A stretch of DNA of 64,000 nt, taken from Eggerthella sinensis. GTDB lineage: Bacteria; Actinomycetota; Coriobacteriia; Coriobacteriales; Eggerthellaceae. Within the stretch, counting starts at the first letter, position 1, and each line of letters opens with the position of its first letter. The translations under genes were made by a program, and so were the position numbers. Under the pieces are notes generated by a model. It was not told the origin of the DNA and did not search any database. It saw only the letters and a list, made by a program, of their open reading frames with translations. The stretch covers positions 124,001-188,000 of the forward strand of contig NZ_PPTT01000004.1 of assembly GCF_003339815.1 (NCBI RefSeq). Direction: 5' to 3'. Of this stretch, positions 1-64,000 are shown piece after piece.

Positions 1-21
1 TCCCTTTGGCGATCGTTGCGC

Positions 22-27
22 TATACT
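22..27 (+). promoter_or_regulatory. -10 element upstream of the trpL leader
   Basis: TATACT is a near-consensus -10 hexamer, 38 bases before the proposed leader-peptide start. The matching -35 would fall at or beyond the left edge of the window, so only half the promoter can be seen. It would start the attenuated transcript of the downstream trpB-like gene. Confidence 0.5.
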
Positions 28-65
28 AGCCTCCGTACCCGGAAACCGAACCCGAAAGGTTCTTT

Positions 66-155
66 GTGCGAGCTGCTTCCAACACCGCTGTTTTCAACGA
101 CATCGCCTGTGCGATGCCGCTTCTCGGCGCGTGGTGGTGGAACAGAGAGCATTAA
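66..155 (+). CDS. trpL: Tryptophan-rich leader peptide (trpL-like)
   Basis: This is a 29-codon reading frame with a GTG start, preceded by AAAGG at 55-59 (6-base spacing). It ends in Ala-Trp-Trp-Trp-Asn-Arg-Glu-His-stop. Three consecutive UGG codons lie at 132-140, just upstream of a strong terminator hairpin. A second in-frame start is the ATG at 114, giving a 13-residue peptide, but that one lacks a good ribosome-binding site. A short peptide with a Trp run before an intrinsic terminator in front of a Trp-biosynthetic gene is the classic layout of ribosome-mediated attenuation: stalling at the Trp codons when Trp-tRNA is scarce favours readthrough. That function is inferred from the layout; the codons and hairpin are directly visible. 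Confidence 0.82.
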   Translation: MRAASNTAVFNDIACAMPLLGAWWWNREH

Positions 156-168
156 TCCCGGGTCCCCT

Positions 169-228
169 GGCTTCTGTCCACGCATACATACTCAGAAGAG
201 CCCTCGGAGATCCGGGGGCTCTTTTTTT
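169..228 (+). promoter_or_regulatory. Trp attenuator: antiterminator and terminator hairpins
   Basis: The terminator pairs 198-207 with 212-221 around an AGAT loop and is followed by seven T residues (222-228). An alternative pairing joins GGCTTCTG (169-176) with CAGAAG (193-198) plus CC at 201-202. This uses up the base of the 5' terminator arm, so the two structures should be mutually exclusive. Together with the Trp codons at 132-140 this gives a transcription attenuator for the gene starting at 280. A T-box was considered, but its consensus bulge sequence is absent. Confidence 0.8.
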
Positions 229-279
229 GTGCGCGAACGAAACCGACGAATCAACCGAATGCAAGGAAAGGAAACGACC

Positions 280-1665
280 ATGACCGAACAAGCACCGCAC
301 CGTCTGTACCTGCGCGAAGACCAGATCCCGACGCAGTGGTACAACCTGCGGGCCGACATGCCGGAGAAGCCGGAGCCCATCCGGCTGCCGAACGGCCAGG
401 TCGCGCGCCCTGAGGATCTGGCACCCGTGTTCTGCGACGAGCTCGTGCGCCAGGAGCTCGACGACGACACGGCCTACGTCGACATCCCCGAGCCCGTGCT
501 GGAGATGTACCGCATCTACCGTCCGTCGCCGCTGTGCCGCGCCTACAACCTGGAAAAGGCCCTCGGCACGCCCGCGAAGATCTACTACAAGTTCGAGGGC
601 AACAACACGTCGGGCTCGCACAAGCTGAACTCGGCCATCGCCCAGGCGTACTACGCCAAGGCGCAGGACTTGAGCGGCATCACCACCGAGACGGGCGCGG
701 GCCAGTGGGGCACGGCGCTCGCCGAGGCGTCCGCGCACTTCGGCCTCGATCTCGACGTGTTCATGGTGAAGTGCTCCTACGAGCAGAAGCCCTTCCGCCG
801 CAACATCATGGAGACGTTCAACGCGCACGTCACGCCTTCGCCGTCCACCACCACCGAGATCGGCAAGAAGATGCTGGCCGAGCACCCCGATTCCACGGGC
901 TCGCTGGGCACCGCCATCTCCGAGGCGGTGGAGCGCGCGCTCAACATCCCCGCCAACAAGGGGCGCTACACCCTGGGCTCGGTGCTCAACCAGGTGGTGC
1001 TGCACCAGTCCGTCATCGGCCTGGAGAGCTACGCCGCCTTCGAAGAGCTGGGCGAATACCCCGACATCGTCGTGGGCTGCGCGGGCGGCGGCTCGAACCT
1101 CGCCGGCCTCATCGCGCCGTTCATGCGCGACAAGATCAAGGGCATCCGGCCCGACACGCGCTTCGTGGCCGTGGAGCCCGCCAGCTGCCCGAGCCTCACC
1201 CGCGGCCGCTACGCCTACGACTTCGCGGACACGGGCCGCACGTGCCCGCTCGCCAAGATGTACACGCTGGGCAACGGCTTCTTGCCGAGCCCCGATCACG
1301 CCGGCGGCCTGCGCTACCACGGCATGAGCCCCATCGTGTCGAAGCTGAAGGCCGACGGCTACCTCGACGCCGTGGCCGTGAAGCAGACCGACATCTTCGC
1401 GGCCGCCGTGGAGTTCGCGCGCCTCGAGACCATCCTGCCCGCGCCCGAAAGCGCCCACGCCATCTTTCAGGCCATGGAAGAGGCCAAGCGCTGCACGGAG
1501 ACGGGGGAGGAGAAGACCATCCTCTTCGGCCTCACCGGCACGGGCTACTTCGACATGAAGGCCTACGACGCCTACAACCGGGGCGAGATGACCGATCATG
1601 CGCCCACCGACGAGGAGCTGGAAGCGGGCTTTGCCACCATCCCGCACATCGAGGGCGTGCAATAA
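280..1665 (+). CDS. trpB: TrpB2-type tryptophan synthase beta chain (PLP)
   Basis: The 461-residue product is a PLP-dependent TrpB-like enzyme that condenses indole with serine to give tryptophan. It has the GSHKLN motif with the Schiff-base lysine at about residue 115, the ETGAGQWG substrate loop at about 137-144, and a GGGSN phosphate-binding loop around 264. The length and the N-terminal extension (LYLREDQIPTQWYNL) match the TrpB2 branch rather than the roughly 400-residue TrpB1. The ATG at 280 follows GGAAAGGAAACGACC, a good ribosome-binding site; the longer open frame upstream is leader DNA. No trpA or other trp gene lies beside it, so it probably acts alone, perhaps salvaging indole. 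Control is by the leader attenuator upstream. Confidence 0.9.
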   Translation: MTEQAPHRLYLREDQIPTQWYNLRADMPEKPEPIRLPNGQVARPEDLAPVFCDELVRQELDDDTAYVDIPEPVLEMYRIYRPSPLCRAYNLEKALGTPAKIYYKFEGNNTSGSHKLNSAIAQAYYAKAQDLSGITTETGAGQWGTALAEASAHFGLDLDVFMVKCSYEQKPFRRNIMETFNAHVTPSPSTTTEIGKKMLAEHPDSTGSLGTAISEAVERALNIPANKGRYTLGSVLNQVVLHQSVIGLESYAAFEELGEYPDIVVGCAGGGSNLAGLIAPFMRDKIKGIRPDTRFVAVEPASCPSLTRGRYAYDFADTGRTCPLAKMYTLGNGFLPSPDHAGGLRYHGMSPIVSKLKADGYLDAVAVKQTDIFAAAVEFARLETILPAPESAHAIFQAMEEAKRCTETGEEKTILFGLTGTGYFDMKAYDAYNRGEMTDHAPTDEELEAGFATIPHIEGVQ

Positions 1666-1703
1666 GACGTGCGTCGGGGGCATGCAGGTGCTACCATGCC
1701 CCC

Positions 1704-2396
1704 ATGCACACGTTTCGAGCCGAACATATCGCGGTGTCGTACCCGCGCGCGGGGCGCGCCGTGCCGCTGCTGCATGACGCGAGCTTCGAGCTGGCGGCGG
1801 GCGGCATCTACGATTTGACCGGGCCGTCGGGCGCGGGGAAGTCCACGCTCTTGCGCGCGTGCGCCCTCATGCTCGCGCGCGACGGCGGCGAGCTGTACCT
1901 GGACGAGGCGCCCAGCTCGTCGTTCGAGCCGACGGCGTGGCGCCGTCGGGTGTGCCTCGTGCCCCAGCAGCCGGCGCTCGTGAGCGGCACCGTGCGCGAC
2001 AACCTGCTGCTTCCCTGGACGCTCAAGGTGAACGCGGCGTCGCGGCCTCCCGACGATGACGAGCTGGCGCGCCTGCTCGAGCGGGCGGATCTCGCCGACG
2101 TGGAGCCGGGGCGCAGCGCGGCGCAGTTGTCGGGCGGCCAGGTTGCGCGCATCGCGCTCTTGCGCGCGTTCGCCACAGCTCCCGACGTGCTGCTGCTCGA
2201 CGAGGTGGACGCCGCGCTCGACGACGAGTCGGCCTACGCGGTGGGCCGCCTGACGCGGGAGCTCGTGGGCGCGCGGACGGCCTGCCTGCGCATTCGCCAT
2301 CGCGCAGCCGACGGGTTCGCGCGCGGCACGTTCGCGCTGCGCGACGGCGCGCTCGCGTACGCGGAGCGCCCGGCGGCGGGGGAGGCGCGCCCATGA
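1704..2396 (+). CDS. fetA: ABC transporter ATPase, FetA (YbbL)-like
   Basis: A 230-residue ABC ATPase. It has Walker A GPSGAGKS (about residues 35-42), a Q-loop in VPQQPALV, the signature LSGGQ, and Walker B DVLLLDEVD. It is compact with no membrane segment. The stop overlaps the start of the next gene (ATGA at 2393-2396), and that gene is a UPF0014/FetB permease, so the pair forms a FetAB-type transporter. In E. coli this family exports iron and protects against oxidative stress; here the metal specificity is inferred only. The H-loop region reads IRHRAA, weaker than the usual SHD. The start ATG has only a poor upstream GCAGGTG. Confidence 0.8.
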   Translation: MHTFRAEHIAVSYPRAGRAVPLLHDASFELAAGGIYDLTGPSGAGKSTLLRACALMLARDGGELYLDEAPSSSFEPTAWRRRVCLVPQQPALVSGTVRDNLLLPWTLKVNAASRPPDDDELARLLERADLADVEPGRSAAQLSGGQVARIALLRAFATAPDVLLLDEVDAALDDESAYAVGRLTRELVGARTACLRIRHRAADGFARGTFALRDGALAYAERPAAGEARP

Positions 2397-3199
2397 GCGG
2401 CGGCGTGGTGGACATCGGCTTCGTTGAGCTGGTCGCGGCGAGCGCGTTCATGCTGGTGGCGGGCATCGTATCGTGGAAGCTCGCGCTCGGGCAGACGAAG
2501 CGCATCGTCGTGTCGGGCGTGCGGACGTTCGTGCAGCTTCTGGCCATGGGCTTCGTCCTGCTGTACCTGTTCCAGTATCAAACCTGGTGGATCGTGCTCA
2601 TCGTGCTGGGCCTCATGGTGCTGGCCGCCACGCACATTGCCACGTCGCGGGTCAAGAGCTCCGTGCGCGGGCTGTGGCCTGCCGTGTTCGTCTCGCTGTT
2701 CGCGTCGTCCATGATCGTGGCGTTCACGGTGGTGGAGGGCGTCATCCATGCCGACCCCTGGTACAACGCGCGCGAGCTCATCCCCATCGCGGGCATGATC
2801 ATCGGCAACGCCATGGCGGCCACGGCGGTGGCCATCGACCGGCTGTTCGCCGACATGGACAGCCGCTCGAGCGAGATGTTCACGCTCGTGGCGCTGGGCG
2901 CCACGCCGCGGGAGGCGGCGTTCCCCTCGCTCAAGGCCGCCATCGGCGCGGGCATGACGCCCGTGTTGGCGAACATGTCGGCCGCGGGAATCGTCACCAT
3001 CCCCGGCATGATGTCGGGGCAGATCCTCGCCGGCGCCGACCCGCTGCTTGCGGCGAAATATCAGATCGTCGTCATGCTCATGCTGTCGGCCGCCAACACC
3101 ATCGCCATCGTGCTGGCCTGCTTCCTTACGTACCGCAGGCGGTTCGCGCCCGATGGATATTATTTGGACGAGGGCATACGCCCCGATAATCAACTATAA
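2393..3199 (+). CDS. fetB: UPF0014 family permease, FetB (YbbM)-like
   Basis: A 268-residue polytopic inner-membrane protein with about seven hydrophobic helices. It carries family hallmarks such as GMIIGNAMAATAVAIDRLF and LGATPREA in the middle, and PGMMSGQILAGADP towards the C-terminus. Length and motifs match the UPF0014 (YbbM/FetB) family, the membrane half of a putative iron exporter. It is translationally coupled to the ATPase through the ATGA overlap at 2393-2396. The stop codon overlaps a TATAAT hexamer that could serve the next gene. Confidence 0.85.
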   Translation: MSGGVVDIGFVELVAASAFMLVAGIVSWKLALGQTKRIVVSGVRTFVQLLAMGFVLLYLFQYQTWWIVLIVLGLMVLAATHIATSRVKSSVRGLWPAVFVSLFASSMIVAFTVVEGVIHADPWYNARELIPIAGMIIGNAMAATAVAIDRLFADMDSRSSEMFTLVALGATPREAAFPSLKAAIGAGMTPVLANMSAAGIVTIPGMMSGQILAGADPLLAAKYQIVVMLMLSAANTIAIVLACFLTYRRRFAPDGYYLDEGIRPDNQL

Positions 3200-3200
3200 T
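3195..3200 (+). promoter_or_regulatory. Candidate -10 element for the 3225 gene
   Basis: A perfect TATAAT overlaps the fetB stop codon, 25 bases before the GTG start at 3225. No convincing -35 lies 16-18 bases upstream (TTGGAC at 3164-3169 is 25 bases away), so this could be chance or an activator-dependent promoter. Confidence 0.35.
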
Positions 3201-3224
3201 TGCTGCATCGTGAAAGGAAGATCC

Positions 3225-3575
3225 GTGGCTGCAGGCGAACCCAAGTTTTCCCATATTACCGTGACGCCCGACGACGAGGACGACGTCGTCATCGAGGCGG
3301 GCGCCCGCCCGTCGCGCTCCGCCGCTCCCGCGGCGCCGAGTGCGGAAGAGCCCGTCGCTGCGCCCGTCGAGGCGCCGTCGGCTCCGGCCGCACCCGAGGC
3401 GCCCGCCCGTGCGGAGGCCGACGACGCGCCGAAGAAGCGCGCGAAGGACGCAGACTACCAGGAGACGACCATCGACGATCTCAAGGCGGCGCCCATGCCG
3501 CTCGCCCAGAAAATCGTGCTCGCGTTGGCCGCCGTAGGCGTGATCGCCATCGCCGTCTACTTCTTCATGCGCTAA
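3225..3575 (+). CDS. Tail-anchored Ala/Pro-rich protein, unknown function
   Basis: A 116-residue product not recognised as any named family. The first 90 or so residues are acidic and rich in Ala and Pro and look disordered. The last 22 or so (IVLALAAVGVIAIAVYFFMR) form one hydrophobic helix ending one residue after an Arg-flanked Phe pair, so the protein should sit in the membrane by its C-terminus with the tail in the cytosol. The GTG at 3225 is chosen because AAAGGAAG at 3213-3220 sits 4 bases upstream; an in-frame GTG at 3210 lacks a site. It precedes another single-pass protein of unknown function by 33 bases. Confidence 0.65.
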   Translation: MAAGEPKFSHITVTPDDEDDVVIEAGARPSRSAAPAAPSAEEPVAAPVEAPSAPAAPEAPARAEADDAPKKRAKDADYQETTIDDLKAAPMPLAQKIVLALAAVGVIAIAVYFFMR

Positions 3576-3608
3576 GCGCTCCGTTCCACCTGTCAGGAAG
3601 GCAAACCG

Positions 3609-4775
3609 ATGCCCAAACATGCTCCCATCGTACCCAAAGGCACCCCCTCCGACCCCGCCGACAAGCGCATCGGCCTCACCGAGGCCTTTTCCCCCGTCGG
3701 CGACGCGCCGGCACCTTCTGCGCCCTCCGACGACAACGACGCGCGCATCGGCCTCACCGAAGCGTTCTCACCGGTTGGCGACGGCGCGCATGCGGGCGGC
3801 TTCAGCTACCAGGGCGACAACGAAGACGAGTACCCCGACGCGTTCGAGAGCCTCGAACCGGTCGACGCGCCCCCGCTGCTGTTCGGCGACGAGGCCCTGC
3901 CCGTCGAGCCCGAGGAGCCGCAGGGCCGCCACGGCAAGAAGGACAAGCAGGACAAGAAGAAAAAGGACAAGCAGGGAAAGAAGCAGCAGATCCCGGCCTA
4001 CCAGCGCAAGTCGCGCCGCATGCGCCGCGTGCTCATCGCCATCGTGGTGCTGCTCATCCTGCTGATCGGCGCGCTGGGCTACTTCACGTTCCGCCTGCTC
4101 GGCGAAAGCCAGACGCTTGCCTCGCAGCAGACGCAGGAGCAGCAGAGCTCCGCGGAAGTGGGCTCCATCAACAAGGACGAGACGAAGGACGCCGCGTCCA
4201 CCGCCACGAAGAAGACCGAAGTGCCCGACCTGGCGGCCGTGCTCGGCATGACGAAGGACGAGGCCATCGAGGCGCTCAAGCACGGCGCCACCGAGACGAG
4301 CTCGAAGGAAGTGAGCGAGGAGGGCAACCCCGTCAAGACGAACGTGACGATCGCGCTTACCGACGAGCCGGCCGACACGCGCTCGGGCACGCCCAGCGTG
4401 TACCTGGGCCTCGACGAGGACGGCAAGATCGTGCAGGCGGGCTACTCCGCCGCGACGGCCGCGCTCGGCTACGGCTCGCTCAGCTTCGTCGACGCGGTGA
4501 AGAACGAGCACATCGTGGAGAAGACGCTCGCCGAGGCCGGCATCGCCGTGCCCGAGGGAACGGTGGAGCTGCCCGCCGACAAAACGGCGTACTCCACGTA
4601 CGACACCGACGGCACGACGCTCGTGAAGGAGAGCTGCTCGTTCTCCGGCACGGTCGATCTCGCCGGCGCCGCGCACGAGTGGTCCGCCGTGCTGCTGTAC
4701 GACTACAAGACCGCCAACGCCTCCGGCAACCTGGCCGACACCATCCGCATCATCTACGTGTACATCAACGCGTAG
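3609..4775 (+). CDS. Single-pass membrane protein with duplicated N-terminal motif and PASTA-like segment
   Basis: 388 residues, not assigned to a named family. The cytosolic N-terminus carries the same 13-residue motif twice (RIGLTEAFSPVGD at 20-32 and 46-58). An acidic stretch and a Lys/Asp/Gln-rich run (about 108-127) follow, then one membrane helix (about 141-163). The outer part begins with a Gln/Ser-rich linker and a segment reading VPDLAAVLGMTKDEAIEAL, which resembles the start of a PASTA repeat, then a beta-rich domain to the C-terminus. The start ATG has AGGAAGG 7 bases upstream. A terminator follows at 4815. An exact motif duplication in an otherwise disordered tail suggests a docking or phosphorylation site, but this is inference. 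Confidence 0.7.
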   Translation: MPKHAPIVPKGTPSDPADKRIGLTEAFSPVGDAPAPSAPSDDNDARIGLTEAFSPVGDGAHAGGFSYQGDNEDEYPDAFESLEPVDAPPLLFGDEALPVEPEEPQGRHGKKDKQDKKKKDKQGKKQQIPAYQRKSRRMRRVLIAIVVLLILLIGALGYFTFRLLGESQTLASQQTQEQQSSAEVGSINKDETKDAASTATKKTEVPDLAAVLGMTKDEAIEALKHGATETSSKEVSEEGNPVKTNVTIALTDEPADTRSGTPSVYLGLDEDGKIVQAGYSAATAALGYGSLSFVDAVKNEHIVEKTLAEAGIAVPEGTVELPADKTAYSTYDTDGTTLVKESCSFSGTVDLAGAAHEWSAVLLYDYKTANASGNLADTIRIIYVYINA

Positions 4776-4814
4776 GGGTTGCGTCCCCTCGCGTGCTGCT
4801 CGAACCGGTCATGC

Positions 4815-4847
4815 CGCGCCGCCCCCTCCGGGGCGGCGCGCTTGTTT
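4815..4847 (+). terminator. Intrinsic terminator after the 3609-4775 gene
   Basis: An 11-bp perfect GC stem (4815-4825 with 4830-4840, loop CTCC) is followed by CTTGTTTT. It separates the membrane-protein gene from the dha operon promoter at 4855. Confidence 0.8.
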
Positions 4848-4854
4848 TCGCCCA

Positions 4855-4883
4855 TTGACCGCGCGATACGTTGCGGGTAGAGT
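4855..4883 (+). promoter_or_regulatory. Sigma-70-type promoter of the dhaL operon
   Basis: TTGACC (4855-4860), a 17-base spacer and TAGAGT (4878-4883) form a good housekeeping promoter directly after the upstream terminator. The predicted transcript start near 4890 leaves a leader of about 30 bases with AAGGGG before the ATG at 4921. Confidence 0.7.
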
Positions 4884-4920
4884 TTGCAGCAAGCGATAAC
4901 CGACGGGAAGGGGCCCATCC

Positions 4921-5556
4921 ATGATCGATCGGGACACGTTCAAGCGCATGATGCGCGCGAGCGCGCAGCTCATGCTCGAACAGGCCGACGCGTTGAGCGA
5001 CATCGATTCGCGGTTCGGCGACGGCGACCACGGCATCACCATCACGAAAATCGCGAAGCTCATGAACGAGCGCGTCGAAGCGTGGGGCGACGATTCCCTC
5101 AAGGACTTCCTCGACGAGCTGGGCATGGGCGCCATGGCCGTGCGCGGCGGCTCGGCCGGCCCCCTCTACGGCACGATGATCTCCGGTTTGGGCGTCGAGC
5201 TCGGCGACGACGAGAGCGAGATCTCGGCCGACGCTGCGCGCCGCATGTTCGCCGGCGCCCTCGCCGAGATGCGGGACATCACGGCCGCCGCCGTGGGCGA
5301 CAAGACCATGATGGACGCGCTCATCCCCGCCGTGGAAGCGGCGCAAGCCTGCGATGCGGCCGCCTGCGATGCGGCTGCCGTGTTCGCCGCCGCGGCCGAT
5401 GCCGCCGAGGCGGGCGCGAAGGCGTCCGAGGGCTTCGCCTCGAAGTTCGGCCGTGCGCGCAGCTACGGCGACGCCACCATCGGCACGCCCGATGCCGGCG
5501 CCGTGTCCACCGCGCTCTTCCTGCGCGGTCTCGCGTCGGGCGCCGCGCGCCTGTAA
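4921..5556 (+). CDS. dhaL: DhaL-type dihydroxyacetone kinase nucleotide-binding subunit
   Basis: A 211-residue protein matching the DhaL (Dak phosphatase) fold. It has the Mg-ADP-binding motif DSRFGDGDHG at about residues 28-37, the GDKTMMDAL helix at about 123-131, and a C-terminal SYGDATIGTPDAGA. The family donates the phosphate to dihydroxyacetone bound on DhaK. It is the first gene of a four-gene operon and has its own promoter. An Ala-rich insertion (about 141-165) looks lineage-specific. In PTS-type kinases DhaL is recharged by DhaM; no DhaM is present here, so it may use ATP directly or a DhaM encoded elsewhere. Confidence 0.85.
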   Translation: MIDRDTFKRMMRASAQLMLEQADALSDIDSRFGDGDHGITITKIAKLMNERVEAWGDDSLKDFLDELGMGAMAVRGGSAGPLYGTMISGLGVELGDDESEISADAARRMFAGALAEMRDITAAAVGDKTMMDALIPAVEAAQACDAAACDAAAVFAAAADAAEAGAKASEGFASKFGRARSYGDATIGTPDAGAVSTALFLRGLASGAARL

Positions 5557-5635
5557 GCGCCGCCCGTCCTTTCCGGAACCTTCCCGCCGCCCGCGCGGCG
5601 GGTCGTCAGCCATCCACCTACGTAGGAGGACCACC

Positions 5636-6634
5636 ATGCAGATGAAGAAGTTCATCAACGGCCCCGACAACCTCACCGCGGAGCTGCTCGAGGGCCTGGC
5701 CTTGGCCAACCCCGACATCCTCGAGCTGGGCGAGGACAACATGGTCATCAACAAGAAGCTGGCCGAGGCCGACCGCGTGACCATCGTCACGCAGGGCGGG
5801 TCGGGCCACGAGCCCGCCATCGAGGGTTTCGTGGGCGAGGGCATGGTGGACATCGACGTCGTGGGCGACATCTTCGCCGCGCCCGGCCCGCAGGCCTGCG
5901 TCGACGCCATCAAGCTGGCCGACAAGGGCAAGGGCGTGCTCTACATCGTGCTCAACCACGCCGGCGACATGCTCACCGGCAACATGACCATGAAGCAGTG
6001 CAAGAAGCAGGGCCTCAACGTGGTGAAGGTGGTCACGCAGGAGGACGTGTCGAACGCCCCGCGCGAGAACGCCGACGACCGTCGCGGCCTCGTGGGCTGC
6101 ATCCCCACGTACAAGATCGCCGGCGCTGCGGCGGCCGAGGGCATGAGCCTCGAAGAGGTGGCCGCCGTCGCGCAGCGCTTCGCCGACAACATGGCGACCC
6201 TGGCCGTGGCCGTGCGCGGCGCGACGCATCCGCAGACGGGCACGCTTCTGGCCGAGCTCGGCGACGACGAGATGGAAATCGGCATGGGGCAGCACGGCGA
6301 GGAGGGCGGCGGCCGCCAGCCCATGAAGTCCGCCGACGAGACCGCGGCCATCATGGTGAACGCGCTCGTCAAGGACATCGGCATCGAGCCGGGCGAGAAG
6401 GTCATGCTCATCATCAACGGCTCGGGCGCCACCACGCTCATGGAGCAGCTCATCGTCTACCGCGCCGCCGTGCACGAGCTGGCGAAGCAGGACATCGAGG
6501 TCGTGGCGAACTTCGTCGGCGAGATGCTGACCGTCCAGGAGCAGGCCGGCTTCCAGATGTTCATGGCCCGCATGGACGACGAGCTCCTGCGCCTCTGGAA
6601 CGCCCCCTGCACCACGCCGTATTTGAAGAAGTAG
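5636..6634 (+). CDS. dhaK: DhaK-type dihydroxyacetone kinase subunit, divergent active site
   Basis: A 332-residue DhaK homologue, the subunit that binds the ketose substrate covalently. GGSGHE places one conserved His at 58, and GMGQHGE places the hemiaminal-forming His at 220. The usual VKNYTGD loop reads VLNHAGD (Asp111 kept; the Lys and Tyr changed), so the substrate pocket differs from classical dihydroxyacetone kinase, and another ketose or triose is possible. GGAGGA lies 5 bases before the ATG. It sits 79 bases after dhaL and 9 before an aldolase gene, so the kinase and aldolase probably work in one pathway. Confidence 0.83.
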   Translation: MQMKKFINGPDNLTAELLEGLALANPDILELGEDNMVINKKLAEADRVTIVTQGGSGHEPAIEGFVGEGMVDIDVVGDIFAAPGPQACVDAIKLADKGKGVLYIVLNHAGDMLTGNMTMKQCKKQGLNVVKVVTQEDVSNAPRENADDRRGLVGCIPTYKIAGAAAAEGMSLEEVAAVAQRFADNMATLAVAVRGATHPQTGTLLAELGDDEMEIGMGQHGEEGGGRQPMKSADETAAIMVNALVKDIGIEPGEKVMLIINGSGATTLMEQLIVYRAAVHELAKQDIEVVANFVGEMLTVQEQAGFQMFMARMDDELLRLWNAPCTTPYLKK

Positions 6635-6643
6635 GAGGGCTCC

Positions 6644-7486
6644 ATGCTCGCATCTCTCACTTCCGTCCTCGCTTGGGCCGAGGAGCGCGGCTGCGCCGCC
6701 GCGGCGTTCGACACGCCGAACCTCGAGCTGCTGCTCGCGGCCATCGGCGCCGCCGAAGCGCGCGACGAGCCCGTCATCATCCAGCACGCGCAGCTGCACG
6801 AGCACGAGACGTCCATCGACGTCATCGGCCCCATCATGGTCATGCGCGCCGAGGCCGCCCGCGTGCCGGTGTGCGTCATGCTCGACCACGGCGAGGATAT
6901 CGAGTACGTGCGCCGCGCCCTCGATCGGGGATTCTCGGCCATCATGATCGACGGCTCGCAGCTGCCCTACGAGGAGAACGTGGCGCTCACCCTCGGCGCG
7001 GTGGAGCTCGCCCACGACTACGGTGCCGACGTGGAAGCCGAGATCGGCTTCACGACGGGCCACGAGGGCCTCGAGCATGCCGACGACGAACGCGAGAACG
7101 TCTACACCGACCCCGACGAGGCCGCGCGCTTCGTGGCCGACACCGGCATCGACGCGCTCGCGGCGTCCGTGGGCACGGTGCACGGCTTCTACCAAGCCGA
7201 GCCCAAGCTCGACTTCCACCTCATCGAGGAGCTGCGCATCCGCTGCGGCGTGCCGCTCGTCATGCACGGCGGCAGCGGCCTGTCGCGCGAGGATACCCGT
7301 GCGGCCATCGCGGCGGGCATCCGCAAGATCAACTACTTCAGCTACATGAGCAACGCGGGCGTGCGCGCCGTGGAGGCGCTCATCGCCGATGCGCACCCGA
7401 AGTACTTCCACGCCCTCGCCAACGCCGCCACCGAGGCGATGCAGGCCGACGCGGAAGCGGCCATGGACATGTTCTCAATGCGCTAA
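6644..7486 (+). CDS. Class II ketose-bisphosphate aldolase family
   Basis: 280 residues of the zinc-dependent class II aldolase family (FbaA/GatY/KbaY type), which cleaves ketose bisphosphates into dihydroxyacetone phosphate and an aldehyde. The TIM-barrel signatures are present: DHGED (Zn His, about residues 83-87), SVGTVHGFY, MHGGSGLS and the phosphate-binding IRKINYFS near the C-terminus. The length is near the usual 280-285. The precise substrate cannot be fixed; the link to DhaKL suggests that DHAP or a related ketose phosphate is the shared metabolite. GGAGGG lies directly before the ATG, and the gene follows dhaK by 9 bases. Confidence 0.85.
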   Translation: MLASLTSVLAWAEERGCAAAAFDTPNLELLLAAIGAAEARDEPVIIQHAQLHEHETSIDVIGPIMVMRAEAARVPVCVMLDHGEDIEYVRRALDRGFSAIMIDGSQLPYEENVALTLGAVELAHDYGADVEAEIGFTTGHEGLEHADDERENVYTDPDEAARFVADTGIDALAASVGTVHGFYQAEPKLDFHLIEELRIRCGVPLVMHGGSGLSREDTRAAIAAGIRKINYFSYMSNAGVRAVEALIADAHPKYFHALANAATEAMQADAEAAMDMFSMR

Positions 7487-7493
7487 AACCCTT

Positions 7494-7562
7494 GCCATCC
7501 TGAGCACCGCGAAGCGGGGCGCAGGGGGCTGCCGCGCAAGCGGCAGAGGGGTCGAAAGATCT
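7494..7562 (+). repeat. Hairpin-forming intergenic repeat-like segment
   Basis: The gap between the aldolase and the next gene holds CATCCTGAGC, two small hairpins (CCGC-GAA-GCGG; CTGCCGC at 7529-7535 with GCGGCAG at 7540-7546) and AAAGATCTTCG. The composition recalls dispersed extragenic repeats of the CATCCTGAGC...GATCT kind. Only one copy is seen in this window. It could also process or stabilise the operon mRNA. Confidence 0.35.
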
Positions 7563-7579
7563 TCGAGAAAGGACGCACT

Positions 7580-7903
7580 ATGACGGCAACCTATATGCAC
7601 ATCGGCATTCCCATCACGGAGAAGAAGCCGAACATGACCTACAACGAGGCCATGAAGTTCTGGGTGTCGAACGTGGACGATTACGACTACAAGATCGAGT
7701 ACCTCAAGTTCGAGGAGGGCACTCCGTTCCCCGAGGAGCTGCACCGCCGCTGGCACGTGGCCTACGCGATTGACGACCTCGACGCATACGCCGACGACGC
7801 CGACCGCATCATCTGCGGCCCGATGGACGCCGGCCCGGGCGTGCGCCTCGCCTTCGTCGAAAAAGACGGCGCCATCATCGAACTCTACGAGGACAAGAAC
7901 TAA
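7580..7903 (+). CDS. Small VOC/glyoxalase-fold protein
   Basis: 107 residues resembling a single-domain member of the vicinal-oxygen-chelate superfamily. It begins TYMHIGIPI, has FWVSNVDDYDYKIEYLKFEEG in the middle and ends GVRLAFVEKDGAIIELYED, the usual VOC edge strands with a terminal Glu. It lies in the dha/aldolase operon, 93 bases after the aldolase and before a terminator. In such operons it may act as a sugar epimerase or isomerase or as a substrate-binding accessory; which one is not visible. AAAGGA lies 8 bases before the ATG. Confidence 0.7.
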   Translation: MTATYMHIGIPITEKKPNMTYNEAMKFWVSNVDDYDYKIEYLKFEEGTPFPEELHRRWHVAYAIDDLDAYADDADRIICGPMDAGPGVRLAFVEKDGAIIELYEDKN

Positions 7904-7915
7904 CCCCGTACCCAA

Positions 7916-7941
7916 GCGCCCGCCCTATCCAGGGCGGGCGC
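7916..7941. terminator. Bidirectional hairpin between convergent genes
   Basis: A perfect 11-bp stem (7916-7926 with 7931-7941, loop ATCC) lies between the end of the dha operon and the end of the leftward flavoprotein gene. The T-run on either strand is weak (TCGTCTC on the plus strand), so termination strength is uncertain. Confidence 0.65.
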
Positions 7942-7965
7942 TCGTCTCGGATGCGCGCGCTGCCG

Positions 7966-9501
7966 CTACAGGGCGGCGGCGTTGCGGCCCGCCTTGCGGC
8001 CGAAGTGCGCGTTCGACGCCATGGCCGTGCCCGAGCCGGGGTAGAACGGTCCCACCCAGCCGCCCGTGCACAGGCCTGCGGCGAACAGGTGGGGGATGGC
8101 CTCGCCGCTCGGCCGCAGCACGCGCGATTCGAGGTCGATGCGCAAGCCGCCGCAGGGGCCCATGATTTCGGGGCGCATGCGGTTGGCGTAGTACATGGAG
8201 CCCTCGATGCGCTCGAACCCGCTGATGCGCCCATACGACGCATCCGTTTGCGTCGGCACCGCCGTGTCGTTCCAGAACTGCAGCGTGTTCGCCAGTCCGG
8301 CAGCGTCGACGCCGATGGCGGCCGCGAGTTCCTCGATGGACGGTGCGCTGATCACCGTGCCCGCCGCTACGGCGTCGCCGATGGTGTCGGCGTCCCAGGC
8401 GCGGCAGTTCTCCAAGTTGCTCTCGGCCCACACGGCGTAGCAGGGGTGCCCGGTCGATTGTTCCATCTGGAACTGCATGCGCGTCTTGTAGGCGTAATGC
8501 GCATCCTCGCACACGTAGCGCTGTCCGGCCTTGTTGACGAAAATGAGGCCCCATACGTCCTTGCCGGACGTGAGCTTCAGGTCGAGGATGGCGTCCATGC
8601 CGCTGCCCAGGTTGCGGATGTCGGCGCCGATCTCCATGCCCATGCGGATGCCGTCGCCCGTATTCGTGGGCACGCTCAGGCAATCGGCCAGCTCCATGGC
8701 CCATACCTGCTGCGGGCAGAACTGTCGCGCCATATCCGTGTTGTGATCGATATTGCTCGTGGCAATCACCACGCCGCGGTTCGCCTTCACGGCGACGGTG
8801 CCCTTCTTCGTGTCGGCTTCGACGCCCACCACGGCACCTTCCGCATCGACGATGAGCCTTGTGACCTCCGAGTTCGTCTCGATCGCGGCGCCGTTCGCCT
8901 CGGCCTTCGCCTTCATCGCGGCAATGAGGCCCGCGCCCTGCCCGTCGGGTCGATGGATGCGCACGGCGTAGTACTCGTCGGCGTAGGGCACGTGCGACTG
9001 CCCCGAGAAGTCGCCGATGGTGATGCCGAGGTCTTCGACGTACCAGCGGATGACCTCGGGGCAGCCGTACGCCAAATCCTTGACGAGCTCTTCGTCCACC
9101 CAGCCTTCGCCGAGCGCCTTGTACCACTGGAAGTGACGCTCGGGCGTGTCGTCCTGGTACGCGGTGAACTCTTTTTGATAGCTCGTGCCCGCCGCCTGCG
9201 TGATGCCGGCCGACAGCGCCGTGGTGCCGCCGATCACGCTGCCCTTTTCCAGCACGAGCGTATCGGCTCCGGCGCCGCTTGCCTCGATGGCGGCCGACAG
9301 CCCCGACCCGCCGCTGCCGATGACCACGACGTCCACCTCGCGATCCCACGATTGCGGCACGCCGGACGCACCGCTGTTCTCCTTGCCTTCGGCTTTCGGC
9401 GCGCATCCGGCCATGCCGAATGCGGCGAGGCCGGCAGCGCTTGCCACGGCCCCCTTCAAAAAGTCGCGGCGTCCCCACTGCTTGCTGGTTGTGCTCTCCA
9501 T
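7966..9501 (-). CDS. Tat-exported FAD-dependent fumarate-reductase-type flavoprotein (pair A)
   Basis: 511 residues. The N-terminus carries a twin-arginine motif (GRRDFLKG) and a hydrophobic stretch ending MAGC, a plausible lipobox, so the mature protein should be an exported lipoprotein. A Rossmann FAD motif follows (VVVIGSGGSGLSAAIEA, about 58-74), then the flavocytochrome c / fumarate reductase fold to the C-terminus (PGSGTAMASNAHFGRKAG). There is no FMN-binding or haem domain, so electrons must come from partners not seen nearby. The ATG at 9501 is set by GGAAGGGGA 4 bases upstream. It is divergent from a membrane LuxR-type regulator at 9634, a pairing repeated twice more in this window. 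The electron acceptor is unknown. Confidence 0.88.
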   Translation of the reverse strand: MESTTSKQWGRRDFLKGAVASAAGLAAFGMAGCAPKAEGKENSGASGVPQSWDREVDVVVIGSGGSGLSAAIEASGAGADTLVLEKGSVIGGTTALSAGITQAAGTSYQKEFTAYQDDTPERHFQWYKALGEGWVDEELVKDLAYGCPEVIRWYVEDLGITIGDFSGQSHVPYADEYYAVRIHRPDGQGAGLIAAMKAKAEANGAAIETNSEVTRLIVDAEGAVVGVEADTKKGTVAVKANRGVVIATSNIDHNTDMARQFCPQQVWAMELADCLSVPTNTGDGIRMGMEIGADIRNLGSGMDAILDLKLTSGKDVWGLIFVNKAGQRYVCEDAHYAYKTRMQFQMEQSTGHPCYAVWAESNLENCRAWDADTIGDAVAAGTVISAPSIEELAAAIGVDAAGLANTLQFWNDTAVPTQTDASYGRISGFERIEGSMYYANRMRPEIMGPCGGLRIDLESRVLRPSGEAIPHLFAAGLCTGGWVGPFYPGSGTAMASNAHFGRKAGRNAAAL

Positions 9502-9614
9502 GATGTCCCCTTCCGTATTCGGTTCTCCTGATCCCGGGCCGTCGTCGGAGGGAGGGTGCGCGGCGACGGCGCCGGGGTTGAGGACACGGTACCCGCGGTT
9601 CCGAGCGCACGGAT

Positions 9615-9634
9615 GTTTAAACGTGTTTAAACGT
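9615..9634. promoter_or_regulatory. Tandem palindromic operator candidate, GTTTAAACGT twice
   Basis: A 10-base unit GTTTAAACGT occurs twice head to tail (9615-9624, 9625-9634), each containing the palindrome GTTTAAAC. One helical turn separates the copies, so a dimeric regulator could bind both on the same face. It lies in the 132-base gap between the divergent flavoprotein and the LuxR-type gene and is strikingly AT-rich for this DNA. Confidence 0.55.
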
Positions 9635-11109
9635 TGTTCGGACTGCTTAAAACCGGTATCATCCACCGCAGCGCCGGGGGATCGGCAGCGGGGGAAGTCG
9701 GGGGGTCGATCGGGCTGGACACGCAACTCAACAGGCTGTTCTCCTTTCTCAGGGAGAACGCGCTCATCTTCTACGCGGGCATCGGCATGGGGCTGTACCG
9801 CTGCGCCCATGAATGGCCCCTGTGGTTCAACGCCGCAGTGGCGCACGTGGGCGTGGGGCCGTTGTTCGAGGGCGGCTTCTTCTTCCTGCTCGTCGACATG
9901 GGCAAGGTGGCAGGGCTTGTGGCCTACCTTGCGTTGTGCTACGGCTTCGACGCGCACCGCCGTAGCGGGTTCCTCCTCGCCCTGCCGAGCGCCCTCATCG
10001 TGGCAGGGTGTCTCGTGCCGCTGCTCGTGGTGCTCGGCATCGATCCGGGGCCGAGGGTTGTCGTGGCGAGCCTCGTGCTCATCGGGGGTGGGGCGGGCAT
10101 GCTGTTCGCGCAGTGGATCGAATTCTGCGGCTATCTGCCGCCCGTCAAGGTGATTCAAGTGTTCGCCGTATCCTTCGCCGTGCGTTTCGTGGTGTTGCCT
10201 CTCGTCACGGGCGTGGACGCGCTGTCGAGCACGCTGCTCGTCATGGCGCTTGCGGGCACATCGTTCGTGCAGGTGGCGTTCTGCTTCGACAAGGTGCCCA
10301 GTTTGGGCGCCAGCCCGCGCGTGGCGACGGGCGCGGGCTCGCTGTCGGGTTTCGGCACGCTCTTCCTGTTCGTGTGCGTGTTCGCGTTTGCCTACGGGTT
10401 ATGCGGCAGCGCCACGTCGCTGTCCCATTCGGCCTCCGAAACAGGGTGGGGCACGGTGCTGCCGTCCGTCGTGGTGCTTGTGCTGGCGTTCGAGATGGGC
10501 GACCGCTTCGACCGCACCATCCTGTACGCCATCGCGCTGCCGCTCATGACGGCGGGACTGATCGGCGTGGAGTTCCTCGGCGTGTCCCCTTCGCTTTCGC
10601 AGGTGCTCGTCAGCGCCGCGTACTCGACGTTCGACCTGCTCGTGTACACGCTCGTGTGCTCAAGCGCCTATCAGAACCGCACGTCGGCCATGCTGCCCGG
10701 CTCCTGCGTGCGCGTTTTCGCGCTCGTGGCCGCCGATGCTGCCATCGTGCTCATGCGCCTCGTGCCGGCGCTCAACAGCGGCGTCGTGGTGACGATCACC
10801 ATCTTCGCCGCGGTGGGGGCGGGCATCGTGGTGTTCGCCCCCCGGTTGGGCGACCGTCGCGCCTACGCGTCGTTCCAGCCTCAGGAACGCACCTCGGAGC
10901 GCGAGCGGCTTGGAGCCGTGGCGACGGCGAAGGGCCTCTCGCAGCGCGAGACGACGGTGTTCCACCTGCTTGTGGAAGGCAAGACCGCAACCGAGATCAG
11001 CGAGGAGCTGTTCATTTCGAACGGTGCCGTGCGCGCCCATTGCAGCCGTATCTACGACAAGTTCGGGGTTCATTCCCGCAAGGACTTCGACGCCCTCCTC
11101 AGGAGGTAG
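9634..11109 (+). CDS. Membrane-embedded LuxR-family regulator (pair A)
   Basis: 491 residues: about twelve hydrophobic helices (residues ~45-420), then a C-terminal LuxR/GerE helix-turn-helix (LSQRETTVFHLLVEGKTATE, then EELFISNGAVRAHCSRIYDKF). This architecture, a polytopic sensor fused directly to a DNA-binding domain, is abundant in Eggerthellaceae. It is divergent from the flavoprotein at 7966-9501 and probably controls it in response to a membrane-permeant or extracytoplasmic compound (inference). The start is uncertain: the TTG at 9634 overlaps the tandem repeat and has no ribosome-binding site. An in-frame CTG at 9715 behind a G-rich stretch is an alternative. It ends 2 bases from the convergent regulator gene at 11112. 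Confidence 0.85.
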   Translation: MFGLLKTGIIHRSAGGSAAGEVGGSIGLDTQLNRLFSFLRENALIFYAGIGMGLYRCAHEWPLWFNAAVAHVGVGPLFEGGFFFLLVDMGKVAGLVAYLALCYGFDAHRRSGFLLALPSALIVAGCLVPLLVVLGIDPGPRVVVASLVLIGGGAGMLFAQWIEFCGYLPPVKVIQVFAVSFAVRFVVLPLVTGVDALSSTLLVMALAGTSFVQVAFCFDKVPSLGASPRVATGAGSLSGFGTLFLFVCVFAFAYGLCGSATSLSHSASETGWGTVLPSVVVLVLAFEMGDRFDRTILYAIALPLMTAGLIGVEFLGVSPSLSQVLVSAAYSTFDLLVYTLVCSSAYQNRTSAMLPGSCVRVFALVAADAAIVLMRLVPALNSGVVVTITIFAAVGAGIVVFAPRLGDRRAYASFQPQERTSERERLGAVATAKGLSQRETTVFHLLVEGKTATEISEELFISNGAVRAHCSRIYDKFGVHSRKDFDALLRR

Positions 11110-11111
11110 GA

Positions 11112-12521
11112 TTACGCATCCGTTTGGCGGAGCGTGAGGTAGTCGAGCAGTTCGGTGCGGCTGTGGATGCCCATTTTCTGGTAGATGTGCTTGATGTGGG
11201 TTTGCACCGTGTAGGGCGAGATCACCATGCGCTTCGCGATGCCCTGGGCGGTAAACCCCTGTCCGAGCAGCTCGAGGATCTCGAACTCGCGCGCCGAGAG
11301 CTTGAACTCGTCGGCGATGGCGGCGGCGTGCCGCTCGAGCGCCGAGGGCTTGCGCGGGGCGGTCATGATCTCGTGGATGCTGCGCTGCTGGTCGTTCAGC
11401 AGCACCACGAGCAGCATGAGCGCGCACATGAACGCAAGGCAGATGTCGAGCACGGTCTGCTCGCTCAGCAGGCCGGCCGCTTCCAGGCCGTTGTGCAGCA
11501 CGTTTCCCACGAGCATGCCGGCGCAGATGAAGCCCTCGCTGTAGCCGAAGGCGGTGGACGAGGCCACGTAGCCCTTCACGATGAGCGCGACGAAGTACGT
11601 GGCCAACAGCACGTCGAGGGCCACCGACGAGGCCATGCTTGCGATGTAGGACAGCATGAGCGCCTCGCTGCCGCCCGCCAGATACAGGGCGATGCCGAAG
11701 GCCGCCAGCACGAGCATCCACGTGAGGATGCGTCCCGTGGGCATCTTCTCGTTGAACAGCAGCTTCGGCAGCGCCGCCACGATCATGAGCACGGCTCCCG
11801 CCGCCACGCCCAGCGCCATGGCGTCGAAGCCGATGGGCAGCTGCTCGAGGGGCACGATGGCCCACATGAACGTGCAGATGACGCACGTGAGGAACGCGAT
11901 CAGGCACACGCGCACGATGGCGTTGCGGCTTGTTTTCCGGCTGGCTTTCGGCAGCAGCGCCGGGTACGACGAGGTGTCAGCGCGTCGGCGCGCGATCGCG
12001 AGCAGCGCGCCCGAGGCGAGGGGCGTGAGGGCGACGTAGACGTTCGACAGCGCGCTCGGCATCAGCGACGTGAGCACGATGGACGCGAGCACCACCACGC
12101 CGAACCCGAACGCGATGCTCTCGGCGTCGCCGTTGCGGGTGGCGGCGTAATGGTCGCCCCACAGATGGAAGAGGAAGGCCGAGGAGACGCCGCACACCAC
12201 CGCCGCGCCGTAGTAGAGCGCAAGGGACGGCACGAGCCGCTCCGTGAGCTCGATGCCCACCGTGCCTGCGACGGTGGCAAGCGGCACGACGAAACGCAGC
12301 CATCCGAGCGACGACAGCCGGCGCGTCTTGAGCAGCCAGGGGAGGACGAAGTGCACGAGCGCCGCCGAGCCCAGCACGACGAGCCACGACCAGTTTTCGC
12401 CGGGCGGCACCACCGCGGTGCCGGTATAGATGTTGGGCACGAACCACAGGCAGTAGCACCAGGCCCAGAAGAAGCCGAGTCCGCACGATGCGGCCGTGAG
12501 AAGGGATCGCCGTTGCGCCAT
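11112..12521 (-). CDS. Membrane-embedded LuxR-family regulator (pair B)
   Basis: 469 residues with about twelve membrane helices, then a C-terminal LuxR-type helix-turn-helix (LSAREFEILELLGQGFTAQG, AKRMVISPYTVQTHIKHIYQKM). The domain order is the same as in the regulator at 9634, but the two proteins differ along their length, so they are paralogues and not a recent duplication. The ATG at 12521 is preceded by AAAGG about 13 bases upstream, and a TATACT hexamer lies at 12562-12567 on the same strand. It is divergent from a Tat flavoprotein at 12741, its likely target. Confidence 0.86.
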   Translation of the reverse strand: MAQRRSLLTAASCGLGFFWAWCYCLWFVPNIYTGTAVVPPGENWSWLVVLGSAALVHFVLPWLLKTRRLSSLGWLRFVVPLATVAGTVGIELTERLVPSLALYYGAAVVCGVSSAFLFHLWGDHYAATRNGDAESIAFGFGVVVLASIVLTSLMPSALSNVYVALTPLASGALLAIARRRADTSSYPALLPKASRKTSRNAIVRVCLIAFLTCVICTFMWAIVPLEQLPIGFDAMALGVAAGAVLMIVAALPKLLFNEKMPTGRILTWMLVLAAFGIALYLAGGSEALMLSYIASMASSVALDVLLATYFVALIVKGYVASSTAFGYSEGFICAGMLVGNVLHNGLEAAGLLSEQTVLDICLAFMCALMLLVVLLNDQQRSIHEIMTAPRKPSALERHAAAIADEFKLSAREFEILELLGQGFTAQGIAKRMVISPYTVQTHIKHIYQKMGIHSRTELLDYLTLRQTDA

Positions 12522-12561
12522 CGGGTGGGCTGCCTTTCGGGGTGGGCGTGGGTTTTCGTCA

Positions 12562-12567
12562 AGTATA
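12562..12567 (-). promoter_or_regulatory. -10 element for the pair B LuxR regulator
   Basis: TATACT on the minus strand lies 40 bases before the ATG at 12521. The -35 position (ACCGGA) is poor, so the promoter may need an activator. Confidence 0.4.
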
Positions 12568-12606
12568 GCCGCGGGCGCGGCCGCTCCGGTGAATCCGTTG
12601 CCGGAC

Positions 12607-12633
12607 GGCATACCTAAAAACGAGGTATATGCC
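12607..12633. promoter_or_regulatory. Inverted repeat between divergent LuxR and flavoprotein genes
   Basis: GGCATACCT (12607-12615) and AGGTATATGCC (12623-12633) form an imperfect inverted repeat with a 7-base AT-rich centre, in the 219-base divergent intergenic region. The position suits a regulator-binding site for one or both genes. No protein has been matched to it. Confidence 0.45.
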
Positions 12634-12740
12634 GCGTACCCGGGCGCAAGGGATGTTCGCCGGCGCGCGCGTCGTCCAAAATGAGCGCCTCGCAGCGCGC
12701 CGGAGGGAGGCGCGCGTTACCCTGAGGGAGGGTGGTTACT

Positions 12741-14177
12741 ATGAGTTCCACCATGCATTTGACGCGTCGCTCGTTCGTCGGGCTTGCGGCGACGGCAGGC
12801 GTTGCGGCCATGGCGGGCGGCCTGCTGAGCGCCTGCACGCAGCAGGAGGCCGAACGCGCGGCGAAGAACGTCGTGGAGACCGATTTCGTCATCGTCGGCG
12901 GCGGCATCGGCGGTCTCGGCGCGGCGATTCGCGCCGGCGAAACGGGCAAGCGCTGCGTCGTGCTCGAGAAGGAAGCCGCGTTGGGCGGCGACTCCGCGCT
13001 GAGCTCCGGCACCATCCACGCGCCCGGCACGAAGCTGCAGGACGCGCAGGGGTACGGCGGCGATACCGTGGACGCTTACATCGACTACATGCGTCTGCCG
13101 GATGCGCGCTACGAGCACCCCGGCGAGCCGCTCTGCCGCGCGATGTACGCGGGCGCCGTCGCGATGGTGGACGACCTCAACGCGCAGGGGCTCGGTTTCG
13201 TGCCCCTCGAAGACTGGGACCCGCGTGCCCATAACGTCGAAGGGGCGGGCGGCGCGCTCGTGGCCTTCGTCAAACAGCAGGCGGTGGAGGCCGGTGCCGA
13301 GATCCGTCTCAAGACGAAGGCCGAGCAGCTCGTCGTGGAGGACGGGCGCGTCGTGGGCGTGCTCGACGCGGCGGGCACGCTGTACCGTGCGCCTGCGGTC
13401 ATCCTCGCGACGGGCGGATTCACCAACAATCCCGCCATGGTGCAGCAGTACGTGCCCGAGTACGCGGACGTGCGCGTCATCTCGAGCGCAGGTGCCGAAG
13501 GCGAGGGGCTCGTCATGGCGCAGGAGGCGGGTGCGGGCGCGGTTGCGCTCGATGCCGGCGAGCACACATACTTCGTGAGCACGGAGAGCATGACGGATAT
13601 GTCGCTGCCGCCCTCGAGCGCGCCGGGCATCGTCGTGAACATCGAGGGCGATCGCTTCCACGCCGAGGACGCGCATTACGACACGGCGGGAAAGCTGGGC
13701 ATGAAGCAGCCCGAGCATCGCGGCTACTACGTGTTCGACGAGGGCGTGCGCGCCGAATACGACCTGTTCGAGGACTACTTCGCCGAGGGCATCGTCATCG
13801 GCGGAGCGCCGCTCGACGAGCTGGCCGAAACCATCGGCGCGCCGAACCTGCCGGCCACCGTCGCCCATTACAACGAGATGATGGCCACGGGCGTCGACGA
13901 GGACTTCGGACGCGAGACGTTCCTCGCGCCGCTCGAGGGGCCCACGTACTACGCGCTCAGCATCGAGCCGTGCATCTACTATTCCTACGGCGGCCTCGAC
14001 ATCGACGAGTGCGCGCACGTGCTTGACGAGAGCGGCGCGCCCATTCCCGGACTGTTCGCCTGCGGCGAGGTGTGCGCATCATCGGAGGTGCGCGAGGGGC
14101 TGCTGTACACGTCGGGCTTGAGCCAGGGCTACGTGTTCGGCCAGATCGCCGTGGATGCGGCTACCGAGGAGGCGTAA
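12741..14177 (+). CDS. Tat-exported FAD-dependent fumarate-reductase-type flavoprotein (pair B)
   Basis: 478 residues. The signal has a twin-arginine TRRSFVG, a short Ala-rich core and the lipobox LSAC, so export by Tat and lipid anchoring are likely. The FAD-binding motif is DFVIVGGGIGGLGAAIRAGE at about 53-72. The C-terminal half has the substrate-domain pattern ending CGEVCASSEVREGLLYTSG and GLSQGYVFGQIA. It is shorter than pair A and lacks haem or FMN domains. GAGGGAGGGTGG lies 8 bases before the ATG at 12741; a GTG at 12732 in frame falls inside that site and is rejected. A terminator follows at 14186. The substrate is unknown. Confidence 0.87.
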   Translation: MSSTMHLTRRSFVGLAATAGVAAMAGGLLSACTQQEAERAAKNVVETDFVIVGGGIGGLGAAIRAGETGKRCVVLEKEAALGGDSALSSGTIHAPGTKLQDAQGYGGDTVDAYIDYMRLPDARYEHPGEPLCRAMYAGAVAMVDDLNAQGLGFVPLEDWDPRAHNVEGAGGALVAFVKQQAVEAGAEIRLKTKAEQLVVEDGRVVGVLDAAGTLYRAPAVILATGGFTNNPAMVQQYVPEYADVRVISSAGAEGEGLVMAQEAGAGAVALDAGEHTYFVSTESMTDMSLPPSSAPGIVVNIEGDRFHAEDAHYDTAGKLGMKQPEHRGYYVFDEGVRAEYDLFEDYFAEGIVIGGAPLDELAETIGAPNLPATVAHYNEMMATGVDEDFGRETFLAPLEGPTYYALSIEPCIYYSYGGLDIDECAHVLDESGAPIPGLFACGEVCASSEVREGLLYTSGLSQGYVFGQIAVDAATEEA

Positions 14178-14185
14178 ACGCGCAC

Positions 14186-14214
14186 GCGCCCGCCGCGCGG
14201 ATTGCGGCGGGCGC
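14186..14214. terminator. Hairpin terminator after the pair B flavoprotein
   Basis: A perfect 11-bp GC stem (14186-14196 with 14204-14214) is followed by TTCGGTTTCGG, a weak T-rich tail. It lies between two convergent genes. Confidence 0.65.
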
Positions 14215-14237
14215 TTCGGTTTCGGCGAGGGGTTCCG

Positions 14238-14651
14238 TCACTCCGCTTCTTCGGCGCGGCGGGCTTGTTGGACGCGCTCGGTGCCGATGGTGGGGATGCG
14301 GACGAACATGAGGTAGAGCAGGAACAGGCTCACGCATCCGAGGATGCCCCACACGAGCGGCTTCTGCACGAACCAGGCGCTCAAACCCATGAGCGTGAAC
14401 GACACGGCCAGGATGCGCACCTTCGCCGCAAGCGGGATGCCGCCCGCTTCCTTGAAGGCGGCCACGTAGGTGCGGTACACCTTCGTCGAGACGATCCAGG
14501 CATGGCAGCGCGGCGACGACTTCGCGAACAGGAACGTCGCGAGCAGCAGCAGCGGGGTGGTGGGCAGCACCGGCACGAACACGCCGATGCATCCGATGAT
14601 GCAGGCGGTCCAGGCGCCGACGAGCATGAGGAAGCGGGTCGCGCGGTTCAT
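14238..14651 (-). CDS. YbaN family (DUF454) inner-membrane protein
   Basis: 137 residues with about three to four hydrophobic helices and the family core FVPVLPTTPLLLLATFLFAK near the N-terminus, which matches YbaN/DUF454. The function of this family is not established. GGAAGG lies about 11 bases before the ATG at 14651; the longer open frame upstream lacks a site. It is convergent with the pair B flavoprotein. Confidence 0.8.
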   Translation of the reverse strand: MNRATRFLMLVGAWTACIIGCIGVFVPVLPTTPLLLLATFLFAKSSPRCHAWIVSTKVYRTYVAAFKEAGGIPLAAKVRILAVSFTLMGLSAWFVQKPLVWGILGCVSLFLLYLMFVRIPTIGTERVQQARRAEEAE

Positions 14652-14743
14652 AGGGTCTCGGTGTCCTTCCGTCGCAAAAGGCGGTATGCGGGCATCTGAT
14701 GGCGCGAGTATAGCAAAAGCCGACGAAGCGTGCCGGGGAAAGC

Positions 14744-14992
14744 TCAGATGTCCGTCCAAAACCTCGAGTTCTTGTAGAGTTCCTCCACTTTGCTGCGCGC
14801 CCAGGGGGTCTTGCGGAGGAAGTTCAGCGCCCCTTTGAAATTGGGCTCGTTGCTGAAGCATTTGATCTTGATGCGCTTCGACAGCCCGTCCCATCCGTAT
14901 TTGTTCACGAGCCGCTTGAGCATCATTTCAAGCGTGACTCCGTGGAGCGGGTCGTTGGGGTGTTCGCGCGGTTCGGGCTTGTCGGTTGGCAT
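14744..14992 (-). CDS. VF530 family DNA-binding protein (DUF2132)
   Basis: 82 residues matching the small VF530 family: NDPLHGVTLEMMLKRLV, YGWDGLSKRIKIKCF and LRKTPWARSKVEELY in order. Family members are small basic helical proteins with proposed DNA binding; no cellular role is established. AGAGGA lies just before the ATG at 14992. Confidence 0.85.
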   Translation of the reverse strand: MPTDKPEPREHPNDPLHGVTLEMMLKRLVNKYGWDGLSKRIKIKCFSNEPNFKGALNFLRKTPWARSKVEELYKNSRFWTDI

Positions 14993-15092
14993 AGGTCCTC
15001 TGTTCTCTCGGATGCGATTATCTCACGGTTCGGGCAGCTATGCGCGCTCGATTCCTCGCATTGCGTTGTTGTGGCGAAAGCTGAAAAAGGGC

Positions 15093-15120
15093 TTGCATCC
15101 GGGTGGGTCCGTGCTACAAT
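15093..15120 (+). promoter_or_regulatory. Promoter of the infC-rpmI-rplT operon
   Basis: TTGCAT (15093-15098), a 16-base spacer and TACAAT (15115-15120) form a good sigma-70-type promoter. Transcription should begin near 15127, leaving a leader of about 170 bases that contains the attenuator at 15227-15257. Confidence 0.75.
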
Positions 15121-15226
15121 AGGCGAGTTGTTTATTCAAGTGAGGGGAAACCCTCCACCTGCTTCGGCGCTTCGGTTGCTGATGGGTCGCTCGAATACCG
15201 GCTGCAAAGCCTGACGCGAATGCGAT

Positions 15227-15257
15227 ACCCGTACGCTCCCGGCGCTACGGGTTTTTT
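15227..15257 (+). promoter_or_regulatory. Leader terminator (attenuator) before infC
   Basis: ACCCGTA (15227-15233) pairs with TACGGGT (15246-15252), with further CGC/GCG pairing inside the loop, followed by a run of six T residues. An intrinsic terminator between promoter and first gene implies premature termination under some condition. In other bacteria this operon is autoregulated by L20 through its leader; the same logic is likely here, though no L20-binding motif was verified. Confidence 0.65.
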
Positions 15258-15297
15258 ATTATGGCGCGAAAGCGCGAAGGATTGGGAGGTGAGCGCG

Positions 15298-15873
15298 ATA
15301 GCTGCTCAGGAGCCTCGGCTCAACGAAGAAATCAATGCGCGCGAATGCCGTTTGATCGGCTTCGACGGAACCCAGATGGGCATTTACGTGACGGCTGAAG
15401 CCCAGCGCGTCGCCGACAGCCAGGGCCTCGACCTCGTGGAAATCGCCCCGAACGCCGAGCCGCCCGTATGCCGCATCATGGACTACGGCAAGTTCAAGTA
15501 CGACCAGGCCATCAAGGCAAAGCAGGCCCGCAAGAACCAGAGCAAGATCGAGACCAAGGAAATGAAGTTCCGCCCGAAGATCGACGTGGGCGACTACACG
15601 ACGAAGAAGAAGCACGTCCTGCGCTTCCTCGACGGCGGCAACAAGGTCAAGATCACCATCATGTTCCGCGGCCGCGAGATGGCTCACCCCGAACTTGGCC
15701 TCACCATTCTGGAGCGTTTGGCCGATGACCTGAAGGAAATGGCGGTCATCGAAAGCCAGCCGAAGATGGAAGGCCGTAACATGCACATGCTCATCGCCCC
15801 TCTGCCCTCGGCGGTTGCGGCGAAGAAAAAGAAAGAGAACGAGAAGAAAGAAGAAGGGAACGACCATGCCTAA
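15298..15873 (+). CDS. infC: Translation initiation factor IF-3, AUA start
   Basis: 191 residues. The IF3 N-domain ([17 protein letters not shown], then [20 protein letters not shown]), a lysine-rich linker and the C-domain ([25 protein letters not shown]) are all present. IF-3 binds the 30S subunit and checks start codons. No ATG precedes the conserved region in frame. A perfect Shine-Dalgarno GGAGGTGA (15285-15292) sits 5 bases before ATA at 15298, so ATA is the likely start. A GTG at 15289 is in frame but lies inside the Shine-Dalgarno. Rare start codons are a known feature of infC and let IF-3 repress its own synthesis. It has a charged C-terminal tail and overlaps rpmI by 8 bases. Confidence 0.93.
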
Positions 15874-16063
15874 GATGAAGACTCATCGCGGCACCGCGAA
15901 GCGATTCCGCGTCACCGGTTCCGGCAAGATCATGCGCTCCAAGGCGTTCAAGAGCCACATCATGACGAAGAAGAGCCCCAAGCGTAAGCGCAACTTCCGC
16001 CATGAAACCGAAGTGGCCGCTGCTGACCAGAAGGTCATCGCACGCAATCTCGGCCTCCGCTAA
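15866..16063 (+). CDS. rpmI: 50S ribosomal protein L35
   Basis: 65 residues beginning [14 protein letters not shown] and rich in Lys/Arg, the standard L35 sequence and length. It is part of the large ribosomal subunit. The ATG overlaps the last 8 bases of infC, which indicates translational coupling; AAGGGA precedes it. Confidence 0.97.
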
Positions 16064-16086
16064 TCGAAAAGGAACAGTGATAGATC

Positions 16087-16440
16087 ATGCCTCGTGTCAA
16101 GCGCGCAGTTGGCGCCCATAAGAAGCGTCGTACCGTCCTCAATCGTGCCAAGGGTTACTACGGCGCGAAGTCCCGTTCCTACCGTGCCGCGAAGGAGCAG
16201 GTGCAGCATTCGCTCCAGTACATGTATCGCGACCGCCGCAACAAGAAGCGCGACATCCGTCGCCTCTGGATCACCCGCATCAACGCCGGTGCCCGTCTGA
16301 ACGGCCTGAGCTACTCCGTGCTGATGAACGGCCTCAAGAAGGCCGGCGTGCAGCTGGACCGCAAGGTGCTGTCCGACATGGCCATCAACGATCCCGCGGC
16401 CTTCACCGCCGTGGTCGAGGTCGCCAAGAAGGCTCTGTAA
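16087..16440 (+). CDS. rplT: 50S ribosomal protein L20
   Basis: 117 residues with the L20 hallmarks [40 protein letters not shown] and FNxL-like [15 protein letters not shown]. It assembles early on 23S rRNA and in other bacteria represses its own operon. It is the third gene of the infC operon, 23 bases after rpmI, and a strong terminator follows. Confidence 0.97.
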
Positions 16441-16465
16441 GCCTCGCGCTTTCCCAGATATGAAA

Positions 16466-16497
16466 GAACGCCCCGCAGGATTTCCTGCGGGGCGTTC
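16466..16497. terminator. Terminator of the infC-rpmI-rplT operon
   Basis: A perfect 15-bp stem (16466-16480 with 16483-16497, 2-base loop; a tetraloop is more likely with 14 bp) is followed by TCG. It is bidirectional, since the next gene converges on it. Confidence 0.85.
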
Positions 16498-16519
16498 TCG
16501 TATACGAGGGGTGGAGCTG

Positions 16520-16876
16520 CTACGCTTCGACGGCGTTGCGGCCCTCTTCGTCGCTGTGCCATTCGTCGCTCCCGATGAGGGTATGGGCCAGGTGCGCTTC
16601 GGCGGCGGCGCGGGCGCTGCCCTTCTGGTTGGCCACCACGTCGATGTCGGCCGCGCGCAGCGCATCGACGGTGTCGCGTTCGATGGTGCCCGTGATGAGG
16701 GTATTCACGTCAAGCTCGCGCAGCACGGCGGCAAGCCGGGCCGGCGTCTGATGGGGGTTGGGCATATTCTGGCATTCGACGATGATTCCGCATTCGATCT
16801 TGTAGCAGGTGAAGCTCGCGCAGTGTCTAAAATAGGGCGATACGTCCAGCCCCTCGCTCGCCACCGCAATCCTCAT
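16520..16876 (-). CDS. NifX/NifB-like dinitrogenase iron-molybdenum cofactor family protein
   Basis: 118 residues beginning MRIAVASEGLDVSPYFRHC, the pattern of the NifX/NafY/NifB C-terminal (Nitro_FeMo-Co) fold, which binds metal-cluster precursors. It has several Cys (about 19, 24, 29, 35). Stand-alone members are common in anaerobes without nitrogenase, and no nif gene is near. The role is unknown. AAAGGAAA precedes the ATG at 16876. It is divergent from the large oxidoreductase gene at 16976. Confidence 0.8.
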   Translation of the reverse strand: MRIAVASEGLDVSPYFRHCASFTCYKIECGIIVECQNMPNPHQTPARLAAVLRELDVNTLITGTIERDTVDALRAADIDVVANQKGSARAAAEAHLAHTLIGSDEWHSDEEGRNAVEA

Positions 16877-16975
16877 GAGTTTCCTTTCGTCGCTTCGTAG
16901 AACTCACGATACCGTGTGCGTCCGTTTGCGTGTCTGCTCTTTCGCTCAACGGCGATACATAGTAAGCTGAAGGAC

Positions 16976-19915
16976 ATGGATACCGAACCTCTTCATACTG
17001 CCGACGTCGTGATCGTGGGATCGGGCGTTGCCGGCGCGACGACCGCGCGGGAAATGGCGCGTTGGCGCCTGTCCGCGACGGTTCTCGAAGCGGGTAACGA
17101 CGTGGCCTGCGGCTCGACGCGTGCGAACTCCGGCATCGTGCATGCCGGATACGATCCGCTTCCCGGCACGCTCAAGGCGCGCTTCAATGTGGCGGGGTCG
17201 AAGCTGTTTCCGCAATGGGCTGACGACCTGGGATTCTCCTATGTTCGCAACGGCTCGCTCGTGCTGGCGTTCTCCGACGAGGAACGTGCCTCCGTGCGCC
17301 GCTTGGTGGCCCGCGCGGTTGAGAACGGCGTGCCCGGCGTGCGCGAGCTCGACGCGGCCGAGGTGCGGGCGCTCGAGCCCGAAGCGAGCCCGCTCGTGCG
17401 GGGCGGCCTCGTCGCCGAGACGGGCGCCATCTGCGACCCGTACGAGGTGGCGCTGCGCGCGGCCGAGCAGGCGGCGGAGCACGGCACGACGTTCCGCTTC
17501 AACGAGCGCGTCGTGTCCGTCGAGCGCCTGGCGCCCGAACGCGCCGCGGCGCTCGACCCCGTGGGGCCGTCCGACCCGCCGCTGCGCTACCTGCTGGTCA
17601 CGTCCGCGGGCGCGCGCTATGCGGCGCGTGCGGTGGTGAACGCCGCGGGCGTGTTCGCCGACGAGCTGAACAACGCGGTGAGCGCGCGCAAGCTGCGCAT
17701 AACGGCGCGGCGCGGCGAGTACTGCCTGTACGACGCGGAGTACGGCCCGCTGTTCTCGCACACGGTGTTCCAGGCGCCCTCGTCGGCCGGCAAAGGCGTG
17801 CTCGTGACGCCCACCGTGCACGGCAACCTGCTGGTGGGCCCGAATGCGGTGGAGCAGGCGAGCAAGACCGACCTGTCCACGAGCGCGGAAGGGCTGCGGT
17901 TCGTGCTCGAGGCCGCTCGCAAGACCTGGCCCGATGCGAGCGCGCGCGGCATGATCGCGAACTTCGCCGGCTTGCGGGCCTCGAGCGCCGACGGCGACGA
18001 CTTCGTGATCGGCGAGCCCGAGGACGCGCCCGGCTTCTTCAACATCGCCTGCTTCGACTCGCCGGGCCTCACGTCGGCGCCGGCCGTGGCCGAGCACGTA
18101 GCGTCTGCGGTGGCCGCGCAGCTGGGCGCGGCTCCCAACGAGGCGTTCGATCCGCGGCGTGTCCGCTGCGCGCCGTTCGCCGAGCTCGACGAAGCCGAGC
18201 GGGCCGACGCCATCGCGCAGGACCCGCGCTGGGGCCACGTCGTGTGCCGCTGCTGCGAGGTGACCGAGGCCGAGCTCGTGGCCGCGCTGCGCGGGCCGCT
18301 GCCCGTGCTGTCGCTCGACGCGCTGAAGTGGCGCACGCGCGCCATGATGGGCCGCTGCCACGGCGGGTTCTGCTCGCCCGAGATCGCGAAGATCGTCGCT
18401 CGCGAGACGGGCCGCGCGCCCGAAGCGCTCGACAAGCGGCTGCCCGGCTCGCCGGTGGTGGCCTCGTCGCGCCCGGACTACGTGGAGCTGGCCCGCACCG
18501 ACGAGGACGCGGCGCCCGAGACGGCTGGCGAGGCCGCTGCGGCGGGTGCGCTCGCGGCCGCTCCCGGCGTGTACGACGTGGCCGTGGTGGGCGGCGGGGC
18601 GGCCGGCATCGCCGCCGCGCAGGCCGCGGCGAGCGACGGCGCGCGCGTGCTCTTGCTCGACCGCGAGGCGAAGCTCGGCGGCATCCTCAAGCAATGCGTG
18701 CACAACGGCTTCGGCCTGCATCGCTTCGGCGTGGAGCTGACGGGCCCCGAGTACGCTCAGCGCGAGATCGACGCCCTTGCGACCCGGGGCTCGGTGGACG
18801 TGCTGCCGGGGGCGACGGCGACGTCGCTCGACCCGGCCGACGCGGCTGCGGGCACGCCGCTCGTCGTGCATGCGGTGGACGCGCGCGGCGCCCATGCGTT
18901 CGCGGCGCGCGCGGTGGTGCTCGCCACCGGATCGCGCGAGCGGGGCCTCGGCGCGCTCAACATGGCGGGCGCCCGCCCGTCGGGCGTGTTCTCGGCCGGC
19001 AGCGCGCAGAATTTCATGAACCTGCAAGGATGCCTGCCCGGCCGTCGCGCGGTCATCCTGGGCTCGGGAGACATCGGCCTCATCATGGCCCGGCGCCTCG
19101 CATCGCAGGGCGCCGAGGTGGTGGGCGTGCACGAGCTCATGCCGCATCCGTCGGGGCTGCGCCGCAACGTGGTGCAGTGCCTCGACGACTTCGGCATTCC
19201 GCTGCACCTCTCGTCCACGGTGACGCGCCTCGAAGGAGAGGGGCGTCTGAGCGCCGTGTACGTGTCGCAGGTGGACCCGGATACGATCCAGGTGATACCC
19301 GGCACCGAGCAGCGCATCGCGTGCGACACGCTGCTGCTGTCGGTGGGCCTTCTGCCCGAGAACGAGGTGGCGAAGTCGGCCGGCGTGACGCTCGACGCCG
19401 TGACGGGCGGCGCGCGCGTCGACAACCGCCTGGCCACGGACGTCGCGGGCGTGTACGCCTGCGGCAACGCGCTGCACGTGCACGACCTGGTGGACCATGC
19501 GTCGCAGGAAGGCGAGCGCGCCGGCGTTGCCGCAGCCGCGCACGCGCGCCGCGGGGGCGCGGAGCGGCCTGCTGCGGCAAGCGTGCCGGTGATGGCGGGG
19601 GAGGGCGTGCGCTACGTGGTGCCCCAGACCATCGACGCCGCCACGCCGCCCGACGAGCGCCTCATGCTGTCGCTGCGCGTGACGCGCACGGTGAACGCCC
19701 CGCGCTTCATCGTGGAGGGCATCGACGCGTCGGGAGAGGTGCGCGAGCTCAAGCGGGCGAAGACCATGATCGCCGTGCCCGCCGAGATGGTGCTCATCCT
19801 GCTGCCCGCAGGCGCGGCCGAGGGCTGTTCGGCCGTGCGGGTGCGGGTGGAGGGCCGCGACGACGCCGTCTCGCCCGCAAGCGACGCCGGCATGGCCGGG
19901 GGAGGTGCCGACTGA
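16976..19915 (+). CDS. Fused GlpA-like dehydrogenase and NAD/FAD oxidoreductase
   Basis: 979 residues in two parts. Residues 1-500 are an FAD glycerol-3-phosphate dehydrogenase of the anaerobic GlpA type: [20 protein letters not shown] at the start and a BFD-like [2Fe-2S] region ([10 protein letters not shown] ... GRCHGGFC, about 423-465). An Ala/Gly-rich linker (about 515-530) joins a second FAD/NAD oxidoreductase ([17 protein letters not shown], then [18 protein letters not shown] and [16 protein letters not shown]). In clostridia these are usually two genes followed by a DUF1667 gene; here the first two are one protein and the third follows with a 1-base overlap. Likely reaction: oxidation of glycerol-3-phosphate or a similar hydroxy acid with electrons passed to a carrier. 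The ATG at 16976 has AAGG very close. Confidence 0.85.
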
Positions 19916-20286
19916 TGCAGTTCGCCACCGATATCGTCACCTTCACGTGCATCTGCTGCCCGCTGGGCTGTTGCGTGGAGGTGACGCTCGACGAGAGCGG
20001 CCAGGTGGCCGAGGTGTCGGGCTACACGTGCAAGCGCGGGGCCGACTACGCGGCGCAGGAGGCGGTCGCGCCCGAGCGCATGGTGACGGCCGTGCTGCCG
20101 TGCGGCGGCTGCCTCGAGCCCGTCAGCGTGAAAACGCAGCGCCCCGTGCCGAAGGTCGCCATGCGCGACGTGCTGGCCGCCATCGCGCGCCTTGAGCCGG
20201 ACGCGCCGGTTGCCGCCGGTGACGTGCTCATCGAGGACGTGTGCGGCACCGGCGTGGCCGTGGTGGCCACGAAAAGCGTATGCTAG
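19915..20286 (+). CDS. DUF1667 cysteine-rich partner protein
   Basis: 123 residues with Cys clusters TCICCPLGCCVEV near the N-terminus, a Cys in GYTCKRG, PCGGC in the middle and Cys near the C-terminus, matching DUF1667. The family accompanies GlpA-like dehydrogenases in anaerobes and probably carries an iron-sulfur or other metal site for electron transfer. The ATG shares one base with the stop of the upstream fusion (TGATG at 19913-19917), so the two are co-translated. Confidence 0.82.
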   Translation: MQFATDIVTFTCICCPLGCCVEVTLDESGQVAEVSGYTCKRGADYAAQEAVAPERMVTAVLPCGGCLEPVSVKTQRPVPKVAMRDVLAAIARLEPDAPVAAGDVLIEDVCGTGVAVVATKSVC

Positions 20287-20337
20287 GGGCCGAGAAGCGA
20301 CCCGCCGGGCCGTGGCCGATGGGAAAGGGAGCGCGCT

Positions 20338-20610
20338 ATGACCGATGAACCAGAGCAGGATCGGGGCGGCGAGCCCGCTCAGCCCGAAGAGAAGAATGGC
20401 GCGCGCCTCGCGGCCACGGCGCTCGTGGCCTTCGCAACCCTCGCGCTGCTGTTCGTGGCGGCCGTGGTGGTGTTCTTCCTCATCGCTGAGCTGTTGAACG
20501 GCTCGTGGATGCTGGCCGGCAGCGCCGTGGTGGTGCTGGCGTTTTTGCTGTGGCTGGGCAACCGCCTTGTGCACGTGGCCGCCAACCAGAACAAGAACCC
20601 GCTCGGCTAG
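20338..20610 (+). CDS. Small two-helix membrane protein, unknown function
   Basis: 90 residues, not recognised. A charged, Glu/Gln/Pro-rich N-terminus (about 20 residues) is followed by two hydrophobic helices (about 23-50 and 56-75) and a short polar C-terminus. GGGAAAGGGAG lies before the ATG. It follows the DUF1667 gene by 51 bases and may be its membrane anchor, but nothing in the sequence proves it. Confidence 0.6.
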   Translation: MTDEPEQDRGGEPAQPEEKNGARLAATALVAFATLALLFVAAVVVFFLIAELLNGSWMLAGSAVVVLAFLLWLGNRLVHVAANQNKNPLG

Positions 20611-20673
20611 ATGAAAGCGCTCGTCCTCGGCGGCACCAAGATGACGAACGTCGGCGCTCGCAGAAACTGCTCG

Positions 20674-20822
20674 CATTTGGCAAGTTTTTTCGCGATTGCG
20701 GTCTGGTGCGCCCAAGGCTCAGATATTGACCTGGGGCAATGTGCTCGACAATGGCAACATGCGGGCGATCGAGGGCAAAAAATGACGATTTCGCCCGCAA
20801 TCGCGTAAAAATTTGCCAAATG
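20674..20822. repeat. Inverted-repeat element, possible MITE
   Basis: Arms of about 28 bases (20674-20701 and 20795-20822) match as inverted repeats with two to three mismatches; each reads inward CATTTGGCAA, a T-run, then CGCGATTGCGG. The 93-base centre has no convincing gene, and the arms are more AT-rich than the neighbourhood. The layout fits a non-autonomous mobile or extragenic palindromic element, or one large hairpin in RNA. Only one copy is seen here. No target duplication was found with confidence. Confidence 0.55.
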
Positions 20823-20846
20823 AAGCGCGCGTAAGCGACATAGTGC

Positions 20847-20887
20847 GCGAAGCGGGGCCGCATCCTTCTGGTGCGGCCCCGCTTCGC
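20847..20887. terminator. Strong hairpin downstream of the DEAD-box gene
   Basis: A perfect 16-bp stem (20847-20862 with 20872-20887) around a 9-base loop. It follows the leftward helicase gene. Neither strand shows a clear T-run, so it may act as an mRNA-end protector as much as a terminator. Confidence 0.65.
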
Positions 20888-20903
20888 ATGGTGGGGGAGC
20901 TTT

Positions 20904-22385
20904 CTAGCGGCGCTTGCCGCGCTGCTGTGCCTTGGCGGCGCGCTGGGCGCGACCGGGACGCAAATCCGAGCCTCCGCGCTTCTTGGGAGCGCCGCCCGTT
21001 GCGGGCTTGCCCTGCGGGGCGTTCGGCTTCTTGCCCTGCGCGTTCTGCGAGCGGTTCTGCTGGCCGCCTTGCGCGCCGGCCGGCTTCTTCTTCGCGGCGG
21101 GGCGCCTTCCCTGCGGCGCGGCTTCGGTCTGCGCCTGATCGCGGGCCTTGGCCTTCTTGCGCTCGCGCGCGGCCTGCTCCTTCGCCGCCTGCTTGATCTC
21201 GGGGTCGCGGCGCGCATCGGCGCGGGCGGCCTTGCCTGCAGCCTCTTCGGCGGCCTGCTCGGCATCGAAGGACGGCACCGCCATCTCGGGGATGGGGCGC
21301 TTGATGAGCTTCTCGATGTCGCGCAGCGCGTCGGCGGTCTCGGGGCTCACGAACGACACGGCGAAGCCCGCCGCGCCCGCGCGGCCCGTGCGGCCGATGC
21401 GGTGCACGTAGTCCTCGGGCTGGGTGGGCAGGTCGTAGTTCACGACGTAGTCCACCTCTTCCACGTCGATGCCGCGCGCGAGCACATCGGTGGCCACGAG
21501 CACGCCGGTCTTGCCGGCGGCGAAGTTGTCGAGCGCGCGGCGGCGCTGCGCCTGGCTGCGGTCGGAGTGGATGGCCTCCACCGTGTACCCGGCGCGCTTG
21601 AGGCGGCGGCACGTGGAATCGGCGCGGCTGCGCGTGCGGGCGAACACGATGACGCGCTCGGAGCCCTTCTCGGCGAGCAGCGCCTTGAGCAGGGCCGGCT
21701 TGAGCAGCTGCGGCACGTGGACGACGTACTGGTCCACGGTGTCGGCCGTCTCGCCCTTGTGCGCGATCTCGACGAACGCCGGGTCGTGCAGCAGCTTGCC
21801 CACGCTGTTCTTGATGGACGCGTCGATGGTGGCCGAGAACAGCAGCGTCTGGCGGTTCGAGGGCGTGGCGCCGATGATCTTCTTCATGGCCGGCCAAAAG
21901 CCCATGTCGAGCATGCGATCGGCCTCGTCGAGCACGAGAACCTCCACGTCGCCGAGACGCACCGCGCCCTGCTCCATGAGGTCGACGAGGCGGCCCGGCG
22001 TGGCGATGAGGATGTCCACGCCGTGCTTGAGCTTGTTGATCTGCGGGGTGTAGGAAAGTCCGCCCACCACGGTGAGGATGCGATGGTGCGTCGAGGCCGC
22101 GATGGCCGTGCACACCTCGCCGATCTGCTGCGCAAGCTCGCGCGTGGGCGTGACCACGAGCATGAGCGGACCCTGGCCGCCTTTGGCGTGCTCGAGGCGG
22201 TCGAGCGAGGGCAGCGAGAAGGCCGCGGTTTTGCCGGTGCCGGTTTTGGCGGCGGCGATGAGGTCGCGCCCTTCGAGCGCGAGGGGGATGGCCTGCTCCT
22301 GGACGGGCGTGGGCGCTTCGTAGCCCAGGCGCGCGACGGCTTCAAGAGCCTGATCGGACAGGCCGAGTTCGTTGAATTGCTTCAT
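20904..22385 (-). CDS. DEAD-box ATP-dependent RNA helicase
   Basis: 493 residues. All core motifs are present: the Q motif PTPVQEQAIP, motif I AAAKTGTGKT, motif Ia PTRELA, motif II LDEADRMLD, motif III SAT, and motif VI HRIGRTGRAG. A C-terminal tail of about 120 residues is highly basic and rich in Ala, Gln, Lys and Gly (low complexity), typical of RhlE-like helicases that help ribosome assembly or RNA decay. The ATG at 22385 begins MKQFNELGLSDQ, right at the Q-motif lead-in. The ribosome-binding site is weak. Subgroup naming is uncertain. Confidence 0.93.
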   Translation of the reverse strand: MKQFNELGLSDQALEAVARLGYEAPTPVQEQAIPLALEGRDLIAAAKTGTGKTAAFSLPSLDRLEHAKGGQGPLMLVVTPTRELAQQIGEVCTAIAASTHHRILTVVGGLSYTPQINKLKHGVDILIATPGRLVDLMEQGAVRLGDVEVLVLDEADRMLDMGFWPAMKKIIGATPSNRQTLLFSATIDASIKNSVGKLLHDPAFVEIAHKGETADTVDQYVVHVPQLLKPALLKALLAEKGSERVIVFARTRSRADSTCRRLKRAGYTVEAIHSDRSQAQRRRALDNFAAGKTGVLVATDVLARGIDVEEVDYVVNYDLPTQPEDYVHRIGRTGRAGAAGFAVSFVSPETADALRDIEKLIKRPIPEMAVPSFDAEQAAEEAAGKAARADARRDPEIKQAAKEQAARERKKAKARDQAQTEAAPQGRRPAAKKKPAGAQGGQQNRSQNAQGKKPNAPQGKPATGGAPKKRGGSDLRPGRAQRAAKAQQRGKRR

Positions 22386-22610
22386 ATGTCTCTGTTTTCT
22401 GTGTCGATGCGGCTTGGCGGCCGCTGATTGCAGGTGCGGGGTTCGATCCGCCGCGTCATGCATGTGGAAGATCGAGGCGCAACCGCGGCAGATGCCGTCG
22501 GGCGCCGATTCACCAGTATAAACGTTCAAGCCGCCGCACGCGCCGATGAGCGCATAATGACCAAAACTGCCACCGATCCGACACCGCGCAAGGACGGGGC
22601 CGCAACCGCT

Positions 22611-24080
22611 CTAGCGGATGTGGGCGGGCTTTTTGCCCCAGTAGAACTTCAGCAGGTGCTTGCGGTAGAGGGGGTCGTCGACGTCCTTCGGCTCGGCGAT
22701 GAGGCGCAGCGTGGCGCGCGCGATGTCCTCTGCGGCATCCGGGTGGCGCAGGAAGCTTCCGTTGATCAGCATGGCGTGCGCGCTCTCGGGGTTCTTCGCC
22801 ACGTGGCGAAGCGTGTCCAAGAGCTCGCGCGCCGTGGTCACGTGCATGGCCGCCCCGAGCGAGGTGAGCATCTGCACGTTCACCTTCTCCTGGCCGTACG
22901 CCTTGCCCAAGAGGATCATGGGCACCTGCGCGCACAGGCACTCGGTGACGGTGAGGCCGCCCGATTTGCAGATGACGAGGTCGCTTGCGGCCATGAGCGC
23001 CGCCATGCCCTCCACGTAGTCGAGCACGGTGACGTTCGTCAGGCCCAGCTCGTCGCATTCCTGGCGCAGGTGGCGCGCGTAGTCGGCGTCGTTCCCGGCC
23101 ACGAACACGAAGTGCAGCGTGTCGTCGAAGCCGTGCAGGTAGGGCAGCAGCTTGTCGAGCGCGGTGCGGAAGTGCACGTAGGGCCGCGGCAGATACGCGC
23201 CCGCCAGGGCCAGCACGACGCGGCGGTCCTGCGGGAGGTGCAGCCGCTCGCGCGTGGCAACGCGGTCGTAGGGGCGGCGGAAGTCGTCGCGCGTGGGGAT
23301 GCCCGTGATGAGGATGCGGTCCTCGCGCACCTTGCGGGGGCGCAGCGTCTCGGCCATCGACTCGTTCGCGACGCAGAACAGGTCGGTGGCGCTGTGGGGC
23401 CACAGCCCTTCGGTCTCGTAGTCGGTGGGCACGCACACGATGGGGTAGTGCTGTCCGGTGAGCATGCGCGCGGCCACGGCCACGTTCGCCGCGGTGATGT
23501 GGGTGCACACGACGGCGAGGGGCTTCTTCTCGCGCACGTAGTCGGTGAACTTGGCGTACATGACATGCGACCAGATGGAGCCGCCTCCCCATAGCAGGCG
23601 CCCGGTGAGCGTGAAGCGCCAGGTGAGGTCGTAGATGGGGCGCGTGGCGCCCGTGAACAGCGAGGCCGTCTTGTTGCCGTCGAACACGATGCGCCCGTAA
23701 TCGAGCACGTCGATGACTTCGATGTCGAGATCGTCGGGGACGGGAGACGGCGCGGCGACATCGGCGGCATCGGCGCTGCCGGCAGCGCCGACGACGGAAA
23801 CAGCCGGCTCCGCGTCGGCGTCCTGCGCATCGCGTATGAGCTCGAAGGCCTGGGCGATGGCGTACGCGGCGCTGCGGTGCCCCGATCCCACGGATGCGTG
23901 CATCACGATGACGGTGGGCTTCGGCGGCGCTTCCTCCGCGGGCGCGAGGGCGGTGGCGTCGCCTACGGCGAGCTCGGTGGAAGCAGCGGCTGCGGAGGCG
24001 TTCGGCTCGTCCGGCACGGGGCCGGCGGCGGGCGCGGCAGCGGTCGGCAGCGGGATGGTGGTGTTCTCGTCGGTGTTCAT
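22611..24080 (-). CDS. GT28/MGDG-synthase-type glycolipid glycosyltransferase
   Basis: 489 residues. An Ala/Pro-rich N-terminal extension (about 55 residues) is followed by the MGDG-synthase N-domain (VIVMHASVGSGHRSAAYAIA) and a GT28 C-domain (DLVICKSGGLTVTECL, MILLGKAYGQEKVN). Relatives transfer glucose or galactose to diacylglycerol (UgtP/MGD1 type), making membrane glycolipids and anchors for lipoglycans. There is no Shine-Dalgarno; a TATGAT hexamer lies 7 bases before the ATG at 24080, so the message may be leaderless. An in-frame ATG at 24089 overlaps that hexamer. Confidence 0.85.
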   Translation of the reverse strand: MNTDENTTIPLPTAAAPAAGPVPDEPNASAAAASTELAVGDATALAPAEEAPPKPTVIVMHASVGSGHRSAAYAIAQAFELIRDAQDADAEPAVSVVGAAGSADAADVAAPSPVPDDLDIEVIDVLDYGRIVFDGNKTASLFTGATRPIYDLTWRFTLTGRLLWGGGSIWSHVMYAKFTDYVREKKPLAVVCTHITAANVAVAARMLTGQHYPIVCVPTDYETEGLWPHSATDLFCVANESMAETLRPRKVREDRILITGIPTRDDFRRPYDRVATRERLHLPQDRRVVLALAGAYLPRPYVHFRTALDKLLPYLHGFDDTLHFVFVAGNDADYARHLRQECDELGLTNVTVLDYVEGMAALMAASDLVICKSGGLTVTECLCAQVPMILLGKAYGQEKVNVQMLTSLGAAMHVTTARELLDTLRHVAKNPESAHAMLINGSFLRHPDAAEDIARATLRLIAEPKDVDDPLYRKHLLKFYWGKKPAHIR

Positions 24081-24087
24081 GCGAACC

Positions 24088-24093
24088 ATCATA
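24088..24093 (-). promoter_or_regulatory. -10 element implying a leaderless mRNA (GT28 gene)
   Basis: TATGAT on the minus strand ends 7 bases before the ATG at 24080, placing the predicted transcript start at or within a base of the start codon. No -35 consensus is seen. Confidence 0.45.
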
Positions 24094-24186
24094 CCGCAAA
24101 CGCGCCGCGCTGGGCGGTTTCTCGCCCGGTACCCATCGCATCGCCGCATCTGCGGGTTCGCGTCGCGCGAGGGCTCTCCCGTGCGC

Positions 24187-24192
24187 TAGAAT
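24187..24192 (+). promoter_or_regulatory. -10 element implying a leaderless mRNA (EamA gene)
   Basis: TAGAAT ends 6 bases before the ATG at 24199, so transcription should start on the A of the start codon. There is no Shine-Dalgarno and no clear -35. Confidence 0.5.
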
Positions 24193-24198
24193 AGCGGC

Positions 24199-25116
24199 AT
24201 GCAGAAGGACGTCCTGAAATACTCGGCGCTCGTCTTCCTGGCGGGCGCCAGCTACGGCGCGCAGGCCACCACGGTGAAGGTCACCTACGCCGCGGGGTTC
24301 ACATGGCCCCAGGTGGTGGCCAGCCAGGCGCTGTTCGCCACGCTGTTGTTCGCCGTCGGCCTCGTCGTGCTGCGGCTGCGCGGCACGCGCCTCGTGCCGC
24401 TCGCTCCCAAGCAGGTGCTCGCCCTTCTGGCGCTGGGCGTCAACACGTGCATCGGCACGGTGCTGTACAACTACGCGCTCACCCTGCTGCCGGTATCCGC
24501 GGCCATCACGCTGCTGTTCCAGTTCACGTGGATGGGCATCGTGGTGCAGGTGATCGCCACGCGCCGCCGCCCGCATCCGGCCGAAGCGGTCGCCGCCGCC
24601 GTCATCCTCGGCGGCACGCTGTTGGCGAGCGGCCTGTTGTTCGACGAGGTGGGCGCGCTCGACCCGCTCGGCGTGGCCTGCGGGCTGCTCTCGGCGGTGA
24701 GCTGCGCGTCGTTCATGTTCTTCTCGGGGCGCGTGGGCCGCGGCCTGCCGCCCATCGAGCGGGGGCTCGTCGTGTGCCTGGGCGCCTGCGTCCTCGCGTT
24801 CGCGCTGTGCCCCGACTACGTCGGCAGCGGCGTGCTGCAGGCCGGCATCGCGCCCTACGGCCTCATGCTGGGCTTGTGCGCGCTGTTCGTGCCGGTCATC
24901 CTGTTCGGCATCGCCACGCCGCACCTCGCGCCGGGGCTTGCCGCCATCATGGCGTCGTCGGAGCTGCCGTGCGGCATCGCGCTGTCCATGGCCGTGCTCG
25001 GCGAGCCCGTGGCCGCGTTACAGCTGGTGGGAGTGGTCGCTATCCTTGTCGGCGTCGTGGTGTCGCAGGCGCCCAACCTCGTGCCCGCGCGCGTGCGGGC
25101 GCATCCTGCGGAATGA
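24199..25116 (+). CDS. EamA/DMT-family transporter
   Basis: 305 residues with ten hydrophobic helices in two EamA halves, the drug/metabolite transporter layout. It contains LYNYALTLLPVSAAITLLFQ and the second-half IMASSELPCGIALSMAVLGEP. Substrates in this family range from amino acids to nucleotides; none can be assigned. A close paralogue lies in opposite orientation at 26361-27266 (both start with MQK, share KYSA and GASYG, and align along their length). The -10 hexamer suggests leaderless translation. Confidence 0.9.
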   Translation: MQKDVLKYSALVFLAGASYGAQATTVKVTYAAGFTWPQVVASQALFATLLFAVGLVVLRLRGTRLVPLAPKQVLALLALGVNTCIGTVLYNYALTLLPVSAAITLLFQFTWMGIVVQVIATRRRPHPAEAVAAAVILGGTLLASGLLFDEVGALDPLGVACGLLSAVSCASFMFFSGRVGRGLPPIERGLVVCLGACVLAFALCPDYVGSGVLQAGIAPYGLMLGLCALFVPVILFGIATPHLAPGLAAIMASSELPCGIALSMAVLGEPVAALQLVGVVAILVGVVVSQAPNLVPARVRAHPAE

Positions 25117-25144
25117 AAAAGGCCGGAAGCGAATGCTTCCGGCC
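25116..25144 (-). terminator. Terminator of tRNA-Glu, shared with the EamA gene
   Basis: A perfect 10-bp stem (25121-25130 with 25135-25144, loop GAAT). On the minus strand it is followed by TTTTT (25116-25120), a proper intrinsic terminator for the leftward tRNA; on the plus strand it can end the EamA transcript, though without a T-run. Confidence 0.8.
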
Positions 25145-25154
25145 TGCACGTTCG

Positions 25155-25229
25155 TGGTGCCCCCAACGGGAATCGAACCCGTGTCTCAGCCTTGAAAGGG
25201 CCGCGTCCTGACCTCTAGACTATGGGGAC
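25155..25229 (-). tRNA. tRNA-Glu (UUC)
   Basis: 75 bases including an encoded CCA. Acceptor GTCCCCA pairs with TGGGGGC, the anticodon loop is CTTTCAA (anticodon TTC), and the T-arm is CGGGTTCGATTCCCG. The terminator is directly downstream and the promoter lies upstream at 25266-25294. Confidence 0.95.
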
Positions 25230-25265
25230 GTTATGCGCTCTTCATCTTCAAAAAGCAGCCTGAAT

Positions 25266-25294
25266 ATTATTGCAAAGTGCGGGCCTCATTGCAA
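25266..25294 (-). promoter_or_regulatory. Promoter of tRNA-Glu
   Basis: On the minus strand, TTGCAA (25294-25289), a 17-base spacer and AATAAT (25271-25266) lie about 37 bases before the tRNA. An alternative -10, TAATAT, overlaps it by two bases with a longer spacer. Confidence 0.55.
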
Positions 25295-25467
25295 GTGCTT
25301 TTTTCGCAGAAGATGAAACCGTCTGCCGAAGAGGGCGCGCGCCCGTTTATGCGAGCCTTCGGGACGATTCAAAAATAAGTTGAACACGATGGGCGGGAGG
25401 GGCTCGTCGGTGCCGGAGTGGTACGATTTTTTCGTTTGATACCGCACGCATTCGGAAAGTCAGGCCC

Positions 25468-26364
25468 TTGAACATCAAGCAGATTCGATACTTCGCCGCC
25501 GTCGTCGAATACGGCAGCCTATCCGCTGCCGCGAAAAGCCAGCACATCACCGTGCAGGCCATCTCGAAGAGCATCGCCGACCTCGAGAGCGAGGTGGGGT
25601 GCGACCTGTTCGTGCGCAACAACCAGGGCATGAAGCCCACGTCGTTCGCAACGGCGCTGCACGATCAGGCGGTACCGGTGCTGGCCCGATTCTCGGAACT
25701 CGAGATCTTCGCCGCGCGCTTCAAGCGATCGGGCGACACGCTCGACTGCCTGCGCCTCGCGCTCAACACGCCGCCGTTCCTGGGCAACGAGGTGGTGCGC
25801 GAGAACACGGCGGCCCTCGTGCAGGCGCGCGTGGGCGTGGAAACCACGATGGCGCTCGCCACGGGCGGGGAGGGCCTCGCGGGGCTCAAGGCGCGCACCT
25901 TCGACGTGCTGATCACCGTGGGCGCGTTCGTGCACGCGGACGTGGAATGCCGCCCGCTCGGCACCGTGCCGTCGGCGGTGATCATGGGGAAGGGCCATCC
26001 GCTGGCCGACAAGAGCGAGCTCACGCTCGTCGACGTTGCTCCGTACCCGGTGGCCCTGTCCAGCTGGTTCGACGCGGCGAACGACAGCATCATCTCGAAG
26101 TACCGCGCGAAGAAGACGAACCTCACGTTCGTGGCATTGGAGCTGTCGGACATCTGGGAGCATTTCAAGCAGGGCGGCGTCATCTTCACCACGGGCATTC
26201 CCGCGTTGGAGAAGATGCACGGCATGACGGCGGTGCGGCCGCTCGCGCCGCAGGACAACGTGACGGTGCCCATTTGCGCCGTCTACCTCAAGGAGCGCAG
26301 CGCGGCGGTCGAGGCGCTGCTGATGGACCTGTTCACGGTGGGGCTGTCGTATTTCGGTTTCTAG
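25468..26364 (+). CDS. LysR-family transcriptional regulator
   Basis: 298 residues: an N-terminal winged helix (MNIKQIRYFAAVVEYGSLSA, AISKSIADLESEVGCDLFVR) and a substrate-binding domain to the C-terminus. The start is TTG at 25468, the only sensible start before the conserved helix; the ribosome-binding site is poor. LysR proteins usually control a neighbouring gene on binding a small effector. The candidate target is the convergent EamA transporter, whose stop shares CTAG (26361-26364) with this one, but targets are usually divergent, so this stays open. Confidence 0.88.
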   Translation: MNIKQIRYFAAVVEYGSLSAAAKSQHITVQAISKSIADLESEVGCDLFVRNNQGMKPTSFATALHDQAVPVLARFSELEIFAARFKRSGDTLDCLRLALNTPPFLGNEVVRENTAALVQARVGVETTMALATGGEGLAGLKARTFDVLITVGAFVHADVECRPLGTVPSAVIMGKGHPLADKSELTLVDVAPYPVALSSWFDAANDSIISKYRAKKTNLTFVALELSDIWEHFKQGGVIFTTGIPALEKMHGMTAVRPLAPQDNVTVPICAVYLKERSAAVEALLMDLFTVGLSYFGF

Positions 26365-27266
26365 GCGCGCACGCGCTTGGGCAGCAGGTTCGGCAGTTGC
26401 GACACCACCACGCCCAGCATGATGATGACGATGCCCACCACCTGCAGCGCGTCCACCGGCTCGGACAGGACGAGCACCGATATGGCGATGCCGCACGGAA
26501 GCTCCGACGACGCCATGATGGTGGACAGGCCGGCCGACAGGTGCGGCGTTCCGATGCCGAATAAAATGACGGGCACGAGCAGTCCGAACACGCCCAGGAT
26601 CAGCCCGTACTTCCAGATGCCGGCCTGCAGGGCACCGCTGGCGAAGTAGTCGGGGCACACGGCGAAGCCGAGGATGCACGCGCCCAGGCACACGACGAGG
26701 CCGCGCTCGATGGGCGGCAGATCGGTGCCGATGCGCGCGGACAGGAACATGAACGAGGCGCAGCTGACGGCGGACAGCAGCGCGCACACGATGCCGACGG
26801 GGTTGAGGTCGCCCACCGTGCTCGAGAACAGGCCGCTTGCCAACAGCGTGCCGCCGAGGATGACGACGGCGGCGCCGAGCTCGGCCGGATGGGGCCGGCG
26901 GCGCGTCGCGATCACCTGGAAGACGATGCCGATCCACGTGAACTGGAACAGCAGCGTGATGGCCACCGACACCGGCAGCATGGTGAGCGCGTAGTTGTAC
27001 AGCACGCACGTGGTGCAGGTGGTCAGGCCGAGACCGAGCAGCGCGAGGACGCGCTTGGGCGAAAGCGGCACGGGGCGCTTGCCGGCAACGGTCAAGACGA
27101 TGAGCGCGACGCCGAACAGCAGCGCGCCGAACAAGGCTTGGCTCGCCGCCGATTGAGCCCAGGTGAACCCTTCGGCGAACGCGGATTTGACGGTGGCGGC
27201 CATGACGCCGTAGCTGGCGCCGCCCAGGAATACGACGGCGGAATATTTCAAGGTGTTCTTTTGCAT
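26361..27266 (-). CDS. EamA/DMT-family transporter, paralogue of 24199-25116
   Basis: 301 residues with ten membrane helices and two EamA domains, very similar throughout to the gene at 24199 (KYSAVVFLGGASYGVMAATV at the start, IMASSELPCGIAISVLVLSEP in the second half). The two copies face each other around tRNA-Glu and a LysR gene. The ATG at 27266 lies 7 bases after a TACAAT hexamer, so a leaderless message is likely; an in-frame ATG at 27275 overlaps that hexamer. The transported compound is unknown. Confidence 0.9.
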   Translation of the reverse strand: MQKNTLKYSAVVFLGGASYGVMAATVKSAFAEGFTWAQSAASQALFGALLFGVALIVLTVAGKRPVPLSPKRVLALLGLGLTTCTTCVLYNYALTMLPVSVAITLLFQFTWIGIVFQVIATRRRPHPAELGAAVVILGGTLLASGLFSSTVGDLNPVGIVCALLSAVSCASFMFLSARIGTDLPPIERGLVVCLGACILGFAVCPDYFASGALQAGIWKYGLILGVFGLLVPVILFGIGTPHLSAGLSTIMASSELPCGIAISVLVLSEPVDALQVVGIVIIMLGVVVSQLPNLLPKRVRA

Positions 27267-27273
27267 GGCGGTC

Positions 27274-27279
27274 ATTGTA
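27274..27279 (-). promoter_or_regulatory. -10 element implying a leaderless mRNA (second EamA gene)
   Basis: TACAAT on the minus strand ends 7 bases before the ATG at 27266. It is back to back with the addB -10 element on the other strand, 24 bases away. Confidence 0.5.
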
Positions 27280-27303
27280 GCGCACGTCTGTGCGGTATGC
27301 GAG

Positions 27304-27309
27304 TACAAT
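27304..27309 (+). promoter_or_regulatory. -10 element implying a leaderless mRNA (addB)
   Basis: TACAAT ends 7 bases before the ATG at 27317, with no ribosome-binding site between them. The predicted transcript starts at the initiation codon. Confidence 0.5.
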
Positions 27310-27316
27310 GGCAGGC

Positions 27317-30238
27317 ATGCCTTTACACCGTCACATACTTGATCACGCAGACGCCGTGCTTGCCGCGGCGCGCGAACAGCTTGCCGTCCATCAGGCCGCA
27401 GGGCTCGTGCCCGTGCTGCTGGTCCCCTCCGCCGCAGCGGCGGCGCGCACGCGCCGGGCGCTCGCGGGAGGCCCGTGCGGCTTCGGCGTGCGGGTGGAGA
27501 CGCCCGCGTCGTGGGTGCGGGATCGCTGGGAGCTCTACGGCGACGGCCGGCGCATCGTGTCGGCGGCCGAGCGCACGCTGCTGCTGCAACGGGCGTGCTC
27601 GGAGGCGGATCGCGCCGCGCTCGAGGCCACGTCGGGCACGGTGGACCTGCTCGCGCGCATCGCTCGCGAGGCGCTGCCCTTCGTGCTGGAGGCGAACGCG
27701 TCGGACGCGGTCGAAACGCGCGCCGAGCTGAGCGCGGCCGAACGCGACGTGCTGGCCGTGCTCGGCCGCTACGCCGCGCTGCTGGCCGAGCGCGACCTGT
27801 GCGAGGCTTCGCAGGCGGCCGCATGGCTGCCCGCCGCGCTCGGGCAGGCGGCGCCCCTCGTGCTGGCGGGTTTCGATGAGCTGGGCCTGGCCGAGGAGCG
27901 GCTCGTGAACGCGCTGGCCGCGCGCACGGACGTGACGCGCTTCGACGACGGCTGCCGCGCCCCGTCCGCCTCCCCCGAGCGGGCCGCCGAGGTGCAGGGG
28001 CTGCTGTCGCGCCTGTTCAAGCCGACGGAGGGTGCCCCCCTGGAGCCGACGGGGCGCGTGCGCTTCCTGCTTCCGGCGGGACGCTATGCGGCGCCCGTGC
28101 TCATCGCCGACGCCGTGAAGGACGCGGTTGCCCGCGAGCGCGCGTGCGCGCAGCGCGACGGCCGCGCACCGCTTCCCGTCGTGGTGGCGGCGCGCGATCC
28201 GCGGGCGCTGTTCGACGAGGTGGCGGACGCGCTGGCAGAGGACGGCGTCGACGCGGCGGTCACCGCGTCCCGCGCCTTCGCCGACACGGCGTTCGGGCGG
28301 GCGTTTTTGGCCCTGCACGCCTTCATGCGCGGGACCTGCCGCGTCGCGCTCGCGTCTGATTTCGCGTTCAGCCCGTTTTCGGGCGTGAGCCGCCGGAGCG
28401 CGTGCGAGCTCGATGCGGCGTGGCGCGCCGACCGCACCGTCGACCGCGCGCGCATCGTGCGGGCGCTGTCCGAGAAGAGCGAGGCCGCCGCCGAGGCCTT
28501 GGCCGCCCTCGCCGCCGACGACGTGGGCGGGGCGCTCGCGGGCCTTGAGGCGCGGCTGCGCAGCCGCGTCGACCTCGACCCGGCGTTTCGCGCGGAGCAG
28601 CTGGCGGCCGTGTCGCGCGCCCGCGGGTTCGCGGGAGCGTGCGCGCAGGCCGGCGTGGCCTTTGCCGACGCGTTGCCCCTGCTCGAGCGCCTGCCGGTGG
28701 CGGCGAGCGCGCGCACAGCCTCGGGCGAGGGGCAACGCCCCGACGTGCTGTTCCTGTCGCTGGCCGAGGCGGCCGAGCGCCCAACGTGTTCGTGCGCGAC
28801 GCTCGTGCTGTGCGACCTCACGGCAAGCGCCTACCCGGTGCGCGCCGTCGAGGACGGCGGCACGCTGCTGCTGGCGAAGCTGGGGCTCGACCACCCGACG
28901 GACGCGCTGGCCGACGGGCGCCGCCTCTTCTTCCGCGCGCTCTCGTCGGCGCGCGACGCGGTGGTGTGCGAGCGCGTGCTGAATACGGTGGATGCCGACG
29001 AAGCCTACCCGGCGGTCATGCTCGAGGAGCTGCTCGACTGCTACCGCGGGCCGGGCCATGACAAGGTGGACGGCATCACGGGGCTGCCCCTGCCGCTCGC
29101 GCCGTTCGCGAAACAGGCGGGCGAGGACGCGCTGCACGGCAACCTCGCGCTCGGTTGCGCGGGCGTCGCCGCATGCGACACGGACGCGCGGCCCCTGCTG
29201 TCGTGGGAGCTGCCCCCGGCGGGCGCCGTGTCGCCCGCGCAGCGCGCCCGCATCGTGCTGCCGCGCTCGCCGCGCGAGGGGCTGCCGTCCGCTGGCGCGC
29301 CGCTGGCGCTGTCGCCGTCGGCGCTCGAGAGCTACCTCGAATGCCCGTACAAGTGGTTCGCCCTGCGGCGCTTGCGCCTGTCGGAGCCCGACGCGGGCTT
29401 CGGCCCGCTTGAGATGGGAAGCTTCTCGCACGGCGTGCTGAAAAGCTTCTACGAGCACTTCCAGGCGGCGGGCCATGCGAAGGTGCAGCCGGCCACGCTG
29501 GGCGAGGCGCGCGCGCTGCTGCGCGAGACGTTCGAGCGCCATCTGGCGTTCCAGCCCGAGCTCAAGCACTCGTGCAACCCGCTCATCCCGCGCACCTCGT
29601 TCGAGCGCGCCGAGACGAACGATCTGGAGAAGAAGCTCGTCGCCTTCCTCGACCGCGAGGCGGCGCTGCTGCCGGGGTTCGCGCCGCGGTACTTCGAGTT
29701 CGACTTCGGCTCCGCCGCCGACTTCCCGTATGCGGGCTGCTTGCTGCGCGGCAGCGTCGACCGCATCGACGTGAACGAGCGAGGGCAGGCCGTGGTCATC
29801 GACTACAAGGGCTCGCTCGGCAACGACTACGCCCTGGACTCCTCGTCGCCGGCGGCGCAGGCCGGGGGCGCCGTGCTGCCCCACAAGGTGCAGACGCTCA
29901 TGTACGCCCAGGTGGCGCGCAGGGCGCTCGGACTCGAGGTCGTGGGCGCGCTCTACGTGTCGTACGGGCGCGACCGCCGCGTGGCAGGCGCGTTCGACCG
30001 TGCCGTGGTGGGGGAGCAGGACGTGCCGGGCATCGACGTCGAGCGGTGCGGCGTGCCGGGGCCGGCGGCCGAAGCGCTCGGCGTGTCGTCGTTCGGCGAG
30101 CTCGTGGACGCGGTGGAGGAGCGCATCGCCGGGGCCGTGCGTTTGCTGGCCGACGGCTGCATCGGGCCCGACCCTCGCGGGGGCGACCCGTGCGGCTACT
30201 GCCCCGTGCTCACCTGCGAGAGGAGGCGGATATCGTGA
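27317..30238 (+). CDS. addB: AddB-type nuclease/inactive helicase subunit
   Basis: 973 residues. An N-terminal helicase-like region without catalytic ATPase motifs is followed by a RecB-type PD-(D/E)XK nuclease domain (RGSVDRID then AVVIDYKGS). Four Cys flank that domain (YLECPYKWF; CGYCPVLTC at the C-terminus), the iron-sulfur staple seen in AddB. With AddA it resects double-strand breaks for RecA loading. Start choice: the ATG at 27317 begins MPLHRHILDHAD; an ATG at 27308 and a GTG at 27290 are in frame but overlap or precede the -10 element. Its stop overlaps the addA GTG (GTGA). Confidence 0.88.
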   Translation: MPLHRHILDHADAVLAAAREQLAVHQAAGLVPVLLVPSAAAAARTRRALAGGPCGFGVRVETPASWVRDRWELYGDGRRIVSAAERTLLLQRACSEADRAALEATSGTVDLLARIAREALPFVLEANASDAVETRAELSAAERDVLAVLGRYAALLAERDLCEASQAAAWLPAALGQAAPLVLAGFDELGLAEERLVNALAARTDVTRFDDGCRAPSASPERAAEVQGLLSRLFKPTEGAPLEPTGRVRFLLPAGRYAAPVLIADAVKDAVARERACAQRDGRAPLPVVVAARDPRALFDEVADALAEDGVDAAVTASRAFADTAFGRAFLALHAFMRGTCRVALASDFAFSPFSGVSRRSACELDAAWRADRTVDRARIVRALSEKSEAAAEALAALAADDVGGALAGLEARLRSRVDLDPAFRAEQLAAVSRARGFAGACAQAGVAFADALPLLERLPVAASARTASGEGQRPDVLFLSLAEAAERPTCSCATLVLCDLTASAYPVRAVEDGGTLLLAKLGLDHPTDALADGRRLFFRALSSARDAVVCERVLNTVDADEAYPAVMLEELLDCYRGPGHDKVDGITGLPLPLAPFAKQAGEDALHGNLALGCAGVAACDTDARPLLSWELPPAGAVSPAQRARIVLPRSPREGLPSAGAPLALSPSALESYLECPYKWFALRRLRLSEPDAGFGPLEMGSFSHGVLKSFYEHFQAAGHAKVQPATLGEARALLRETFERHLAFQPELKHSCNPLIPRTSFERAETNDLEKKLVAFLDREAALLPGFAPRYFEFDFGSAADFPYAGCLLRGSVDRIDVNERGQAVVIDYKGSLGNDYALDSSSPAAQAGGAVLPHKVQTLMYAQVARRALGLEVVGALYVSYGRDRRVAGAFDRAVVGEQDVPGIDVERCGVPGPAAEALGVSSFGELVDAVEERIAGAVRLLADGCIGPDPRGGDPCGYCPVLTCERRRIS

Positions 30239-33200
30239 ACCTGGACACCTGCACGCCCGGACAGCGCCAAAGCATCGAGCACGTGACGGGGCCGCTGCTC
30301 GTGTCGGCCGGCGCCGGCTCGGGCAAGACGTTCACGCTCACGCAGCGCATCGCCTACGCGCTGCTGCCCGAGAGCGGCCCCGCCGTGTCGAGCATCGACG
30401 AGGTGCTGGCCATCACGTTCACCGAGAAAGCCGCCTCCGAGATCAAGGCGCGCGTCAAGCGCACGCTGCGCGCCGAGGGCCTCGGCGAGGAAGCGCTGCG
30501 CGTGGACGGCGCCTGGATATCCACCATCCACGGCATGTGCGCCCGCATCCTGCGCGCCCACGCGCTCGACCTGGGGCTCGACCCGGCGTTCGGCATCATG
30601 GGCGATGCGGAGCGGGCCGACCTCATCGCCGACGCCATCGACGGCGCGCTGGGCGCGGACAACGACATCATCGCGCGCGGGTCGTACGCGGCGCTGTTCG
30701 ACGAGTATCCGGCGCGTTCCGCCCTGCCGTCGGCGCCGTCGGTGGCCTCCATGCTGCAGACGCTGCTCGACAAGGCGGTGGGCCAGCGCGGCGGTCTCGA
30801 CGCCGTGGACTTCGGGCCGGGGCCGGCCCGCGCGTCGGCGTTGGCCCGCGAGCTGCTGCTGGCCTACGAGGGCGTGCTGCCCGCGCTCGAGCAGGCGGGT
30901 TCGAGCGCGTCGGCCGAGCGCGCGCGGGCGCAGGCGGCCGACGCGGTGGAAGCGCTCGGCGCGTTTTTGGCCGACGCGGGCGCTTCCGACGACATGCGTG
31001 CGCTGGCACGCGCGGTGGACGGATGCCCCTACCTGCCGTGCACCTTCGGCGGTGCGGCCGTGAAAGCCGAGGTCAAGGCGTACCAGGCCGTGCATGCGAG
31101 CGTGGCGCAGCGCGTTGCGCTCGCGTTGGCGTACCCGCTGGCCGACGAGCTCATGCAGCTCGCCCGCGAGGTGGCCGCGCGCTACGAGGATGCGAAGCGG
31201 GCCGTGTGCAAGCTCGACAACGACGACCTGCTCGTGCGCACGCTCGACGCGTTCGAACGCCATCCCGCCATCGCCGAGCGCTACGAGCACCGCTTCAAGC
31301 TGGTCATGGTGGACGAATTCCAGGACACGAGCCAGCTGCAGATCGACATGATCGCGCGCCTTGCCGGCGCGCGCAACGCGCACCTGTGCACGGTGGGCGA
31401 TGCGCAGCAGTCCATCTACCGCTTCCGCGGCGCCGACGTGAACGTGTACCAGGCGCACAAAACGGCCATGCGCTCGGACGACGTGGGCGCGCTCTACGTC
31501 GAGCTCACGAAGAACTTCCGCAGCCACGGCGACGTGCTGTCGTTCGTCGACCGCGTGTTCGAGCAGCCCACGGTGTTCGGCGAGCAGTTCATGTCGCTCG
31601 CGCCGAACGAGGCGCGCCCGTCGAGCTGGAAGGGCAGCGTACCGCGCATCGACCTCGTGCTGGCGATGCAGCCCGCGGGGCGCGGCACGGGCGTGCGCAC
31701 GAGCGACGTGAAGCGCGCGGGGGCCGAGGCCATCGCGTCGCGCTTCGCCGCCCTGCGCGCCGACGGCCATGCGCCGGGGGACATGGTGGTGCTGCTGGGC
31801 AAGATGAGCCGCGCGGGCGTGTACGCCGAGGCGCTGCGCGCCGAAGGCTTCGAGTGCGTGGTGACGGGCGGCTCGCTGTTCGCGTCCGCGCCCGAGGTGC
31901 GGGTGGTGGCGCGCTTCGTGGAGGCGCTCGCGAACCCGGCGAACACCGCCGCGCTGTTCGAGGTGCTCACGAGCGACATGGTGCGCCTCGCGGCCGACGA
32001 CTTCCTCGTGCTGTCGACCGAGGAGGACCCCGAGACCGGCCAGGTGCGCCGCCGCGACCTCGACCGCGGCTTCGCGAAGCTGGCCGAGCGCGCAGACGAG
32101 CTGCCGCCGCGCCTGGCCCACGCCGTGCGCCTGTTCGATCGCGCGCAGCGCGAAGCGCGCACGCGGCCCGTGGCCGACGTCGTGCGCGATGCCGTGGTGC
32201 GCTCGGGGTGGATGGCCCGCCTCGAGGAGCAGGGCGCGGTGGGCACGGCCTGCGCGGCGAACGTGCTGAAGGCCATCCGGCTCATCGAGGACCTCGAGGC
32301 CGGGCGCCATCTGGGCTTGGCCTCTACGACGCGGGCGCTGTCCGACGAGCTGGCCGTCGGCCTCAAGGAGGCGCCCGGCGCGCTGTCGGGCGCGGGCGGC
32401 GACGTGGTGAAGATCATGACCATCCACGCTTCGAAGGGGCTCGAGTTTCCCATCGTGGCGCTGGCCGACTTCGCGGATGCGCGTCTCTCGGGCGGCAAGC
32501 TGTTGGTGGAAACGTGCGGCCCCGCCGTGCGCGCCTCGCTGGCCCCTTCGGCATCGATTGAGGCGTTCCCCCAGCTCGCGAAGAGGTGCGGCGTGGCTCC
32601 GGCCGCCGACGGCGACGACGACCCGGTCTGCCTTGCCGCGCGGCGCTACGTGGAGGGTGCCGAGGGCGGCGTCTGCGCGGCCGACGCGGCCGCGTGCACG
32701 CAGGCGGCCTACCGCGCCGCGCTCGCGCGCCGCGCCGCCGACGAGGAGCTGGCCGAGGCGCGCCGCAAGCTCTACGTGGGCTTGACCCGCGCGAGCGAGG
32801 CGCTCGTGGTGGCCATGGACGCGAAGGCGCCCTCCGCGGGCAAGCCGCCCGCGTACGCGCCGCTCGTCGACGACATCCGCAGCGCGCTCTGCGGCACGGG
32901 TGACTTCCCCGAAGGGGAGGCCATGCTGCCGTACGGCGGCACCGAGCCGGCGCGCTTCGAGCGCATCCTCGTGCAGGCGCCCGAGGAGGGTGCGGAGCCC
33001 GATGCGGGCCCGGACGCCGCGCGCCCGGACGAGCCGCGGCTGTTCGTCGTGCCGGCGGTGGACGAGGCCCCCGGCGCTCCCCGCCTGGCCTGGAACGCGG
33101 CGCGGGCGGATGCGTTCTCGTACTCGTCCATCGCGCCGCAGCCCGCCGCTTCCGTGTCCGACGACGAGGCGCCGCGCGCGACGGACGTCGACAAGGCCAC

Positions 33201-33753
33201 GAGCCTCGGCAGTGCGTTTCACCGCGCGGCGCAGCAGGCGGTCGAGACGGGTCTCGCGCCCGACGCGGCGCGCCTCGGCGCGCTCGCCCGCGCCTACGAC
33301 CTCACGGCGGGGCAGCGCGCCCGCCTCGCGGACGCCTGCGCGCGCTGGTTCGCAAGCGCCCCGTACGCCGAGGCGTGCGCGTGGCCGCTCAAGCGCGCCG
33401 AGGTGCCCTTCTCCGTGGCGATGGGGGACGTGCTCATGGAGGGCGAGATGGATCTCGTGTGCACCGACGGCCCTGCATGCGACGGCGCGTCCGCCTTCGT
33501 GGTGGACTACAAGACCGGCGGCAGCGACGACGAGTCGCCCGCCGCGCTGCACGACAAGCACCTCCTGCAGGCGCAGTGCTACGCCTATGCGCTTCTGGCG
33601 CACGGTTGCGCCGAGGTCGAGCTCTGCTTCGTGCGCGTCGAGCATGAGGACGAAACCGGCGCGCTCCAAACGGTGCGCTACCGATTCGCCGCCCCCGAGC
33701 GCGACGAGCTGGCAGCTTACATCCTCGAGGCGCGCTTTCCGTACCGCTCGTAA
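30235..33753 (+). CDS. addA: AddA-type ATP-dependent helicase-nuclease
   Basis: 1172 residues, a UvrD/Rep superfamily helicase fused to a RecB-type nuclease. Visible: Walker A SAGAGSGKTFTL, motif Ia TFTEKAASEI, Walker B VDEFQDTS, motif III GDAQQSIYRFRGAD, motif V IMTIHASKGLEFP, motif VI KLYVGLTRA, and the C-terminal nuclease VVDYKTGG. The partner is the upstream AddB. GTG start at 30235 with AGAGGAGG upstream, overlapping the addB stop by four bases. Its last 37 bases overlap the 3' end of the convergent glycosyltransferase gene. Confidence 0.92.
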   Translation: MNLDTCTPGQRQSIEHVTGPLLVSAGAGSGKTFTLTQRIAYALLPESGPAVSSIDEVLAITFTEKAASEIKARVKRTLRAEGLGEEALRVDGAWISTIHGMCARILRAHALDLGLDPAFGIMGDAERADLIADAIDGALGADNDIIARGSYAALFDEYPARSALPSAPSVASMLQTLLDKAVGQRGGLDAVDFGPGPARASALARELLLAYEGVLPALEQAGSSASAERARAQAADAVEALGAFLADAGASDDMRALARAVDGCPYLPCTFGGAAVKAEVKAYQAVHASVAQRVALALAYPLADELMQLAREVAARYEDAKRAVCKLDNDDLLVRTLDAFERHPAIAERYEHRFKLVMVDEFQDTSQLQIDMIARLAGARNAHLCTVGDAQQSIYRFRGADVNVYQAHKTAMRSDDVGALYVELTKNFRSHGDVLSFVDRVFEQPTVFGEQFMSLAPNEARPSSWKGSVPRIDLVLAMQPAGRGTGVRTSDVKRAGAEAIASRFAALRADGHAPGDMVVLLGKMSRAGVYAEALRAEGFECVVTGGSLFASAPEVRVVARFVEALANPANTAALFEVLTSDMVRLAADDFLVLSTEEDPETGQVRRRDLDRGFAKLAERADELPPRLAHAVRLFDRAQREARTRPVADVVRDAVVRSGWMARLEEQGAVGTACAANVLKAIRLIEDLEAGRHLGLASTTRALSDELAVGLKEAPGALSGAGGDVVKIMTIHASKGLEFPIVALADFADARLSGGKLLVETCGPAVRASLAPSASIEAFPQLAKRCGVAPAADGDDDPVCLAARRYVEGAEGGVCAADAAACTQAAYRAALARRAADEELAEARRKLYVGLTRASEALVVAMDAKAPSAGKPPAYAPLVDDIRSALCGTGDFPEGEAMLPYGGTEPARFERILVQAPEEGAEPDAGPDAARPDEPRLFVVPAVDEAPGAPRLAWNAARADAFSYSSIAPQPAASVSDDEAPRATDVDKATSLGSAFHRAAQQAVETGLAPDAARLGALARAYDLTAGQRARLADACARWFASAPYAEACAWPLKRAEVPFSVAMGDVLMEGEMDLVCTDGPACDGASAFVVDYKTGGSDDESPAALHDKHLLQAQCYAYALLAHGCAEVELCFVRVEHEDETGALQTVRYRFAAPERDELAAYILEARFPYRS

Positions 33754-34700
33754 GCCTGCGTCACCTGCAGCTCGTACTCCTTGCGCGTGCCCTTCACCAC
33801 CGTGTCCAGGATGAGGCCGCTCGCGAACGCGAGGATGCCCACGAACACGAGCGCGACGGCCAACAGCGCCGAGGGCAGGCGCGGCACGAGGCCGGTCGTG
33901 ACGAATTCCCAGATGACGGGGATGCCGGCGACAAGGCCCAGCACGCAGAAGATGAGCGCGAGCCAGCTGAACAGCGCGAGCGGGCGGTAGTCCTTGAACA
34001 GCGACATGATCATGGACAGCACCTTCATGCCGTCGGAGAACGTGTTGAGCTTCGATTCGCTGCCCTCGGGGCGGTCGCGGTAGTCGATGGGAACCTCGGC
34101 GATGCGCCAGCGCTTGTCGACGGCGTGGATGGACAGCTCCGTCTCGATCTCGAATCCCGGCGAGAGCACGGGCATCGTCTTCGCGAACACGGCGTTGAAG
34201 GCGCGGTAGCCCGTCATGACGTCGGAGAACTCGAAGCCGTAGATCCACTTGATGAGCGTGCGCACGAGGTCGTTGCCGAAGCCGTGGAAGGCGCGGTCGT
34301 TCTCCTCGCCGTACGTGCCGTTCGACAGGCGGTCGCCTACCGACATGTCGGCCTCGTCGGCCACGAGCGGCGCGAGCAGCGCGGGCGCGGCCTCGGCGGG
34401 GTAGGTGTCGTCGCCGTCCACCATGACGTAGTAGTCGGCGTCGATGTCGCGGATCATCTGCCGCACGACGTTGCCCTTGCCCTGGCGGCGTTCGACGCGC
34501 ACCACCGCGCCGTGCTCGGCGGCGATGGCGCCGGTGCCGTCGGAGGAGTTGTTGTCGTAGACGTACACGGTTGCCTCGGGAAGGACGCGCTTGAAATCGT
34601 CGACGACCTTGCCGATGGTCACAGCCTCGTTGTAGCAGGGGATGAGCACGGCGACGGCGCTGTTCTCAGCCGTGCGCGGCGTGTCGGTATTCTGATCCAC
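33717..34700 (-). CDS. GT2 glycosyltransferase, dolichyl/polyprenyl-phosphate mannosyltransferase-like
   Basis: 327 residues. A GT-A domain starts AVLIPCYNEAVTIGKVV, has DNNSSDGT, the metal-binding DGDDTYP and an SDVMTGYRAFN motif. Two membrane helices follow (about 240-305). Such enzymes make polyprenyl-phosphate-sugar donors for envelope glycans and often work with GtrA-family proteins; a GtrA gene lies at 37159. GTG start at 34700 with GAGGAG 9 bases upstream. The 3' end overlaps addA by 37 bases. Confidence 0.87.
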   Translation of the reverse strand: MDQNTDTPRTAENSAVAVLIPCYNEAVTIGKVVDDFKRVLPEATVYVYDNNSSDGTGAIAAEHGAVVRVERRQGKGNVVRQMIRDIDADYYVMVDGDDTYPAEAAPALLAPLVADEADMSVGDRLSNGTYGEENDRAFHGFGNDLVRTLIKWIYGFEFSDVMTGYRAFNAVFAKTMPVLSPGFEIETELSIHAVDKRWRIAEVPIDYRDRPEGSESKLNTFSDGMKVLSMIMSLFKDYRPLALFSWLALIFCVLGLVAGIPVIWEFVTTGLVPRLPSALLAVALVFVGILAFASGLILDTVVKGTRKEYELQVTQAYERYGKRASRM

Positions 34701-34887
34701 GTATCACTCCTCGGTTATATAGGTAAGGTTTATCCTACTCGAAACAGCATACCAATGCCAGATGCGTCCGTTGTTTTCCGGACGAAACGCGGTAATGAAG
34801 CCGTTGTCGTACGGTCATAAAGCGGCAGAACCCGCATGCTAGAATAGCTGGTGGCCCGCTACGATAGGAAGAGGGGGCAGCCTCCCG

Positions 34888-37140
34888 ATGGAATTGCTTA
34901 CTCGCTCGAGAGAGCGGCGGCGCCTTGCGCTCGTTGCAGCCGCGCTCATCCTCGTGCTCGCACTTGCGCTCGCCTACACCGTCATAGCGTCCCGCACGGC
35001 AACCCACACCGCCGTCGAGACGATGAGCGAAGTGTACCTCCAGGAGCTGAGCGACCAGGTGATCGCCCATTTCAATACCGGTATCGACAGCAAGTTCTGC
35101 CAGATCGAAACCGTGGGCACCTCGCTTGCGCTCTACCGGCCGTCAAGCCTCGAGGACGTGGAGGACTTCCTCGCCTGCATGGAAGTCGATGACGACGAGT
35201 ACGCCTACCTCGCGCTGCGCGGAAGCGACGGGCGCTACTATTCGGCGCAGGGCGTCTCGGTGCAAACCGACGACGAGATCGTCGCGCGCGGCGAATCGTC
35301 GCTGTCGTATCGCGACGCGAGCGGCCATGACGTGATGCTGTACAACGGAACCATCGCGCTTGTCGACACCTTCGAACCGGTGACCTGCGGAGATATAACC
35401 TTCACGGCCGTCGTTGCCGGATACGGCGTGGACATCCTGTCCGAGCGCCTCAACCTCGACCTGTTCCATGGCAGCTCGCGTTCGAGCGTCATCGATCGCG
35501 ACGGCACCTGCGTGGCCGGGTGCTACAGCGAGGGCCTGGAGAACGGCGCCAACATGTTCGAATCGCTCGAGCAGAACGCCGCCTTCGACGACGGTTACTC
35601 GGTCGAGCAGCTGCGCGAGGCGGTGCGCAACGGCGAGTCGACCCTCGTGCCCTTCACCTACCAGGGACATCACGAGTACCTCTACCTGCGTCCGATGAGC
35701 AATCCTGAGTGGTACCTGTGCACCGCCATGCCCTACGGCGTGGTGGACCGGGATATTGCGGCGCTCAGCGCGGTGCTGCTGCAGAACGCCATCCTCATGG
35801 GCGCGGCCATCGTCGCGGTCGTCGCCATTTTCTTCTTGATATACTATCGCCTGGTCAAGCGCAACACCCGGCTCTTGTCCGACGAGAAGAACCGGGCCGA
35901 GCGCGCCTCCGAGGAAGCACGGCGCGCCAGCATGGCGAAAAGCGAGTTCCTCTCGCGCATGTCGCACGAGATCCGCACGCCGATGAACGGCATCATGGGC
36001 ATGACGGCCATCGCGCTCGAGAACGCCGACGACGAGACGAAGACGCGCGGCTGCCTCGAGAAGATCGCCGTGACGTCCGAGCATCTCATGGCGCTCATCA
36101 ACGACATCCTCGACATGAGCAAGATCGAAAGCGGCAAGATCGACATCAAGAGCGAGACGTTCGATTTCAGGGCCTTCGTGGGCGCGCTCAGCGCGGTGTT
36201 CGGCACGCAGGCGGCCGAGAAGGGCATCCGCTACGAGACGATCGAGGTGGGCACGCTGCCCGCGCTGCTCACGGGCGACGGGCTGCGGCTCAACCAAATC
36301 CTGTACAACCTCGTGGGCAACGCGTTCAAATTCACGCCGGCGGGCGGCAGCGTCACCCTGCGCATCGAGGAGCTGCCCGCGCCGTCCGGCGCCGTCGGGC
36401 AGCGCACGGTCGACATGCAGTGGATGCGCTTCTCGGTGTCCGACACCGGCTGCGGCATCAAGCCGGAGCTCTTTGATACCATCTTCTCGTCGTTCGAACA
36501 GGGCGACGACGCGTCGCGCATGCGGGGCGGCACGGGGCTCGGCCTCGCCATCACGAAGCGGTTCTCAGAGATGATGGGCGGCAGCATCGACCTCGAGAGC
36601 GAGGTGGGGAAGGGCTCCACCTTCACGGTGGACATCCCCTTCGTCCGCGCGAGCGACGACGATGCCGTGGTGCACGGCGGCACGTTCCACGTGCGACGGC
36701 AGCCTCATTCCGCGAAGAACGAGTCGTACGATTTCTCGGGCAGGCGCATCATCGTCGCCGAGGACAACGAGCTCAACCGCGAGATCGCCACCGAAGTGCT
36801 CGCCATGACGGGCGCCGAGGTGCTGACGGCCTCGACGGGCGTGGAGGCGGTGGAGGTGTTCAAGCAGGCTCCGCCCGGGTCCATCGACCTCGTGCTCATG
36901 GATATCCAGATGCCCGAGATGGACGGGTACGAAGCCACGCGCCTCATCCGCTCGCTCGACCGCGACGACGCGCGCTCGGTGCCCATCGTGGCCATGACCG
37001 CGAACGCGTTCGTCGAGGACGAGGAGCGCAGCCGCATGAGCGGAATGGATGGCCATCTGAGCAAACCCCTTGATATCCGGCTCGTTTATGCCACAATAGA
37101 CGGGTTTTTGAGAAAGCGCCCGCGAAACGGAGGCGCCTAG
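34888..37140 (+). CDS. Hybrid sensor histidine kinase with receiver domain
   Basis: 750 residues. TM1 (about 13-34), an extracytoplasmic Cache-like sensor region (about 35-295), TM2 (about 298-322), a short coiled coil, HisKA with the phospho-acceptor His360 (MSHEIRTPMNG), HATPase_c (NAFKF, DTGCGI, GGTGLGLAI), and a C-terminal receiver with Asp672 (LMDIQMPEMDG). There is no HPt domain, so an outside phosphotransfer protein or kinase self-control must carry the output. GGAAGAGGGGGCAG precedes the ATG. It is 187 bases from the divergent GT2 gene and 18 before gtrA, which suggests control of envelope glycan genes (inference). Confidence 0.92.
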   Translation: MELLTRSRERRRLALVAAALILVLALALAYTVIASRTATHTAVETMSEVYLQELSDQVIAHFNTGIDSKFCQIETVGTSLALYRPSSLEDVEDFLACMEVDDDEYAYLALRGSDGRYYSAQGVSVQTDDEIVARGESSLSYRDASGHDVMLYNGTIALVDTFEPVTCGDITFTAVVAGYGVDILSERLNLDLFHGSSRSSVIDRDGTCVAGCYSEGLENGANMFESLEQNAAFDDGYSVEQLREAVRNGESTLVPFTYQGHHEYLYLRPMSNPEWYLCTAMPYGVVDRDIAALSAVLLQNAILMGAAIVAVVAIFFLIYYRLVKRNTRLLSDEKNRAERASEEARRASMAKSEFLSRMSHEIRTPMNGIMGMTAIALENADDETKTRGCLEKIAVTSEHLMALINDILDMSKIESGKIDIKSETFDFRAFVGALSAVFGTQAAEKGIRYETIEVGTLPALLTGDGLRLNQILYNLVGNAFKFTPAGGSVTLRIEELPAPSGAVGQRTVDMQWMRFSVSDTGCGIKPELFDTIFSSFEQGDDASRMRGGTGLGLAITKRFSEMMGGSIDLESEVGKGSTFTVDIPFVRASDDDAVVHGGTFHVRRQPHSAKNESYDFSGRRIIVAEDNELNREIATEVLAMTGAEVLTASTGVEAVEVFKQAPPGSIDLVLMDIQMPEMDGYEATRLIRSLDRDDARSVPIVAMTANAFVEDEERSRMSGMDGHLSKPLDIRLVYATIDGFLRKRPRNGGA

Positions 37141-37158
37141 GGCGAAAGGACGCACGGG

Positions 37159-37578
37159 GTGAAGAAGCTCATTGCTCAGATCATGAAGTTCGGCGTGGTG
37201 GGCGTCATCGCATTCTTCATCGACTACGGCCTGTTGGCGCTGCTCACCGAAGCGTTCGGCATCAACTACCTCGTGAGCGCCACCATCTCGTTCACGGCGT
37301 CGGTCATCTTCAACTACATCGCGTCCATGCGCTACGTGTTCACCCACAAGGAGGGCATGAGCCGCCGCCGCGAGTTCGTCATCTTCGTCGTGCTGTCGGT
37401 CATCGGCCTCGGCATCAACAACCTGTGCATGTGGGCCGGCGTCGAGCTCATCGGCGTACACTACCTCATCGTGAAGATCGGCGCCACGTTCCTCGTCATG
37501 GTGTGGAACTTCGTCACGCGCAAGAAGTTCCTCGACGCGGGCGACGAGCCCGGCGAGATCCTCTCCGACATCGAATAG
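37159..37578 (+). CDS. GtrA-family membrane protein
   Basis: 139 residues with four membrane helices and the GtrA pattern (FGVVGVIAFFIDYGLLALL; FNYIASMRYVF; WNFVTRKKFLD at the end). The family is thought to flip or present polyprenyl-phosphate sugars. GTG start at 37159 with AAAGGA 8 bases upstream, following the histidine kinase by 18 bases. The likely functional partner is the GT2 enzyme at 33717-34700. Confidence 0.88.
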   Translation: MKKLIAQIMKFGVVGVIAFFIDYGLLALLTEAFGINYLVSATISFTASVIFNYIASMRYVFTHKEGMSRRREFVIFVVLSVIGLGINNLCMWAGVELIGVHYLIVKIGATFLVMVWNFVTRKKFLDAGDEPGEILSDIE

Positions 37579-37581
37579 ACG

Positions 37582-38121
37582 CTAGCAGCCGGCTTCCCGG
37601 TCGAGGAACACGCGCGATCCCGTCGCGCCGCGCTGCCCCTGGTACTTGCCCGCATACGGGTTCTTCGCCGCCTCGTCGAGCTGGGCGAACACGAGCTGTC
37701 CCACACGGCGCCCCGTGCGCAGCTCGAGCGCGCAGCGGTTCGCGTTGAACAGCTCGAGCGTGATCTCCCCCTCGAAGCCCGGGTCCACCCAGCCGGCGTT
37801 CTGCACGAACAGCCCCATGCGCCCGAGCGAGCTGCGGCCTTCCACGAAGGCGGTCAGATCGTTGCCGAGGCGGACGTACTCCATGGTGGTGGCCAGCACG
37901 AACTGGCCCGGCAGCAGGATGTAGCGGTCGGTGCGAATGGTCTTGTAGGCGATCTCGTCCTCGAGTCCCACGATGCCGCTCGGCGTGTCCTCCACGATGC
38001 TGAACGTGTCGCCCAGGCGGATGTCCACGCTTGCGGGCTGGATCTGCGCGGGCTCGAGCGGCTCGATGGCGAGGCTGCCCTCGGCGAGCAGCTTCTCTAT
38101 GGTGATGTCCGACAGGATCAT
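37582..38121 (-). CDS. dcd: dCTP deaminase
   Basis: 179 residues starting MILSDITIEKLLAEG, with the dUTPase-fold motifs SVDIRLGD, VEGRSSLGRMGLFV and DPGFEGEITLELFN. It deaminates dCTP to dUTP for thymidylate synthesis; whether it is the bifunctional Dcd-Dut form cannot be settled by eye. GAAAGGACCGACC precedes the ATG at 38121. It ends 4 bases from the convergent gtrA. Confidence 0.94.
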   Translation of the reverse strand: MILSDITIEKLLAEGSLAIEPLEPAQIQPASVDIRLGDTFSIVEDTPSGIVGLEDEIAYKTIRTDRYILLPGQFVLATTMEYVRLGNDLTAFVEGRSSLGRMGLFVQNAGWVDPGFEGEITLELFNANRCALELRTGRRVGQLVFAQLDEAAKNPYAGKYQGQRGATGSRVFLDREAGC

Positions 38122-38186
38122 GGTCGGTCCTTTCAGGTTCGCGGGGCGGGTGCGGAAGGGGGAGGTGCGCGGCGCGCGGTGCGCCG

Positions 38187-39530
38187 CTAGAGGCGCTCGA
38201 AGACGCTGGCCACCTCCACGTGGTAGGTTTGCGGGAACAGGTCGACCGGCTGGACGCTGATCAGCCGGTACCCCTCGTTCTCGAAGCGCGCGACGTCGCG
38301 CGCCCACGTGGCCGGGTTGCAGCTGACGTAGGCCACGCGCGCAGGGGCGGCCGCGGCGATGCTCTCCACCACGCCGTCGGCGAGGCCCGCGCGCGGCGGG
38401 TCCACCACGAGCGCGTCGAGGTCGCCGAGCTCCGGCAGCTCGCGCGCCGCGTCGCCGCCGATCACCTCGACGTCCACGGCGTTCATGTCGGCGTTGCGCC
38501 GCAGGTCGCGCACCGACGAGCCGGCGGCTTCCACGGCCAGCACCTCGGCGCCGGCCTGCGCGAGCGGCACCGAGAACGTGCCGCCGCCGGCGTAGAGGTC
38601 GGCCGCGAGGAGGTCGTCGAGGCCCTCGGGCCCGTCTTCGCCCATGCGGCCGCCCAAACCCTCGATGACGCACGCGACGAGCTTCTCGGCCTGCGCGGTG
38701 TTCACCTGGAAAAACGACGGGGCGCTGGCCAGGTAGCGCGCGCTGCCCAGCTGCTCTTCCCAGCATCCCTTGCCGTCGAGCGTCTCGACGCCCTTGATCT
38801 TGCGCGCCTTGCCGGGGTCGGCCATGACGCGCACGATGCTCGTCGCCTTGACGGCGCTCTTGATGGTCTTTGCCATGTGCCCGCGCGGAAACGCCCCCGG
38901 GGTCGTCCACAGCGCCACCTCGAGGTCGCCCGTGCGCAGGCTGTGGCGCACGCCCACGCGGAAGATGCCGAGGTCCGACGAACCCTGCGCGAACCTGAGC
39001 GCGCCGCGCAGCGCCTTCGGGGCCTTCGCGATGGCGTCGTGGGCGAGGGCGCAGACGCCCGGCGAGGCGATGTCGTGCGTGCCCTCGCGGTGGAATCCCA
39101 GCTGGAACGTGCCGTGCTCGTCGAAGGCCGCGCCCAGCTCGAGCTTGTTGCGGTAGCCCCACTGCCGCTTGCTCGGCAGGCAGGGGCGCACGAGCTCCTC
39201 GGCGCGCGCGGCGTCGAACTTCGCCGTGCGCTCGAGCGCCGCCACCACGTTGCCGCGCTTCGCGTCGAGCTGCGCCTCGTAGGCCAGATGCTGCCAAGGG
39301 CAGCCGCCGCAGGCGTCGCCCGCGCCGCACTGCGGCTTCGCGCGCAGCGCCGACGCTTCGTCGAGCCGCACGATGCGCCCTCGCGCGAACGTCGGCTTGT
39401 CCTCCACGATCTCCACGGTTGCCACGTCACCGGGCGCGCCGCCCTCCACGAACACGGTCTTGCCGCTTTCCAAATGGCCCACGGCTTCCGCGGTGTAGCC
39501 CATGCGCTCTATCGTTATGGTTTCTTCCAT
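38187..39530 (-). CDS. RumA/RlmD-like 23S rRNA (uracil-5) methyltransferase
   Basis: 447 residues. An N-terminal TRAM domain (about 1-60), a [4Fe-4S] Cys set including CGAGDACGGCPW, and the SAM-dependent methyltransferase core with DLYAGGGTFSVPLA, DPPRAGL and the catalytic Cys in YVSCNPATWARD near the C-terminus. The family methylates uridine at C5 in 23S rRNA; which site (1939 or 747 type) is not clear. The ATG at 39530 begins MEETITIERMGYTAEAV. There is no obvious ribosome-binding site. Confidence 0.88.
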   Translation of the reverse strand: MEETITIERMGYTAEAVGHLESGKTVFVEGGAPGDVATVEIVEDKPTFARGRIVRLDEASALRAKPQCGAGDACGGCPWQHLAYEAQLDAKRGNVVAALERTAKFDAARAEELVRPCLPSKRQWGYRNKLELGAAFDEHGTFQLGFHREGTHDIASPGVCALAHDAIAKAPKALRGALRFAQGSSDLGIFRVGVRHSLRTGDLEVALWTTPGAFPRGHMAKTIKSAVKATSIVRVMADPGKARKIKGVETLDGKGCWEEQLGSARYLASAPSFFQVNTAQAEKLVACVIEGLGGRMGEDGPEGLDDLLAADLYAGGGTFSVPLAQAGAEVLAVEAAGSSVRDLRRNADMNAVDVEVIGGDAARELPELGDLDALVVDPPRAGLADGVVESIAAAAPARVAYVSCNPATWARDVARFENEGYRLISVQPVDLFPQTYHVEVASVFERL

Positions 39531-39580
39531 TGAATACGCCCAAATCCTGTTTTTGTTTTTCCGTTTCGTCCATGATAGCG

Positions 39581-39586
39581 TATAAT
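39581..39586 (+). promoter_or_regulatory. -10 element of tRNA-Arg
   Basis: A perfect TATAAT lies 12 bases before the mature tRNA 5' end. A T-rich but non-consensus -35 (TTTCCG, 39558-39563) lies 17 bases upstream. Confidence 0.6.
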
Positions 39587-39598
39587 CTCCTGCACCGT

Positions 39599-39674
39599 GC
39601 CCTTGTAGCTCAGGGGATAGAGCGTCTGCCTCCGGAGCAGAAAGCCGCAGGTTCGAATCCTGTCAAGGGCACCA
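39599..39674 (+). tRNA. tRNA-Arg (CCG)
   Basis: 76 bases with an encoded CCA. Acceptor GCCCTTG pairs with CAAGGGC, the anticodon loop is CTCCGGA (anticodon CCG, reading CGG), and the T-arm is GCAGGTTCGAATCCTGT. A TTTTT run follows at 39676. Confidence 0.95.
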
Positions 39675-39694
39675 GTTTTTCTCTTTCGCCGTTC

Positions 39695-39907
39695 TTAGCC
39701 TCGGCGCTGCTCCTGGCGCGCCAGAACGCTGCAAACCGCCAAGATCAAAAGATTTGCGAGCAGTATGCACGCTGACACGACGGTCACCGGGTAATTCGTG
39801 GGCGAGACGCCGGCGAATCCGTTGAAGTAGACGTATGCGGGCGCCACGCAGAGCGGGGCCACGGGAACGAGGGAGACCCACGCTGCGACGAGCTTGCCTT
39901 TCGCCAT
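39695..39907 (-). CDS. Small two-helix membrane protein, unknown function
   Basis: 70 residues from the ATG at 39907 (MAKGKLVAAWVSLVPVAP...). Two hydrophobic helices (about 5-24 and 42-62) and a polar, Arg-rich C-terminus are visible. No family is recognised. There is no Shine-Dalgarno, and the reading frame extends two codons upstream to a TTG. It lies just after tRNA-Arg on the opposite strand. It may be real because of its clean hydrophobic pattern, but the evidence is thin. Confidence 0.4.
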   Translation of the reverse strand: MAKGKLVAAWVSLVPVAPLCVAPAYVYFNGFAGVSPTNYPVTVVSACILLANLLILAVCSVLARQEQRRG

Positions 39908-40251
39908 GCACAAACCGGGTATGAGAAGAGGGATTCCGCTCAGGACATTGGCGAGGGCCGACCGCGAGGGACGGCACGGACGCGTGCGACAGGATTCTCG
40001 TGCTGAGATTCTGCGAACGTGCCAAACGATCCGCCTTTCTCGTCATGAGATCCTTGTGAAAAGGTCGATCCCTACGAAGATTGTATCAGCGCGGAGCGCG
40101 TTGGGCTACAGCTGCTTGACCTTGCCGTGGATGTTCTACGATTTTTCCTGATGCGGGGGATTGACCTGCTAAACTTCACTCCTGTATGCGATTCCCTCGC
40201 CTCATTTCTTGTGGGCGCATGTACGATAAGCAAACGAAAAGGAGCCGACCT
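39908..40251. other. Gene-poor stretch upstream of the cyclophilin gene
   Basis: 344 bases with no convincing coding region. It holds a candidate promoter for the cyclophilin gene, TTGACC (40161-40166) with TATGCG (40185-40190) at an 18-base spacing, then AAAAGGAG before the ATG at 40252. The rest (39920-40150) has mixed base composition and no clear repeat or strong hairpin. Confidence 0.5.
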
Positions 40252-40785
40252 ATGGCGCAGTACACCCCGGAATACCAGCCGACCGGCGACGAGATCGCCG
40301 TCATCACCACGTCGAAGGGCGTTATCCGCGTGCAGCTGGCGGGCAAAGACGCCCCCATCCACGTGGGCAACTTCGTCGAGCTGGCGCGCAAGGGCTTCTA
40401 CAACGACCTCAAGTTCCACCGCCACGTCCCCGGCTTCGTGATCCAGGGCGGCTGCCCGAACACGCGCGACCTCTCCTCCGAGGATGTCGTGAAGAAGGCC
40501 GGCAACCCGTTCGCGGGCCTCGGCACGGGCGGCCCGGGCTACTCCATCAAAGAAGAGTTCTCCACGAACCCCAACAACAAGCACCTCGACGGCTCGCTGG
40601 CCATGGCCCGCTCGCAGGACCCCAACTCCGCCGGCTCGCAGTTCTACCTGTGCCTGGGCGCTCAGCCCATGCTGGACTCGGGCTACACGGTGTTCGGCCA
40701 GACCGTCGACGGCATGGACGTCATCAGCCAGCTGCGCGTGGGCGATGTGATCGAGAGCATCGAAATCGAGAACGCCGCCGAATAA
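40252..40785 (+). CDS. Cyclophilin-type peptidyl-prolyl cis-trans isomerase
   Basis: 177 residues with the cyclophilin core: VRVQL-like strand, FHRHVPGFVIQGG, GSLAMARSQDPNSAGSQFY and FGQTVDGMDVI. It speeds Xaa-Pro isomerisation; the lack of a signal peptide places it in the cytosol. AAAAGGAG lies 7 bases before the ATG at 40252, which rules out the longer upstream extension. A TPR membrane protein follows 46 bases later. Confidence 0.94.
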   Translation: MAQYTPEYQPTGDEIAVITTSKGVIRVQLAGKDAPIHVGNFVELARKGFYNDLKFHRHVPGFVIQGGCPNTRDLSSEDVVKKAGNPFAGLGTGGPGYSIKEEFSTNPNNKHLDGSLAMARSQDPNSAGSQFYLCLGAQPMLDSGYTVFGQTVDGMDVISQLRVGDVIESIEIENAAE

Positions 40786-40831
40786 CGTCCGGCATGCCCG
40801 AGGCGATTCCGCGAAGATACGAAGGAAGCAG

Positions 40832-42187
40832 ATGAACAACGAAGTATTCCAGCAAGCCCGCGCGGCGTACGCGCGCAAGGACTTCCAAGGCGCCCTCGCG
40901 GCGTACACGCAGTGCTTGCAGGATGCGGGCAGCTCGCTTGCTCCCGGCGAGATGGGGCTGCTCTACCACCAGATAGGCAACTGCCTGGTCAAACTGAAGA
41001 ACCCGAACGAGGCCATCCACGCCTACACGCAGGCCACGGCCGATGCGGCCTATGACGCGTGCGGCGCGGTGAACTACAACCTCGGCATGGCCTACGCCTC
41101 GCTCCACGATTACGAGGATGCCGTCAAGCACTTCGAGATCGCGGTGTCGGACGCCAAGTACGACGCGTCGTACAAGGCCTACTCGGGCATGGGCAACGCC
41201 CTGCTCAAGCTGGGCAAGTCGGCCGAAGCCGGCGTGGCGTTTCGCGAGGCCGCGCTCGACGAGGCCAACCCCGATCCCACCAAGGCGCTGCTGAACCTCG
41301 GCGTGTGCTTCATGGCGCTCGACCGTCCGGCCGACGCCGTGGCGTCCTACGAGAGCGCCCTGCAGTTCGACATGCGTCCCGACACGCGCAACAAGCTGTA
41401 CGCGAACCTCGGGCAGGCCTACGTGGCTTCGGGCCAGATGCAGAAGGCCGTGAACGCCTTCGACGAGTCCATCGCCGACAAGACGTACTTCCTCAGCGAC
41501 TCGGCCAGCGTCGACTACCAGCGCGCCATCGCCGCGGTGTCCCAAGGCACGGCCGAAGTCACCCAGGTCATGGCCCCGGTTGCCTCGGTGGCCGACATGT
41601 CGGGCCTCGACGTGGCCGCCGACGGCACGGCCGTGTACGTGGACGAGAACCCCTACGCGAGCGGCCAGGACCCGTACTACTACGCCGATCCGTACACGCA
41701 GGCGCAGCAGAACCCCTACGGCGCCCCGGGCGCCGAGGATCACTTCTTCAACGCGAGCGACGAAGAGCTCGAGCAGTGGTCGAAGGGCCTCGCCAAGCAG
41801 GATCGCAAGCGCCGCAACGTGGGCCTCAAGATCCTCGTCACCGTCATCCTGCTCGTTCTGGTGGCGTTCGGCGCCGCCGTGTTCCTCTACACGCAGGGCT
41901 GGGGCTACCCGTCCCAGGACCAGGTGGTCGAGCAGCTGTTCTCCGACCCGCAGGCGACGTTCGCCGGCGAGGTGACCGAGGAGAACGCGGCCTCGATGAA
42001 GGAGCTCCTCGAGCCCGTGAGCAGCCCGGTGGTGGACGGTATGGACAAGTCCATGAGCGATTCCACCGTGTACGTGACGGCCAAGACGGCCGAGGGCGGC
42101 GACGTGCAGTACAAGGTGTCGCTCGTCCGCAACCTGATCGGGTGGAAGGTGTCGAACGTCGAGCTGTACTTCCCGAGCCAGAATTAA
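40832..42187 (+). CDS. TPR-repeat protein with one membrane helix
   Basis: 451 residues. Residues 1-240 form about six tetratricopeptide repeats (for example AVNYNLGMAYASLHDYEDAV and ALLNLGVCFMALDRPADAV). A Tyr/Pro/Asn/Gln-rich linker (about 265-300), one membrane helix (about 331-353) and an outer domain of about 95 residues follow. The TPR face is cytosolic, so it may dock a partner at the membrane. The specific function is unknown. GAAGGAAG precedes the ATG. A terminator-like hairpin lies at 42193-42240. Confidence 0.85.
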   Translation: MNNEVFQQARAAYARKDFQGALAAYTQCLQDAGSSLAPGEMGLLYHQIGNCLVKLKNPNEAIHAYTQATADAAYDACGAVNYNLGMAYASLHDYEDAVKHFEIAVSDAKYDASYKAYSGMGNALLKLGKSAEAGVAFREAALDEANPDPTKALLNLGVCFMALDRPADAVASYESALQFDMRPDTRNKLYANLGQAYVASGQMQKAVNAFDESIADKTYFLSDSASVDYQRAIAAVSQGTAEVTQVMAPVASVADMSGLDVAADGTAVYVDENPYASGQDPYYYADPYTQAQQNPYGAPGAEDHFFNASDEELEQWSKGLAKQDRKRRNVGLKILVTVILLVLVAFGAAVFLYTQGWGYPSQDQVVEQLFSDPQATFAGEVTEENAASMKELLEPVSSPVVDGMDKSMSDSTVYVTAKTAEGGDVQYKVSLVRNLIGWKVSNVELYFPSQN

Positions 42188-42192
42188 TTCCT

Positions 42193-42240
42193 GCGGCCCT
42201 GCCGCCCGCGCCGCCGTGCGCGGGGGAGCGGGGCCGCGTT
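42193..42240 (+). terminator. GC-rich terminator-like hairpin after the TPR gene
   Basis: GCGGCCC (42193-42199) pairs with GGGCCGC (42231-42237), and an inner CCCGCGC/GCGCGGG stem extends it. Only TT follows, so the terminator may be partial. Confidence 0.5.
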
Positions 42241-42302
42241 ATGCGCACCACCTGAAAAGCGTTCGTACTCGAATGAGAGAATGAGAGAAAGGGCACTACA
42301 AC

Positions 42303-42707
42303 ATGGCAGAGCAGAAGACTTACACGATGATCAAGCCCGATGGCGTGCGCAACGGCCATATCGGCGAGATCGTCAACCGCTTCGAGCGCGCGGGCCTCAC
42401 CATCGAGCGCATGGAGCTGGGCATGGTGACCGACGAGCAGGCCAAGGCCAACTACGCCGAGCACGAGGGCAAGCCGTTCTACGACGGCCTGATCTCCTAC
42501 ATCACGAGCGGCCCGGTTGTGAAGATGGTCGTGTCCGGCGACGGCGCGGTGGCGAAGTGCCGTTCGCTCATGGGTGCCACTAATCCGGCAGAAGCTGCCC
42601 CCGGCACGATTCGCGGCGATTTCGGCCTCATCATGGATGAGAATGTTATACACGGCTCTGATTCTCCGGAGTCCGCGGAGCGCGAGATCGGCATCTTCTT
42701 CGCGTAA
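42303..42707 (+). CDS. ndk: Nucleoside diphosphate kinase
   Basis: 134 residues, the typical length. KTYTMIKPDGVRNGHIG at the start, NPAEAAPGTIRGDFG, and the catalytic His in NVIHGSDSPESAEREI near the C-terminus. It balances nucleoside triphosphate pools. GAGAAAGGGCACTACAAC precedes the ATG. A strong terminator follows. Confidence 0.96.
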   Translation: MAEQKTYTMIKPDGVRNGHIGEIVNRFERAGLTIERMELGMVTDEQAKANYAEHEGKPFYDGLISYITSGPVVKMVVSGDGAVAKCRSLMGATNPAEAAPGTIRGDFGLIMDENVIHGSDSPESAEREIGIFFA

Positions 42708-42722
42708 GCCTACGGCAATGGG

Positions 42723-42758
42723 AAGGCCTCTCCGCTGCGGTGCTGCGGAGAGGCCTTT
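42723..42758 (+). terminator. Terminator of ndk
   Basis: A perfect 13-bp stem AAGGCCTCTCCGC (42723-42735) with its complement at 42745-42757, running into TTTTG. Confidence 0.85.
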
Positions 42759-42843
42759 TGCGTTTGTGCGCCGAGGCGGTCCTCGGGGTGGGATCGGGCC
42801 GTCGAACTTGCATACGTTCACCTAGACGAGAACGGACGAAAGC

Positions 42844-43881
42844 ATGCTCTATCGTGTCATCGATGCATCCGAGTTGCCAACGCTCGTGTCGGCGTTCATG
42901 GAATCCTACGAAGTGGTGGCTCCGGTCAAGCGCGACCAAAGCTACGTGTTCGAGGCCATCGAGTCGCCCGACGACATCGAGCTGGCCTATCCGACCACGT
43001 TGGCATCGCCCAAGAAGTACTTCCTGCCGCCCGAGGAGACGCTCATGTCCTTCGACGCGCGCACGAACAGCGTGACCGATTTCGCCTCCGAGATCACGCC
43101 GCGCGTCATCTTCGGGGCGCACGCCTGCGACATCAACGCCATCAACCGCCTCGACCTCGTGTTCAAGGACGGCCGCTATCCCGACCCGTACTACGTGGCG
43201 CGGCGCAACGCCACGCTCATCGTGGGGATAAGCTGCACGCCGTCCGAGACGTGCTTCTGCCACCTGTGGGGAGCCGACGAGGCGCGTTTCGGCTACGACC
43301 TGTTCTTGCAGGACATCGGCGACAAGTACCTGGTCAGCATCTCGAGCGTCGATGCGGCGAACATCCTCGAAGCCGCCTGCAACCCGCAGGTGGCCACCGA
43401 CGAGGACCGCATCGAGTTCCGCCACGCGACGCGCCGGCGCCAGGACGCGTTCAACGACGCGATTCCCGACATCCAGGACGTGGCTATGCTCATGGACGCG
43501 TTCCATAAGGACCCCTTCTGGGAAGAGCTCGGCGGGCGTTGCCTGTCGTGCACGGCCTGCTCGGCGGTGTGTCCCACCTGCTTCTGCTTCGACATCCAGG
43601 ACACGCTCGACCCCTCCGGCGAGACCGGGCGGCGCGAGCGCGTGTGGGACGCCTGCACGGCGCCGCAGTTCGCGCAGGTGGCCGGCGGCCACAACTTCCG
43701 CGACGACGGGCGCAACCGCGTGCGTCACCGCATGTACCACAAGCTCAACGGCTTCCTCGCCAACCACGACCGCATGCTGTGCGTGGGCTGCGGGCGCTGC
43801 GTGAAGGCGTGCAAGGCCAACATCAACCCCATCGAGGTGCTCGAGTTCTTCGAGCGGAAGGGGGCCGACGATGCCCAGTAG
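42844..43881 (+). CDS. [NiFe] hydrogenase/sulfhydrogenase beta subunit, two [4Fe-4S]
   Basis: 345 residues, cytosolic. The C-terminal third carries two ferredoxin-type sets, CLSCTACSAVCPTC and CVGCGRCVKAC, and earlier Cys lie in CFCHLWG. The pattern fits the HydB/ShyB beta subunit of group 3 sulfhydrogenases and is also shared with AsrA of anaerobic sulfite reductase. The presence of gamma, small and large hydrogenase subunits downstream settles the choice. It passes electrons between the hydrogenase module and the flavin subunit. It overlaps the next gene by 11 bases. Confidence 0.87.
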   Translation: MLYRVIDASELPTLVSAFMESYEVVAPVKRDQSYVFEAIESPDDIELAYPTTLASPKKYFLPPEETLMSFDARTNSVTDFASEITPRVIFGAHACDINAINRLDLVFKDGRYPDPYYVARRNATLIVGISCTPSETCFCHLWGADEARFGYDLFLQDIGDKYLVSISSVDAANILEAACNPQVATDEDRIEFRHATRRRQDAFNDAIPDIQDVAMLMDAFHKDPFWEELGGRCLSCTACSAVCPTCFCFDIQDTLDPSGETGRRERVWDACTAPQFAQVAGGHNFRDDGRNRVRHRMYHKLNGFLANHDRMLCVGCGRCVKACKANINPIEVLEFFERKGADDAQ

Positions 43882-44782
43882 CTGCGCGGTGTCCACCGTC
43901 CAGGTCAAGCCGTTCTTCGACGAAGCCGCGCCCCTCACGGGCGCCGAGATGATGGCGGCCAACCCGTACCGGCCGTGGCCGGCGCGCATCACGTCAATCA
44001 TCGACCTCACCGAGACGGAGAAGCTGTTCGAGTTCCGTCTCATCGACGAGCGCATCCGCGATGCGTTCTCGCACGAGCCGGGCCAGTTCGTCGAGCTGTC
44101 CATCTTCGGGGTGGGCGAGGCGCCCATCTCCATTTCCAGCTCGCCGTCCAAGCGCGGCTTCATCGAGCTCACCGTGCGCCGCACGGGCCACTTCACCGAG
44201 GTGCTGCACAAGATGCAGTGCGGCGACATCGTGGGCATGCGCGGCCCCTTCGGCCGCGGCTTCCCCTTCGAGGACATGAAGGGCCACGACATCCTGCTCG
44301 TGGCGGGCGGCCTCGGCATCGCGCCGCTGCGCTCGCTCATCAACAACATCCACGACGAGCGCTCGGAGTTCGGCAAGGTCACCATCATCTACGGTTCGAA
44401 GACGCCTTCCGAAGTGATGTTCCGCGACCAGTTCGAGATGTGGCGCCACCGCAAGGACTTCGACCTCTATCTGACGGTCGACCATCCCGACGACACGTGG
44501 GATGGGGAAGTGGGCCTGGTCACGAAGCCCTTCGAGCATCTGGAAATCGATGCGTCCAACACGTTCGGCGCGCTGTGCGGGCCTCCCATCATGTACCGCT
44601 TCGCCATCGACGAGATGCGCAAGAAGGGCATCAGCTACGACCATATCTACGTGAGCTTCGAGCGTCATATGAAGTGCGGCATGGGCAAGTGCGGCCACTG
44701 CCAGATCGGGCACCAGTACGTGTGCATCGACGGGCCCGTGTTCAACTACTGGGAAGCCAAGAACATCCAGGGGTCGATGTAG
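43871..44782 (+). CDS. [NiFe] hydrogenase/sulfhydrogenase gamma subunit, FAD/NAD(P)-binding
   Basis: 303 residues of the ferredoxin-NADP reductase superfamily: an FAD barrel (PGQFVELSIFGVGEAPISIS), an NAD(P) domain (ILLVAGGLGIAPLRSLI, LCGPPIMYRFA) and a C-terminal [2Fe-2S] Cys set (CGMGKCGHCQIG...YVC). It exchanges electrons with NAD(P)H. The ATG at 43871 lies inside the end of the beta gene, so the two are coupled. Together with the beta subunit it forms the diaphorase half of the complex. Confidence 0.9.
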   Translation: MPSSCAVSTVQVKPFFDEAAPLTGAEMMAANPYRPWPARITSIIDLTETEKLFEFRLIDERIRDAFSHEPGQFVELSIFGVGEAPISISSSPSKRGFIELTVRRTGHFTEVLHKMQCGDIVGMRGPFGRGFPFEDMKGHDILLVAGGLGIAPLRSLINNIHDERSEFGKVTIIYGSKTPSEVMFRDQFEMWRHRKDFDLYLTVDHPDDTWDGEVGLVTKPFEHLEIDASNTFGALCGPPIMYRFAIDEMRKKGISYDHIYVSFERHMKCGMGKCGHCQIGHQYVCIDGPVFNYWEAKNIQGSM

Positions 44783-44798
44783 GATGGAGAAGCGCGAT

Positions 44799-45584
44799 AT
44801 GAGCGGAAACTGCATAGCCTGCCAGGAAGAGCCGACCACGCCGCGCGTGGTGGTGGTGGGTCTGGCCAGCTGCTTCGGCTGCCAGCTCCAGGTGACGAAC
44901 GCCGAAGCGCACCTGCTTGACGTGCTGGGCCAGATCGACCTGCGTTACTGGCAGCTCGCCTCGAGCGATCCCATGCCCGAGGACTTCGACGTCGCCATCA
45001 TCGAGGGCGCCGTGACCACCGAGGAAGCCGAGGCCGCCGTGCGCCGCCTGCGCGAGCGCGCGAGCGCCGTCATCGCCGTGGGCGCGTGCGCCACGACGGC
45101 CGGCATTCCCGGCATGGCCGCCGACGGGTTCCTCGAGCGGCCCGGCCAGGTGTACGATCGCGTGCCTTCGGCCTGCGGCGATATGGTGGCCCCGCGCGCG
45201 GTGAGCGCCGTCATCGACGTGGACTACGAAGTGCGCGCATGTCCCATCGACTCGCTCGACTTCATCGACGTGCTGCAGCGCGCGCTGTACGGCTCGAACA
45301 AGGCCTACACCTCGCGCACGATGTGCGGCGACTGCAAGCGCAACGAGTCGAGCTGCTTCTTCGGCAAAGGCCAGCTGTGCCTGGGCCTCGTGACCACGGC
45401 CGGCTGCGGCGCGAAGTGCGTGAACCTGGGACGGCCCTGCAACGGCTGCCGCGGGCTGTCGCGCGACGCGAACCTGGCGTCGGCGCGCGAGGCCGTGGCG
45501 CGCTACGGCGTGTCGGTCGAGGACTTCGACCAGGCGCTTGAGATGTTCAACCAGACGAACCCCGCCCTTGCGGGCAGCGAGTGA
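44799..45584 (+). CDS. [NiFe] hydrogenase small (delta) subunit
   Basis: 261 residues. The proximal cluster motif SCFGCQ lies near residues 24-29, followed by EGAVTTEEAE, VGACATTAGIPG and ACPID, then Cys-rich MCGDCKRNESSCFFG and TTAGCGAKCVNLGRPCNGC for medial and distal clusters. There is no signal peptide, so the enzyme is cytosolic. The ATG at 44799 is preferred since GGAGA lies 8 bases upstream; an in-frame ATG at 44784 has no spacing for a site. An extra N-terminal CIAC pair (residues 5-8) is present. Confidence 0.9.
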   Translation: MSGNCIACQEEPTTPRVVVVGLASCFGCQLQVTNAEAHLLDVLGQIDLRYWQLASSDPMPEDFDVAIIEGAVTTEEAEAAVRRLRERASAVIAVGACATTAGIPGMAADGFLERPGQVYDRVPSACGDMVAPRAVSAVIDVDYEVRACPIDSLDFIDVLQRALYGSNKAYTSRTMCGDCKRNESSCFFGKGQLCLGLVTTAGCGAKCVNLGRPCNGCRGLSRDANLASAREAVARYGVSVEDFDQALEMFNQTNPALAGSE

Positions 45585-45595
45585 GGACGCATCCC

Positions 45596-46888
45596 ATGAC
45601 GAAAACCGCAATACACGTGGACCATATCGCCCGCATCGAGGGCCACGGCAACGTGCACGTGGTCATCGAGGACGGGGCGGTGAAAACCGTCGAGATGAAC
45701 GTCGTCGAGCCGGCCCGCCTGTTCGAGAGCATGGTGCGCGGCCGCCGCTACGAGGAGATTCCCTACATCGCCTCCCGCATCTGCGGCATCTGCTCGTCGA
45801 GCCACGTGGTGACCGACCTCAAGGCCATCGAGCGCGTGTTCGGCGTCGAGGTCACCCCGCGCACGCGCGCCCTGCGCGAGCTGCTCGTGTACGGCTCCTA
45901 CCTGCAGAACCACGCGACGCACCTGTTCGTGTTCGCCGCGCCCGACTTCGTGGGCATGTCGAGCGTGTTCCCGCTGGCCGAGACCGATCCGGCTCTGTTC
46001 GAGCAGGCGCTCGGCCTCAAGGCGCTCGGCAACGAGCTGTGCACGAAGGTGGGCGGCCGCAGCGTGCATCCCATCACCGCGGTGGTGGGCGGCTTCACGC
46101 ATGAGATCACGGCCGACGAGTACCTCGAGTTGGCGGCGAAGATGGACGCGGCCATGGACTTCGCGCTCGAAGCGGTGGATCTGTTCCGCGGCTTCGAGGT
46201 GCCCGCCATCGCCACGGCGGGCGACATGCTGGCCATGGTGGAGGACGACTACTACCCGGTGGAGTGCTCCGACGCGGGCTTCTTCCTGAACGCGGGCATC
46301 GAGTTCGACGCGAACGACGTGCACGAGCACATCGAGGAGTACGCCGTGCCGCACTCGGCTGCGTTGCTGGCCCGCGTGCGCGAGACGCAGGACCCGTACT
46401 TCACCGGCGCGCTCGCCCGCATCAACGCCTCGTGGCAGAACCTCGGGCAGAACGCCAAGGTGGCTGCGGCGAAGGCGGGGCTGCGTCCGCCCGAGGCCAA
46501 CCCGTTCATGAACAACGTGGCGCAGGCGGTGGAACTGGTGGACGCGCTCGATCGTTGCGCCAACATCTGCCGTATGCTGGCCGAGCCCGGCGCCATCGAG
46601 CGTTCGAGCGAGCCCGTGCCCTTCGAGGTGAAGGCGGGCCGTGCGGTGGGCTTCACCGAAGCCCCGCGCGGCGCCCTGTTCCACGACCTGGAACTCGACG
46701 CCGAGGGCCGCGTGGTGCATGCGTCCATCCTCACGCCGACGGCGCAGAACGTGGCGAACCTCGAGGCCGACATGCGCCTTCTGGCCGAAACGCTCGTGGG
46801 CGAAGGCGCCGAAGAGGACGTCGTGCGCCTGGAAATCGAGAAGCTCGTCCGCGCCTACGACCCCTGCCTGTCGTGTAGCGTGCATTAG
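45596..46888 (+). CDS. [NiFe] hydrogenase large (alpha) subunit, no C-terminal extension
   Basis: 430 residues. The L1 motif RICGICSSSH supplies Cys63 and Cys66, and the L2 motif DPCLSCSVH supplies Cys424 and Cys427 as nickel ligands. The L2 His430 is the last residue: the stop codon follows at once, so there is no peptide for the usual maturation endopeptidase to remove. With the other three subunits it forms a cytosolic group 3 (NAD(P)-linked) bidirectional hydrogenase or sulfhydrogenase. The ATG at 45596 has GAGG 9 bases upstream. No hyp or protease genes lie nearby. Confidence 0.92.
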   Translation: MTKTAIHVDHIARIEGHGNVHVVIEDGAVKTVEMNVVEPARLFESMVRGRRYEEIPYIASRICGICSSSHVVTDLKAIERVFGVEVTPRTRALRELLVYGSYLQNHATHLFVFAAPDFVGMSSVFPLAETDPALFEQALGLKALGNELCTKVGGRSVHPITAVVGGFTHEITADEYLELAAKMDAAMDFALEAVDLFRGFEVPAIATAGDMLAMVEDDYYPVECSDAGFFLNAGIEFDANDVHEHIEEYAVPHSAALLARVRETQDPYFTGALARINASWQNLGQNAKVAAAKAGLRPPEANPFMNNVAQAVELVDALDRCANICRMLAEPGAIERSSEPVPFEVKAGRAVGFTEAPRGALFHDLELDAEGRVVHASILTPTAQNVANLEADMRLLAETLVGEGAEEDVVRLEIEKLVRAYDPCLSCSVH

Positions 46889-46935
46889 GGTTTCTGCGCG
46901 GGAGGGGCCTGACCCCTCCCTGCGTTCCACCTGCG

Positions 46936-47004
46936 CCCTCCAAGCCTTGCGCGCGACGGGTGACGTGCGAACCAGCCTGCGTCTCCCCGCGTGCAATGAG
47001 AGGG
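46936..47004. repeat. GC-rich palindromic repeat, copy 1
   Basis: CCCTCC, CCTTGCGCGCG, a central GTGCGNACCAGCCTGCGTC and CCCCGCG(T/C)GCAA, GAGAGGG. It closely matches two copies at 50694 and 50762. The halves are inverted-complementary, so the RNA or DNA can fold into a long hairpin. A half copy (TTCCCGCGCGCAATGA) follows at 47012-47027. Confidence 0.7.
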
Positions 47005-47075
47005 TGCCTCACTTCCCGCGCGCAATGAAAAAAGTGTGCCTTCCCTGCGCAAAACCGGGAGCCCCCTCGCTTTTT

Positions 47076-48497
47076 TCACGTTCTGCTTTTGATAAGGCTG
47101 AGCAGCTCGTCTTTTTTGTGCACGTCGAGTTTTTGGTAGACGTGCGCGATGTGGGCGCGGGCCGTGCCCTCCGAGATGACCAGCTCGTCTTTGATGAACG
47201 TGCGCGTGTATCCCTGGGCGAGCATCGCCATCACCTGCCGCTCCCGTGCCGACAGGCCGAACTCCTCCACGATATCGTCGTAGATGCGTTCCATGCGCTC
47301 GGCTTCCGACAGCGCCATCTCGTCGCGCAGCTCCGCCTCTTTGCGGGTGTACACGAGGCGGAAGATGCTGTAGATGGCGAACAGCACGGCGGTGTAGGCC
47401 ACGGCGACAGATGCGTACATGACGATCTGACCGTCGACGGCTCCCGACGGCATGTTCGTCGCGAAGCGGCCCATCGTCATGCCCACCGCCCACGCGATGG
47501 TGAGGGCGGCCTTCTCGGAAAAGCAGACCTCTACCTCGCTCATCCCGTAGCGCTCTTTCAAGTCGGACAGCTGAAACGAGGTGAGTACGATCCAGGACGT
47601 CCAGATGATGGGTGCCGCCACGCCGCCGGCCGCATCCATCCCCGAAGAGAGAAACGGAAGGAACAGCAGGCCGGCCACGATGAGCGGGAACACGGGGAGG
47701 GCGGTGTACAGACCGTCTTTCGAGAAGAAGCAGGCGAACAGCAGCCCGATGATGATGGCCATGCTCGCGATGATGAGCGCGTCGGACTGCCGCACCTCGA
47801 CGAGCATCATAAGGCTGCCGATGAGGCCCGAGAAGAAGCCGAACGCCGCGCGCGAGGCGTAAAATCCCCGGATGCTCCGGCGCTGGCCTTCGACCGGCGC
47901 GCGCATCTTGTTGGAGAACGTCACGCGTCCCGATAGCAGAACGAGAGCCGATGCGAGGTAGGCGACCTGGGTGAGGCGCGCCTGCGGGATTTGGACATGC
48001 ATGCCGAGCAGGCAGCAGTACAGAAACATCGTGCAGAGCACGGTGAGGATCACCGTCTGGCCGGCCGTGCGTTTGTCGAGCGATGCGAAGGCGAGGCCCC
48101 ACAACAGCATGAGTCCGGCCGTTTCGACGGCGCGAATGAAGGTCCATGCGAGATCGTAGGGCACCTGCACGGATTGGGGCACGAATCCGGCGAGAAAGGA
48201 CAGCACGAAGGAAAGCGCTCCGGCGGCGAGCGCGACAATCACGAGCGCTCGTTGGGTGCGTTTCGCGGCGAATCGCGAACGGGCCAACGTGGCGGCGCCG
48301 ACGAGGGCCGCCAGGCAAAGGAACAGCACGTACGTGGTGAGGCTGGGGTCGTAGGCGGGCGAGCCGACGCCCGCTTGGCCGCCGCCCTTCGGCAGCAGTT
48401 GCACGCCTGTCGAAGCCCAGAACAGCGAGGCTCCCATTACCAAAAAGCCGTTCACGTTGTTGCGAGCTTCGTTTGTCGGCATCTCCATCTGTCGCAC
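47076..48497 (-). CDS. Membrane-embedded LuxR-family regulator (pair C)
   Basis: 473 residues with about twelve membrane helices and a C-terminal LuxR-type helix-turn-helix (LSARERQVMAMLAQGYTRTF, KDELVISEGTARAHIAHVYQKL). It is the third protein of this architecture in the window and again divergent from a Tat flavoprotein (48679). GTG start at 48497 with GAGGGG 6 bases upstream; an in-frame ATG at 48488 (MEM) is an alternative. The sensed compound is unknown. Confidence 0.87.
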   Translation of the reverse strand: MRQMEMPTNEARNNVNGFLVMGASLFWASTGVQLLPKGGGQAGVGSPAYDPSLTTYVLFLCLAALVGAATLARSRFAAKRTQRALVIVALAAGALSFVLSFLAGFVPQSVQVPYDLAWTFIRAVETAGLMLLWGLAFASLDKRTAGQTVILTVLCTMFLYCCLLGMHVQIPQARLTQVAYLASALVLLSGRVTFSNKMRAPVEGQRRSIRGFYASRAAFGFFSGLIGSLMMLVEVRQSDALIIASMAIIIGLLFACFFSKDGLYTALPVFPLIVAGLLFLPFLSSGMDAAGGVAAPIIWTSWIVLTSFQLSDLKERYGMSEVEVCFSEKAALTIAWAVGMTMGRFATNMPSGAVDGQIVMYASVAVAYTAVLFAIYSIFRLVYTRKEAELRDEMALSEAERMERIYDDIVEEFGLSARERQVMAMLAQGYTRTFIKDELVISEGTARAHIAHVYQKLDVHKKDELLSLIKSRT

Positions 48498-48509
48498 CCC
48501 GTCCCCTCG

Positions 48510-48522
48510 ATATGCCTCATAT
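48510..48522. promoter_or_regulatory. Short inverted repeat between LuxR and flavoprotein (pair C)
   Basis: ATATG-CCT-CATAT, a perfect 5-bp dyad, lies 13 bases upstream of the LuxR-type start in the divergent intergenic region. It could be an operator. It is not similar to the 9615 or 12607 sites. Confidence 0.3.
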
Positions 48523-48678
48523 TCTACTGGAGCGGGGGTTATCCGCTATAAGTCTTTCGTCCTATTTCTCCGTATGGGGCCCGATTTAAGCGGTTCGTCC
48601 GATGCGGAGCGCTCCGATCCGTCGCATGCTGCAGGGGCGGCGAAGCGCCGCGGAAACGATCGAGGGAAGGGGATTGAC

Positions 48679-50688
48679 ATGGCTGCACATCGAAACGAAC
48701 GGGGCGTATCGCGTCGTCAGTTCTTGGGCGGTGCGGGCCTGTTGGCGGCGACGGGCGCATTCGGCGCGGCGGGCTTGAGCGGCTGCGCGGGCGGGTCGGC
48801 TTCGTCGGCAGGCTCGGCGGTAACGCTCGACTTCTCGCAGACGGTTGCTTGGGACGCTGAATACGACGTGGTGGTCGTTGGATGGGGCGGAGCCGGATCG
48901 GTGGCCGCCATCACCGCCGCCGAGAACGGCGCGCGCGTGTTGCTGACGGAGAAGGCTCCCTACGGCGACGAGGGCGGCAACACGCGCTACTGCGAGCAGT
49001 ACTTCCTCGTGCCGAAGACCTACGAGGACGGCGTGGCCTACTTCACCGCGCTCGCCGAAGGGTTCGATAGCGCCACCGACGAGATCATCGACTTCATGGC
49101 GAAGGGCTCCATGGACGTGAAGGATTGGTTGCTGTCCCACGGCGCCTCGTCCTTCGAGGTGAAGGGGGACGGCAAGGAAAACGTCGACAAGCCCGATTCC
49201 TCCGAGCTGCGCGATTGGGGCGCGAAGCTCGATGACGGGTCTATTCTCATCACTGAGTATCCCACCTGGCCCAACGGCGAGCAAAATAAAGATCGCATCC
49301 AGATCCAGACACAGGTGGATGCGCCGGATGAAGAGAAGAAGAAGTACTGGAACCTTCTGCGGCGCAACATCGTCGAGATGAAGGACCGAATCGACGTATG
49401 GTACGAGTCTCCGGCGGTCAAGCTCATCCAGGACCCGTTCTCCAAGGTCATCCTCGGCGTGCGCGTGTCGAAGAAGGGTTCCGAGGTGAACGTGCGCGCG
49501 AAGAACGGCGTGGTGCTGACGTGCGGAAGCTACGAGGCCAGCCCGCAGATGATGCAGGACCATGCCCAGATACTGAACGCCACGCCGTACGGCTCGCTGT
49601 ACAACACCGGCGACGGCATTCCGATGGCGCAGGAGGTGGGAGCCAGCCTGTGGCATATGCGCGCGCTTTCGGGCCCCGTCCCCTCGCCGAAGCGTCACAA
49701 CTCCGAGCGCGGCCTCATCGTGTCCACCACCGCGCTCACCCAACGCATCACGAAGGAGGGGAACTGCTTCAACGTGGGCGGCAACGGCAAGCGTTTCATG
49801 AAGGAGTCGGGCTATCACAAGCACGGTCACGTGAATGTGGGCGGCACGTACATGAACCAGCAGCTGCCCAGCACCATGTGGGCCATCATGGACGCAACGG
49901 CGCGCAACGGGTCCGGCGTGGTGGCTTACATGCACGAAGACGATTTCGAGCAGGCGGACACCATCGAGGAGCTCGCCGGCAAGATCGGCGTCGACGCCGC
50001 GGAGCTCGTCGCCACGGCGGAGGAGTACAATGCTGCCGCTGCAGCCGGCGTGGACGTGAAGTTCGACCGCCCGGCGACGACGCTCAAGCCCGTTGAGACG
50101 CCGCCCTTCTTCGCTGCGCGTTTGTGGCCATGCTTCATCAACACGCAGGCGGGGCCGCGCCGCAACACGCGTTGCGAAGTGCTCGACAACGACGGAGCGC
50201 CTATTCCGAACCTGTACAGTGCCGGCGAGCTCGGGTCGTTCTGGGCGGGCGTGTACGTGTGCGGCGGCAACATCTGCGAAACCGTCTACTCCGGCCGCGT
50301 GGCGGGAGCGAATGCGGCGGAGCCGAAGGAGGAACCGCAGGCAACCGAGCTTGCCGTCGTGTCGTCGGCGCCTGCGGCCCTCGGCAACGATCTGGACGAG
50401 TCCGAAGCATCGGTGGACGTGGAGCTTGGGCAGGACGAGTACCTGGGAACGGGGCAAGGGCTGCATGGCGAGATCGTTGCGAAGGTGAAGGTAGAGGATG
50501 GCAAGGTGGTTGCCGTAGACGTGGTCAAGCAGACCGAGACGCCGGATATCACCGAGAAGGTGTGGACGGATATGCCCGCCGCCATGGTTGCCTCGGGCGG
50601 CTCGGAAGTGGACACGGTGACGGGCGCCACCATCGCAAGCGAGGGCCTGATCGCCGCGGTGGAAGACGCCTTAGGTCAAGCTCGGTAG
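48679..50688 (+). CDS. Tat-exported flavoprotein with C-terminal FMN-binding domain (pair C)
   Basis: 669 residues. SRRQFLGG twin-arginine signal with lipobox LSGC; FAD-binding DVVVVGWGGAGSVAAITAAE at about 63-82; fumarate-reductase-like core; and an FMN_bind domain at about 595-665 ending DTVTGAT (645-651). That last motif is the ApbE flavinylation site, with Thr651 as the expected FMN attachment point. So this protein brings its own electron-input flavin, unlike pairs A and B. FMN_bind usually sits at the N-terminus in urocanate/fumarate reductases; here it is C-terminal. GGAAGGGGATTGAC precedes the ATG at 48679. The acceptor substrate is unknown. Confidence 0.9.
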   Translation: MAAHRNERGVSRRQFLGGAGLLAATGAFGAAGLSGCAGGSASSAGSAVTLDFSQTVAWDAEYDVVVVGWGGAGSVAAITAAENGARVLLTEKAPYGDEGGNTRYCEQYFLVPKTYEDGVAYFTALAEGFDSATDEIIDFMAKGSMDVKDWLLSHGASSFEVKGDGKENVDKPDSSELRDWGAKLDDGSILITEYPTWPNGEQNKDRIQIQTQVDAPDEEKKKYWNLLRRNIVEMKDRIDVWYESPAVKLIQDPFSKVILGVRVSKKGSEVNVRAKNGVVLTCGSYEASPQMMQDHAQILNATPYGSLYNTGDGIPMAQEVGASLWHMRALSGPVPSPKRHNSERGLIVSTTALTQRITKEGNCFNVGGNGKRFMKESGYHKHGHVNVGGTYMNQQLPSTMWAIMDATARNGSGVVAYMHEDDFEQADTIEELAGKIGVDAAELVATAEEYNAAAAAGVDVKFDRPATTLKPVETPPFFAARLWPCFINTQAGPRRNTRCEVLDNDGAPIPNLYSAGELGSFWAGVYVCGGNICETVYSGRVAGANAAEPKEEPQATELAVVSSAPAALGNDLDESEASVDVELGQDEYLGTGQGLHGEIVAKVKVEDGKVVAVDVVKQTETPDITEKVWTDMPAAMVASGGSEVDTVTGATIASEGLIAAVEDALGQAR

Positions 50689-50693
50689 CGTAG

Positions 50694-50760
50694 CCCTCCG
50701 CCTTGCGTGCTGCGGGAGACGTGCGGACCAGCCCGCGTCTCCCCGTGCGCAACGAGAGGG
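50694..50760. repeat. GC-rich palindromic repeat, copy 2
   Basis: The same unit as at 46936: CCCTCC, CCTTGCG, GTGCGGACCAGCC, GCGTCTCCCCG, GCGCAA, GAGAGGG. It starts 6 bases after the pair C flavoprotein stop and is directly followed by copy 3. Confidence 0.72.
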
Positions 50761-50761
50761 G

Positions 50762-50828
50762 CCCTCCACCTTGCGCGCGGCGGGAAGCGTGCGGACCAGC
50801 CTGCGTCTCCCCGCGCGCAATAGGGGGG
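50762..50828. repeat. GC-rich palindromic repeat, copy 3
   Basis: A tandem neighbour of copy 2 with the same order of blocks (CCCTCC, CCTTGCGCGCGGCGGG, GTGCGGACCAGCC, TGCGTCTCCCCGCGCGCAA). The 3' end reads TAGGGG instead of GAGAGGG. Confidence 0.72.
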
Positions 50829-50919
50829 GCGCAAAGAAGGCCGTGTTCGCTCTTCTTGGTTCTCCTTCCACCGGGCCGGGTGTGCCCCTCGTGGATTTTC
50901 CTCAACGGGTCAACGCCTG

Positions 50920-50928
50920 TGCTAAAAT
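50920..50928 (+). promoter_or_regulatory. Extended -10 promoter element of mreB
   Basis: TGCTAAAAT is an extended -10 (TGn plus TAAAAT), 39 bases before the mreB ATG. The -35 position is poor, which extended -10 promoters tolerate. Confidence 0.5.
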
Positions 50929-50967
50929 TCGGTTTCACCTGGAATCGAGATTCAAGGGGTTTCCTGT

Positions 50968-52023
50968 ATGTCGTTTTTCGATATGTTTTCGGGTTTGACC
51001 GGCCAGATGTCCACGGACATGGCCATCGACCTCGGAACTGCTAATACATTGGTCGCCATCCCGGGCGAGGGTATCGTTGTCAACGAGCCCTCGGTTGTCG
51101 CTATCGAGAAGGCCACCCACCGCGTGCTCGCCGTGGGCCATGAGGCCAAGAACATGATCAACCACACGCCGGAGGCGTTCTCCGCCGAGCACCCGCTGCA
51201 CGACGGCGTCGTCGCCGATTACGACGTGACGGAGGCCATGATCTCGGCGTTCATCGGGAAGGCCGCTCCGCGCAAGTATCCCTGGCAGGCCAAGCCCCGC
51301 ATCGTCATCTGCATTCCGTGCGGCGCCACCTCGGTGGAGAAGCGCGCGGTGTTCGAGGCCGCCGTTCAGGCGGGCGCGCGTCAAGCGTACCTCATCGAGG
51401 AACCCATGGCCGCGGCCATGGGCGCCGACCTGCCGGTCACCGAGCCCACGGGTTCCATGGTGGTCGACATCGGCGGTGGCACCACCGAAGTGGCCGTCAT
51501 CTCGCTCGGCGGCATCGTCACCTCGTCGTCGCTGCGCCTTGCCGGCAACCGCATGGACGAGGCCATCGCCATGCATCTCCGCGATTTGCTGGGCATCAAG
51601 ATCGGCGAGCGCACGGCCGAAATCATCAAGATCAAAATCGGTTCCATCCTGCCGTTCGAGGACGGCCGCGAGCGCGACATGATCATCTCGGGCCAGGACG
51701 TGATCACCGAGCAGCCGAAAGAGGTCACCATCCAGTCCGAGGACGTGCGCGCCGCGCTCGTGCAGCCTTGCGAGGAAATGGTGGTGCACATCAAGGAGAC
51801 GTTCAAGAAGACGAACCCGGACCTCGCGTCCGACATCATCCAGAACGGCATCCTGCTGACGGGCGGCGGCGGTCTCTTGGCCGGCCTCGACCGTTACCTC
51901 ACCGATAAACTGGAAATCCCCGTATGGACGAGCGAGACGGCGCTGACGAACGTGGTCATGGGCTGCCTCAAGGTGCTCGAGACGCCCACGGCGCTCAAGC
52001 AGACGCTCATGCGCTCGAAATAA
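50968..52023 (+). CDS. mreB: Rod-shape-determining actin homologue MreB
   Basis: 351 residues with the actin-fold phosphate loops AIDLGTANTLV and VVDIGGGTTEVAVI, IEEPMAAAMGA, and the adenosine motif TGGGGLLAGLDRYL. It polymerises under the membrane and steers cell-wall synthesis. It is the first gene of the shape operon. AAGGGG lies 8 bases before the ATG. The length is near the usual 335-350. Confidence 0.96.
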   Translation: MSFFDMFSGLTGQMSTDMAIDLGTANTLVAIPGEGIVVNEPSVVAIEKATHRVLAVGHEAKNMINHTPEAFSAEHPLHDGVVADYDVTEAMISAFIGKAAPRKYPWQAKPRIVICIPCGATSVEKRAVFEAAVQAGARQAYLIEEPMAAAMGADLPVTEPTGSMVVDIGGGTTEVAVISLGGIVTSSSLRLAGNRMDEAIAMHLRDLLGIKIGERTAEIIKIKIGSILPFEDGRERDMIISGQDVITEQPKEVTIQSEDVRAALVQPCEEMVVHIKETFKKTNPDLASDIIQNGILLTGGGGLLAGLDRYLTDKLEIPVWTSETALTNVVMGCLKVLETPTALKQTLMRSK

Positions 52024-52041
52024 GGCTGAGCCGGCTTATTC

Positions 52042-52929
52042 ATGGCGCTTAATTTCCAACAGAGAAGCTCGGTGTTCCTACGCCGAGTTCTGCTCATTGC
52101 ATTCCTCGTCGCGTCGGTTGCGCTCATCACCGTGTATGCGCGCGAGGCCGAAGACGGCCCGCTCCACACGATGCAGAGCTCCGTCGCGGGCGCGTTCGCG
52201 CCGTTGAAGTTCGTCGGCGCGGCCGCGAACGCGGGCGTCAACTCGGCGGGTCAGAGCCTCGAGAACCTCACGGCCGACGAGAGCACGCTGTCGGGCTTGC
52301 GCGAGAGCAACGCCGAGCTGCGCGAGCTGCTGGCGCAGGCCGACGAGTACAAGCAGGAGGCGCAACGCCTGCAGCAGCTGCTCAAGCTCAAGGACGAATA
52401 CGATATCGAAGGCGTGGGCGCCCGCGTCATCGGCAACCCCGACCAGGCATGGGACCAGTCGGTGACCATCGACAAGGGGTCGGCCGACGGGGTGCAAACC
52501 GGTTTGACGGTCATGGGCACCTCGGGCGTGATCGGCCAGGTGTTCGAGGTGTCCGAGCACACGTCGCGCGTCCGCCTGCTCACCGACTCGAACAGCGGCG
52601 CGGCCGCGATGGTGCAGTCGAGCCGTGCGGAAGGCATCGTGCGCGGTTCGCTCGAAGGCCTGCTGTACCTCGAAGACCTCGACGCCGATGCCGTGGTGAA
52701 CCCCGGCGACGTGGTGGTCACCTCGGGGCTCGGCGGCAGCTACACGCGCGGCCTCATCATCGGCCGGGTGGTGAAGGTTGACGCGAGCCAGGGCGATGCC
52801 ACGCGCCGCGTGGTGGTGTCGCCGAACGACACGACCGGAACCCTTGAAGAAGTGCTCGTCGTGTTCGGCGTGGGAGCCGACGGCGAAGACGATACCGACA
52901 CCACCGACGGAGGAGGCGATGCTGCATGA
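52042..52929 (+). CDS. mreC: Rod-shape-determining protein MreC
   Basis: 295 residues: one N-terminal membrane helix (about 13-32), a coiled-coil stretch (about 80-115, rich in Glu/Leu/Gln) and two beta domains with GVIGQVFEVSEHTSRVRLLTD and NPGDVVVTSGLGGSYTRGL. It links MreB to the wall synthases. A short Asp/Thr-rich tail ends the protein. It starts 18 bases after mreB and overlaps mreD by four bases. Confidence 0.92.
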   Translation: MALNFQQRSSVFLRRVLLIAFLVASVALITVYAREAEDGPLHTMQSSVAGAFAPLKFVGAAANAGVNSAGQSLENLTADESTLSGLRESNAELRELLAQADEYKQEAQRLQQLLKLKDEYDIEGVGARVIGNPDQAWDQSVTIDKGSADGVQTGLTVMGTSGVIGQVFEVSEHTSRVRLLTDSNSGAAAMVQSSRAEGIVRGSLEGLLYLEDLDADAVVNPGDVVVTSGLGGSYTRGLIIGRVVKVDASQGDATRRVVVSPNDTTGTLEEVLVVFGVGADGEDDTDTTDGGGDAA

Positions 52930-53453
52930 ACCTGACGCGTGAGAGCATCGTCATCGCCGTGGGCGCGGTGCTTGCCGTGCTGTTGCAGATCGTGGTGGCT
53001 CCCAATATCGCGCTGTTCTCGGCGCAGCCGAACTTCATGCTGGCCTACGTCCTGGTGGTGGCTATCGTGCGGCCGCTCGACGCGGGTCCCGTGCTGCCGT
53101 TCGTGCTGGGCCTGCTCTGCGACCTGCTGGGCACCGGCCCGGTGGGCGGCTACGCGCTCCTGTTCGTCATCGTGTCGTTCATCGCGTCGCGCGCTTTCTC
53201 GGTGCTCGACAACGACACGCTGTTCATGCCCTTGACCATCCTCGTGGTGGCGACGTTCGCCACCGAGATGCTGTACGGCGCGCTGCTCATCGCGCTCGGC
53301 ATGGCCGTGAGTCCCGTGGACGCGTTTCTGTACCGCGCGCTTCCGTGCACGCTGTACGACTGCGTTGTCGGTCTCGTGTTCTATCCGATCATCGCGCGTC
53401 TGCTTGCCGACGGCGCTCAAGACCGCGGACCGCGCACGCCTCGGCTGCGATAG
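52926..53453 (+). CDS. mreD: Rod-shape-determining protein MreD
   Basis: 175 residues with about five to six membrane helices and the typical PLDAGPVLPFVLGLLCDLL and GPVGGYALLFVIVSF segments. It is the integral membrane partner of MreC. The ATGA overlap (52926-52929) couples it to mreC. Confidence 0.88.
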   Translation: MNLTRESIVIAVGAVLAVLLQIVVAPNIALFSAQPNFMLAYVLVVAIVRPLDAGPVLPFVLGLLCDLLGTGPVGGYALLFVIVSFIASRAFSVLDNDTLFMPLTILVVATFATEMLYGALLIALGMAVSPVDAFLYRALPCTLYDCVVGLVFYPIIARLLADGAQDRGPRTPRLR

Positions 53454-53465
53454 GGGGCGCTTGCT

Positions 53466-55643
53466 ATGATCGCCGCCATCATCGCCACCGTCGTCACGCT
53501 TATCGTGGCGATTATCGTCATCGTCGTCGTGTTCGCCGTGCGCAACAACACGAAGTCGTCGAACGTCAGCGTGAAGAAGGACGTGCGCTCCATCAGCTCG
53601 GTGGGCGTGGCGTCGTCGCTCGGCAACGCCGGCGGGCGCGTCGGCGGGCCGGCGCAGGTGCGCACCGGCTCCGCGCAGCGCCCCGTGTCCAATCCGGCCG
53701 ACAACCTCAAATCGCGCTTCGTGGCCATGGGCGTGCTGGCCGCCGCCGTGTTCGGCTCGCTCACGGCGAAGCTGTGGATCATGCAGGTGCTCTCGTCCGA
53801 TACGTATCGCAGCAAGGCGGACGACAACCAGTACGCCACCGTGTCGACGCCGGCGCCGCGCGGCTACATCTGCGATGTCAACGGCGTGCCGCTCGTGAAG
53901 AACCGCGTGTCGCTCACCGTGCTGGCCGATGCCGAGGCAGCCAACGACCGCGATGTGGTGCAGCGCCTGTCCACGGTGCTCGGCGTGCCGTACAACGTGG
54001 TGAAGCAGCGCATCCAGGACGCGACGGGCGGCGCTCAGAGCCAGCGCGTCGTGGCGAGCGACGTGCGCTTGCGCGACGTCGCCTTCATCACCGAGCATTC
54101 AGATGCGTTTCCCCACATCAAAACCGAGGAGCGCTACGTGCGCGACTACCCCTACGGCGCGTTGGCCGCGCACGTGGTGGGCTACACGGGCTCCGTCACC
54201 GAGGAAGGGCTGGCGACGGTCGGCGAAGGGCGCGACGTGCAGTCGGGCGACGACATGGGCACGTCGGGCATCGAGCTGAAGTACGACAGCCTCCTGGCAG
54301 GCGAGCACGGCAAGCGCAAGGTGATCGCCGACGCCGACGGCAACGTGGTGAAGGTGGTGAGCGAGACGCAGCCCACGAAGGGCTCCGACGTGTACCTTGC
54401 CATCAAGGGCCCCGTGCAGTACGTGGCCGACCGCGAGCTGGCCGCGCTCATCGCGCCCGAGGACGGCACCATCGGCACGGGCCAGGGCGTGGCGGGCTCG
54501 GTGGTGGTCATGGACCTGCGCGACGGCGGCGTCGTGGCCATGGCAAACTACCCCCTGTTCGATCCCGCCGAGTTCACGGGCGGCATCTCGGAGGACGTAT
54601 ACGATGTGTACAAATCGGATGAGGCTAAGTATCCGCTGCTCAACCGCGCGATCGCGGGCACCTATCCCGCCGCATCGACGTACAAGACGTTCACGGGCCT
54701 CGCGGCGCTGGCGAACGGGTTCGCCGACCTGAAGCGCACGTGGGACTGCGGCGGTTCATGGGACGGCTGGGGCACGGGCCAGGAGCAGATGTGCTGGAAC
54801 CACTCGGGCCACGGCACGCTCGACCTGCGCGGCGGCATCGTGCAGTCGTGCGACGTCGTGTTCTACTGGATTGCCCACGACTTCTTCGAGGCGGCTCAGG
54901 ATGGCAAGGTGAGCGAGACGGCTCTGCAGGACTACCTCGCGAAATTCCATTTCGACCAGTACACCGGCATCGACCTTGGAGGCGAAGGGGTGGGCGTCAT
55001 CCCCACGCCCGAATGGAAGTACAACCGCTTCCGCGACACGCCGGAAGAGGCGGCGTGGAAGGGCGGCGACATGACCAACATGATCATCGGTCAGGGCTAC
55101 GTCCTGGTCACGCCCATGCAGGTGGCGGTAGCCTACGGGGCCATCGCCACGGGCAAGCTGCTGAAACCGCACCTGCTCAAGGAGGTGCGCAACGCAAGCG
55201 GCGACGTGGCCGCCACGCGCAAGGTGGAGACGGCGGGCGAGCTCGACGTGCCCGCGGAGAACCTCGCCTTCATGCGCGACGCCCTCAACGGCGTGGCCAC
55301 CGACAACGCCGACGTGTCGAAGCTGCTCAACGAGCAAGGCATCGACCCCGCCACCGTGGCGTGCAAGACGGGTACCGCCGAGTACACTGACAAGGCCGAC
55401 ACCGCATGGTTTGCCTGCTATGCTCCGGTGGACGACCCCAAATATGTGGTAGCCTGCGTGGTCGAGCATGGCGGCGGCGGATCGTCGGTGGCGGCCCCGC
55501 TCGGCGCGAAGGTGCTTGCGGCGGCCCTCGCGAGCGAGACGACCGCCGAAGACCCGAGCGCGGGCATGGGCGTGATCGCCGGCTCCACCGGCAAGGTGCT
55601 GGAGGGCGCAGGCGCTGCCACGTCGTCCGGCCGTACCGACTAA
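53466..55643 (+). CDS. mrdA: Penicillin-binding protein 2 (peptidoglycan transpeptidase)
   Basis: 725 residues. It has an extra N-terminal hydrophobic helix (about 3-25) and a Ser/Gly/Asn-rich linker before the usual anchor (about 88-108); then the PBP dimerisation domain (TPAPRGYICDVNGVPLV) and the transpeptidase: SxxK with Ser404 (STYK), an SCD in the place of SxN, and KTG in VACKTGTAEY. It cross-links wall peptides during elongation with RodA. The first helix before the normal anchor is unusual and may place the linker outside. Confidence 0.93.
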   Translation: MIAAIIATVVTLIVAIIVIVVVFAVRNNTKSSNVSVKKDVRSISSVGVASSLGNAGGRVGGPAQVRTGSAQRPVSNPADNLKSRFVAMGVLAAAVFGSLTAKLWIMQVLSSDTYRSKADDNQYATVSTPAPRGYICDVNGVPLVKNRVSLTVLADAEAANDRDVVQRLSTVLGVPYNVVKQRIQDATGGAQSQRVVASDVRLRDVAFITEHSDAFPHIKTEERYVRDYPYGALAAHVVGYTGSVTEEGLATVGEGRDVQSGDDMGTSGIELKYDSLLAGEHGKRKVIADADGNVVKVVSETQPTKGSDVYLAIKGPVQYVADRELAALIAPEDGTIGTGQGVAGSVVVMDLRDGGVVAMANYPLFDPAEFTGGISEDVYDVYKSDEAKYPLLNRAIAGTYPAASTYKTFTGLAALANGFADLKRTWDCGGSWDGWGTGQEQMCWNHSGHGTLDLRGGIVQSCDVVFYWIAHDFFEAAQDGKVSETALQDYLAKFHFDQYTGIDLGGEGVGVIPTPEWKYNRFRDTPEEAAWKGGDMTNMIIGQGYVLVTPMQVAVAYGAIATGKLLKPHLLKEVRNASGDVAATRKVETAGELDVPAENLAFMRDALNGVATDNADVSKLLNEQGIDPATVACKTGTAEYTDKADTAWFACYAPVDDPKYVVACVVEHGGGGSSVAAPLGAKVLAAALASETTAEDPSAGMGVIAGSTGKVLEGAGAATSSGRTD

Positions 55644-55665
55644 AGAGACGAGGAGAGGAGGCGCT

Positions 55666-56865
55666 ATGTCGCAGCTACCGCAGATCAACTCAGTGAAGGC
55701 GCCCGACAAAATCGTGGCGCAGGCAACGCGCACGCGCCGATTCCCCTGGCTCAACCTGCCGTTCATCGTGGTCATCGCCCTCCTTGTGTCCTACGGGCTC
55801 GTCATCGTGCTGTCGGCGGTGACCGGCGATCCCGACTACAGCTTCTCGCGCCAGCTCTCGAACGTGGCCCTGGGCACCGTGCTCATGATCCTCGTGTGGC
55901 GCTTCGACTACCGGCGCCTGTCGGACTTCACCACCATCTTCCTCGTCGTCAGCGTCGCGCTCATCCTGTCGCCGCACATACCGGGGCTCGGCACCGACGC
56001 GGGCATGGGCGCCCAATCGTGGATCAAGCTGGGCCCGCTCCCGCAGGTCCAACCCGGCGAGTTCGCCAAGATCACCGTCATCCTGCTCGACGCAAGCGTC
56101 ATGGCGCGCTACGGGGGGCGCCTCGACGACGCGCGCGAGTACCTGAAGGCGCTCGGCATCATGCTCATCCCGTTCGTGTGCATCATGACGCAGCCCGACC
56201 TGGGCACGGGCCTCGTGTACCTGTTCATCACGGCGGTGGCGCTCGTGGTGGGCGGCGCGCGGCCGAAGTTCCTGCTGATCACGCTGGCGGTGGGTATCGT
56301 GGCCGTCATAGCGGTGTTCGCCATCGACGAGGTCATCAAAAACTCGACGGGGGAGTACAAGCTGCTCAAGCAGTACCAGCGCAACCGTCTGCTCGTGTTC
56401 TTATATCCTGACATCGATCCTACAGGCAACAGCTACAACCTCAAACAGGCGCAGATCGCCATTGGCTCAGGTGGCCTGTTCGGCAAGGGGCTGTTCCAGG
56501 GAACGCAGCATACGCTGGGCCTGCTGCCCGAGGCTCAGACCGACTTCATCTTCTGCGTGCTGGCCGAGGAACTGGGGTTTTTCGGTGTAATGGTGCTGCT
56601 GGCGCTGTACGCGTCCCTCGTTTTGATATGCTTCCGTATTGCCGGTGCGTCGAGCGACCTGTTCGGCATGGTCATCGTCATGTGCGGCGTCGGCATGTGG
56701 TTGTTCCAGATTCTTGAAAACATCGGCATGGATGTCGGGCTCATGCCCATCACGGGCATCCCGCTGCCGTTTGTGAGCTACGGGTCGACGGGCATGGTGC
56801 TCAACTTCGTCATGCTCGGCTTCATCGGCTCGGTGTGGACCCATAACATCCAGAAGCAGCGCTAG
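55666..56865 (+). CDS. rodA: Peptidoglycan glycosyltransferase RodA
   Basis: 399 residues with about ten membrane helices and SEDS motifs: GLGTDAGMGAQSWIKLGPL, QPGEFAKI, TQPDLGTGLVYLF, and GIPLPFVSYGSTGMV near the end. It polymerises glycan strands in complex with PBP2, the gene just upstream. GGAGAGGAGG precedes the ATG. Confidence 0.95.
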   Translation: MSQLPQINSVKAPDKIVAQATRTRRFPWLNLPFIVVIALLVSYGLVIVLSAVTGDPDYSFSRQLSNVALGTVLMILVWRFDYRRLSDFTTIFLVVSVALILSPHIPGLGTDAGMGAQSWIKLGPLPQVQPGEFAKITVILLDASVMARYGGRLDDAREYLKALGIMLIPFVCIMTQPDLGTGLVYLFITAVALVVGGARPKFLLITLAVGIVAVIAVFAIDEVIKNSTGEYKLLKQYQRNRLLVFLYPDIDPTGNSYNLKQAQIAIGSGGLFGKGLFQGTQHTLGLLPEAQTDFIFCVLAEELGFFGVMVLLALYASLVLICFRIAGASSDLFGMVIVMCGVGMWLFQILENIGMDVGLMPITGIPLPFVSYGSTGMVLNFVMLGFIGSVWTHNIQKQR

Positions 56866-56879
56866 GAAAAGGGGCGGTT

Positions 56880-58019
56880 ATGCAGCTACCCGTTGACATC
56901 AAAGCGGTTATCGACGAAGCCACCAACATCGACGAGGCGCGTCGCACCTCGCTCTCCGTGAGCGTGTACCTTGACGACAGCGCTCCGGGCGACGTGCAGG
57001 CGCACGTGCGCCAGGCGTTCGCCAGCGCGTCGCCGCATGCCCGCGTATCGCTCATGTACCTCGACGGGCGCCCGTTCGTGCCGTTTTCCGGCGACGATAT
57101 GGCCGTCATCGTGGCGGGGCTCAACGAGCAGGTGGGGGAGTACGCCGCGCAGGTGCGCGCGGTGGGCGTTCCCGTGATGGTGGTCACCACGCTGCCGTCG
57201 CTCGTGGCCGACATGGCGAAGGCCGCCGGCAACCCCATTCCGCACGGCGACCTCATCGCCCCCAAAGAACCCAAGGCGCAGCCGGCCCCGCTGCCGGCGC
57301 CCGATGCCGTCACGAACGGGGCCGAGGCCGTGCAGGCCATCGGCGCCGATTTCCCCAACGAACCGTACGCGCTCGACCGCGACGCCGTCTCGTCGCTCAA
57401 CGAGCGCATGGGCGGCTGGGTGATCGCCGCATGCAACGACAAGCGCCTGGCGTTCGCGCTGGCGTTTCCCTTCGTGCGCAAGCCCCTGTCGCTCGAGGCT
57501 GTGAATTCCACCGCGCTGCAGAACGCGGGCGTGGGCCTGCTCGTCATCATCCCGGGCGCCGACATGCCCGTCATGACGCTCAACCAGGCGAAGATGCTGC
57601 TCATGATTGCCGCCTCGTACGGCGAAGAGCTCAACATGGAGCGCGTGAAGGAGCTTGCGGCCCTCGTGGGCGGCGCGTTCGCGTGCCGCGCGGTGGCGCG
57701 TCAGCTCGTGGCGTTCGTGCCGGCGCTCGGTTGGGCCGTGAAGGCCGCCATCGGCTACACGGGCACCATCGCCATGGGCCGCGCTGCCATCGAGTACTAC
57801 GAGGACGGCGCGACGTTCGGCAAGCTCACCGACGCCGTGGCCGAGGCCCGCGACAAGGTGGTGCGCGCGGCGGCGAGCCGCGCCGCATCGAAGGCGCAGG
57901 CCACCGGCGCGAAGGCCGTGGAGGGCGTGCGCAATCGCGCCGTGCAGGCGGCCCATGCGGCCGGCGGCGTGCGCAATGCGGCCGTGTCGCGCTTCGGCGC
58001 AGGCAAAGCCCGCTCCTAA
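56880..58019 (+). CDS. DUF697-domain membrane-associated protein
   Basis: 379 residues. The middle (about 225-300) matches DUF697 (YcjF-type): ELAALVGGAFACRAVARQL, FVPALGWAVKAAIGYTGT, with two short hydrophobic helices. The N-terminal 130 residues are not recognised; the C-terminal 60 or so are Ala/Lys/Arg-rich and amphipathic. DUF697 proteins have no settled function; some are paired with small GTPases, none of which is seen here. It lies 14 bases after rodA and so is probably co-transcribed with the shape genes. Confidence 0.78.
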   Translation: MQLPVDIKAVIDEATNIDEARRTSLSVSVYLDDSAPGDVQAHVRQAFASASPHARVSLMYLDGRPFVPFSGDDMAVIVAGLNEQVGEYAAQVRAVGVPVMVVTTLPSLVADMAKAAGNPIPHGDLIAPKEPKAQPAPLPAPDAVTNGAEAVQAIGADFPNEPYALDRDAVSSLNERMGGWVIAACNDKRLAFALAFPFVRKPLSLEAVNSTALQNAGVGLLVIIPGADMPVMTLNQAKMLLMIAASYGEELNMERVKELAALVGGAFACRAVARQLVAFVPALGWAVKAAIGYTGTIAMGRAAIEYYEDGATFGKLTDAVAEARDKVVRAAASRAASKAQATGAKAVEGVRNRAVQAAHAAGGVRNAAVSRFGAGKARS

Positions 58020-58062
58020 TCGCCGTTTCGGCACCGTAAACCAAAGAAGGGAAACGAGTTCG

Positions 58063-59970
58063 ATGACGGATCTCTGGCCGCGTCTCGAGCCGCTGCTGGC
58101 TGCTGCGGAGCGCCCTGCGCGCTACCTCAACCACGAGTTCGGCTGCGTGTACAAGCCCGAAGCGGATTTCCGCTTCTGCATGGTGTACCCCGACACCTAC
58201 GAGCTGGGGCAGGCGAACCAGGCGCTGCGCATCCTCGTGAACGTGGTGAACGCGGTTGACGGCATGGTGGCCGAGCGCGCGTTCCTGCCCGCGCCGGCGA
58301 TGTGCGACACGCTCCGCGCCGAGGGCATCCCGCTGTTCAGCATCGAAAGCTGCGCGCCGCTGTCCGAATTCGACGCGGTGGGCATCACGCTGCCGCACGA
58401 GCTGGCGGCGACGAACATCCTCGAAACGCTCGATCTGGCGGGCATTCCGCTGCATCCCGACGAGCGCGGCGAAACCGACCCGCTCGTGGTGGGGGGCGGC
58501 CCCTGCGCGTACAACCCCGAGCCGTACGCGCTGTTCTTCGACGCCTTCAACATCGGCGAGGGCGAGGAGGCGCTGCCGCGCGGCCTGGCCGTCATCCGCC
58601 GCATGCGCGCCGAAGGGGCGCTCCGCGCCGACATCCTGCGCGCGCTTGCCGTCGAGCCCGGCTGGTACGTGCCGTCGCTCTACCGGTGGAGGTCCGAGGA
58701 GGAGGCGCAGGAGGGGGGTTCGTGGATCGAGCCGGTTGAAGACGGGCTGCCGACCCGCATCGAGAAGAGCCTGTTCGAGGGTTTCGCGACGAGCCCCGGC
58801 TGGGAGCCGTGCATCGTGCCGTTCACCGAGGTGGTGCACGACCGTCTCAACGTCGAGATCTTGCGCGGGTGCGCCCGCGGCTGCCGCTTCTGCCAGGCGG
58901 GCATGATGTACCGCCCCGTGCGCGAGCGCTCGGCCGACAACGTGGTGGAATCGGTGGTGCAGGGCCTGGCCGAGACGGGCTACGACGAGGTCAGCCTCAC
59001 GTCGCTCTCGTCGACCGACCACTCGCAGATCGCCGACATCCTCACGCGCATCAACCGCGCGTGCGACGGCAAGGGCGTGCGCATCTCGGTGCCCTCGCAG
59101 CGCCTCGATTCGTTCGGCGTGGACATGGCCGAGCTTGTGGCGGGCCGCAAGAAGGGCGGTCTCACGTTCGCGCCCGAGGCCGGCACGCAGCGCTTGCGCA
59201 ACGTCATCAACAAGAACGTGACCGAGGACGACCTGTTCGGCGCGCTCGATGCCGCGTTCGCGGCCGGTTGGCGGCGCTGCAAGCTGTACTTCATGATCGG
59301 GCTGCCCACCGAGACCGACGACGACATCAAGGGCATCGCGAGCCTCGCGCAGCGCGCCTACGACCGCATGAAGGCGGCCACGCCGCCCGAGCAGCGCGGA
59401 GGCCTCGCCCTCAGCATCTCGTGCGCGCTGTTCGTGCCGAAGGCCCAGACGCCGTTTCAGTGGGACGGGCAGATTCCGCCCGAGGAAGCTCTTCGCCGCG
59501 TGAACCTGCTGCGCAACTCGGTGCGCTACCGCGCGATCGACGTGCACTGGCACGACCCGGCCACGAGCTTCGTCGAGGCCGTGATGAGCCGGGCCGGCCG
59601 CGAAGGCGCCGCGTGGGTGGAAGCCGCCTGGCGCCGCGGCGCGCGCTTCGACGCATGGACCGAGTGCTTCAGCGAGACCGCTTGGCGCGAGGCCGCCGAC
59701 GAGGTGGGCATCGACCCGGCCGCCATCGCGCAGACGGCGTATCCCACCGATCGCGTCATGCCGTGGGAGCATATCTCCACCGGCGTGTCCACGCGCTTCT
59801 TGGCGCGCGAGCGCCGCTTGGCAACCGATGAGCGCACGACGCCCGACTGCACGTTCGGGAAGTGCTCGGCGTGCGGCGCGTGCCCGTCGCTCGGCGTGGA
59901 CAACGAGCTGGCTCGCCCGCGCGTGGCCAGCGGTTCGAACGCGGAGCCGAAGGAGGCCGTCCATGCCTGA
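58063..59970 (+). CDS. TIGR03960-type radical SAM protein with B12-binding-like N-domain
   Basis: 635 residues. The N-terminal part has the cobalamin-binding-like fold (MVYPDTYELGQANQALRIL, GGGPCAYNPEPYALFFD); the radical SAM core has CARGCRFCQAG for the [4Fe-4S]-SAM cluster (about residue 269). A C-terminal Cys set CTFGKCSACGACPSLG adds another metal site. The order followed by a DUF2344 gene (8-base overlap) is the standard TIGR03960/TIGR03936 pair, often split or fused near shape and ribosomal L21/L27 genes. The substrate is unknown. Confidence 0.9.
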   Translation: MTDLWPRLEPLLAAAERPARYLNHEFGCVYKPEADFRFCMVYPDTYELGQANQALRILVNVVNAVDGMVAERAFLPAPAMCDTLRAEGIPLFSIESCAPLSEFDAVGITLPHELAATNILETLDLAGIPLHPDERGETDPLVVGGGPCAYNPEPYALFFDAFNIGEGEEALPRGLAVIRRMRAEGALRADILRALAVEPGWYVPSLYRWRSEEEAQEGGSWIEPVEDGLPTRIEKSLFEGFATSPGWEPCIVPFTEVVHDRLNVEILRGCARGCRFCQAGMMYRPVRERSADNVVESVVQGLAETGYDEVSLTSLSSTDHSQIADILTRINRACDGKGVRISVPSQRLDSFGVDMAELVAGRKKGGLTFAPEAGTQRLRNVINKNVTEDDLFGALDAAFAAGWRRCKLYFMIGLPTETDDDIKGIASLAQRAYDRMKAATPPEQRGGLALSISCALFVPKAQTPFQWDGQIPPEEALRRVNLLRNSVRYRAIDVHWHDPATSFVEAVMSRAGREGAAWVEAAWRRGARFDAWTECFSETAWREAADEVGIDPAAIAQTAYPTDRVMPWEHISTGVSTRFLARERRLATDERTTPDCTFGKCSACGACPSLGVDNELARPRVASGSNAEPKEAVHA

Positions 59971-60619
59971 TCCGAACCTGTTCCGTTTGCGCGTGACGTT
60001 CTGCGAGCAGGGCCGCTTGGCGCTGCTGTCGCATCTCGAGCTGGCGCGCGCCCTCGAGCGCGCCGTGCGGCGCGCCGGGCTGCCGTTCGCGGTGAGCCAG
60101 GGGTTCTCGCCCCATATGAAGATCGCCTTCGGCGCGGCGCTGCCCGTGGGGGTGGGCGGCACGCACGAGCTGTTCGACCTGCAGCTGACGCGCTACGTGC
60201 CGGTCGACGAGGCGCTCGAGGCCCTGCAGGCGGCCAGCGTGCCCGACCTCATGGTGACGGCGTGCGACTATATCGAGCCGCATGCGCCGGCCGCTTCGGC
60301 CGCGTATCCCATCGCCACGTACCGTGCGCTGCTGTCGCGCCCGCCGGCGTCGTTCGCGCCGCCCGAGGAGGTGACGGTCGTTCGCAAGAAGAAGGAGAAG
60401 GTGCTGCGGGTGGACGAGTTCCTCGTGGGGGAGATGGAGCTTGCCGGCTCGGTGGCGACGTTCACGCTGGAATCGAAGCTGACCGGATCGTTGCGCCCCG
60501 ACGTGCTGCTGCGCGCCTGCTGCGACGCCGCCAACGCGGCAGCGCCCGACGAAGCCGCTGCCGTCGGGCCGCTGCATGTGCTGTCGGTCATGCGCGTGGA
60601 TCAGCGCGCCGCGCGCTAG
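59963..60619 (+). CDS. TIGR03936/DUF2344 radical-SAM-associated protein
   Basis: 218 residues starting with FRLRVTFCEQGRLALLSHLE and AVSQGFSPHMKIAFGAALPVGV, the DUF2344 pattern. Partner of the upstream radical SAM protein; in some bacteria the two are one chain. Function not established. The ATG at 59963 overlaps the upstream gene by 8 bases. Its stop shares CTAG with the convergent DUF1254 gene. Confidence 0.9.
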   Translation: MPDPNLFRLRVTFCEQGRLALLSHLELARALERAVRRAGLPFAVSQGFSPHMKIAFGAALPVGVGGTHELFDLQLTRYVPVDEALEALQAASVPDLMVTACDYIEPHAPAASAAYPIATYRALLSRPPASFAPPEEVTVVRKKKEKVLRVDEFLVGEMELAGSVATFTLESKLTGSLRPDVLLRACCDAANAAAPDEAAAVGPLHVLSVMRVDQRAAR

Positions 60620-61959
60620 GAGCGCACGCGCAGGCGCGGCATCTGCCAGGCGAACGAGAGCACGTCGGCGGTGGGCAGGTAGATGCGCATCGTCAGCGAG
60701 AAGACGCCTTCGCAGACGGGAATCCATGCGCGCTCCCGCCGCCCGCCGGGATTCGTCGCCTGGATGAACAGGTCGAGCGACCCGTCCTCGTTGAAGGGCA
60801 GGTCGTCCACTTCTCCCAGGTTGTAGCGGCCGAGCTCGTTTTCCACAAGCCGGCCCGCGTCAGTGTACGCCGTGAGCGACCACCAGCCGTCCGCGCCGTG
60901 CGGCGGCGTCATGTTCGGCTCGAAGTGCAGTGTGTAGGCTCGGTCGCCGCGCAGCGGGACGCCTTCCTCGTCCATCACCATCGAAGGGTACACCGCCATC
61001 GACACGGGGTTGGCGAACCCGCCGTAGGCCACCACCGCGCGAAACGCGTAGTCGGTGCCGAACCGTCCCACGCGCTCGTCCATGAACATCCATCCGTTCG
61101 ACGGCGTGATGTGGGCGTGTTCGGACGAGTAGGCGCGGTCGATGAGGTGCGGCAGGTGCGCCGTGGCGCGCACGACGTCCTCGCCGAGCGCCTGCAGGTC
61201 GAACGCGAGGCCGGCCCCGATGCCGAGCTCGGCGAACCGTGCGAGGGCGGGCGCGTCGGCGGCGGCGCCGGGATTGTCCTGCGCCAGGCGGTTGAAGCGG
61301 TCGAAGTAGTCCTGCAGCGAGAGGTTCGCCATGTATTCGAGCGGCACGTAGTCGCGTGCGGGGTCGTAGGCGCCCGGCGCGGGGCGGTACGTGCCGGCGC
61401 GCTTGTCGTCGAACGCCGAGAGTGGGCAGGTGTCCATGGCGTCCTGGATGGCGTGCACGTTCTCCACGTCGTCGGGGCCGAAGCACTTCGTGCGCAGCAG
61501 CAGCCACACGAAGTCCGTGGGCATGCGCACGGCCTGCACCCCGTCGGGCAGCGCGCCGTCCCAGAAGGGGCCGCAGAGCGCGTAGACGGCTTCGTCGTTG
61601 CCGCCGAGGCCGTCGGTGCCCAGGATGAACGGTGTGTTGGAATACCCGTCGAAGGTCTGCACCGTGCAGTAGCGCTCGGTGCGCGGCTTGAAGAGCAGGA
61701 TGGGTTCGGCGGCGAGGTCGAGATAGGCCTGCGAGTACAGCGTGTCCACGTTGGGGCGCGTCAGGCTGACCATGTCGGGCGTCGCCAGGCTGCGCGCGTG
61801 GAACAGCTGGTTGACGGGCGCGCGCTCCTCGGTCGCCTCGACGGTGTTCGCGGCCATGTCTTTGATGACGTCGAGCAGCACGAGCGGATAGGCGTACAGG
61901 TAGGCTTCTTCGCCGGTGCGGGCGACGTCGGCAGGCGATGCAGCGGGCGATGCGGTCAT
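60616..61959 (-). CDS. DUF1254/DUF1214-domain protein
   Basis: 447 residues with DUF1254 in the N-terminal half (RPNVDTLYSQAYLDL, RYCTVQTFDGYSNTPFILG) and DUF1214 in the C-terminal half (WWSLTAYTDAGRLVENELGRY, NEDGSLDLFIQATNPG). The ATG at 61959 has AAAGGATCGCC before it. Many relatives carry a signal peptide; this one starts TASPAASPADVARTGEEAY with none, so it is probably cytosolic. Its activity is not known. Confidence 0.85.
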   Translation of the reverse strand: MTASPAASPADVARTGEEAYLYAYPLVLLDVIKDMAANTVEATEERAPVNQLFHARSLATPDMVSLTRPNVDTLYSQAYLDLAAEPILLFKPRTERYCTVQTFDGYSNTPFILGTDGLGGNDEAVYALCGPFWDGALPDGVQAVRMPTDFVWLLLRTKCFGPDDVENVHAIQDAMDTCPLSAFDDKRAGTYRPAPGAYDPARDYVPLEYMANLSLQDYFDRFNRLAQDNPGAAADAPALARFAELGIGAGLAFDLQALGEDVVRATAHLPHLIDRAYSSEHAHITPSNGWMFMDERVGRFGTDYAFRAVVAYGGFANPVSMAVYPSMVMDEEGVPLRGDRAYTLHFEPNMTPPHGADGWWSLTAYTDAGRLVENELGRYNLGEVDDLPFNEDGSLDLFIQATNPGGRRERAWIPVCEGVFSLTMRIYLPTADVLSFAWQMPRLRVRS

Positions 61960-62087
61960 GGCGATCCTTTCTCGACGGGCAGGCGAGGGCTGTGCGCACG
62001 AGCATAGCAGACCGCCGTGCGCCGGACGATTCCGTTGCGTACCCGATGCGAAAGAGGTCGTTCTGACGGCGAATTCGTCAGGAAACG

Positions 62088-62110
62088 AAAGAACCCGCCG
62101 AAGCGGGTTC
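62088..62110 (-). terminator. Terminator of the first tRNA-Asp
   Basis: On the minus strand, GAACCCGC-TTCG-GCGGGTTC followed by TTT. The same hairpin follows the second tRNA-Asp copy. Confidence 0.85.
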
Positions 62111-62122
62111 TCGATGTTTGGA

Positions 62123-62199
<77 letters not shown>

Positions 62200-62218
62200 G
62201 TGCTTTGCAGCGAAGGAT

Positions 62219-62247
62219 ATTCTACCGGAAGATTCTTCGCGGTGCAA
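62219..62247 (-). promoter_or_regulatory. Promoter of tRNA-Asp copy 1
   Basis: On the minus strand, TTGCAC (62247-62242), a 17-base spacer and TAGAAT (62224-62219) lie 19 bases before the tRNA. Confidence 0.7.
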
Positions 62248-62286
62248 TCATTATTATGGCGAAATGTTCGACGGGGGAGCGGCGAA

Positions 62287-62302
62287 TGTTTCACGTGAAA
62301 CA
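62287..62302. promoter_or_regulatory. parS centromere-like site (perfect consensus)
   Basis: TGTTTCACGTGAAACA, a 16-base perfect palindrome identical to the bacterial parS consensus bound by ParB/Spo0J for chromosome segregation. It sits between the two tRNA-Asp genes in non-coding DNA. ParB-parS sites cluster near the replication origin, so this position hints at an origin-proximal location. parA and parB are not in the window. Confidence 0.85.
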
Positions 62303-62331
62303 TTTGTTCTGGTTGTGCGAAGCGCGCATGC

Positions 62332-62356
62332 AAAAAGAACCCGCCGAAGCGGGTTC
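62332..62356 (-). terminator. Terminator of the second tRNA-Asp
   Basis: On the minus strand, GAACCCGC-TTCG-GCGGGTTC followed by TTTTT: the same hairpin as for copy 1 but with a stronger T-run. Confidence 0.87.
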
Positions 62357-62368
62357 TCGATGTTTGGA

Positions 62369-62445
<77 letters not shown>

Positions 62446-62464
62446 GTGCTTTGCAGCGCGGAAT

Positions 62465-62493
62465 ATATTACCGGTAGAGTGCGTTTCACGCAA
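62465..62493 (-). promoter_or_regulatory. Promoter of tRNA-Asp copy 2
   Basis: On the minus strand, TTGCGT (62493-62488), a 17-base spacer and TAATAT (62470-62465) lie 19 bases before the tRNA. Confidence 0.7.
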
Positions 62494-62617
62494 GCCCCAA
62501 TTTGAAAAAGTTTTTCCTTCCCCTTTGCGTGCGGGCGCGATCGAGCGACCAGGGAATCTCGCGCCGCGCGCAAGGGGGCATCCTCCCCCATGCAGGTTCT
62601 GTGGCGAAGGAAACATT

Positions 62618-62646
62618 TTGGTGCATAATTTTTAATCAGTGATAAA
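62618..62646 (+). promoter_or_regulatory. Promoter of the MarR-ABC operon
   Basis: TTGGTG (62618-62623), a 17-base spacer and GATAAA (62641-62646). An alternative -10, CATAAT, lies at 62624-62629 but lacks a -35. The operator dyad follows directly. Confidence 0.5.
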
Positions 62647-62647
62647 G

Positions 62648-62660
62648 TTTAGCAGCTAAA
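62648..62660. promoter_or_regulatory. Operator dyad, likely MarR site
   Basis: TTTAGC-A-GCTAAA, a perfect 6-bp dyad one base after the -10 hexamer and 37 bases before the MarR start. The position suits autorepression by blocking polymerase. Confidence 0.55.
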
Positions 62661-62697
62661 TTGTAGCAAGACCGAAACGAAGACGAAGAAGGGTGCG

Positions 62698-63189
62698 ATG
62701 ACAGATCCGTTTTTCGAAACGAAACGCGAACTGTACGAGCTCATGCAGCGCATGAAGCACGGCCAGATTTCGCCGCCGACGCCTGCGGGCGTCACGCCCA
62801 CCGAGGCGCGCACGATGATGGTCATCGGCGCCTTCGATCGCGCGGACGGCGACGTCAGGCCGGGGCGTGTGGCCGAGATGATGCACACCACGCCCAGCGC
62901 GCAGTCGCAAACGTTCAAGTCGCTCGAGGAGAAGGGCCTCATCGAGCGCCATCGAGCGAGCAACGACTACCGGGCCGTGTCGGTGAGCCTCACCGAGGAG
63001 GGCGCGCGTTTCGCCGCCGAGGGCAGGCGCCTGCACGACGAGCACATGGACAACGTGCTGGCCTACGTCGGCGTCGAAGACATGCAGCACCTCGTGCGCA
63101 TCCTGCGCAAGGTCGTCGAGTTCCATGAGCGCGATGCCGACGGCACGCGCAAGAGCAAACCAGAAGGAGGCGATACCCCGTGCGCATAA
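62698..63189 (+). CDS. MarR-family transcriptional regulator
   Basis: 163 residues with a winged helix-turn-helix: TPTEARTMMVIGAF, RVAEMMHTTPSAQSQTFKSL, EEKGLIERHRASNDYRAVSV. The dimer helices lie at both ends. MarR repressors usually respond to toxic small molecules and control an adjacent efflux pump, which fits the ABC exporter that starts inside its 3' end (10-base overlap). GAAGGGTGCG precedes the ATG. Confidence 0.9.
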   Translation: MTDPFFETKRELYELMQRMKHGQISPPTPAGVTPTEARTMMVIGAFDRADGDVRPGRVAEMMHTTPSAQSQTFKSLEEKGLIERHRASNDYRAVSVSLTEEGARFAAEGRRLHDEHMDNVLAYVGVEDMQHLVRILRKVVEFHERDADGTRKSKPEGGDTPCA

Positions 63190-64000
63190 TACGCTACCTC
63201 AAGAACTGCAAGATCGCGGTCGTGCTCATCGTGTGCCTGCTCATCGTGCAGGCGTTCACCGATTTGGCGCTGCCGAACTACACGTCGCAGATCGTCGACG
63301 TGGGCATTCAGCAGTCGGGCGTCGAGCACGCCGCCACCGACGAGATGACGGCCAAGACCCACGACGAGATCGCCATGATGCTGCCCGAGAACGACGAGCA
63401 GACGTTCCGCGACGCCTACACCGAAAGCGACAGCGGCACGTACACGCTGAACGACCAGGGCAAGAAGGAGCAGGAGGAGCTCGATCGCATGGTGGCGATG
63501 CCGCTCGTGGCCATCCACTATGCCAGCCAGATCCCCGACCTCGACCTCGATCAGGTGATGCAGGCCTACCAGGCCGGCGCCGTGCAGAAGCAGGACATCC
63601 TCGACATGCTCGACAAGGCCAAGGAGCAGATGGGCGACATGAGCGACTCCATCGTCGATCAGCAGGCCATCGCCGCCGCCAAGGCCGAGTACGAGTCGCT
63701 CGGCTACAACCTGTCCGACCTGCAGATGAAGTACCTCATCCGCATCGGCCTCATGATGCTCGGCCTCGCCGCGCTCGGCATGGTGGCCGCGGTGCTCGTG
63801 GGCTTCATCGCCTCGCGCACGGCCGCGAAGGTGGGCGCCACGCTGCGCGCGAAGCTGTTCCGCCAGGTGGTGTCGTTCTCCGACGCCGAGGTGCAAAGCT
63901 TCTCGGCGGCCTCGCTCATCACGCGCGGCACGAACGACATCCAGCTCATCCAGATGGTCACCGTCATGCTGCTGCGCATGGTGCTCTACGCTCCCATCCT
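63180..64000 (+). CDS. ABC-type multidrug exporter, permease-ATPase half (cut by window end)
   Basis: Partial: 273 codons visible, no stop before the edge. GTG start at 63180 with AGAAGGAGG 9 bases upstream. It begins RIIRYLKNCKIAVVLIVCLL (TM1) and DLALPNYTSQIVDVGI, the N-terminus of the exporter ABC membrane domain. A long outer loop of about 145 residues, rich in Asp, Glu, Gln and Met, separates TM1 from TM2 (about 183-204), longer than the few residues typical of the fold. GATLRAKLFRQVVSFSDAEV and SLITRGTNDIQLIQ follow. The ATPase domain lies outside the window. It is probably one half of a heterodimer. Confidence 0.88.
   Translation, partial: MRIIRYLKNCKIAVVLIVCLLIVQAFTDLALPNYTSQIVDVGIQQSGVEHAATDEMTAKTHDEIAMMLPENDEQTFRDAYTESDSGTYTLNDQGKKEQEELDRMVAMPLVAIHYASQIPDLDLDQVMQAYQAGAVQKQDILDMLDKAKEQMGDMSDSIVDQQAIAAAKAEYESLGYNLSDLQMKYLIRIGLMMLGLAALGMVAAVLVGFIASRTAAKVGATLRAKLFRQVVSFSDAEVQSFSAASLITRGTNDIQLIQMVTVMLLRMVLYAPI

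Follow-up and report, generated by a model that had tools for sequence, protein, structure and literature searches.

Two divergent pairs of an exported flavoprotein and a membrane LuxR regulator in Eggerthella sinensis as likely substrate-inducible cassettes

Two genes for exported flavoproteins (FlavA and FlavB) and two for membrane LuxR-type regulators (LuxRA and LuxRB) lie together in one region of the 64,000-nucleotide stretch of E. sinensis DNA that was analysed (the window), within contig C34 of a 4.01-Mb genome (G000). This locus raises the question of which genes form a unit, whether each regulator controls the flavoprotein beside it, and what kind of reaction the flavoproteins carry out. 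The initial annotation had described a modular, substrate-inducible respiration system in which each reductase has its own membrane sensor. We consider it likely that the locus consists of two independent substrate-inducible cassettes, each with its own activator, a cassette-specific operator and an exported flavin oxidoreductase. The features of the locus are as follows.

7966..9501, minus strand: FlavA, exported FAD_binding_2 flavoprotein of 511 aa with a Tat lipoprotein signal
7966..9501, minus strand: FlavA active site, EDAHY and FYPGSG, ketosteroid-dehydrogenase-like residues
9615..9634, no strand: putative operator A, GTTTAAACGTGTTTAAACGT, two palindromic octamers with a 10-bp period
9715..11109, plus strand: LuxRA, predicted 12-TM MFS-fold domain and C-terminal LuxR (GerE) HTH
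11110..11111, no strand: LuxRA/LuxRB gap, 2 bases separating convergent stop codons
11112..12521, minus strand: LuxRB, predicted 12-TM MFS-fold domain and C-terminal LuxR (GerE) HTH
12608..12628, no strand: putative operator B, GCATACCTAAAAACGAGGTAT, with an ATACC...GGTAT dyad
12741..14177, plus strand: FlavB, exported FAD_binding_2 flavoprotein of 478 aa with a Tat lipoprotein signal
12741..14177, plus strand: FlavB active site, Tyr at the Arg402 position and an LLYTSG motif

The ORF coordinates and strands gave the order FlavA (minus), LuxRA (plus), LuxRB (minus) and FlavB (plus). The LuxRA stop codon ends at 11109 and the LuxRB stop codon, read on the minus strand, begins at 11112, so that the divergent pairs and the 2-base separation of the LuxR genes were as first described in order, strands and outer coordinates. 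Orthologue comparisons led us to correct three start codons. The probable start of LuxRA is CTG 9715 rather than the called TTG 9634, from which the ORF is open; its orthologues have ATG or GTG at the codon matching CTG 9715. Similarly, LuxRB most likely starts at ATG 12521 and not at the called ATG 12611, to which its ORF is open, and FlavB at ATG 12741 and not at the called GTG 12732. The called starts of LuxRA and LuxRB are situated at or inside conserved intergenic blocks. All four genes were under purifying selection, with dN/dS values of 0.07-0.22 against orthologues (about 0.1 for FlavA).

Orthologues were surveyed in 140 genomes of the family, with close orthologues of FlavA defined by at least 84% identity. 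FlavA had close orthologues in four genomes and LuxRA adjoined them in all four, while LuxRB adjoined the FlavB orthologue in each of the three genomes that contained one. A scan of named genomes with FlavA matched only Raoultibacter timonensis. All these loci had the same neighbours on their two sides (a glyoxalase-like gene and DUF454/infC). The site was empty in four relatives (G054, G055, G066 and G021), contained only module A in G087, contained both modules in the A–B order of the window in G053, and contained them in the B–A order in G086, with each module keeping its original orientation. As a single site was found in empty, A-only, A–B and B–A states, we conclude that the unit is the divergent pair and not the back-to-back layout. 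The back-to-back placement of the two modules was thus not conserved among relatives, and with the order swapped in G086 and B missing from G087 it was rejected as a functional unit. Tandem duplication of one module was also rejected, as LuxRA and LuxRB could be aligned only over the approximately 70 aa of the HTH and FlavA and FlavB are 31–32% identical. These results add evidence for cassette gain or swapping. A 2026 preprint reported that most respiratory reductase families of E. lenta differ between lineages and that none was located on the mobile elements identified there (PMC13060105), a pattern that agrees with cassettes being gained and lost by a different route. In G053 the insertion site also carries an exported-looking OYE-type enzyme (L126:928-3342, minus strand; Oxidored_FMN and Pyr_redox_2) with a twin-arginine N-terminus, so that the site resembles a redox-gene hotspot.

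The initial annotation had proposed a genome-wide count of how often the two gene families are divergent neighbours. Among the 150 GerE genes and approximately 119 FAD_binding_2 genes of G000 there were 62 divergent pairs of a FAD_binding_2 gene and a membrane LuxR gene, an excess over the mean of 4.8 and the maximum of 12 obtained in 1000 trials in which LuxR positions were placed at random rather than gene order being shuffled. An ORF-based recount in the same genome yielded 60 divergent, 21 tandem and 11 convergent arrangements, with 27 unpaired. The back-to-back double layout occurred twice, at this locus and at C9:57.2-57.6 kb, with genes that are unrelated between the two; the second double module (G000:C9:53822-60776) has unrelated LuxR genes and two flavoproteins that are 40% identical. 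The window also contains a third divergent pair (47076-50688), consisting of a membrane LuxR-type gene (47076-48497, minus strand) and a Tat flavoprotein on the plus strand, whose ORF is open from 48457 and ends at 50688 with FMN_bind at the C-terminal end.

We aligned the intergenic regions of the two modules. A single block, CACGGATGTTTAAACGTGTTTAAACGTTG, was nearly unchanged in a four-genome alignment of intergenic region A, while its surroundings had diverged. When three mismatches were allowed, GTTTAAACGTGTTTAAACGT was found at one place in each module-A genome and was absent from the two searched genomes that lack module A. The conserved block of intergenic region B, GCATACCTAAAAnnnnGGTAT (three genomes), had a single occurrence in each of the three module-B genomes and none in three genomes lacking module B. 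The distances to the gene starts are 113 bp (FlavA) and 80 bp (LuxRA) for putative operator A, and 112 bp (FlavB) and 86 bp (LuxRB) for putative operator B. These two orthogonal footprints with matching geometry provide a direct, testable candidate operator for each regulator; against this reading, parts of the footprints could belong to the core promoter. A sigma-70 consensus promoter was looked for and not found, and TTGTTC/TATCAT is therefore a weak candidate for the LuxRA promoter. Of 56 divergent flavoproteins across the genome, 12 had a perfect 8-bp dyad in the upstream region, compared to 1.7 in shuffles, and all of these dyads were different; the enrichment over the upstream regions of other flavoproteins (4 of 50) was marginal (p = 0.047). 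A search for an operator word shared by all divergent pairs identified none, the enriched words being mostly ribosome-binding-site-like.

Both regulators matched GerE (PF00196; E 2.8e-15 for LuxRA and 2.6e-17 for LuxRB). AlphaFold2 models built from alignments of 65 and 60 sequences contained 12 long helices ahead of the HTH (pLDDT 88.5 and 89.1), compared to 10 and 8 helices by simple hydropathy; the modelled helices and the GerE matches agree with the earlier description of about twelve membrane helices fused to a LuxR HTH. Almost all top Foldseek matches of both models were MFS transporters (probability 1.00), with TM-scores of up to 0.72 on the target, and in the sequence search the two proteins matched GerE only, with no match to Pfam MFS_1. 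Near-invariant columns were almost all within the HTH. These models predict that both sensors have an MFS-transporter fold, with sequences unrelated outside the HTH. The closest family of LuxRB outside the module (at most about 37% identity) is present in approximately 40 genomes. In G077 a member of this family is transcribed divergently from genes for an MFS transporter and an alpha/beta hydrolase (L131:2509-6657), indicating that LuxRB-type regulators also adjoin non-redox genes.

FlavA and FlavB matched FAD_binding_2 with E values of 1e-53 and 1e-48. The twin-arginine lipoprotein signals noted at the outset were evident in both proteins (MESTTSKQWGRRDFLKG...MAGC in FlavA and MSSTMHLTRRSFVGL...LLSAC in FlavB), and the twin-arginine and lipobox motifs were kept in every orthologue examined. 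The active-site motifs were also kept in orthologues (EDAHY or EDSHY in FlavB). The initial annotation had assigned a reductase role through the flavocytochrome c / fumarate reductase family, and this assignment did not hold. In the alignment, Fcc3 residues Arg402, His504 and Arg544 were absent from FlavA and FlavB, which have Tyr, Met/Tyr and none/Leu at those columns; in FlavB, YY replaces the His pair and LLYTSG stands where Fcc3 has NRLGG. Both proteins scored below the 285.45-bit flavocytochrome c cut-off of TIGR01813 (203 and 226 bits). Catalytic Arg411 of urocanate reductase is likewise Tyr in FlavA and FlavB, and neither protein contains an FMN_bind match or the CxxCH motifs of a tetraheme domain. 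The active-site residues thus led us to reject an identity as fumarate or urocanate reductase.

The best solved relative of FlavA was 4at0, a 3-ketosteroid-delta4-(5alpha)-dehydrogenase. When FlavA was aligned with KSTD1 (4c3x), EDAHY aligned with ESLPY (Tyr318) and FYPGSG with FYPGPG (Tyr487 and Gly491), active-site residues in KSTD1 numbering; the N-terminal region with Tyr119 was outside the aligned part. FlavB has the ketosteroid residues in part, namely Tyr318 and an LLYTSG that resembles YASG of 4at0. FlavA scored 177.6, where a curated ketosteroid dehydrogenase family (NCBIfam) requires 789, and neither protein reached the cut-off of any curated family of such dehydrogenases. Ketosteroid-like residues on their own determine neither the substrate nor the direction of the reaction. 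Among the 119 FAD_binding_2 paralogues of G000, Arg402 and Arg544 were kept in 10 and a Tyr487-type residue was present in 91; labelling these paralogues 'fumarate reductase' is mostly misleading. Two gut enzymes provide parallels. BaiJ was annotated as a fumarate reductase and a 3-ketosteroid dehydrogenase before it was linked to bile-acid reduction (PMC9645264), and Cgr2 has neither the fumarate nor the urocanate residues and lacks most of the ketosteroid ones (PMC5953540). Because of these parallels and the tyrosine-type active-site residues, FlavA and FlavB are more likely to be exported enone- or steroid-type oxidoreductases than fumarate reductases.

Electron supply was considered for the whole paralogous group. 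Almost all of the FAD_binding_2 paralogues in G000 look Tat-exported (117 of 119); FMN_bind is present in about 13, and a multiheme ORF lies close to 12. Approximately 94 of the 119 are solo proteins, with neither FMN_bind nor an adjacent multiheme cytochrome. FlavA and FlavB also have no FMN_bind in cis and no adjacent multiheme cytochrome, and no electron-transfer partner is encoded near modules A and B. NapC/NirT was rejected as the donor, since no match was found anywhere in the genome. Of the proposed modular respiration system, the modules were supported as real units, while respiration was not supported, as heme, FMN_bind and an adjacent electron-transfer partner were all missing.

From the anatomy of the locus, the export signals, the fold, the operator conservation and the cassette behaviour, all taken from sequence or prediction, we propose the following mechanism. 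The 12-TM MFS-fold membrane protein would bind a small molecule and pass its ligand state to the C-terminal LuxR HTH, which would activate the divergent promoter region via the cassette-specific operator and so turn on the flavoprotein gene beside it, probably together with the regulator's own gene. Tat would export the flavoprotein, which would be lipoprotein-anchored and FAD-loaded and would draw electrons from a shared donor for a two-electron redox step, most likely one that saturates an enone or another C=C bond in a compound that is steroid-like or comes from plants or the host. Three results strengthened the link between sensor and target: the conserved operators specific to each module, the strict co-occurrence, and the excess of divergent pairs across the genome. 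Genetic work on homologues agrees with this link: of 83 LuxRs with 10–12 TM segments in E. lenta, 50 are near flavin enzymes, and three of this type (DadR, HcdR and CadR) are proven substrate-responsive activators of their dehydroxylase genes, as induction is abolished when these regulators are deleted (Dong et al. 2022; PMC9734109). The text of the same study calls the sensing mechanism of the 12-TM LuxRs unclear, gives no DNA site for them, and has no occurrence of 'MFS', 'major facilitator', 'inverted repeat' or 'palindrom' (PMC9734109).

Other readings of the regulators account less well for these observations. Operator position taken alone is compatible with LuxRA and LuxRB being ligand-released repressors rather than activators, but the loss of induction in the homologue deletions argues against this reading, which we regard as very unlikely. 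That the adjacency is passive, with the regulators controlling other genes, is highly improbable; HcdR is not directly beside hcdh in E. lenta (PMC9734109), but here each operator occurs once per genome, within its own intergenic region, and regulator and neighbouring flavoprotein strictly co-occur. It is also quite unlikely that LuxRA and LuxRB are transceptors whose MFS-fold domain has kept its transport of the compound, with signalling as a by-product. In favour of this, nearly all Foldseek matches are true transporters, but the sensor sequences are highly diverged without a Pfam MFS match, and with an enzyme that acts outside the cell, uptake is not needed.

The remaining alternative leaves regulation unchanged and concerns the enzymes, which would be exported detoxifying or oxidising enzymes (e.g. 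ketosteroid-type dehydrogenases) and not respiratory reductases. The nearest solved relative of FlavA, the residues it has in common with KSTD1, and the lack of heme, FMN_bind or an adjacent cytochrome are all consistent with this possibility. However, Cgr2, one exported flavin enzyme of this group that has been characterised, is a reductase (PMC5953540), and a dehydrogenase outside the cell would probably find no readily available acceptor in the anaerobic habitat. We therefore consider dehydrogenases rather unlikely and retain the proposal of inducible cassettes in which the flavoprotein most likely saturates a C=C bond.

A broader model is possible, and we put it forward tentatively. A transporter fold may have become a sensor that links membrane and DNA within one protein, and Eggerthella-type genomes may contain dozens of plug-in cassettes, each with an exported flavin enzyme, its own MFS-fold LuxR and a private operator, in which inducer specificity, DNA site and substrate co-evolve and most enzymes have a tyrosine-based ketosteroid-like active site rather than that of fumarate reductase. 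If this is general, promoter–sensor reporters could reveal the substrates of about 100 orphan exported flavin enzymes per genome, among whose substrates there may be drugs, steroids and dietary compounds. Most paralogues have the tyrosine-type active site, which argues against their annotation as fumarate reductases, and the MFS models of LuxRA and LuxRB suggest a position for the ligand. The idea that membrane LuxRs pair with flavin enzymes is already known, and modules A and B are further members and a good example. They add evidence for DNA sites specific to each regulator and for a transporter-like sensor fold, and private operators, the MFS-fold sensor and cassette swapping are additions worth testing.

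Comparison with known systems places the two modules as follows. FlavA and FlavB share the full-length FAD_binding_2 fold with flavocytochrome c3 fumarate reductase and urocanate reductase but lack Arg402/Arg411, Arg544, heme and FMN_bind. The same fold is found in the 3-ketosteroid dehydrogenases (4at0 and 4c3x), with which FlavA shares Tyr318, Tyr487 and Gly491 and FlavB the first Tyr, although these enzymes are distant in sequence and FlavA and FlavB are exported lipoproteins. The cgr locus of E. lenta likewise combines a Tat-exported FAD_binding_2 enzyme, also missing the fumarate reductase active-site residues, with a LuxR gene in the cluster; unlike FlavA and FlavB, which have no adjacent cytochrome, Cgr2 has the partner Cgr1 and Fe-S clusters (PMC5953540). 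The regulators share a predicted 12-TM fold with the MFS transporters SotB (6kki), OxlT (8hpj) and MelB (7l16) but are fused to a LuxR HTH and match no Pfam MFS model. The characterised 10–12-TM LuxRs DadR, HcdR and CadR control molybdenum enzymes, with operators and an MFS fold unreported there; they have in common with LuxRA and LuxRB a 12-TM N-terminal domain, a conserved C-terminal GerE HTH, strongly diverged TM domains and a position adjoining a redox enzyme (PMC9734109).
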